Made by a program: the position numbers and the translations under genes
The notes under the pieces: generated by a model
Told to the model about the DNA's origin: nothing
Databases searched by the model: none
What the model saw: the letters and a program-made list of their open reading frames with translations, nothing else
Part shown: positions 1 to 24,932 of the stretch, in pieces
Numbering within the stretch: the first letter of the stretch is position 1
Layout of the letters: every line of letters begins with the position of its first letter
Source of the DNA: a virus
DNA length: 24,932 nucleotides
Virus record (IMG/VR): IMGVR_UViG_3300021425_000182
Location: 1-24,932 of that record
Direction: 5' to 3' (one strand)

Positions 1-18
1 AAGTTCTCTTTTTTTCAT
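1..18 (-). CDS. 5' end of an off-edge gene starting MKKREL (partial)
   Basis: Only the first six codons (M K K R E L) are inside the window; the ATG is at 18-16 and the gene runs off the left edge. These codons and the 37 bases upstream of them are identical to the 5' end and leader of the 143-residue gene that starts at 1160. The gene is therefore probably a second copy or a chimaeric relative of that gene, placed after another terminator. Function unknown. Only the start is seen; how far the similarity continues cannot be judged. Confidence 0.5.
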
Positions 19-33
19 TTTTTTAATTAATTT

Positions 34-55
34 AAAAAAAGGGCCGAAGCCCTTT
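34..55 (-). terminator. Intrinsic terminator (UUCG tetraloop) after the 163-residue gene
   Basis: On the minus strand AAAGGGC-TTCG-GCCC is followed by a run of seven T. The stem is GGGC/GCCC, extended by A-T pairs, and the loop is the very stable UUCG tetraloop closed by C-G. It lies about 24 bases after the stop codon at 79-81. The A-run on the other flank makes it potentially bidirectional. The same hairpin recurs at 699-721 and 1176-1198. Confidence 0.9.
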
Positions 56-78
56 GGTTTGTTTTTAAGAGTTCATTA

Positions 79-570
79 TTATTTTTCAGTGAAGTAGTTT
101 TTGCTACTTGGGAACATTTGATATGCTCCTGTATACATTCCCATCATACCGCTACCGCTACCAGCATTGAAGCAAACCCATGCAGGAAGCTCTTGCCATT
201 CAACTTTTAAACCTTTTTTTGAATAGGTAGATTCTTTCTTAGCAAGACCCACAAAACGGCCAAACTTGTCGGCATGGTCATCATTAACTATCCAGCATAA
301 GCCATATTTGCCTTGAATTATTTTCTTTGAGACAATGTCATTTGTCTCAACATCTACCAAGACTTCAAATTTTGATAAGCCGCCATTTTGTAATATTTCC
401 AGTTTTAGCTTGGCCTCAGTTATAGCGTGTTGATTAGATCTTTCACTAATAAAACAATCATCTACATCTGTTAGTCCTTGTTCAATTCTCTTTCTACGAT
501 CCATCATAATCTTAGTGTAATGATCTATGGTGTCTAACTGCTGCTTGATTCTCTTTTGTCCGATATTCAT
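79..570 (-). CDS. Hypothetical accessory protein, 163 residues
   Basis: I do not recognise the family. The first 60 residues are charged and probably helical (KRIKQQLDTIDHYTKIMMDRRKR), followed by a mixed region with several aromatic residues. The C-terminal part is Gly/Ser/Met-rich (GSGSGMMGMYTGAY). No signal peptide or membrane segment is seen, so it is probably cytoplasmic. Its upstream region (576-692) is a near copy of the one before the 61-residue gene at 1391, and a UUCG terminator follows, so it sits in the first slot of a repeated module. Ten bases matching the 3' end of the neighbouring 143-residue gene (65-74) lie just beyond its stop, out of frame, as if a different ORF had replaced an earlier one between conserved flanks. 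The ATG at 570 is about 6 bases from the end of the upstream repeat. Confidence 0.75.
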   Translation of the reverse strand: MNIGQKRIKQQLDTIDHYTKIMMDRRKRIEQGLTDVDDCFISERSNQHAITEAKLKLEILQNGGLSKFEVLVDVETNDIVSKKIIQGKYGLCWIVNDDHADKFGRFVGLAKKESTYSKKGLKVEWQELPAWVCFNAGSGSGMMGMYTGAYQMFPSSKNYFTEK

Positions 571-575
571 AATTT

Positions 576-692
576 ATGTTTTAAATGTTTGATTAATAAT
601 TATACTGCAATATACACATATATCTTGTATATACAAAGCATATAGAAAGTATATAGAAAATATATACTCTAATTAAAAGAAGTCTAAATAAG
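576..692 (-). repeat. Upstream control repeat, left copy (117 bp)
   Basis: Near-identical to 1390-1495, differing by a few substitutions and one extra 11-bp unit here. It ends about 6 bases from the start codon of the 163-residue gene. The far end (CTTATTTAGACTTCTT on the minus strand) matches the last codons and stop region of the metallophosphoesterase at 1487, so the duplicated segment originally included the end of that gene. The position immediately upstream of two different ORFs points to a promoter or operator region. I see no exact TAnnTTTG element in it. Confidence 0.85.
627..659 (-). promoter_or_regulatory. Three tandem 11-bp AT-rich iterons (possible operator)
   Basis: On the plus strand the units are GTATATACAAA (627-637), GCATATAGAAA (638-648) and GTATATAGAAA (649-659), followed by a partial unit. 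The 11-bp period is about one helical turn, so a bound protein would meet the same DNA face each time. The right-hand copy of this control region has only two units. Binding by a phage or host regulator is inference; only the repeats are seen. Confidence 0.6.
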
Positions 693-698
693 TGTATT

Positions 699-721
699 AA
701 AAAAAGGGCCGAAGCCCTTTT
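699..721 (-). terminator. Intrinsic terminator (UUCG tetraloop) after the 143-residue gene
   Basis: GGGC-TTCG-GCCC stem-loop (706-717) on the minus strand followed by seven T, 8 bases after the stop codon of the 143-residue gene. Same core as at 34-55 and 1176-1198. It separates the first module from the second control repeat at 576-692. Confidence 0.9.
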
Positions 722-728
722 GTTGTTT

Positions 729-1160
729 TTAAGAGTTTACGATTTTAAAATCTTTAGTATTGTGATACCTTAACTCTTTTGAGAGAAATGTGTTTTCAGA
801 TTTCTCGAAATCATATCCGACCACGTCACACCCTTTGTTTTCGTCATAAATCCAATACTTACTAACTTCAATTAGGATTTCATATTTGTTGCCTAAAGTA
901 TCATGAACTATAAAGCCATCATTTCTTAGGGCTTCAATTATTTCGTCCTTATCATCAGCATACCATAATGAACCATTGTCATTATACTTTTCACCATATA
1001 ATGGTGATTGAGGTATTTTGTAAGTAGCTTGATACTCCCCGTGAACTGATACGTAATGTTGACACCACTCGCCAGCTTTATTTTTAACTAATCTATTGAG
1101 TAGCTGAACTTTTCTTCCTAAAGTTTTCTCTACAATCTTAGTAAGTTCTCTTTTTTTCAT
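729..1160 (-). CDS. Hypothetical accessory protein, 143 residues (MKKREL family)
   Basis: Family not recognised. The N-terminus is basic (MKKRELTKIVEKTLGRKVQ); the middle and C-terminus are rich in Tyr, Trp, Asp and Lys (GSLWYADDKDEIIEAL, YWIYDENKGCDVVGYD). It looks like a small globular cytoplasmic protein without signal peptide or membrane segment. The ATG at 1160 follows the terminator at 1176-1198 by about 16 bases, with no obvious promoter between, so expression may depend on read-through. Its first six codons and leader are repeated exactly at 1-55. Its 3' end (AACTCTTAA) is almost the same as that of the 61-residue gene (AATTCTTAA), so only the interior differs between cassettes. Confidence 0.75.
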   Translation of the reverse strand: MKKRELTKIVEKTLGRKVQLLNRLVKNKAGEWCQHYVSVHGEYQATYKIPQSPLYGEKYNDNGSLWYADDKDEIIEALRNDGFIVHDTLGNKYEILIEVSKYWIYDENKGCDVVGYDFEKSENTFLSKELRYHNTKDFKIVNS

Positions 1161-1197
1161 TTTTTTAATTAATTTAAAAAAAGGGCCGAAGCCCTTT
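1143..1197 (-). repeat. Direct repeat, right copy: terminator, leader and MKKREL gene start
   Basis: Identical over 55 bases to 1-55. It contains the terminator after the 61-residue gene plus the leader and first six codons of the 143-residue gene. Confidence 0.9.
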
Positions 1198-1198
1198 T
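1176..1198 (-). terminator. Intrinsic terminator (UUCG tetraloop) after the 61-residue gene
   Basis: GGGC-TTCG-GCCC hairpin (1183-1194) on the minus strand with seven T after it, 8 bases beyond the stop codon of the 61-residue gene and just before the 143-residue gene. It may attenuate transcription into that gene. Confidence 0.9.
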
Positions 1199-1205
1199 CT
1201 TGTTT

Positions 1206-1391
1206 TTAAGAATTTGCTGCCTCTTCGTGTTGCTCAAAACTTCTGTATCCAGTTCGTGCATACAATATGCTTTTTAATGATTCAAGACTATGGCCGTTGA
1301 TACAACACACAAGGTGAATTTCTAACTCTGTAGCAATTCTGAAGTATTCTAAGTATTCACAAGCTTCGTAAAATTTTATTTCTTCTTTCAT
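1206..1391 (-). CDS. Small hypothetical accessory protein, 61 residues
   Basis: A short acidic protein of unknown function (MKEEIKFYEACEYLEYFRIA at the N-terminus, a VCCINGH segment near residues 28-34). No motif I can name. Coding is supported by its precise placement: the start codon coincides with the end of the control repeat 1390-1495 and the stop lies 8 bases before a UUCG terminator. It occupies the same slot in its module as the 163-residue gene does in the other, yet the two sequences look unrelated. The 3' end AATTCTTAA resembles that of the 143-residue gene. Confidence 0.65.
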   Translation of the reverse strand: MKEEIKFYEACEYLEYFRIATELEIHLVCCINGHSLESLKSILYARTGYRSFEQHEEAANS

Positions 1392-1495
1392 GTTTTAAAT
1401 GTTTAATTAATAATTATACTGCAATATATACATATATCTTGTATATACAAAGCATATAGAAAATATATACCTTAATTATAAGAAGTCTAAATAAG
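1390..1495 (-). repeat. Upstream control repeat, right copy (106 bp)
   Basis: Near copy of 576-692, with two instead of three 11-bp units (1441-1451 and 1452-1462). It runs from the start codon of the 61-residue gene back into the stop codon of the metallophosphoesterase at 1487-1489. It presumably drives or regulates the 61-residue gene. Confidence 0.85.
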
Positions 1496-2788
1496 AATAG
1501 GCTTATAATGTAGATAGTAATCCGTGTGTGCCACTTCGCTTGATCCCTTATCCACAATGTCTATGGCAAATGAGCTTTTACTATTCCCGAAGTTGTGGCC
1601 TATATAATTAGACGGTGGACTAAATGCCCCAAAGTTTCTATAATCAAACTTCATTGGCCTTGCATCATATCCTATGCAATGTAGGTCGCCCTTATGAACG
1701 TGTAAATAAGGTGCATCTATTTTATAGTGATCTATGACATCAGATATCAAGACAATTGTTCTATCATTTAATGTGTACGGTAATGGTGCTTTCATGAACT
1801 TCTCATCTTTGCCATGCGTAAGTAAAAAGCCGTGATCCCCATAATATCTGGCCTCAATGAATTTTGTTAATATGTCTACTTCTGCAATTTCATTATCATA
1901 AACCGTATTTACTAAAGTTTGCAAAGCAATAGCTATAGATTTCTCAAACTCGCTAGAATGGTTCGCATTACTTACCGTTCTGAATACTACCTTTCTTGCA
2001 ACACCCTTATCTATTAAATTTTCTAACAGATCCCATTTTGTAAGCAGGCAAGTTTTAAACACCTCTGAATTACTCATGTTCTGCGTAAGCTCATGGCCGC
2101 CTCTTGTAGTCTTCTTATCCCATCCGTCTTGCCCATCGCCTAAGTTATCGATATAAAGCACATCAAAAGTACCATGTGTTCTGAACTCCTTCATAACGGC
2201 CTCAAATACCTTCCCCATGCTGTTTGTATAAGCATCGGCATTATATTCATAGCTGAACAATGAATCTTTGTCTATAGCCATGCCTACGTGCTCATCTGTC
2301 ATCGTTACTATGCAAGCCTTATCAGTAGCCTTTTTATTTACCTTTAGTTGTTTCTTTTGCGTCCCCATTAGCTCCCTGCAAGTTTCTTCAAAAACGCTTG
2401 ATAGTTCACTAATTAGTAAACTATTTTGATCAGGCATCAAAGTTACATTCTGCCCACCGTGATATAGCTGTGTAACCTTCTTTATCTTCATTCCAGACAC
2501 ATCAACATTTAGGCCGCTTCTAAGGCTTTCTGTTGTCTTAACGACCTCACCAGCCTTATTTCTTTCTATCCTTGTTTCTACAAGGCTTTGAGTTGTATAT
2601 ATACCCGAAGTGCGCCCCCTTTCTATATGTCTTCGTAATCCGTTGAAATTAGCCCCATCTAATTCAGCTGGATATTGCTTAAATATAAGCCGTGCAATTT
2701 CGCTTGGCCTGTAGCCTATCGCATCTAAATAGTGTTGTATATCGTCCTTAAACTTAATCCATTCCGTCTGCTTTTTTAAATTGTGCAT
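1487..2788 (-). CDS. Calcineurin-like metallophosphoesterase with HTH-like N-terminus
   Basis: 433 residues. The C-terminal two thirds carry metallophosphoesterase-type motifs in order: DEHVG (165-169), GDGQDGWD (217-224), ANHSSE (275-280, in the place of the usual GNH(D/E)), THG (324-326) and the terminal HVHKGDLH (363-370). In this superfamily these Asp, Asn and His residues bind two metal ions and catalyse phosphoester hydrolysis. Residues about 10-55 (IGYRPSEIARLIFKQYP) look like a helix-turn-helix, suggesting DNA contact. Substrate unknown; a DNA end-processing or packaging-related role is inference. The gene follows the endopeptidase gene after a 33-base gap. It is the last recognisable gene before the cassette zone, and its stop codon lies inside the control repeat. 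Confident about the fold, not about the role. Confidence 0.82.
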   Translation of the reverse strand: MHNLKKQTEWIKFKDDIQHYLDAIGYRPSEIARLIFKQYPAELDGANFNGLRRHIERGRTSGIYTTQSLVETRIERNKAGEVVKTTESLRSGLNVDVSGMKIKKVTQLYHGGQNVTLMPDQNSLLISELSSVFEETCRELMGTQKKQLKVNKKATDKACIVTMTDEHVGMAIDKDSLFSYEYNADAYTNSMGKVFEAVMKEFRTHGTFDVLYIDNLGDGQDGWDKKTTRGGHELTQNMSNSEVFKTCLLTKWDLLENLIDKGVARKVVFRTVSNANHSSEFEKSIAIALQTLVNTVYDNEIAEVDILTKFIEARYYGDHGFLLTHGKDEKFMKAPLPYTLNDRTIVLISDVIDHYKIDAPYLHVHKGDLHCIGYDARPMKFDYRNFGAFSPPSNYIGHNFGNSKSSFAIDIVDKGSSEVAHTDYYLHYKPILI

Positions 2789-2821
2789 ACCCCTTATTGA
2801 TTTGTAAATTGTGATTTTTCA

Positions 2822-3235
2822 TTAATAGAATAGTATAGGCTCTGGATCTGTTAATAAGCCATATTTCCAGACCTGTAAATGAATGTGGTTCTGCATCTCT
2901 GGATGATGATATTCCGCTATATTTTGTGCCGTGCCAACGTGATTGCCTATAAATATCTTTTGCCCTTTCTTTATGCTATCAGCTGGCAATACATACATCA
3001 ACCATACTCTATAAATTGGCCCTGTGATTTCTATGTACCTGAATTGTAAGGCATTGGCATATGGATAGCCTATCTTCGTTATAATGCCGTGTATAGGGCT
3101 GAATACTGCTTCATTAGGTATAGACACCAAGTCTAATCCTTTATGCTTCCTATGGCCTCTATTTGCGCCATACCATCCATTTCCAGTTTCATCGCTACCC
3201 CTTAGTTCTATGTTAGTCAATGGTTTATGTATCAT
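2822..3235 (-). CDS. M23-family (LytM-like) endopeptidase, probable endolysin
   Basis: 137 residues, a compact LytM-type domain. The zinc-binding H-x3-D motif is seen as HKGLD (H31, D35) and the H-x-H motif as NHIHLQV (H117, H119), with typical flanking segments (SPIHGIITKIGY; IKKGQKIFIGNHVG). Such enzymes cut peptide bridges in peptidoglycan. There is no signal peptide, so access to the wall would need a holin. The position corresponding to the YxHL histidine of many M23 enzymes is replaced (YVLP, 81-84), which also occurs in some phage members as far as I recall. It overlaps the upstream gene by 4 bases (ATGA), implying coupled translation in the lysis unit. Confidence 0.85.
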   Translation of the reverse strand: MIHKPLTNIELRGSDETGNGWYGANRGHRKHKGLDLVSIPNEAVFSPIHGIITKIGYPYANALQFRYIEITGPIYRVWLMYVLPADSIKKGQKIFIGNHVGTAQNIAEYHHPEMQNHIHLQVWKYGLLTDPEPILFY

Positions 3236-3621
3236 TTCATCATGTTAGCCTTAAACCTGTAGTAATTCTGTAGCTTGCTGATATCTATTTCAAGCAATGC
3301 AGCCTCCAAGATATCATATTGATATTTAGTGATTCTTTCTTTCTTTAGATCCTTATTTAATGCCTTTAGTTCTTTCCGTTTTTTCTTACTGGCTTTTATC
3401 TTCACAATAGGTTCAGGACTGTTAGATGGATCTTTAGCTATCACCGTTGACACAATCTTGACTATATCACCGATCATCGCTTGTGGCAACACCTCCAAAC
3501 TATCTTTCTTAATAGCTTCCTGTGCTGAAACCTTACAGGTAAATAGGCAAGTAGCAAGCAGGACAAGCCAAGCTATTAAAACGGCCTTTTCTGATTTCCC
3601 TAAATATCTAAATTCTTTCAT
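3232..3621 (-). CDS. Small membrane-anchored or exported basic protein, lysis-region accessory
   Basis: 129 residues. Residues 13-29 (AVLIAWLVLLATCLFTC) form a hydrophobic segment preceded by positive charge. VSA-Q at 31-34 could be a signal-peptidase site, or the cysteines at 25/29 a poor lipobox. The rest is Lys-rich and helical (KASKKKRKELKALNKDLKKER, about 76-96). Topology and position between a protease and an endopeptidase would suit a spanin-like or lysis-regulating protein, but there is no family match I can name. It overlaps both neighbours by 4 bases (ATGA). Confidence 0.7.
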   Translation of the reverse strand: MKEFRYLGKSEKAVLIAWLVLLATCLFTCKVSAQEAIKKDSLEVLPQAMIGDIVKIVSTVIAKDPSNSPEPIVKIKASKKKRKELKALNKDLKKERITKYQYDILEAALLEIDISKLQNYYRFKANMMK

Positions 3622-4496
3622 ATGTTCTTAATTGCTTCTTTAAGTGTGGTCAATAACTTTTCTTTACTATCCGTAGGATTTACATCAATAGAAAGCCATC
3701 CAAGGCATATTAATAATTGTTGCTTTGTTGCCCTGTTGATATAAATGCTGTTTAAAAAGTAGTGTGATAAAAACCGCTTTAGCTCAACATTTACATTTAC
3801 CTCTGGCTCATCTGGATAAGGATACTGAGCCGCAGCAAAGGCTTTATCAGTTTCGCTTAACACCTTGTTTTGTGGCATTCCAACACCGTTTAAAGTCAAA
3901 TCAGCATCAAAGAAATATGCCATTATGCTATTCTTATCCAAAGGTGTTGCGCTAATGCCTTCCGTGCTTAACACATTTAAAATATTGTGGTCTATTGTCT
4001 TTTTGTCCCAAAAGTTAGGCGCACCGCCAAACCTTTTATATACCTTTTCCTTATCCCATTGAATCGGCTCATAGGGGTTTTGGTGTTCGTGTGGCATTGC
4101 CAAAGCACCATGCCCAAATTCATGTAAAATTGTGCTATGATCATTTGTAAGCATATCCTGCGCCAACCATCCAAAATTCATTGTTGCTTGGCCTCGTCTT
4201 ACATATGTGCTATCTGTGCCAAGATATGACCATGATCCTAAATTAGGGTTAGCAGTAATCCTAATGTTTGCCGTATCAAATCCGTCTATTACCTTAAACT
4301 TTAAGTTTGCATACTTCAACCATTCTGAAGCAGCATTCATTACAAAGTCTTTTTCTTTTTGCGAAAAGTCTTTAAACTGAATTGTGATTGTTTCGCCTGT
4401 AGTATACTTTTTATTGATATATACTATTCCCTCCATCGCCATAGCGTAAACGCCTTTAGGCTTCTCCAATTGAGGTACATAACATATTTTACACAT
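3618..4496 (-). CDS. Metzincin (astacin-like) zinc metalloprotease
   Basis: 292 residues. The zinc site is HEFGH (125-129) followed by GALAMPHEHQNP with the third His at 136. The Met-turn SIMAY is at 190-194. A reprolysin/astacin-like N-terminal half (SEWLKYANLKFKV, ANIRITANPNLGSWSYLG) precedes them. In standard astacins the motif is HExxHxxGxxH; here there is one extra residue before the third His and the glycine is lost. Residues 1-20 include a CxxC (CKIC) and no clear signal peptide. The C-terminal 60 residues after the catalytic domain look like a small helical domain. Substrate unknown: host surface protein, virion protein or lysis function are all possible. A terminator sits just upstream (4509-4534), so its own promoter or read-through is needed. 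4-base overlap with the next gene. Confidence 0.82.
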   Translation of the reverse strand: MCKICYVPQLEKPKGVYAMAMEGIVYINKKYTTGETITIQFKDFSQKEKDFVMNAASEWLKYANLKFKVIDGFDTANIRITANPNLGSWSYLGTDSTYVRRGQATMNFGWLAQDMLTNDHSTILHEFGHGALAMPHEHQNPYEPIQWDKEKVYKRFGGAPNFWDKKTIDHNILNVLSTEGISATPLDKNSIMAYFFDADLTLNGVGMPQNKVLSETDKAFAAAQYPYPDEPEVNVNVELKRFLSHYFLNSIYINRATKQQLLICLGWLSIDVNPTDSKEKLLTTLKEAIKNI

Positions 4497-4508
4497 AAGC
4501 TAAATATG

Positions 4509-4534
4509 AAAAAAGGGCTGCTTCCAGCCCTTAA
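4509..4534 (-). terminator. Intrinsic terminator between holin-like and metalloprotease genes
   Basis: On the minus strand AAGGGCTG-GAAG-CAGCCCTT folds into a stem of at least 6 G/C-rich pairs with a GNRA-like GAAG loop and is followed by a T-run. It lies about 27 bases past the stop of the 119-residue membrane protein. Confidence 0.88.
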
Positions 4535-4560
4535 TTATTAATCAAACTAAAAAAAAAACA

Positions 4561-4920
4561 TTATGAACTTTCTTCTTTCACTTTTGGCTTTGTAAGCGAC
4601 AATATTAAATCATAAATCCCCATTGTCGAAAGTACCGCCATAAGGTTCTCTAAGATGCCCCCAACGCCTTGATAAAAGGCAATAATAACAACCGCCAAGC
4701 CTCCTGCCACGACTGTTGCTGCTGTTGGGATTGTCCCAATTTTTGGAATCACCTTTGATATTTGCCCCCAAATATAAGTAATTAACCCAATTACATATAA
4801 ATGAATTTGATCAAATGTTGCCGTGCTGAAGTCAATATCAGCCCCTTGCGCATATGCAGCACAATAGCATAAAAAAAATGCTGTTATTGCCAGCAATGTT
4901 TTAAAATTAAAATATGTCAT
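4561..4920 (-). CDS. Membrane protein, candidate holin
   Basis: 119 residues. The N-terminus is a signal peptide or first membrane segment (residues 7-24, ending AAYA-Q). Further hydrophobic stretches are at about 40-52 and 63-84 (PTAATVVAGGLAVVIIAFY), and the C-terminus is charged (KPKVKEESS). Small size, multiple membrane segments, charged tail and neighbours (endopeptidase, metalloprotease, coiled-coil membrane protein) fit a holin or related membrane-lesion protein. The identification is by topology and context only. It overlaps the preceding 80-residue gene by 4 bases and is followed by a terminator. Confidence 0.68.
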   Translation of the reverse strand: MTYFNFKTLLAITAFFLCYCAAYAQGADIDFSTATFDQIHLYVIGLITYIWGQISKVIPKIGTIPTAATVVAGGLAVVIIAFYQGVGGILENLMAVLSTMGIYDLILSLTKPKVKEESS

Positions 4921-5159
4921 AAAACTCCTATTTGTTTAAAAAAATTAGTTAAATCTTCATCCAAAATGAAAATATACATAAAGGCAAACATTCCGCTAAA
5001 GTTCAACCCTGTTGCAGCTTCTACCCTGTAGGCCTTTTCATTTAATATATAGTGATCCCCTGTATTTAATGCCTTTTGATCCGTCTTAATTTCATTCAAT
5101 ATCTGTGCGCCCTCTAATCCTGTTTCCTCGCTGTAAATTCTATGTAGGTGATAAGTCAT
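4917..5159 (-). CDS. Small hypothetical protein, 80 residues
   Basis: Unknown function. The sequence contains a predicted beta-rich middle (GDHYILNEKAYRVEAATG) and an aromatic, hydrophobic stretch (FSGMFAFMYIFILDED, about 54-69). That stretch could be buried or membrane-interacting but contains acidic residues at its end. It overlaps both the cupin gene upstream and the holin-like gene downstream by 4 bases, so it is clearly part of the same translationally coupled unit. Confidence 0.65.
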   Translation of the reverse strand: MTYHLHRIYSEETGLEGAQILNEIKTDQKALNTGDHYILNEKAYRVEAATGLNFSGMFAFMYIFILDEDLTNFFKQIGVL

Positions 5160-5641
5160 AATGTAAAGTAATCCATGTTATAATGCTTTGTCTTTAACTT
5201 TAAATAGTGCAAGGCCTCATCTATTGATATTGTTCTAACCCAATCCACAACCAACAGGCAATCTTCTTTTTTTATGTTTTCTGGCTCATGTGGCTCACCA
5301 AATGCATAAACCATCTTACCTCCTACCGTTACCGTTTTGCTCATCAAGTTGTCATACAATTCACCTTGCAAAACTGTCGCAACTTCAACAAAGTCATGAA
5401 AATGCGCTGGTATAAATCCCTTACCTGAAGGTATTAAAGTATGAAATCGCCTATGTGTCTTATCATTTAGAACCATTCTATTAAATGTTCCTGCTATCTC
5501 TCTAACCTCATTTACTTGCCAATTCTTTATAATGTCTTGATCCCATAAAACCTCGTTTATAAATTCCAGTTTCTTTATCCTTTTTCGATATGAATTTATA
5601 AGAAATGAAATTTTATCAAAATCTATAGATTTGGCATTCAT
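5156..5641 (-). CDS. Cupin-fold metal-binding protein
   Basis: 161 residues. The first cupin motif is seen as GFIPAHFHDFVEVATVLQG (75-93): H80, H82 and E86 would be metal ligands with the expected spacing and final Gly. The second motif is PHEPEN (117-122) with H118 as fourth ligand. An N-terminal 60 residues, helical and basic, precede it. Cupins include dioxygenases, isomerases and sugar-binding proteins, so the reaction cannot be assigned. The gene sits between a coiled-coil membrane protein and a small unknown in the lysis region, with 4-base overlaps on both sides. It might modify a small molecule or surface sugar; this is inference. Confidence 0.78.
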   Translation of the reverse strand: MNAKSIDFDKISFLINSYRKRIKKLEFINEVLWDQDIIKNWQVNEVREIAGTFNRMVLNDKTHRRFHTLIPSGKGFIPAHFHDFVEVATVLQGELYDNLMSKTVTVGGKMVYAFGEPHEPENIKKEDCLLVVDWVRTISIDEALHYLKLKTKHYNMDYFTL

Positions 5642-5988
5642 AACTTAGATTTTTCTATACTTTCCAATAATTTATCAATGCATTCAGAATGGCATTCTAT
5701 TTTTATTTGTTCTATCAATGCATTTACCTTGACCAGCTTTAGCTTTGCATGATGTAATTCTTTTTGCTTTACTAACTGCTCTTCAAAAATATCGCTTAGT
5801 TCAAGATACAACCTGTTAAGCTGCTCTTTCATGACCTCATTCTCTTCAATCTTAGCTATAGATCTATTTTTTCTTGCCTTATACCTATCTACGGTAAACC
5901 ATGTAAAAATAGGTGTAAAAACCGTTATAATCCATGCCCAATTATCAACAATGAATTTGATAATATTTAACCCTTGTAGGTGTTTCAT
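5638..5988 (-). CDS. Membrane-anchored coiled-coil protein, spanin- or holin-like
   Basis: 116 residues. One hydrophobic segment at about 12-33 (WAWIITVFTPIFTWFTV) is followed by a basic patch (DRYKARKNRS) and a long charged helix with heptad-like pattern to the C-terminus (about 42-115). This N-in membrane anchor plus coiled coil is the layout of inner-membrane spanins and of several phage lysis accessory proteins. First gene of the lysis/accessory unit, after a 59-base gap from the fibre gene. Assignment rests on topology and context. Confidence 0.65.
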   Translation of the reverse strand: MKHLQGLNIIKFIVDNWAWIITVFTPIFTWFTVDRYKARKNRSIAKIEENEVMKEQLNRLYLELSDIFEEQLVKQKELHHAKLKLVKVNALIEQIKIECHSECIDKLLESIEKSKL

Positions 5989-6047
5989 TCTATTTATTTA
6001 TCTCATCAAATTTATTTATAAAAATTATCTAAAGGGCTGTTTGTATT

Positions 6048-7964
6048 TTATGTTTTCTTTAATGTCCCCGAAAAGTAACCTTGACCTGTGCTATATGTTT
6101 GTGTTACTGCTTGCGAAAAGTAAATCTCTATATAATCACCATTTGAAACACTTACCCCACCGCTTACGCCAGTAGGCTGATATGTGCTTGCCCTTGATGA
6201 ATCATTATTTAATGTACCTCCTGAAATGTTAACAGTACTACCATTTTTTCTAATCACTACGCCCCCTTGACCTGAACCCGAAGCATTATTTAAATAGGGA
6301 ACATTGTAATTAAATAGAAAATGTCCCGATGTACTAAACTCTATTCTATCCGTCACCAAATCAACTGTCATGCCGCCTCCATTAATCGTTACACCGCTGA
6401 TATTCATTTGTCTAAATCCTGTACCAGATATTAATGAACTTGTTCTACCATAAATAATCGTAGGTGCTGCACTTGATGTTGTTATTATCTTACCATCTGA
6501 TTGCACGGATAAATTATATGCCTCTGATCCTGACTTGCCAGAACCGTATCCACTTAGATAAACATCTGTTGTTGCCCTTGGAATCATTATTGCGTCAACA
6601 TCAGTTGTTGAGCTATAACTACCAATGTAAACCCTATTTGGCCCACCATCATACTTTAGATATCCCCCAAAAGATTGCGCAATACCTTCATTTAATCTTA
6701 AAAAAGTTGTACCTCCATTATTACTGTGAAAATATGTGTTATTATCTCCTGTATTTTCAGCAAAATTAAGTTCAAAGCCGTTATATGTTACAGTTCTATC
6801 ACTTGTCAAAGTGCCGTTGGTGTTATATATGTTACTTATGCCACCGCCTGAAACTTCAAAATCAAAATGATTGCCTACATCATCATAAGTTACAATTATA
6901 CCTGTTTCCGTGTTGCCGCTAACCATTGAGCCGACAAAGTCTTGCACCTGTTCTTGTGATAAATTAGTGTTGTCTAAATAACCTTCTAAACTTTGAGTAT
7001 ATATAGCAGCATCATTTGATAAACTAATCTCTAAATTATTTCCAGAAAGTCCAAAAACGTCAATAGTTTGCAATTCATTAGATGTACTATTATCAGTAGC
7101 AACAAAATCAAATTCATCATTATCATCGTCATAAGTCACGCTGATACCGCTTTCTGTATTACCTGTAACCATTGAACCTACATAATCTTGCACTTGCTCT
7201 TGTGATAGATTTGTATTATCCAAATAACCACTCAAATCTACCGTAGATGCATCATTAGTTAAACTCAAGGTGTTACCAGTTAAGCTTAGATCCTGTATTT
7301 CATTAGAGCTATCATTATCGTTATCAGCAATGTTAAATGTTGTATTAGTACCTCCACTAATTGTAATAGTTCTATCAGTACCATTAGCACTACTACCTAA
7401 ATCCTGCGCATCTGTATTATCCAAATAACCACTCAAATCTACAGTAGTACCGTCATTAGTCAAACTCAATGTGTTGCCAGTTAAGCTTAAATCTTGTGCG
7501 TCTGTATTATCCAAATAACCACTTAAATCTACTGTAGTAGCATCATTAGTTAGGCTTAAAGTATTACCGCTCAAGCTTAAATCTTGCGCATCTGCATTAT
7601 CTAAGTAGCTACTTAAATCAACAAAGCCCCCATTTTCTATTGTCAACAAATTACCGTCTAAGCTGATAGTTTGATTGTCTGTGCCAGTTGCAACATTTTG
7701 AATTCCGCTGACATAGTATTCTACTGTATCTATTTGCGCACCGATTTTAACCGATAACTTATGGTCATCATTGCCTAATGTTCTACCAACAATTGTATCA
7801 ATGTCTATAGCACTATTTATGTGTATATGCTGATATCTTCCAGCTATATTACTAAGCAAAATAGAGCTAATAGTATCTGCATCCTGCAACTGCCTTGGCT
7901 TAATGCCTTGCCCCTGTAATGAATAAGCTACTATTAAAAATATTACCGCAAATAAATACTTCAT
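6048..7964 (-). CDS. Tail fibre/adhesin with signal peptide, repeats and C1q-like tip
   Basis: 638 residues. It begins with a typical signal peptide (1-19, cleavage around LQGQ-G). Residues about 96-333 hold at least five related units of about 29 residues with core NTLSLTND..TVDLSGYLDN. An inserted pair of LSQEQVQD(Y/F)VGSMV segments (about 253-266 and 335-348) is each followed by a V(T)YDD beta segment. Residues 379-401 (IYNTNGTLTSDR..) match a module in the 482-residue neighbour. The last 110 residues (FSTSGHFLFNYNVPY, IRKNGSTVN, GDYIEIYFSQA) resemble a C1q/TNF-like jelly roll, a likely receptor-binding tip. Trimeric fibre function is inferred from these modules. The signal peptide is odd for a virion protein. 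Four bases separate it from the next upstream gene. Confidence 0.8.
   Translation of the reverse strand: MKYLFAVIFLIVAYSLQGQGIKPRQLQDADTISSILLSNIAGRYQHIHINSAIDIDTIVGRTLGNDDHKLSVKIGAQIDTVEYYVSGIQNVATGTDNQTISLDGNLLTIENGGFVDLSSYLDNADAQDLSLSGNTLSLTNDATTVDLSGYLDNTDAQDLSLTGNTLSLTNDGTTVDLSGYLDNTDAQDLGSSANGTDRTITISGGTNTTFNIADNDNDSSNEIQDLSLTGNTLSLTNDASTVDLSGYLDNTNLSQEQVQDYVGSMVTGNTESGISVTYDDDNDEFDFVATDNSTSNELQTIDVFGLSGNNLEISLSNDAAIYTQSLEGYLDNTNLSQEQVQDFVGSMVSGNTETGIIVTYDDVGNHFDFEVSGGGISNIYNTNGTLTSDRTVTYNGFELNFAENTGDNNTYFHSNNGGTTFLRLNEGIAQSFGGYLKYDGGPNRVYIGSYSSTTDVDAIMIPRATTDVYLSGYGSGKSGSEAYNLSVQSDGKIITTSSAAPTIIYGRTSSLISGTGFRQMNISGVTINGGGMTVDLVTDRIEFSTSGHFLFNYNVPYLNNASGSGQGGVVIRKNGSTVNISGGTLNNDSSRASTYQPTGVSGGVSVSNGDYIEIYFSQAVTQTYSTGQGYFSGTLKKT
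6966..7679 (-). repeat. Coding tandem repeats (about 87-90 bp) in the fibre gene
   Basis: Successive units encode ..L(T/S)GNTLSLTND(A/G)(T/S)TVDLSGYLDN(T/A)DAQD. Three units run almost back to back (about residues 96-186), a fourth follows at about 224-252 and a diverged fifth at about 300-333. Near-identical DNA stretches (such as GTATTATCCAAATAACCACT on the plus strand) recur. These could shorten or lengthen the fibre shaft by recombination. Confidence 0.8.
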
Positions 7965-7967
7965 ATC

Positions 7968-8495
7968 TTAATTCTTTTTTTGCCTAAACTCTTGATTGTA
8001 CTTCGCCCTGTATGTGTTAGCCCATTGTTGCCATATAAGCTCCCTTTGCCTTCTCTTGCTTACGCCTTCTTTCTTTAGAGCATCCCATGCTTCTGTAACT
8101 CGCTCTCTTGCTCTTTCGACATCCTCAACGGCCCTATCTATTTTTGATTTATCTGCAACATAATCACCTAATTCAAGCCCAAGGCGAATGCTTATCGTAT
8201 CAATGATATAATTAGTTAATCGTATAGCTTGCCCTTCGTCATACACAACTATAGCTGTGTCAAGCTGAATAGTATCAACTTCTACTATAGTTATAATCTT
8301 TGCATCATTATCTAATAACAATTGCTCAAAGCGTTTTCTTTTTCTTTGAGTTACCTCTTCTGCGCTTAATGAATCTATGTATGTTTTTTGAATTTCTGTG
8401 TAGGTGCTATCAGATTCCAACACATATTCTACATCATCTTGCGCATAGCTAAATGTTGCTAATGCTAAGAATAAAAATATAATTCTAATTTTCAT
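7968..8495 (-). CDS. Exported protein of unknown function within fibre cluster
   Basis: 175 residues with a clear signal peptide (MKIRIIFLFLALATFSYA-Q, cleavage after 18). The mature part is charged and mostly helical: a Lys/Arg-rich stretch near 50-58 (VTQRKRKRFEQ) and a second at 130-175 (RARERVTEAWDALKK, KRRQREL). A beta-like segment rich in Thr/Ile (TIVEVDTIQLDTAIVVYD) lies between. No family recognised. It sits 2 bases after the S74 fibre gene and 4 bases before the repeat fibre, so it may help assemble or export those proteins. That is inference from position only. Confidence 0.7.
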   Translation of the reverse strand: MKIRIIFLFLALATFSYAQDDVEYVLESDSTYTEIQKTYIDSLSAEEVTQRKRKRFEQLLLDNDAKIITIVEVDTIQLDTAIVVYDEGQAIRLTNYIIDTISIRLGLELGDYVADKSKIDRAVEDVERARERVTEAWDALKKEGVSKRRQRELIWQQWANTYRAKYNQEFRQKKN

Positions 8496-8497
8496 AT

Positions 8498-9946
8498 TTA
8501 TTGATTTTCTAATTCTTCAATTCTTGCTTCTAAACTATCTATTAAAGCTTGTTGATCTTTGATTGCTTGATGTAGTAAGCTAATCATTTGCGTATAATCT
8601 AAGCCTAATGTGCCAGCTTCGTCAACTTCTTTCACTACGTGCGAAAAGTGTTCTTGTACATTCTGTGCCTTATAGCCTGACTCTACCCTGTCACTACCTT
8701 TCATTGTAAACAAAGTTGGATTGATAGCTATAACCTTTTGCAATGCCGAATCAATTGGCAAAAAGTTTTCTTTAAGTCGCTCATCCGACACATCTGTAAT
8801 TGTGCCTGTATACTCTATGTCGCCTATTACATCAAATTCAACACTCGGAGTGCTTGTGCCTATCCCTACGTTGCCCGAATTGCTTATATAAGCCCTTGCA
8901 TTCCCTCCTGCGTATAATCTTAATTGATCTCCATTTGCTCCTATTCCAGTTAAAGCCGTTGTTGTGTTATCCGTAAATCCTATATTAGCATTGGCATCCG
9001 TACTTTGAAAGTTTGCTGTTGTATTAACTCCATCCGAATTAACATGAAGAGTATTTGACGGACTCGCTGTACCTATACCTACTTTGCCTGTTCCGTCAAG
9101 CGAAATATCAGTAATTTCTACAATATTACCATTAGCACTTGCCCCTAATAAATTTGCATTATTACCTGAAAAGTTTAATGCCCCATATTCAGGCAATATT
9201 ATTTCACCATCAGACTCAATCTGAAAGACACTATTTGTTACATTACTGTTATTAGCAAGATCTATTTCAAATCTCGTTGGTCTTTGTGATGTCGTCCATA
9301 TCCCTGAATTATAAAAAGTGAGCGAACCGCCAGTTTTACCATCACTCCCTGTATATGCCCCAGCTTCTAATCTTAATAATTTATGATCATTTTCTTGAAG
9401 TATAGCATCCACACCGTTTGAATATCCAAGTTTATAGCCTAAAAAAGATGCTCCAACATTTTTGCTATTATGATAATTGTATGATCTAATGCTTGAACTT
9501 TGCCCAATTCCTATATTTGTAACATAACGCCCATCAATGTCTGTATAGTGACCGCTATTATGAGTTGTTCTAAATTGACCTCCCCCACTTACATGAAGCT
9601 TCGCACTTGGGCTGCTCGTTCCTATGCCTACGTTGCCTGTGCCTGTAAAGCTTAAATCATATCCATCGCTTACAATCTCCCTATCACCTGTTAATGTTCC
9701 ATCTGCTATATATATGTTATCAGTAACCATATTCGCCAAACTATCACTAATATCAGATCTAAGCAATGCAGCCGTGTCAGCTAATTCACCCCTAATTATA
9801 TCCAATTGGCCTACTATATAATTAGTATCGGCAACACTTCCACCAATTCCACTTGTGTCAATCACCTTTACATAAACCTTCTTTACATTTTGCGCACTTA
9901 AATTAATAGATAAGAATGCTGACAAAATCATTATCCAATGTCTCAT
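8498..9946 (-). CDS. Tail fibre/spike with C-terminal S74 intramolecular chaperone
   Basis: 482 residues. Residues 1-18 form a signal peptide (ending INLSA-Q). Three G(N/K)VGIGT(S/A)(S/T)PS modules (about 104-114, 287-297, 358-368) are the repeat usually seen before S74 domains in fibres. The C-terminal S74 chaperone starts at SDERLKE (387-393): S387 and K392 have the spacing of the Ser-Lys pair that cleaves the chaperone from the trimerised fibre. YKAQNVQEHF and LGLDYTQMISLLHQAIK complete the domain, and a coiled coil ends it (462-481). The ATG at 9946 gives a 44-base overlap with the previous gene; an internal ATG at 9931 would also keep the signal peptide. Confidence 0.88.
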   Translation of the reverse strand: MRHWIMILSAFLSINLSAQNVKKVYVKVIDTSGIGGSVADTNYIVGQLDIIRGELADTAALLRSDISDSLANMVTDNIYIADGTLTGDREIVSDGYDLSFTGTGNVGIGTSSPSAKLHVSGGGQFRTTHNSGHYTDIDGRYVTNIGIGQSSSIRSYNYHNSKNVGASFLGYKLGYSNGVDAILQENDHKLLRLEAGAYTGSDGKTGGSLTFYNSGIWTTSQRPTRFEIDLANNSNVTNSVFQIESDGEIILPEYGALNFSGNNANLLGASANGNIVEITDISLDGTGKVGIGTASPSNTLHVNSDGVNTTANFQSTDANANIGFTDNTTTALTGIGANGDQLRLYAGGNARAYISNSGNVGIGTSTPSVEFDVIGDIEYTGTITDVSDERLKENFLPIDSALQKVIAINPTLFTMKGSDRVESGYKAQNVQEHFSHVVKEVDEAGTLGLDYTQMISLLHQAIKDQQALIDSLEARIEELENQ

Positions 9947-10490
9947 AAAAAAATATTGTATTCCCTGTTATGTAATATTCGCTAAAATGTGCTGGTGAAG
10001 AAGCAACCTTTTTGCAGCGCACCCCATTTATATGTATGTTAATTCTGTTCATATCTGCTGGCAATGTAAATGCTGGTGTATAAGATCCAACACTCATCAC
10101 CATTTCTACCCCATCAATATTGGGTACTATTTCAGATAAATCAACCGTGTTGCCGTTTGTGATGCTTAAATCATTACCATTTAAATCTAATAACTGATCA
10201 CCCCAAACTAATCCATCTACATAGTATTCAATGGTATCAACTCGATCATCTTGTATATATCTGATATAGTTACTGTCTACCCTATTGGCTACAGAATCTT
10301 GCACTATCTGCAAGCTGCTTGCCCATGAAATTGAATCTTTATGAATATATCTTTGCTCCCCTATAGAATCCGTCAACACCATATAATTTGCCGTGTCTGC
10401 ATACTGCAAATCGCTTAAAAATACTTGTGCTGACACATTGCCAAAAGCAAATATTAATAAAAATATTGATATGTATTTAAGCATAATCAT
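9903..10490 (-). CDS. Short exported fibre-like protein
   Basis: About 195 residues from the ATG at 10490, chosen because it gives a 4-base ATGA overlap with the tail-tip gene; an in-frame ATG 12 bases upstream (10502) is possible. A signal peptide (..ISIFLLIFAFGNVSA-Q) is followed by a segment, DTIEYYVDG, matching DTVEYYVSG in the 638-residue fibre. NGNDLSITNGNTVDLSE follows, a single copy of the same repeat type. The C-terminal 60 residues (INIHINGVRCKKVASS, NTIFFYETLDND) resemble a small beta-rich tip. It looks like a shortened relative of the long fibre, perhaps a fibre base or an accessory adhesin. Its 3' end overlaps the next gene by 44 bases. Confidence 0.72.
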   Translation of the reverse strand: MIMLKYISIFLLIFAFGNVSAQVFLSDLQYADTANYMVLTDSIGEQRYIHKDSISWASSLQIVQDSVANRVDSNYIRYIQDDRVDTIEYYVDGLVWGDQLLDLNGNDLSITNGNTVDLSEIVPNIDGVEMVMSVGSYTPAFTLPADMNRINIHINGVRCKKVASSPAHFSEYYITGNTIFFYETLDNDFVSILIY

Positions 10491-13261
10491 AAGATGAACC
10501 ATGTAAAAAAAATTGGTGTTCCTGCCTCTATTTCACGCCCTAAATTGATTTGCAAATTTACAAAATCTATGCTAAAGTGTTCTGGCCTTGTAGGTGTGGC
10601 ATTATAAACATAGTTGCCACTCGCCCGAAGGCTTCCAATGAACATTGCAATCATTTCTGTAGTTGTGTAAATACTTGGATCTGGCAATCTATAACCAGTT
10701 GTAGGCAGCGTAATTGTAGACCCTGCAAAAGTATCTGTATAGTAGTAATACCTTTCTAAAGTGCCGCCTCCTGTTTCTTCTGTCACCGTGCTTACTGTTG
10801 CAGTTGTGCCACCTCCATTATTTGACGCACCGTTTAATGTCTTACTATTATCACTTTCAGCACCAGCATTTTTTATGTAGGTAATAGAGTTCATTCTTTC
10901 ATAGAATGCACTTATTCTATACTCGCACCATTGGCCAGCAATTCTATTATATACGCTGTTCCATGTACCTGAAACCATCATATAGACCGTTGTTCCATCT
11001 GGTGTAGTATGGCCTAAGAATTGATCTGATACCCGATATTCATGGTTTATAATCTCCATCGGCTTTGCTACCCTGTTGGCAAGCAGTTGAGTGATAGCCA
11101 TTTGCCGACTCCTGCCACCATAACTATTAGGCTGCACCCATTCAGAACCGTCATAAACCCTTAATGCGCCTCCATCATTTTCTATTATTGTATTATCGCT
11201 AAACCTTGTCTTAAAGCTATACGTTTCGCTATTATTCTCACTATACACTTTCGTGCATACGCTATCGGTGTAATACTTGTCATCCTCGGCACGATCTAAA
11301 GTCGTTAGCTGTATACTATCAATTGACCATTGCAAGGCCGTTAGAACCGTTTCTGTATACTCTGTTTGACTTACATTCACATAAGTTCTATCATACTCCA
11401 TGCCTACTTCAACATCTCCTGTATATGCTAAAGCTGGCAAATCAAATGATACTTCGATAATATGTTCTTTGATTCCATCCGATTGTAAAGGGCCGTGAAT
11501 ATCAATCTTGTTAGAACTATCTGCACTATATTCAGGCAGGCTATAAATCGCTACTGCTTGCTTTGCTTCGTTCAAATTTTCAATCTTCAAGTAATCGCTG
11601 CCAAGCTTTAACACACCTAAAAATGCATGAAGGAATTTAGCCCCCGAATTTGCTAATGTAATTAGTGCTGCTGGCTTTATAACTGTACCTATCCTTATAA
11701 CGATCTTTAGTCTATGCTCACGATCTGGCAAGTTCGCATTCTTAATAGTGTATAGTTGTCCATATGTATCCGTAGGAAATTGAGCAGCAGCACCAGCCAA
11801 AACATTTGCCGTTGTCAATCTATCGTAACATAATTCTAAATGCCTTGCAGCTTGCACATATGTATATTGCCCTTTCCCTATACACTCTGGAATGGTGCTA
11901 TTATCGTCATATACATCAAGCGTATTAGTAACCGCTTGTCTAAAATTCATATCCTTATCATATGCATTTCCTGTAGTTCTATCGTTGTAGGGCAAAATGT
12001 AATATTTACCATTTCGATATTCCACGCTTCCTGCACATTGTATAGCAATTTCCTTTAATGCATCATAACAACTTATAGCCGTTGGTGGATTGCTTGTATA
12101 ATCTGTTATAAATCCGTTATAAGGAATGCCGTTATAGTCTTCACCTTTTGCTGCCCCTTGATTTGTTTCTGCTTCAGGGACATTAACTACTATAACATCC
12201 GTGCCGCTTGGATATTCATTAATCGTAGGTAGTTGACTAAATATATTTCCAATGTGATCTTTAAAAGAAGCATATACATTATCTATGCTTACAGGTGCAT
12301 CAATTACATTTTCAAAATATGATGATTCCTCTACGGTGTATTCTATATAGCTATTATTATATGACCACGTAAGTTTGCAAAATACAGTTTCACCGTCTAA
12401 AACTTCTACGCTTTCTGCTTCTATGCTTGCCGTAACCCTCTTACTACTTATAGCATTACTGGTGTTGTCACCCACTATAAATCGTAAATCTTGTGGATCT
12501 GCAAGTTGCACGGTAGAACCGTGAATATCAATTTTATATAGGCTTAATTGCAATAAAAAGCCTTGTGAAGTCATAGCAAGTACAAAGGCTGGTGTGATTC
12601 CATTCGCATTTATATAAGCACTCGCATCACCAATAATTGAAACGTAGGCTTTGAAGTCATACCTCCCAACCTTATCAAATGCCCCTGTAATAAAATCAAA
12701 GCCACTTGTGAAGTTATGTACGTCTTGTTTCCAAGGTGATCTATCGCCAGTTGCACTTAGATAAACTTGGCTGCTATCTGGCTTTATTCTAAACTTCCCT
12801 AATTGCTGCTGATCTATATAGTCTTGCACTTGTGCCGCCTCATATTGCACATTCTTTAAGTAGCTTAATCCATCTCTGGCCGTTACCTTAAATAATCGCT
12901 TGCCCTCTATAGGTGTTGCATCCATGTAAGTATCATCAATAGACAACATCCCTATAAAATCAATTGCCGCCCTCTTGTATATTTTTACAAAAAATTGCTT
13001 TTCATCGGCTTCTTTTAGATCATCATAAAAATCTAAATGCGCTTGTATAGAAATTATAAATTCAATCTCTAATGTTGTAGGCACTATGAATTGGAATAGC
13101 TCAAGCTCTTCGCCCTCAAATTTCTTTAAGATACCTGAACCGCCATTTGTGCTTATAGCTATTTCTGTACTTGCACCACTAAAATTTATATCATGAATCT
13201 CAACATCATAATCATAATTGTTTAAATAATCCCTATATGTGCTATGTAGCCTTTTAGCCAT
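10487..13261 (-). CDS. Large tail-tip/baseplate hub protein
   Basis: 924 residues, directly after the tape measure, where siphoviruses encode distal-tail and hub proteins. The N-terminal 180 residues (EIHDINFSGASTEIAIS, FFVKIYKRAAIDFIGML, RLFKVTARDGLSYLKN) are beta-rich and similar in style to the hub-type tail proteins of Bacteroidetes phages. The middle is mixed, and the last 120 residues contain a Thr/Gly/Ser linker (NNGGGTTATVSTVTEETGGG) leading to a small C-terminal domain ending FFTWFIL. No signal peptide, unlike the four genes after it. It probably binds the tail end and anchors fibres. Exact structural role not resolved. Confidence 0.75.
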   Translation of the reverse strand: MAKRLHSTYRDYLNNYDYDVEIHDINFSGASTEIAISTNGGSGILKKFEGEELELFQFIVPTTLEIEFIISIQAHLDFYDDLKEADEKQFFVKIYKRAAIDFIGMLSIDDTYMDATPIEGKRLFKVTARDGLSYLKNVQYEAAQVQDYIDQQQLGKFRIKPDSSQVYLSATGDRSPWKQDVHNFTSGFDFITGAFDKVGRYDFKAYVSIIGDASAYINANGITPAFVLAMTSQGFLLQLSLYKIDIHGSTVQLADPQDLRFIVGDNTSNAISSKRVTASIEAESVEVLDGETVFCKLTWSYNNSYIEYTVEESSYFENVIDAPVSIDNVYASFKDHIGNIFSQLPTINEYPSGTDVIVVNVPEAETNQGAAKGEDYNGIPYNGFITDYTSNPPTAISCYDALKEIAIQCAGSVEYRNGKYYILPYNDRTTGNAYDKDMNFRQAVTNTLDVYDDNSTIPECIGKGQYTYVQAARHLELCYDRLTTANVLAGAAAQFPTDTYGQLYTIKNANLPDREHRLKIVIRIGTVIKPAALITLANSGAKFLHAFLGVLKLGSDYLKIENLNEAKQAVAIYSLPEYSADSSNKIDIHGPLQSDGIKEHIIEVSFDLPALAYTGDVEVGMEYDRTYVNVSQTEYTETVLTALQWSIDSIQLTTLDRAEDDKYYTDSVCTKVYSENNSETYSFKTRFSDNTIIENDGGALRVYDGSEWVQPNSYGGRSRQMAITQLLANRVAKPMEIINHEYRVSDQFLGHTTPDGTTVYMMVSGTWNSVYNRIAGQWCEYRISAFYERMNSITYIKNAGAESDNSKTLNGASNNGGGTTATVSTVTEETGGGTLERYYYYTDTFAGSTITLPTTGYRLPDPSIYTTTEMIAMFIGSLRASGNYVYNATPTRPEHFSIDFVNLQINLGREIEAGTPIFFTWFIL

Positions 13262-13264
13262 TTT

Positions 13265-15307
13265 TTATTTTATTCTGCCTTCTCTTTTTTGCTGAATCTT
13301 CCAAGCTGCGTACATATCAGATCCTTTAAGTTTGATTTCTCCAAACTCTACGGCCAAGCCGCTACCGTATGAAACTGGCTGCATATTATAGGCCATTGGC
13401 TTCATTACATCTTGCAACATCCCACTTAACTTGCTTAATGGTGCAATCACCTCTGGATCTGCACTTGCTCCTTTGTTATCCCCTACTAATGCCAATGTAG
13501 GCCCAAAGGCCAAGCCCCCTTCCGCTAAAGCTGGTATGGCTGCACTTATCTTTGATTTTACCGCCCCTGCTAAAGCCTTCATTGCTATACCAGCAGCTAT
13601 TGCTGCAAATGGATTTTTAAATTCCAAAGCCTGTTTTATTGCAATCATCCCCACACCTGTTTTAATTGCTGCCTCCCCTACTTGCTCCAATATTCCAACT
13701 AAAGGCAGCATAAATGCCCTTGCTGCATTCCCCATTGATGCCGTTCCATCAACTAAGCCAGCTAAACTATCTGAAAAAGCCCCAAAGCTTTCTGATAAGC
13801 CACTTGATATAATACCGCCTATTTCGGTAACATTATCAATTATCCCCGATTTAAGCTCGGCAAAAGTTGTGTTCATGCTTTGCCCCTTTTCCTTCATTAC
13901 TTCATCAAGGCTGCTTATATTCTCGCTAACTAATTTGAATGACTGTGCAGTAAGCTCTGGTAAATCTTTTATTTCTTTAGATATAGGTGCTAAAGCTCCC
14001 CCTGTTGTGCTTGGCGTTTCTATAGCAAAATCAGAACCCCCCAAATCATTATCGGTAGCTAATGGTGTAGTAGGTATTTTTAAAAGATCCTTAAACTTCC
14101 CTTTTAGTGTGTCAATTGTGTCGCCAATGCTTTTAAAACTTGGCTCGTCAATCATATCTGCTGCTTCAAGCTTTTCATCCGCAAAAGCTTCCGAAAGATC
14201 AAACACTTGAACCCCTAAGAATTGCTGTAACTGCTCTAACTTAGATAGTATGAATTTAATGCTTGTAGTAACCTTATTTTTTACGGCTGTCCACATATTT
14301 TGGAATCTACTACTAAATGCCTCCCAATTTGCCCACACATATAAAGCCGCTGCGCCTAATGCCGCTAAACTCAACGCTACAGGATTTAAGGCCAAAACTA
14401 TAAGGTTTTTCATCATTCCGATTGACCCTTGTATAACACTAACAAGTTTTGCTATCGCCAATATAGCTGGCCCGATTGCTGCCGCAAATGCTGCCTTTCT
14501 TATTATGTTCTTCTTCGTTTGCTCATCTAAGCTGCTAAAGTATCTTGTAAGATTGCCAATGTAGGTAGTTAAGTTAGTGATGACTTCTTTTAAATCAAAT
14601 GCGTTTACAATCTCCTTGCCAAGCTCCGCCAACGCTAAAGTGATATTATCTCTTAGTGTTGACATTTTACCATTTATAGTATTTGCTTGCCGCTCAATCC
14701 CCCCTGCAAATTCTGTGTTTCCAATATCTAATAGATACTTTTGTATTTCTGCACTATTCTTTTGAACTGTTGTAGTTACGCCCCTAAATGTAAATGCTAC
14801 CTTATCCCCTTCTGATCTTGCTTTTATACCAAACTCCTTTAACCTCTCAAACTCGCCTACTGCTGCATCTGCTACGGCCTCAACCATCTGATTTAAGCTC
14901 TTACCCATTGACGAAGCAGTATTTCCATAGCTGGTTAAAGCCTCCATTGAAGGATTTAAGCCCATATTCTTCAGCTTAATAAATCCCTCTGTAACCTCTT
15001 GCAGTTGGAATGGTGTTTCTGCCGTAAACTTAGTAATCTGTTTTAAAGCTTGTTTTGCCGCTGTTTCTGACCCTCTAAAGGCAGTTACTAAGCTGGCCTC
15101 TAATGTCTCCATATCTGCTGCAACCTTCACCGCTCCACCGCCTAAAGCAGCCATAGGCAAAGTTAGATTCTGCGTTAGGCTTCTGCCTGTCTTCTCCAAA
15201 TTGCGCTCAAACTTTCTTAGCTGCTTTTGCACCTTATTCAAAGACTTCTCAAAGCCTTTTACTTGCGCCCCTATAACTACGTTAAGTTGTGCTAATGATT
15301 TGCCCAT
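13265..15307 (-). CDS. Tail tape measure protein
   Basis: 680 residues. The N-terminus is a coiled coil (VKGFEKSLNKVQKQLRKFERNLEKTGRSL, about 17-45) followed by a tape-measure core (AALGGGAVKVAADMETLEASLVTAFRG; FQLQEVTEGFIKLKNMGLNPSM). Hydrophobic Ala/Leu-rich segments at about 270-325 and near 560-600 suit membrane interaction at DNA ejection. By the usual rule of about 0.15 nm per residue the tail would be near 100 nm (inference). The start overlaps the end of the chaperone GT frame by 26 bases, a common arrangement. Confidence 0.92.
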   Translation of the reverse strand: MGKSLAQLNVVIGAQVKGFEKSLNKVQKQLRKFERNLEKTGRSLTQNLTLPMAALGGGAVKVAADMETLEASLVTAFRGSETAAKQALKQITKFTAETPFQLQEVTEGFIKLKNMGLNPSMEALTSYGNTASSMGKSLNQMVEAVADAAVGEFERLKEFGIKARSEGDKVAFTFRGVTTTVQKNSAEIQKYLLDIGNTEFAGGIERQANTINGKMSTLRDNITLALAELGKEIVNAFDLKEVITNLTTYIGNLTRYFSSLDEQTKKNIIRKAAFAAAIGPAILAIAKLVSVIQGSIGMMKNLIVLALNPVALSLAALGAAALYVWANWEAFSSRFQNMWTAVKNKVTTSIKFILSKLEQLQQFLGVQVFDLSEAFADEKLEAADMIDEPSFKSIGDTIDTLKGKFKDLLKIPTTPLATDNDLGGSDFAIETPSTTGGALAPISKEIKDLPELTAQSFKLVSENISSLDEVMKEKGQSMNTTFAELKSGIIDNVTEIGGIISSGLSESFGAFSDSLAGLVDGTASMGNAARAFMLPLVGILEQVGEAAIKTGVGMIAIKQALEFKNPFAAIAAGIAMKALAGAVKSKISAAIPALAEGGLAFGPTLALVGDNKGASADPEVIAPLSKLSGMLQDVMKPMAYNMQPVSYGSGLAVEFGEIKLKGSDMYAAWKIQQKREGRIK

Positions 15308-15635
15308 CTGCTTTTTTTATGTAAACTGGTTCACCGTTCATTCTTGCGGCTTCATTTAGCAATGCCATTAACTGCTCGTCACTATATTCTTTAGATTCCT
15401 TTTCGCCCTCTAAGCTACTCCAAAATCTTTGCCTATCGTGATCTTTCATATATGGCGTTGTCGCTACTTGTCCAGCTAATATTGCTAAGTTCTTTTGTCT
15501 TTCAACTTGCAACATTTCCTTTTTTTGATACGCAGCAATAATGGTGAAAACATTTCTTAGAGAGGCATGGTTAAATTCATATAAACTAAGACCTATATGA
15601 CCGCACCACACCCCTCTAAGCTTTGAAACCGTCAA
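15282..15635 (-). CDS. Tail assembly chaperone, downstream (T) frame
   Basis: 118 codons if begun at the TTG at 15635, but there is no ATG start, and the reading frame is open upstream to the slip site at 15674-15668. It is most likely made only as a fusion to the upstream chaperone by a -1 frameshift, giving about 235 residues in total (15988 to 15668, then to 15282). The T part is helical (NHASLRNVFTIIAAYQKKEM; SDEQLMALLNEAARM) and lies between the G-type gene and the tape measure. In the lambda model the fusion binds the tape measure and tube subunits during tail assembly and is absent from virions. Confidence 0.85.
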   Translation of the reverse strand: MTVSKLRGVWCGHIGLSLYEFNHASLRNVFTIIAAYQKKEMLQVERQKNLAILAGQVATTPYMKDHDRQRFWSSLEGEKESKEYSDEQLMALLNEAARMNGEPVYIKKADGQIISTT

Positions 15636-15640
15636 GGCTT

Positions 15641-15988
15641 CTATGTCTTCGTCTTGCTGCTTTTCGGCTTTTTTTCGCTATCATCTTTCGCTTCGTTAGG
15701 CATTGATTTCATAATGTGATTTGCCACAAATTCAACATCAAAACCAACTACTACGGCCAACTGATCAACGGTTATAGACAACTCTTTGCCCATCACTCTA
15801 TGCCCATATTCCAACATAAAATGAAGCAACTTAATCATCTTACTTACCGACTGCCCTGTACCAAGATACTCACCAATATCGCTTAATTGCTTGCCCTCTC
15901 GTTCCAAGAACTCTTCAAGGCCAGCCATGTTCAGCTCACAAGGATACTTCTGCCCTTGTATCTCAATTTGTCCTATTTCAATATTCAT
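15641..15988 (-). CDS. Tail assembly chaperone, upstream (G-like) frame
   Basis: 115 residues. A compact domain (IEIQGQKYPCELNMAGLEEF, SKMIKLLHFMLEYGHRV, DQLAVVVGFDVEFVANHIMK) is followed by a Lys/Ser-rich tail at 101-115 (DDSEKKPKSSKTKT). It belongs by position and pattern to the small tail-chaperone proteins of siphoviruses. The last codons contain GAA AAA AAG, within which A AAA AAG allows a -1 shift into the next frame. The normal product should be made in excess of the fusion. Confidence 0.83.
   Translation of the reverse strand: MNIEIGQIEIQGQKYPCELNMAGLEEFLEREGKQLSDIGEYLGTGQSVSKMIKLLHFMLEYGHRVMGKELSITVDQLAVVVGFDVEFVANHIMKSMPNEAKDDSEKKPKSSKTKT
15668..15674 (-). promoter_or_regulatory. 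Programmed -1 frameshift site A AAA AAG
   Basis: The minus strand reads GAA AAA AAG CCG in the G frame (codons 105-107). The X XXY YYZ heptamer A AAA AAG is in register. After slipping, the frame continues GCC GAA AAG CAG CAA GAC GAA without a stop into the T frame at 15635. A weak hairpin (GAAGCC/GGTTTC, 5-base loop) lies roughly 25-35 bases downstream. The G-frame stop TAG is close behind, as usual for this recoding. Confidence 0.85.
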
Positions 15989-16017
15989 ATATAAATTAAT
16001 TTAATTCCTTTTCATCA

Positions 16018-16455
16018 TTAGGCCTCTGTTCCTGTTGCTGGTACTTCACAACCTTGGAAAGTAGCATTCCATGTGTTTAGACCTCCTTTGTTCACACCTG
16101 TATAAGTTAATGAACTTACAATAACATCGCCTGTTATGTAATCATCTCCTGTTGTGCCTCCTAAGACTACTTTCAGCGCAAATTTAGCTCCACTCAAAAC
16201 AAGTGCATGAAAATCCATACCGCCCAAAGTGCTATCTAATGCAAGTAAACCTGTTATTGATGCTGTCCATCTTACTAATCCGCTTGTATAGTCTACACCG
16301 TCATTAGCTTGCGACATACAAATCTTTTCAATTAAATCATTAGTTACCTCATAACTAACATCCGTAGCACAAGCTATTGTAACATAGCTTGTTCCTCCTG
16401 CTATATCGGCCTGTAAATATACGCTGCCGCCTGTTAAAACTCCTGTAGTTGCCAT
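16018..16455 (-). CDS. Major tail tube protein
   Basis: 145 residues, Thr/Gly/Val-rich and beta-dominated (GGSVYLQADIAGGTSYVTIA; SLTYTGVNKGGLNTWNATFQG). This is the composition and C-terminal N-x-T-W-N-A-x-F-Q pattern seen in tube proteins of the TP901-1/lambda type. It sits between the tail-terminator region and the chaperones, where the tube gene is expected. No sheath gene follows, so a non-contractile tail is implied. Confidence 0.85.
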   Translation of the reverse strand: MATTGVLTGGSVYLQADIAGGTSYVTIACATDVSYEVTNDLIEKICMSQANDGVDYTSGLVRWTASITGLLALDSTLGGMDFHALVLSGAKFALKVVLGGTTGDDYITGDVIVSSLTYTGVNKGGLNTWNATFQGCEVPATGTEA

Positions 16456-16492
16456 ATCTCTTATTTATTATTTAATTATAGATTTCAAAATT

Positions 16493-16708
16493 TTATGCTG
16501 ATTTAGTCTTGGTATCATCTTTTTTACCTTTTTTTTCAATAGTTGCCTCTTCAAACGGCTTTGGCCAATTATTCCAAAGTGCAACTTTGTCTCCGTATTT
16601 CTCGATATAGTGTATAGGATCACTTGTATGAATTACTCTCCCTTTCGTTAGCATATTGCGCCCAAATTTGATAGGTGACTTGACGTATAAATGATTATTT
16701 GCAGCCAT
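16493..16708 (-). CDS. Small structural-region protein, 71 residues
   Basis: Begins MAANNHLYVKSPIKFGRN, contains an aromatic segment (ALWNNWPKPFEEA) and ends in a Lys/Asp-rich tail (KKGKKDDTKTKSA). No named family. It lies between the tail-terminator-like gene and the tube gene, in line with them. It may be a minor tail or connector protein. Coding confidence comes from its clean spacing (20 bases upstream, 37 downstream) and position. Confidence 0.65.
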   Translation of the reverse strand: MAANNHLYVKSPIKFGRNMLTKGRVIHTSDPIHYIEKYGDKVALWNNWPKPFEEATIEKKGKKDDTKTKSA

Positions 16709-16728
16709 ATTTTAATTTGTTATGTCTT

Positions 16729-17142
16729 TTAATCTATATCCGATTTTATTTTAAAATTATACTTCACTACAACAAAATATCTACCTACACCATCGCCAAA
16801 CAAATCTTTATCATAGCCCTCGTGATCTGTGCCAATATAGGTGATATCCTGCACCGTCATTGTATCGTTGATATAAGGTGTTGCTACTGCTTCAAGTTCT
16901 TTTCTAATGTTCTGCACTAACGTATCCAAATCGTCTGGACTATCGTCAAACACATATAAATTGAAGTTGACATCCTCTATACAATTCTTGCCTATAAATG
17001 ATTGTATAGGCTCAACGGCTTTAGTATATGCAATTGCTGGCAGTTCTGTCCCCTGCGCTATAGTTACAGGCATAATCTTATTAGCAAAGGCTATATATGT
17101 CCCTGCGCTTAACAAATCATATATGATCTTGCCGTAATTCAT
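16729..17142 (-). CDS. Tail terminator/completion protein (DUF3168-like)
   Basis: 137 residues. MNYGKIIYDLLSAG at the start, IAQGTELPAIAYT, and the acidic VFDDSPDDLDTLVQNIRKEL segment, then GRYFVVVKYNFKI at the end, match the short alpha/beta fold of tail-completion proteins (lambda gpU / DUF3168 type). These cap the tube and join it to the head. It overlaps the gp10-like gene by 4 bases. Confidence 0.78.
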   Translation of the reverse strand: MNYGKIIYDLLSAGTYIAFANKIMPVTIAQGTELPAIAYTKAVEPIQSFIGKNCIEDVNFNLYVFDDSPDDLDTLVQNIRKELEAVATPYINDTMTVQDITYIGTDHEGYDKDLFGDGVGRYFVVVKYNFKIKSDID

Positions 17143-17654
17143 TTTACTTGCTTATCAATTTGCTTTTTTAGTTCGCTTTCTATATTTCTTAAAACCGTGC
17201 TACCTGTTTCCTTCCATGCATTAGCCAAAAAAGGATTTGCTGCCGAATGCTTTGTTCCTCCTTCAACCATATGAGCATAATAGCCATCAACCTTGTTGCC
17301 GCCAAATTCTTCGACTGGTGACCTTTTGCGCCCTTTTTTAACTTTAGGGCCAATTAAAATTGCGTCAACCAGTCTTCTTAATGCAATCTTCCTAATTGAT
17401 CTTTTTAAGTTGCCACGCTTATAAGTTGCAACAACCTTGCCCATGCCTTTAGGTGCTTTTAACCTACCGCTTACCTTTGGTGTGTTATATCTTTTTGTAT
17501 CATATTTAAATACAGGCGCATTAGCTTTGGCTTTAGCAATGTAGACCTTAGATGACTTTGTAAGTATTTTCTTTAAAGTCTTATTATCAAAGCTGTTTGC
17601 AAGCTTTCCAATGTTTTTAATCAATTCTTTGTGGCCTTCTAATGTCATCGCCAT
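17139..17654 (-). CDS. HK97 gp10-like head-tail protein
   Basis: 171 residues and very basic. KELIKNIGKLANSF at the N-terminus, AKANAPVF..TGRLK-like segment (PKVSGRLKAPKGM, LKRSIRKIALRR) and GYYAHMVEGGTKHSAANPFL near 124-143 are typical of the HK97 gp10 family. There, the Y(A)xxVE(x)GT..xxxxPF pattern is the signature. The role is head-tail joining or tail completion. It follows the head-closure gene by a single base. Confidence 0.85.
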   Translation of the reverse strand: MAMTLEGHKELIKNIGKLANSFDNKTLKKILTKSSKVYIAKAKANAPVFKYDTKRYNTPKVSGRLKAPKGMGKVVATYKRGNLKRSIRKIALRRLVDAILIGPKVKKGRKRSPVEEFGGNKVDGYYAHMVEGGTKHSAANPFLANAWKETGSTVLRNIESELKKQIDKQVK

Positions 17655-17655
17655 A

Positions 17656-18009
17656 TCAGTTATCTTTATTTACTATAGTTTTCAATTCCATTAAACTATC
17701 TAAATTGATTTCCTCAATGCCTATGATATCATACAACTTACCTTTGTACCGCACCCTGTCCAGTTCAGTTATAGCTAAATCGCCTCTATACTTAATAATC
17801 CAATCAACTGAAGCAAATGATGCTGTTTGCATTTCATCAACATTTTCTTTAAACTTCGCTTGATTTTTTCTATGCGCCCAAACGGTAGCAAGCACCGCCC
17901 AAGCTGACTGCTTGTGGCCTGTTGCACTTGTTGTTAAAGTCTGCCGCATAATGTCTATACGCCTGTTGCGCCTACCTATTTGGGGTGATATGTTATATAT
18001 CATACTCAT
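17656..18009 (-). CDS. Head closure protein (head-tail joining family)
   Basis: 117 residues. The start (MIYNISPQIGRRNRRIDIMR), a central VWAHRKNQAKF and the sequence WIIKYRGDLAITELDRVRYKGKLYDIIGI have the pattern of SPP1 gp16/HK97 head-closure proteins: a small beta barrel with a conserved R(V)xYxGxxYxI segment. It would seal the connector after packaging. ATGA overlap with the connector gene. Confidence 0.82.
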   Translation of the reverse strand: MSMIYNISPQIGRRNRRIDIMRQTLTTSATGHKQSAWAVLATVWAHRKNQAKFKENVDEMQTASFASVDWIIKYRGDLAITELDRVRYKGKLYDIIGIEEINLDSLMELKTIVNKDN

Positions 18010-18575
18010 ACCCTCGCAAATTCCATCTTATAATCACGAAGCAAATACATTGATGCTGTTACATATTTATCTATATAATTAGGCACACCATCCTCCCTAT
18101 GTGTGTACATTGATGCAAGCTTTAATCGTATCGCTTGAACGATTTGTGCAGGAACATCAGAAGGACTTTCTCCAAATCCTGACGTATATTCAAGTTCAAT
18201 GGCATTCAAGACATTATCAACTACTGGCAAGCTGTAATCAGAATCAATTAATATACGTGCTGGTGAACTATATAGATCCAACGAATACACATCGCTACTT
18301 AAAACACTATAAGCATCATCAGCAAAATACTTTATACTCGTTATCGCAATCGGATTGCGCTGCAAATACATTAGCCTATGCCAGCAATCATAATGCTCTA
18401 CAATTGTCGTTGTAGTTAAGCATATGTTGCAATGCTTCTCAACCCATTCACGGCTCGCAGTAATCAAAGAAGTAATCAAACTATCTTCAATAGTTTCATC
18501 TTCTTCAATCTTTAACCAAGCTTTAGCCTCTGATAAAGAAATAGGTTCAACAACTGCTGGCGTTTTAATGTACAT
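18006..18575 (-). CDS. Head-tail connector protein (gp6-like adaptor)
   Basis: 189 residues. PISLSEAKAWLKIEEDETIEDSL at 11-33, then ITSLITASREWVEKHCN, are diagnostic of the gp6/gp15 adaptor family that binds below the portal. The ELEYTSGFGESPSDVPAQIVQAIRLKLASMYTHRE segment (about 134-168) is also typical. It shares one base of stop/start (TAATG) with the gene before it. Confidence 0.87.
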   Translation of the reverse strand: MYIKTPAVVEPISLSEAKAWLKIEEDETIEDSLITSLITASREWVEKHCNICLTTTTIVEHYDCWHRLMYLQRNPIAITSIKYFADDAYSVLSSDVYSLDLYSSPARILIDSDYSLPVVDNVLNAIELEYTSGFGESPSDVPAQIVQAIRLKLASMYTHREDGVPNYIDKYVTASMYLLRDYKMEFARV

Positions 18576-18913
18576 TATCCTGCTTTAGAACTTGTTTTTT
18601 CGTATTTGCTCTTACTTGTAGTACTTTTCACAATCGGATTAAAAGCAGCCTTTGCCATGCCTTGCTTGCTCTTCGCTATCTTTTCTTGCTCCTTTCTAAA
18701 TAGTGCCGTTTGTTTAGCGTAAGCCGTTTCTACCTTCTTTAGCTTGTCTTGCTTTTCATTGTATGCCTTTTCACTCAATGCCGATCCTACTTTTATCAAT
18801 GCATCGGCATACTCTTTTTTAACATTTGCCCATCCTGCTGGTAGTGTTCCTGTTGTTCCGCTTGGGTGATACTTCGCAGGGCAAGTAATTGAGCTTGGTA
18901 AGAATATTTTCAT
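18575..18913 (-). CDS. Small lysine-rich head-region protein
   Basis: 112 residues. The first 30 (ITCPAKYHPSGTTGTLPAGW) could be a small folded piece. The remainder is a Lys/Ala/Glu-rich helix, likely coiled coil (YNEKQDKLKKVETAYAKQTALFRKEQEKIAKSK). No family assigned. Its position between major capsid and connector, common for small head or decoration proteins, suggests a virion or assembly role. A hairpin separates it from the capsid gene. Confidence 0.65.
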   Translation of the reverse strand: MKIFLPSSITCPAKYHPSGTTGTLPAGWANVKKEYADALIKVGSALSEKAYNEKQDKLKKVETAYAKQTALFRKEQEKIAKSKQGMAKAAFNPIVKSTTSKSKYEKTSSKAG

Positions 18914-18929
18914 GTTTTATTTTTAATAA

Positions 18930-18956
18930 GGGCAGCCGATAAACTACGGCTACCCC
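18930..18956 (-). terminator. Hairpin after the major capsid gene (weak or partial terminator)
   Basis: On the minus strand GGGTAGCCG and CGGCTGCCC pair over 9 positions (one G-T) around an 8-base loop, 31 bases after the capsid stop. Only a mixed T/A tail (TTATTAAAA) follows. It may partly terminate transcription or protect the abundant capsid mRNA; which one is inference. Confidence 0.55.
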
Positions 18957-18986
18957 AAATGAATTAAACTAACTGAAATAGACTTC

Positions 18987-20258
18987 TTAGGCTACTGCTA
19001 AAGATCTGATTGCCCTGTCATCTCGTAATACTGCATCTATTCTCATCAATGCTAAGAACACAACAATATCTTCTTCAAAGTAGCGTTCCGCACTTCTCTT
19101 TAAAGTTGTACCTCTTGCAATTCTGATTCTATACTTGCTGAAGTCTCCAAATAGCGCACAAATATTTGAGCTTGTACCAGAATCGGCCATGTAGTCATTT
19201 ATAAAAAATGAATGCCCTAAAATTGTGTCTGGCTTATCTTCTCTTGCGCTGACATTTAATAATGGCCTACCGTCATTATCTTTTAGCTTCTCTAACAAAG
19301 CACAAGTTGCATCGTTAAACATAAATGATGCATTTCTTCTGTAAGCCCTGTTCACGCTGTACTTTAGATCCGCTAACTTGTCATATGTCCATGTGTCTGC
19401 AACAATAGTGATTCCCGAAGCCGTCACCGACTGCGTTAGCCCTGCATTTGATGCTCCTATGTGTGTGCTACCAGCATGACCTATTGTCATATCGCTGTTC
19501 ACGATATCCGTAATACGATCAGTAGCTACCTCGCTAATATCTGTTAAAATATTATAAGCTTGATCCTCTACAAGTTCAGTTGATACCCCAATCAATCCAG
19601 AACCGTACTTGTGCGCTCCGATTGATTTTTGACCAAAAGTCATGTTCACCGTTGTTGATGCTGTAGCCTCTCCTACACGTTGACCAGTTACGGCAGTCTC
19701 ATCGAGTGAAGGCATAAGCATTGTCTCACCGCTTGAAGTTCTGATAACCTCACCAGCTTCCATGAATGCACTACGTGCTTCCATTGCTTTTATCAAAACA
19801 GAATCAAAGCTGTCATCAACTAAATAGCCACCTAAATTATTAGTGCCTACTACTTGATTTCTATGCTCACCCCTGTAATCTGATTTGCCATTGCTTCTGA
19901 ATCCAGCTTTAAGCGTTGCACGTTCTTCTTTTGTCAAACCTTGCTTACCATATCGCACGTATTTATTAAACACATCGCCATAAGTTGCTTCTTTGCCGTT
20001 TTTCTCTCTAAACTCTGATTGATCTTTTACCTCTTGTAAAATTTCCTTTTGATCTGCTCTTGATTTTAGATCCTCTTCAAGCATTTTAGCTTTTTCTAAT
20101 CGGCTACGTAGTGAAGCACGATCGTCAACCATTTTAGACCACTTTACATCCTCATCTTGTGTAAAGCCTCTGTTCTCCTTTTCGGCAGCATTGTATAAAG
20201 ATTCCATCTTTGAAGCAATACTGCGCAATTCATTTTGTAATTCTATTGAATTAGGCAT
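18987..20258 (-). CDS. Major capsid protein, HK97 fold
   Basis: 423 residues from the ATG at 20258. A longer frame with a TTG at 20300 would overlap the protease end and add an AT-rich non-conserved stretch, so the ATG is preferred. Residues 1 to about 115 form a charged helical delta/scaffold domain (IELQNELRSIASKMESLY ...). The mature part begins near GTNNLGGYLVDDSF, the usual N-arm pattern. The E-loop and P-domain region follows, and the end (ERYFEEDIVVFLALMRIDAVLRDDRAI) is typical. The delta domain would be removed by the upstream protease. Followed by a hairpin at 18930-18956. Confidence 0.92.
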   Translation of the reverse strand: MPNSIELQNELRSIASKMESLYNAAEKENRGFTQDEDVKWSKMVDDRASLRSRLEKAKMLEEDLKSRADQKEILQEVKDQSEFREKNGKEATYGDVFNKYVRYGKQGLTKEERATLKAGFRSNGKSDYRGEHRNQVVGTNNLGGYLVDDSFDSVLIKAMEARSAFMEAGEVIRTSSGETMLMPSLDETAVTGQRVGEATASTTVNMTFGQKSIGAHKYGSGLIGVSTELVEDQAYNILTDISEVATDRITDIVNSDMTIGHAGSTHIGASNAGLTQSVTASGITIVADTWTYDKLADLKYSVNRAYRRNASFMFNDATCALLEKLKDNDGRPLLNVSAREDKPDTILGHSFFINDYMADSGTSSNICALFGDFSKYRIRIARGTTLKRSAERYFEEDIVVFLALMRIDAVLRDDRAIRSLAVA

Positions 20259-20274
20259 TTTAAAATATTTATAA

Positions 20275-20892
20275 TTATAAAAGAATAGAATCTTCTGCAA
20301 TTAGCTGAAGAAACCTTTTTTTCTTATTCATTTCGTTTTTTACCTCTTCCTCTTTTTTGCTAATTTCCTTTGTAGCTTCAAAACTTCTTAATGCTACGCT
20401 TGTATCTTGATAGGCTGGATATGTCACGGGTGCAACATCAAGTATCTCCTTAAACCTCACGATTTCCCTCAACTCGTTTTCACCGTCCTTTTCTTTCCAA
20501 TTTTGCTCGTCAATGTAGAACGCAAATGAAGATTGACTTATAGTCCCTGTCCTTACATTCTCAACGAAGGCAGGATGTACAGATTCTTTCACTCTGTAGC
20601 TATAGTATAACCCTTTTTCATCTACTCTTAAATCAAGATTGCCCTTCCCTTTGTTCCATCGTGCCATGACGTAGTTCGGATCATGGTTTACACACGCCCT
20701 AACGTCCATTTGATTTAACTCTTCTTGTGTGATTGCACCTCTAAGTATTACTTCATTATACCAGCCCATATCCGTGCGGCTGTTAAACAAAAAGGCATAT
20801 CCTTCAACAGTTACATAATCCTCTTGGTCTTCTTTCTTTGCCCTTAATTCAGCCGTGCCAATATTTCTTTTTTCGATATTATTCTTGCTCAT
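20275..20892 (-). CDS. HK97-family prohead protease
   Basis: 205 residues. VTVEGYAFLFNSRTDMGWYNEVILRGA at 27-53 is the typical N-terminal core. The catalytic His is seen in VNHDPNYVMAR (H70) and the Ser in TISQSSFAF (S121/S122), with DVAPVTYPAYQDTSVALRS (152-170) as the conserved strand. The protease cuts the capsid delta domain and itself during prohead maturation. The last 35 residues are Lys/Glu-rich. It overlaps the portal gene by 14 bases. Confidence 0.92.
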   Translation of the reverse strand: MSKNNIEKRNIGTAELRAKKEDQEDYVTVEGYAFLFNSRTDMGWYNEVILRGAITQEELNQMDVRACVNHDPNYVMARWNKGKGNLDLRVDEKGLYYSYRVKESVHPAFVENVRTGTISQSSFAFYIDEQNWKEKDGENELREIVRFKEILDVAPVTYPAYQDTSVALRSFEATKEISKKEEEVKNEMNKKKRFLQLIAEDSILL

Positions 20893-22111
20893 CGCTATCT
20901 TTTTTTGATTGCCCTATATTTTGCGGTGTTGTTTTCTGGAAATCAACAAAACGATCACCATCTGGAACAGGTGGTAAATTATTCATTGCTCTTAGCTCGT
21001 TAACCTTTGCAATTTGCATTAAAGCCAAAGCCTTCTGCTTCTCCATCCTTATTGATGTGCTGGCCCTGTGAAATGTGTCTAAGTTGAATTTTATCCTTGT
21101 ACTTCGCCTCTCTTCTTTGCTTAAAAACTTTAACTTCAATTCATCCTCCCATCTGTTCACCCAAGGCAGTAAGCAACGGTTTACATGGTTTAAACTATCA
21201 TCCTCTGTGCCAGACTTTGTGCTATGCTCATTCTGCATAGTTAAATGAAGTGCCACCCTAAACAAACTATTTATTTCTGCACGGCTGAACTTCATCATAT
21301 TGATGTAGTCTAAATCAGCTGGACTCAACTTATTTGGATGAAATTTCATACCCTCATCTAAAACAGGGTACTTTCTTTCAATTTGCTTTTGTCGAACTCC
21401 TTCGCTTATGCGCTTTCTTGCTGTTGCTGATAAGTCTGCTGGATGTGTAATGATTCCTCCGCCATAGCCACCGCTGGCATAAGTTTCGTTTGCGTAGTTT
21501 GTCGCTTGCATACTAATTGCAATAGTGTTCCTATGATTGCCTATTGCTGATATGCCTATTTTCCCATTTGTTGTAAATGCCTTGATGTGTAGCATTTCCC
21601 ACGGGTATAAATATTCGCTGCTGCCATTGTCATATGTGACATGATACACAACGCTATCTTTATCTAAATCTTGTAATACTTCGACCTCGTGATACTCTCT
21701 ATGTTCTGTTCTCATCGGCCTTCCAAGGTTATCCCTATAAACCCTTAAAAAACCGTTTCCAGATTTAGCACTATTAGCAGTTGCCGCTTCACATTGTGTA
21801 GCCCATGAACAGTAAGGCGCAGGCTCACTAAAGAAATCATTTAAATAATGATCATAATCCGTGACCCAATAAACTTGATCTCCTTCTACTTGCTTTTTTT
21901 GAATCTCAACATCCATTATTGAGATATCCTCAGATATGACTTTCACGCAGCTATACACCGCACTAACTCTCATGGCTGTGTCTGGCGTTACAGTAGGCAT
22001 TAAATCCAAGCCAGCATCATGTGCATCTGCCCATTGCTCTATGCTGACATTAGGATTATGAAAGCTAAAGCCATTTACAAAAGGATGAATTAACGTGCTA
22101 AGTAGGCCCAA
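20879..22111 (-). CDS. Phage portal protein (HK97 family)
   Basis: 410 residues. Segments DTAMRVSAVYSCVKVISEDIS (44-64), YLNDFFSEPAPYCSWATQCEAA, GNGFLRVYRDNLGRP, HIKAFTTNGKIGISAIG and KFHPNKLSPADLDYI (254-268) follow the standard order of HK97-type portals, including the stem and crown region. It forms the dodecameric DNA entry ring. The only plausible start is a TTG at 22111: an in-frame TAA lies four codons upstream and the next ATG is inside the conserved domain. No terminase gene precedes it. Confidence 0.9.
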   Translation of the reverse strand: MGLLSTLIHPFVNGFSFHNPNVSIEQWADAHDAGLDLMPTVTPDTAMRVSAVYSCVKVISEDISIMDVEIQKKQVEGDQVYWVTDYDHYLNDFFSEPAPYCSWATQCEAATANSAKSGNGFLRVYRDNLGRPMRTEHREYHEVEVLQDLDKDSVVYHVTYDNGSSEYLYPWEMLHIKAFTTNGKIGISAIGNHRNTIAISMQATNYANETYASGGYGGGIITHPADLSATARKRISEGVRQKQIERKYPVLDEGMKFHPNKLSPADLDYINMMKFSRAEINSLFRVALHLTMQNEHSTKSGTEDDSLNHVNRCLLPWVNRWEDELKLKFLSKEERRSTRIKFNLDTFHRASTSIRMEKQKALALMQIAKVNELRAMNNLPPVPDGDRFVDFQKTTPQNIGQSKKDSDEQE

Positions 22112-22131
22112 ATCTGTTATTTAGATTTGTT

Positions 22132-22139
22132 CAAAATTA
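22132..22139 (-). promoter_or_regulatory. Bacteroidetes-type -7 element upstream of the head operon
   Basis: The minus strand reads TAATTTTG, an exact match to the Bacteroidetes -7 consensus TAnnTTTG, 21 bases before the portal start and just downstream of a strong terminator. I see no clear TTTG at -33. It would drive the head and tail genes. Confidence is moderate because short matches occur by chance in AT-rich DNA. Confidence 0.4.
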
Positions 22140-22176
22140 CAACTAAAAAATAGGTAAATGTGTAACCCCCAATAAC

Positions 22177-22210
22177 AAAAAAGCCAGCACTCACTTTTGA
22201 ATGTTGGCTT
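22177..22210 (-). terminator. Intrinsic terminator after the replication/nuclease genes
   Basis: On the minus strand GCCAACA pairs with TGCTGGC (with one G-T), then after one mismatch TCA pairs with TGA around a 4-base loop; six T follow the stem. It is 38 bases beyond the VRR-NUC stop and isolates the early-type genes from the head operon. Confidence 0.88.
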
Positions 22211-22247
22211 GGATCAATTAAAAAAACATTAAAGACTATCTACTTCT

Positions 22248-22586
22248 TTATATTACTTGCTTAAATTTTTCTTGAAACTCTTCTAATGTTCTACACACAA
22301 ATATTTCTATACCCTTGCTTCTCCAAGCTTTATGCAAATTGATTTGGCCTTTACTTAATGGCGTTGTATCTCCTTTCATCTCAAAGAAATAAGATTGCCC
22401 ATTGTCTAAGACTAAAACTAAATCTGGTATCCCTGCAACAACTCCAATTGCTTTAAACTTTGCTGCCTCGTGCTTTGTCCGTAGCCCACCATTTGGAACA
22501 TGAAACAATTGCCTTCTTAAATTGGGGTAGGTATTCCAAGCCCATTTAAAGCATTCTGCTTGTAATCTTTCTTCTAATTGCTTCAG
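22248..22586 (-). CDS. VRR-NUC domain nuclease (5' end irregular)
   Basis: The catalytic pattern is clear: GIPDLVLVLDNG with its Asp, FFEMKG (E-x-K) and a Gln in LSKGQ, followed by IFVCRTLEEFQEKF with the family's V-x-R motif. VRR-NUC proteins are PD-(D/E)XK nucleases, often structure-specific, in phage replication loci. A TTG at 22508 would start at FHVPNGG, but the in-frame sequence upstream (LEERLQAECFKWAWNTYPNL) is the family's usual N-terminus, so coding goes further. No ATG is in frame; only CTG (22586) or ATT (22589) remain. An ATG at 22599 in the next frame would give MITDSE and join perfectly if one base near 22581 were absent. Frameshift, rare start or sequence error are alternatives. 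Confidence 0.78.
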   Translation of the reverse strand: MKQLEERLQAECFKWAWNTYPNLRRQLFHVPNGGLRTKHEAAKFKAIGVVAGIPDLVLVLDNGQSYFFEMKGDTTPLSKGQINLHKAWRSKGIEIFVCRTLEEFQEKFKQVI

Positions 22587-24799
22587 AATCTGTAATCATT
22601 TTGTTCAGAAGTTGGCCTGTACCCCTCCTCTGTAATGTACTGCAAATATAATAAATATCCTTTTTGGGTATTGCCGTTTGCGTTTCTAAATGTCTGCCTT
22701 TTTACCTTCATAACATTCTTTAACACCGCCCCAATCTTTCGTAAACTTGTGTTTACCTTTCCTTTGTTGTCTATAATGTTTTTAATGTCCGTTGTCGTGT
22801 AAAACTTGCCTAAACTTTCATCTTCAGGCACTACAAAATACTTCAACATCATTTGCTCTTCATAGCTCGCATTCTTAAACTCATTAACGGCATCACTATT
22901 ATAATTGATAATGTCTATTTGCTCACGGCTTAAGTTATGACTAAATCCAGATTGATATAAATTATAAGCCTCCATAAATAATGATTCTTTGCAAATAGCA
23001 TTGTAAGCCTTATGATCTATTTGATTCACATGAACAGGAATTATCCTTCTATTCCCTGTTAAATCTCCCAGTAATGCACTTTCATTTGATGTGCCGCATA
23101 GAACGGCTAACCTCGGCATTGCTTTAGCGGCGGGCGAATATGGCGCACGGATATTAAATATTCGCTTGGTGCTGATATCCTTTAATGTTCTCATTTGCTG
23201 CTCACTTAGCGCACTCATCTCATCAACCATTACAATCAAATTGTTTACCATTAATATCCAATCATCTTTGCTGCTAAAGCTGTTAGTTTCTGCATAGTAA
23301 CCCTTTAAACTATCTGGCAGCAACCTTCTAAAAAACTCTGTCTTCCCTATCCCCTGCTTCTCTCCTGTTAGCACCAACATTAATGAAGAAGGCTCATTAT
23401 ATATTGATGCAATTAACCCCACAACCCATTTTTTTATGAAAGTATATCTTTCGTCATCGCTTAATCCGTAACTGCTTTGAATGCAATCACTTAACTTTCT
23501 GATATTACCAGTTGTATTTTTATCTTTATTTTTTGCAATAAATGTTTTAAACGGATTGTATACAGGACATTCTTTATTCATAATAATAGACTTAATATCC
23601 TTATGCCCTGCCTTCATGTCTTTTTTGTTCACATCTACATAAATGTAATTTATATGCTCATCATAAATTTGCTCATAAACCCCATCTATTTTTAGTTCAT
23701 AATATCCTGTAATATCATTCTTTCTAAAATCATAGTTCATCACCACATAGTTAGCCATTTCTTCAAAATCGCTTACATCATCCAAGACTAAGTTGGCATC
23801 AACTTGGGGAGCTACCTCTTCAACTGTTCTTGTGTCATATCCTAAGATGTTAACCAAGGTATTTTTAACTCCTTCGATATTGCCGCCTTTCTTTAAGCTG
23901 CTTTTGATTTTTGATGCAACCTCTAATGTGTCTTTGGAATAAGTGACTATACCAGCATTCTTAGCAAGCCAGTAAAAAGTAGAAATTGTAATTCCTGTAC
24001 CATTCGCTTTTAAGCAATTGTCATACTGCTTATCACATATCCTTGAATTATATTTTTGGCTAATAGCACTTAGATCATGAAAGAAAGGCCTTCCAGATTC
24101 GCCTAATTTATCAGCAATACCAAAACCTATATTTAGCCAGTCTTTATAGTTTTCAGTTAAATCTATATTGCGTTCTATTACTTTGTTTACAATCGTCTCA
24201 AAATCATTTTGAACGAAAATTACTTGTTTTGTTCTGCTCTTGTGCTGCTTGGCTGTTTCCTTCTTTGGCAAGTCCGTAAACTTTTCAGCCCTTTCATTTA
24301 TATACAAGTCTGGATCATAGCTTACATATCTTGTGCGGCTTACATTTATGGCTGTTGGATCTACTATGATGCCGTAGTTATCACGCAAATATCCACTTAT
24401 AGCATAAAACGAATCTCTATGCCTATTTGCATTTATTCTAAATAATGCTGCTATACCATACCCTGAAACACTTGTAAAGGCAGCGTATACATACTTATCA
24501 GCGCATATAATGCTTTTAATCTCATCTATGTCATCTATGTCATCAATATCAATGCATAAAAAGCCAGTATGATTTATTAATTCCGCATCTTTGCGGCTGG
24601 TAAATGTTCCGCTTATTGTTACATTATTTAATTTATCTTTTGCCTTTCTGCGCTCTTCTTTCTGCTCTGGTTTTAATCTTCTGTAGGCCAACACATCGTC
24701 TTGATAAATGCCATCTTTTATATTTTCCAGCAACAAATCAAGATCAATAGTCTTTTGACTTGTCGTGTCTCTTATGTTTTTGTAGATAGATACTTTCAT
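22583..24799 (-). CDS. VirE/VapE-type primase-helicase
   Basis: 738 residues. The N-terminal part (about 40-200) resembles the BT4734/VirE N-terminal primase-like domain, with the acidic FLCIDIDDIDD (80-90) a likely catalytic site. Residues 213-285 (DWLNIGFGIADKLGESGRPF, ISTFYWLAKNAGI) match a PriCT-2-like primase C-terminal domain. The C-terminal VirE ATPase/helicase has Walker A GEKQGIGKT (479-487), Walker B LIVMVDEM (521-528) and the TGNRRIIPV arginine motif (581-589). It probably primes and unwinds phage DNA. Its start overlaps the stop of the previous gene (TAATG), and its end overlaps the probable start of the nuclease gene. Confidence 0.9.
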   Translation of the reverse strand: MKVSIYKNIRDTTSQKTIDLDLLLENIKDGIYQDDVLAYRRLKPEQKEERRKAKDKLNNVTISGTFTSRKDAELINHTGFLCIDIDDIDDIDEIKSIICADKYVYAAFTSVSGYGIAALFRINANRHRDSFYAISGYLRDNYGIIVDPTAINVSRTRYVSYDPDLYINERAEKFTDLPKKETAKQHKSRTKQVIFVQNDFETIVNKVIERNIDLTENYKDWLNIGFGIADKLGESGRPFFHDLSAISQKYNSRICDKQYDNCLKANGTGITISTFYWLAKNAGIVTYSKDTLEVASKIKSSLKKGGNIEGVKNTLVNILGYDTRTVEEVAPQVDANLVLDDVSDFEEMANYVVMNYDFRKNDITGYYELKIDGVYEQIYDEHINYIYVDVNKKDMKAGHKDIKSIIMNKECPVYNPFKTFIAKNKDKNTTGNIRKLSDCIQSSYGLSDDERYTFIKKWVVGLIASIYNEPSSLMLVLTGEKQGIGKTEFFRRLLPDSLKGYYAETNSFSSKDDWILMVNNLIVMVDEMSALSEQQMRTLKDISTKRIFNIRAPYSPAAKAMPRLAVLCGTSNESALLGDLTGNRRIIPVHVNQIDHKAYNAICKESLFMEAYNLYQSGFSHNLSREQIDIINYNSDAVNEFKNASYEEQMMLKYFVVPEDESLGKFYTTTDIKNIIDNKGKVNTSLRKIGAVLKNVMKVKRQTFRNANGNTQKGYLLYLQYITEEGYRPTSEQNDYRF

Positions 24800-24932
24800 T
24801 AATTTTTAATTTTCACTTTTTTAAAAAACTGCTCCCTACTGAATTGCTTTATCCAAGCCCCATACGGCCTATTATTGTATTTGCAAAATACCTTGACATC
24901 TTTGAGGAACAAATTAAAAGCCTTTTCCGCAA
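24799..24932 (-). CDS. C-terminal fragment of an unknown replication-region protein
   Basis: The last 43 residues of a frame entering from the right edge, including CKYNNRPYGAWIKQF and a basic end (FFKKVKIKN). The TAA at 24801-24799 shares one base with the ATG of the primase-helicase (TAATG), so the two are translationally coupled. The aromatic and basic composition looks coding. Function cannot be judged from this piece. Confidence 0.6.
   Translation of the reverse strand, partial: AEKAFNLFLKDVKVFCKYNNRPYGAWIKQFSREQFFKKVKIKN

Follow-up and report, generated by a model that had tools for sequence, protein, structure and literature searches.

Repeated control and terminator elements point to a probable exchangeable cargo zone beside a phosphoesterase gene in a Bacteroidota-type tailed phage

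The left end of the viral DNA analysed here (IMG/VR record IMGVR_UViG_3300021425_000182, 24,932 nt, hereafter the window) carries small open reading frames framed by repeats. Homology stops at the ATG on one side, restarts at a terminator on the other, and unrelated ORFs lie between. We consider it reasonably probable, with appreciable room for doubt, that this is a cargo zone of repeated expression cassettes beside the phosphoesterase gene of a Bacteroidota-type tailed phage, and that the repeats both drive expression and permit recombination.

Layout of the zone and its repeats

A sequence-only reading of positions 1-1495 had proposed an order of elements along the minus strand, and every element was found where it had been placed. 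The features are as follows, with codon log-odds given for the ORFs and predicted folding energies for the terminators.

1487..2788, minus strand: calcineurin-like phosphoesterase gene, 433 aa; both control repeats open with its final 9 nt
1387..1495, minus strand: control repeat C1, a putative promoter and A-rich leader, reaching the ATG of the 61-aa ORF
1206..1391, minus strand: 61-aa ORF, the first cargo slot; log-odds +0.10
1172..1214, minus strand: terminator T1, GGGC-UUCG-GCCC with U7; -14.2 kcal/mol, z -3.5
729..1160, minus strand: MKKREL ORF, first copy, 143 aa; log-odds +0.24
697..738, minus strand: terminator T2; -11.2 kcal/mol, z -3.1; identical to positions 84-125 of a sister contig, L007
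573..692, minus strand: control repeat C2, a duplicate of C1 with an 11-nt insertion; opens with the last 9 nt of the phosphoesterase gene
79..570, minus strand: 163-aa ORF, the second cargo slot; log-odds +0.18
30..73, minus strand: terminator T3; -10.3 kcal/mol, z -2.5
1..18, minus strand: opening six codons of a second MKKREL gene, truncated where the contig ends; 1-55 identical to 1143-1197

The phosphoesterase protein matches PHROG 704, an exonuclease family (E 6.8e-12), and PHROG 22398 (E 2.7e-29), and its homologues in Cellulophaga phage carry the calcineurin-like annotation. The two control repeats, 803 bp apart, share 103 of 109 aligned bases (six mismatches) in addition to the 11-nt insertion in C2. 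The opening of both, CTTATTTAG, is the 9-nt end of the phosphoesterase gene with its TAG stop codon, which identifies C1 as the native copy and C2 as the duplicate. The end of the phosphoesterase gene is thus part of the duplicated segment, as had been claimed, and the control repeats do end at or close to a start codon, C1 reaching the ATG of the 61-aa ORF. Identity of the 55-nt segments at 1-55 and 1143-1197 was likewise confirmed. The longest exact repeat within positions 1-1495 is 55 nt, compared with at most 17 nt in 1000 dinucleotide shuffles, and the concatenated intergenic pieces contain an exact repeat of 37 nt (again at most 17 nt in shuffles).

The promoter consensus of Bacteroidota, TTTG/TAnnTTTG accompanied by A-rich leaders (PMC6847099), matches C only approximately. 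In a promoter scan C1 and C2 fitted TTTG-N19-TAnnTTTG only with two mismatches, like other AT-rich sites, and this weak match, of a kind common in AT-rich DNA, counts against the cargo-zone interpretation. By inspection, C lacks a T4-type or sigma-70-type promoter. As a candidate operator, TTGTATATACAA is confined to C1 and C2, yet an equally long palindrome occurs in 25% of C1 shuffles, so we do not claim it as such. DNA-pattern scans with the control and terminator sequences found no other contig, and an Rfam search gave no match.

The terminators have in common AAYTCTTAAAAACAA, a GGGC-UUCG-GCCC hairpin and U7. All four occurrences of GGGCTTCGGCCC, three in the window and one in the sister contig, lie within this zone, and the hairpin core is absent elsewhere in both contigs. 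Predicted folding energies of T1-T4, the last of these lying on L007, range from -10.3 to -14.2 kcal/mol (z -2.5 to -3.8). The earlier description of the terminators as starting just past a stop codon holds for T3, which lies 5 nt downstream of the 163-aa ORF, but not for T1 and T2, which include the last two codons and the stop (Asn-Ser-TAA) of the 61-aa and MKKREL ORFs. As the T1/T2 repeat starts within the final codons of the ORF before it, two unrelated proteins have the same ending. C2 begins 4 nt after T2, which creates a terminator-promoter composite, and the whole array across the window and the sister contig comprises two controls and four terminators.

Judged by codon usage, the 61-aa, MKKREL and 163-aa ORFs look like real genes, with in-frame log-odds of +0.10 to +0.24 and negative values in every other frame. 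Their GC contents are 0.339, 0.324 and 0.366, the window as a whole having 0.367. No family in Pfam, PHROGs or PADLOC matches the 61-aa or the MKKREL ORF, and the sole PHROG match of the 163-aa ORF is a weak one to PHROG 5855, of unknown function (E 9.5e-4); PHROGs matches in the zone are limited to weak hits to families of unknown function. None of the three matches a known anti-defence, superinfection or defence family in Pfam or PADLOC, and PDB sequence searches returned marginal matches only. AlphaFold models made with no relatives as input were useless (pLDDT of 36 for MKKREL and 37 for the 163-aa protein), and a GTDB scan with MKKREL gave a single match of 24 residues, judged spurious. 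The cargo might help the phage against hosts or rival phages; an anti-defence role would be a guess.

Between the 61-aa and 163-aa ORFs there is no similarity in DNA or protein, in keeping with the sequence-only reading that the ORFs between the repeats are unrelated. The 803-bp spacing of the controls and the repeated order C-X-T-MKKREL-T, where X is the slot ORF, could also have arisen without the entry of any foreign ORF, if an 803-bp unit was simply duplicated in tandem and the first ORF then decayed or diverged. We regard this as improbable, since the two ORFs share nothing while the repeats that surround them are 94-100% alike, and both ORFs have phage-like codon use. Under the cargo-zone interpretation, the founding unit would have been C-X-T-MKKREL-T, in which C stands for a promoter with its A-rich leader, X for a small ORF that can be exchanged and T for an intrinsic terminator. 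This unit would have been duplicated in tandem, which placed C2, still carrying the final 9 nt of the phosphoesterase gene, 4 nt downstream of T2; each X slot would now hold an ORF unrelated to the other, sharply bounded by C and T. C would drive X, and T1 would limit read-through into MKKREL, the upstream region of which contains a terminator and an A-rich leader and no control repeat of its own. Because MKKREL lies behind T1 without its own promoter, we propose that it is expressed by leakage. A simple expression cassette does not explain this placement, which counts against the interpretation.

Two further features of the window lie outside the zone. A 292-aa ORF (3618-4496, minus strand) with a HEFGH zinc-metalloprotease-like motif and no Pfam or PHROG match adjoins lysis-type genes, and repeats of about 90 nt (7182-7623) lie within a 638-aa ORF that encodes a fibre-like repetitive protein.

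The sister contig and the left end of the array

The window record has no flanks of its own, and the sister contig L007 (IMGVR_UViG_3300021425_000510, 12,891 nt) was found by a search with MKKREL. The right ends of the two contigs coincide over exactly 127 nt (window 24806-24932, L007:12765-12891), which is presumably the overlap that SPAdes leaves at k = 127. Because this overlap is exact, they very likely derive from one assembly of one phage, and are almost certainly pieces of a single genome of about 38 kb. L007:1-125 is identical to the 3′ end of MKKREL plus T2, and L007:1-92 is probably the 3′ end of the second MKKREL gene, of which about 324 nt would be missing if it equals the first copy in length. 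Onward from there, L007 contains T4, a 43-aa Arc-like ribbon-helix-helix gene (Pfam Arc, E 4e-7), small ORFs, an HNH gene, TerS and TerL. The leftward extension that had been advised in search of more modules therefore yielded one additional terminator and the Arc-like gene, and then ordinary packaging genes; since L007 continues into the Arc-like, HNH and terminase genes, the array ends after T4 and is short.

Both contigs break within the second MKKREL. The first 127-mer of L007 ends at position 127, the last base in common with the leader found after T1 and T3, and identity with T2 ends at 125. A contig would be expected to start at this leader divergence point if the assembly graph branched there, in which case a junction of the MKKREL end, T and a T1-type leader would also be present in the sample. 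The contig ends thus hint at an extra, unassembled MKKREL-T-leader junction, chimeric reads or a dead end being the alternatives, and the breaks, one of them exactly at the leader divergence point, suggest population variation. With several variants possibly mixed, the same breaks might be taken to indicate an assembly artefact or chimera, in which modules from different strains were joined through short repeats. This we consider very improbable, since an overlap of exactly 127 nt implies a SPAdes k of 127, and repeats of only 25-55 nt are much too short to mislead such an assembly; moreover, C1 and C2 differ and their flanks are unique.

L007 also contains a 24-nt exact repeat (10610-10633 and 11361-11384) just upstream of the start codons of DNA methylase and helicase genes, a second start-associated repeat in this phage. 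An intergenic stretch of about 500 nt (L007:3910-4420), with several TGTACAC-like repeats and a C-like leader before a 135-aa ORF, is possibly an origin or regulatory region.

Slots beside the phosphoesterase gene in distant relatives

No close relatives were found in IMG/VR (searched with MKKREL, the 163-aa protein and TerL), among GenBank phages, in GTDB or by DNA-pattern scans. A phosphoesterase profile search recovered 80 loci from distant relatives, whose phosphoesterase proteins are 25-38% identical to that of the window. The MKKREL, 61-aa and 163-aa proteins are encoded by none of the 80, and two loci with a distant phosphoesterase, L004 and L005, have no zone in common with the window. 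Downstream of the phosphoesterase gene, several loci have unrelated ORFs with repeats of 40-100 nt running up to their start codons. The clearest group comprises six of the 80 (L021, L037, L039, L077, L080 and L082), which have one promoter-leader segment in common, 97-99% identical to that of L021 in L039, L080 and L082. All six can be seen to carry it, mostly with a TAnnTTTG-type element. The slot ATG (L021, 6542; L037, 6598; L039, 6587; L077, 6440; L080, 6431; L082, 4464) lies 332-344 nt past the phosphoesterase stop codon, and homology stops between -1 and +8 nt from it. The six slot ORFs encode 65-92 aa, with no mutual similarity and no convincing family matches. Homology resumes with one common 3′ border segment in L021, L037 and L080, and L039 and L082 have another, within which lies a GGCTG/CAGCC hairpin followed by T6.

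Among all relatives we counted 83 pairwise slots with unrelated ORFs; in 49, both partners have their left border at the ATG. These counts are only illustrative because the pairs are not independent and ORF-filled gaps were selected. Breakpoints among the relatives cluster at gene borders; as stop and start codons are near neighbours and mosaicism at borders is widespread in phages, we rely on individual slots rather than on these statistics. In the L013-L025 group, the exchanged ORF starts 3-4 nt past the phosphoesterase stop with no promoter between, and promoter repeats are therefore not strictly required for exchange. Of the suggestion that the repeats let the phage swap ORFs, exchange behind a shared promoter has a clear counterpart in the six relatives, where one promoter-leader precedes six unrelated ORFs between homologous flanks, and this phage has the genes for a RecT-family annealing protein, an exonuclease VIII-like protein and SSB; the promoter repeat, on the other hand, is dispensable in the L013-L025 group. 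That ORFs were exchanged there without it counts against the cargo-zone interpretation, as does the fact that exchange is seen only in distant relatives, which have none of this cargo.

The repeats might instead be purely regulatory, with leaders and terminators copied for co-expression, like the start-associated sequences of mycobacteriophages, and with ORF turnover owed not to them but to ordinary illegitimate recombination together with selection where genes meet. Breakpoints at gene borders are seen generally in the relatives, promoterless slots included, and a further start-associated repeat lies ahead of two more genes of the phage (L007:10610 and 11361), which keeps this explanation a serious, if rather unlikely, competitor. 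Homology nevertheless spans the promoter and leader in full, as far as the ATG, duplication extends to the terminators, and a selected regulatory element would not need the phosphoesterase tail that C2 carries. Under the cargo-zone interpretation, C and T would supply an incoming ORF with ready-made expression signals and would also serve RecT, the exonuclease and SSB as homologies of 25-125 nt for the exchange, duplication and deletion of ORFs between co-infecting phages. RecT-type annealing works with short homologies, so repeats of this length would suffice.

A bolder extension, which we offer tentatively and think rather unlikely, is that phages with this phosphoesterase keep an accessory slot beside it and that here units of promoter, cargo, terminator, MKKREL and terminator are gained, lost and refilled by RecT-type annealing, with several unit numbers in one natural population. 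The MKKREL-T-leader junction suggested by the contig end would be a vestige of such turnover. If the cargo-zone interpretation is right, the end of the phosphoesterase gene is a landmark for a one-gene cargo slot in Bacteroidota-type phages, and cloning slot genes would be a cheap way to reach uncharacterised phage genes directed at hosts or rival phages. The six phages of the L021 group, with a shared promoter and unrelated small ORFs, are ready material for such functional screening.

Comparison with known systems

The morons of lambdoid phages are small ORFs with their own promoter and terminator inserted between phage genes (PMC1524935). The C-ORF-T layout of the 61-aa and 163-aa ORFs resembles this, with a weak promoter match, but moron GC is distinct whereas the zone ORFs resemble the rest of the phage; the two cassettes here also share promoter and terminator, and no relative without them is known. 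The SAS of Cluster K mycobacteriophages is 13 bp long. SAS and ESAS repeats lie right at the start codons of unrelated small genes (PMC3203893), as the repeats do here. However, SAS come without terminators, whereas the present repeat is about 110 nt long and terminators belong to the repeat set, and ESAS-type 17-bp inverted repeats lie upstream, whereas the palindrome here is not significant. High gene turnover at a fixed place is known from the variable hotspots of P2 and P4 (PMC9122126), and SegB-driven tandem amplification of anti-defence loci from T6 (PMC13096335). Turnover at a fixed place and tandem gain of units by homologous recombination are likenesses to these systems; the zone differs in its single-gene slots, in matching no known defence or counter-defence family and in having no nuclease shown to act.

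The original studies of PeSLs in T4-like phages are reportedly those of Arbiol (2010) and Comeau (2014). PeSLs, or mobile regulatory cassettes, are described as composite repeats of promoter and stem-loop between small accessory ORFs that are shuffled among relatives (PMC4503421), and similar cassettes have been suggested for the haloarchaeal virus HGTV-1 (PMC3950731). The likeness is that promoter and stem-loop terminator form one repeated motif; here T2 and C2 lie 4 nt apart, the hairpins are stable and the promoter is putative. Variation among relatives of the ORFs between motifs, a PeSL trait, is seen here in distant relatives only. Compared with PeSLs as so described, the present phage is not a T4-like myovirus (its capsid family is PF05065, and its tape-measure and portal families are those of other tailed phages), the putative promoter is of Bacteroidota type, the copies are few and confined to one zone, and the duplication takes in a constant gene, MKKREL, besides the variable slot. 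We do not file the zone as a PeSL, moron or SAS/ESAS member because it departs from each in a defining respect. By analogy, we read the cargo zone as working like the PeSLs of T4-like phages. If this is right, the use of promoter-terminator cassettes as exchange handles extends beyond T4-like phages and one archaeal virus, to another group in which the tracks of duplication are retained in the sequence.

Follow-up and report, generated by a model that had tools for sequence, protein, structure and literature searches.

Sec signal peptides encoded by putative tail fiber genes of a Bacteroidota phage fragment suggest fiber export and attachment at or after lysis

Four consecutive genes in the tail module of an uncultured virus encode proteins with predicted Sec signal peptides that would be cut immediately before a glutamine (Gln), and three of the four products look fiber-like. 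We judge it fairly probable that the distal fibers of this phage are exported, cleaved, and folded in the periplasm and that they attach to the head-tail particles no earlier than lysis. Assembly of tailed phages is taught as finished in the cytoplasm; if our reading is correct, some tailed phages probably complete their tails outside it, unlike in the textbook scheme. What would be new is the export route to the virion, as tail fibers themselves are of a known kind. In the open literature that we searched, we found no account in which virion fibers of tailed phages carry export signals, the nearest being a report on Porphyromonas phages (PMC10367356).

The window, a virus record of 24.9 kb that we analyzed at full length, carries a structural module on its minus strand in the order portal, protease, capsid, head-tail genes, tape measure, tail tip, and the four signal peptide genes, followed on the 3' side by small genes and an M23 peptidase (Pfam match). 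It is probably a genome fragment, since no terminase was recognized in it. Primase relatives, fiber relatives, and the style of the signal peptides point to a member of the Bacteroidota as the host. Exact-peptide scans of IMG/VR with the tail tip, the major capsid protein, and fiber 2, and of GTDB genomes with the tail tip, returned no relatives, and by this measure the phage is divergent. The tape-measure protein (positions 13265 to 15307, minus strand) was recognized by tblastn to annotated tape-measure proteins and is directly followed by a tail-tip protein of 924 amino acids (aa) (10487 to 13261, minus strand), which shares homology with that of IMG/VR contig L096 (E = 1e-6). The four-gene block comes directly after this pair, at the position of virion fiber genes. 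Neighboring genes of the block overlap or abut, and no other fiber genes were seen in the window.

We scored signal peptides with an in-house log-odds scorer for n, h, and c regions. All four proteins have the basic n-region, hydrophobic core, and small residues at -3 and -1 of Sec/signal peptidase I (SPI) substrates. The predicted signal peptides are MIMLKYISIFLLIFAFGNVSA (gene 1; score, 14.7), MRHWIMILSAFLSINLSA (gene 2; 10.5), MKIRIIFLFLALATFSYA (gene 3; 17.2), and MKYLFAVIFLIVAYSLQG (gene 4; 13.3). A first-pass annotation had described an A-Q or similar junction in each protein, and Gln does follow all four predicted cleavage sites; its remark that the tail-tip protein just before the block lacks such a signal also holds (score, -19.1). 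By the scorer, none of the head and tail genes upstream of the block in the window has a signal peptide. All other window genes score below 5 except two downstream genes on the minus strand, an addition to the first-pass account. The first (4561 to 4920; 18.1) encodes a signal peptide ending in YA before Gln and then hydrophobic segments, and its gene position makes a lysis or holin-like product probable. The second (3232 to 3621; 17.1) has SA before Gln, adjoins the M23 peptidase matched in Pfam, and is perhaps spanin-like. Gln thus stands at +1 in 6/6 predicted cleavage sites of the window, as in the Bacteroidetes Q-rule, by which SPI cleaves host proteins before Gln (PMC5837995, PMC10653852).

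Rejection of the segments by signal predictors had been named beforehand as a refutation; the four segments lie far above chance. The chance level was set from 5,374 internal positions of the same proteins (99.5% quantile, 8.5; 99.9% quantile, 10.8), and each of the four N termini scores at least as high as the best of 300 shuffles of itself, with fiber 2 merely tying. The scorer also separates known classes: 18/18 real S74 proteins encoded on Bacteroidota chromosomes reach scores of 11.8 to 17.4, and none of about 40 S74 fibers of IMG/VR phages has a signal. When the +1 residue is left unscored, gene 2 drops to 8.0 and the site of gene 4 shifts by two residues, to between QG and I. With the site chosen blind to +1, Gln follows in 12/26 cases, because the scorer then slides beyond the site; this count was replaced by one of the motif [AGS]Q at residues 14 to 28, which occurs in 25/25 distinct signal-bearing fibers from named phages and tail-tip loci and in 15% of a comparison set of 254 nonsignal open reading frames (ORFs) from IMG/VR contigs. 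No universal mature N-terminal motif was found across phages. Type IX secretion (T9SS) was also considered, and the fibers were rejected as cargo, with no C-terminal sorting domain match in Pfam or NCBIfam.

The first-pass annotation had read all four signal-bearing genes as fiber genes. The signals stand in 4/4 (scores of 10.5 to 17.2), but the fiber assignment holds for only part of the block: repeats and adhesin or chaperone domains of fibers are present in fibers 2 and 4, partly in fiber 1, and absent from the product of gene 3. Fiber 1 (9903 to 10490, minus strand; 195 aa; signal peptide, 10428 to 10490) is a connector-like protein. The ORF list starts its gene at 10502, and the ATG at 10490, which overlaps the tail-tip stop codon (ATGA), is the better fit. 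Over the first ~110 residues of its mature form, it is homologous to the corresponding part of fiber 4 (E = 1e-9), and the final ~55 residues match domains that recur in the C-terminal part of the L096 tail tip (E = 3e-4), so it is perhaps a connector, joining a fiber 4-like N-terminal part to a C-terminal part that resembles tail-tip domains. A direct homology between fiber 1 and the window's own tail tip, suspected by eye, was unsupported by BLAST and appears only via L096.

Fiber 2 (8498 to 9946, minus strand; 482 aa) has a signal peptide (9893 to 9946) whose coding sequence shares 44 bases with the 3' end of gene 1, GIGT stalk repeats, and a C-terminal S74 intramolecular chaperone (Pfam PF13884; E = 5e-9) with an intact SDxxxK motif (SDERLK, residue 387). 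It matches PHROG tail fiber families and, weakly, solved structures of secreted Bdellovibrio mosaic adhesive trimer (MAT) fibers in the PDB. Gene 3 (7968 to 8495, minus strand; signal peptide, 8442 to 8495) encodes a small, predicted exported protein of 175 aa in which no fiber repeats and no Pfam or PHROG family at E < 0.02 were found; it is not visibly a fiber by its sequence. Fiber 4 (6048 to 7964, minus strand; 638 aa) has a signal peptide (7911 to 7964) with a predicted cleavage site after LQG or two residues further, DNTDAQDLSLTGNTLSL stalk repeats, and an adhesin-like C-terminal part, and it is homologous to a signal-bearing fiber of 1,407 aa in contig L096 (E = 3e-19). Structure models of mature fiber 1 and the 175-aa protein (pLDDT, 34 and 44) were too low in confidence for use.

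The same arrangement recurs in relatives and in named phages. Relatives of fiber 4 in IMG/VR bear signals in 10/14 contigs or loci, usually in runs, and contig L096 has the order of the window, with tape measure, tail tip, and an ATGA-overlapping signal-bearing fiber. Runs of two to five signal-bearing fiber or lyase genes, nearly all with a predicted cut before Gln, lie in the tail modules of seven Cellulophaga phages belonging to several families (phi3:1, Nekkels_1, phi13:2, phi10:1, phi19:1, Ingeline_1, and phi39:1). The survey of Bacteroidetes phage fibers that had been proposed gave a mixed picture, as signals were absent from the fibers of nine others: Cellulophaga phages phiST, phi14:2, phi18:1, and phi46:1, Flavobacterium phage 11b, Bacteroides phage B40-8, Polaribacter phage P12002L, Nonlabens phage P12024L, and Riemerella phage RAP44. 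The fiber export signal is therefore patchy among Bacteroidetes phages, and export is unnecessary for fiber function in these hosts, given the many phages that do without it.

Evidence that signal-bearing fibers reach the particle comes from three of these phages. The records of phi10:1, phi19:1, and phi39:1, in which an export signal goes unmentioned, place 10/11 signal-bearing fibers in virions by MS/MS annotation (phi39:1 gp25 and gp26, phi10:1 gp91 to gp94, and phi19:1 gp101 to gp104), a detection that leaves the mature N terminus unseen and could include fibers stuck to particles or preparation vesicles. Small signal-bearing nonfiber proteins outside the block (phi19:1 gp111 and phi39:1 gp31 and gp32) have no such annotation.

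A second line of evidence comes from a clade of tail tips of the phi39:1 type, represented by 25 loci in IMG/VR. Here the tail tip is succeeded by an adaptor motif, NLGTTxxDKTGDGAKxAGxxINxNF. In 4/4 lineages with signals, the motif sits on a separate short protein (98 to 209 aa) followed by signal-bearing fibers, whereas in the 11/11 remaining lineages it is fused to the head of a long fiber (at least 410 aa) without a signal. Signals thus accompany a split adaptor in 4/4 lineages and a fused one in 0/11 (Fisher's exact test, P = 7e-4, with lineages only roughly independent). This is the pattern expected if the attachment part has to remain cytoplasmic and export concerns the distal part, although the window itself lacks the short adaptor protein of this clade.

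We propose that the genes encode distal tail fiber components as Sec/SPI precursors. The head and the tail with its tip would assemble in the cytoplasm while the fibers are exported and cut before Gln, and the new N-terminal Gln would probably be capped as pyroglutamate by a host glutaminyl cyclase. The fibers may then trimerize in the periplasm, fiber 2 with the aid of its S74 chaperone, which is plausible because S74-bearing MAT fibers function extracytoplasmically (PMC10769870). Once lysis ruptures the inner membrane and the wall, the tails would meet and bind the ready fibers, with fiber 1 perhaps serving as the connector between the two. Among the options in the first-pass annotation was export of the fibers to the periplasm or surface, followed by attachment as the cell lyses or later; it is now the best supported, owing to the MS/MS virion annotation of relatives and the separate, unexported adaptor found where fibers bear signals. 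We are evenly divided on a broader version, in which many Bacteroidetes tailed phages would build the virion in two compartments, with cytoplasmic heads and tails, distal receptor-binding fibers that are Sec-exported, pyroglutamate-capped, and joined at or after lysis, and the fiber gene split into a cytoplasmic adaptor and an exported distal part.

The main alternative is that infected or lysogenic cells display the fibers on their surface or shed them, as adhesins, aggregation factors, decoys, or a block to superinfection, and that the presence of the fibers in virion preparations is secondary. By analogy, it could draw on the MAT proteins, which are surface-displayed, signal-bearing trimers with S74 or related domains (PMC10769870) and whose solved structures fiber 2 weakly matches, as well as on the signal-bearing S74 proteins widespread in Bacteroidota chromosomes and on Porphyromonas phage Q-rule proteins interpreted as outer membrane modifiers (PMC10367356). 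However, the genes sit exactly where virion fibers are encoded, with no other fiber genes seen in the window; 10/11 signal-bearing relatives are virion proteins by MS/MS; the fiber is split from the tail adaptor when a signal appears; and the search for a T9SS sorting domain was negative in Pfam and NCBIfam. We regard display as the primary role as rather unlikely.

Less probable still is that the fibers derive by capture from adhesins secreted by the host and follow the usual cytoplasmic assembly, with the signals as relics that have no role. Capture as such is a possible origin, since secreted proteins with S74 occur commonly in Bacteroidota genomes: the domain is present in 38/148 genomes, and 18/18 real S74 ORFs inspected in chromosomes carry a signal. 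The S74 domain of fiber 2, equally close to cellular and phage homologues, leaves that question undecided. However, in several phage families the signal is retained by every member of each block, and the signal peptides of fibers common to several phages differ mostly by synonymous changes; an unused signal would be lost over time, and one still recognized by Sec would redirect the protein in any case. That the signals are inner membrane targeting segments, uncleaved or not fully exported, that anchor the fibers for assembly at the membrane or tail is the least likely reading of all, though the first-pass annotation had listed use as an anchor too: hydrophobic N termini alone would fit it and signal-anchor-release endolysins offer an analogous precedent for uncleaved export signals in phages (PMC6116005), but the nearly universal small SPI-type residues followed by Gln would be pointless in an anchor.

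If export and late attachment do occur, the host export machinery, signal peptidase, and glutaminyl cyclase would be phage host factors, and the envelope of the infected cell would carry free receptor-binding proteins before lysis. Swapping of fibers between unrelated phages would be easier, since cytoplasmic assembly would place no constraint on the exported part. The proposal also offers a candidate function for signal-bearing phage genes of these hosts that have so far been left without one.

Among known systems, the closest in arrangement are Cellulophaga phages phi10:1 and phi19:1 (Assiduviridae) and phi39:1, which have a Q-rule signal-bearing block of fibers and lyases right after the tail-tip genes. 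Their fiber sequences, in contrast, show hardly any relationship to the window fibers in the comparisons made (the match of fiber 4 to the MS-detected phi39:1 gp25 is limited to a short motif), and they have short nonexported proteins between the tail tip and the fibers that the window lacks. The Porphyromonas gingivalis phages (proposed Nixviridae) also have genes with Q-rule signal peptides, but their products have been interpreted as altering the outer membrane of the host rather than as virion fibers (PMC10367356). The S74 domain, GIGT repeats, and place downstream of the tail genes are shared with conventional S74 tail fibers, of which the ~40 checked differ in carrying no signal peptide; phage DGR target proteins are likewise reported without signal peptides (PMC6199706). 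Bdellovibrio MAT proteins are cell-encoded predation adhesins that are not known as virion parts, and their sequence similarity to the window fibers is weak. Their architecture is similar, with a signal peptide directly before a conserved domain (PMC10769870), a fiber stalk, and an S74 C terminus. In the window, the signal is likewise present, a post-signal domain is common to fibers 1 and 4 by their match to each other, and the S74 tip is confined to fiber 2. MAT proteins thereby provide a precedent for S74 fibers that fold outside the cytoplasm.

Two further genes of the window, at 4561-4920 and 3232-3621 (both on the minus strand), encode predicted signal peptides with Gln at +1, and a role in lysis is likely for both. 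A gene of unusual kind (3618-4496, minus strand) adjoins the lysis genes; its 292-aa product carries a metzincin-like zinc motif (HEFGHGALAMPHEH), lacks a signal peptide, matched nothing in Pfam at E≤1 and may be protease-like. On visual inspection, the product of 5156-5641 (minus strand) resembles a small protein of the cupin type (HFHDFVEVATVLQGELYD); it matched no PHROG.

Among Bacteroidota chromosomes (L148-L167), cell-encoded fibre proteins with the S74 chaperone domain and signal peptides cut before Gln are common. In many of them QVPQGFNF directly follows the signal, and this common start indicates that they probably form a single conserved family.

A different type of signal-bearing fibre N-terminus was found in other compared loci (L095 at 6569, L103 at 6754, L097 at 6486, L105 at 3559 and L104 at 5553), where three invariant Cys residues lie soon downstream of the cleavage site, suggesting that disulphides may form in these fibres outside the cytoplasm.

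The Cellulophaga phages phi13:2 (L060), phi10:1 (L062), phi19:1 (L115), Nekkels_1 (L059) and Ingeline_1 (L063) share near-identical signal-bearing fibre starts, reading MKKTIYILSILLLTISGVSA or MKHTISIVLFFILSLGLNA before the predicted cleavage site and Gln after it. Because these phages represent different families, the signal and fibre start appear to travel between phages as a unit.
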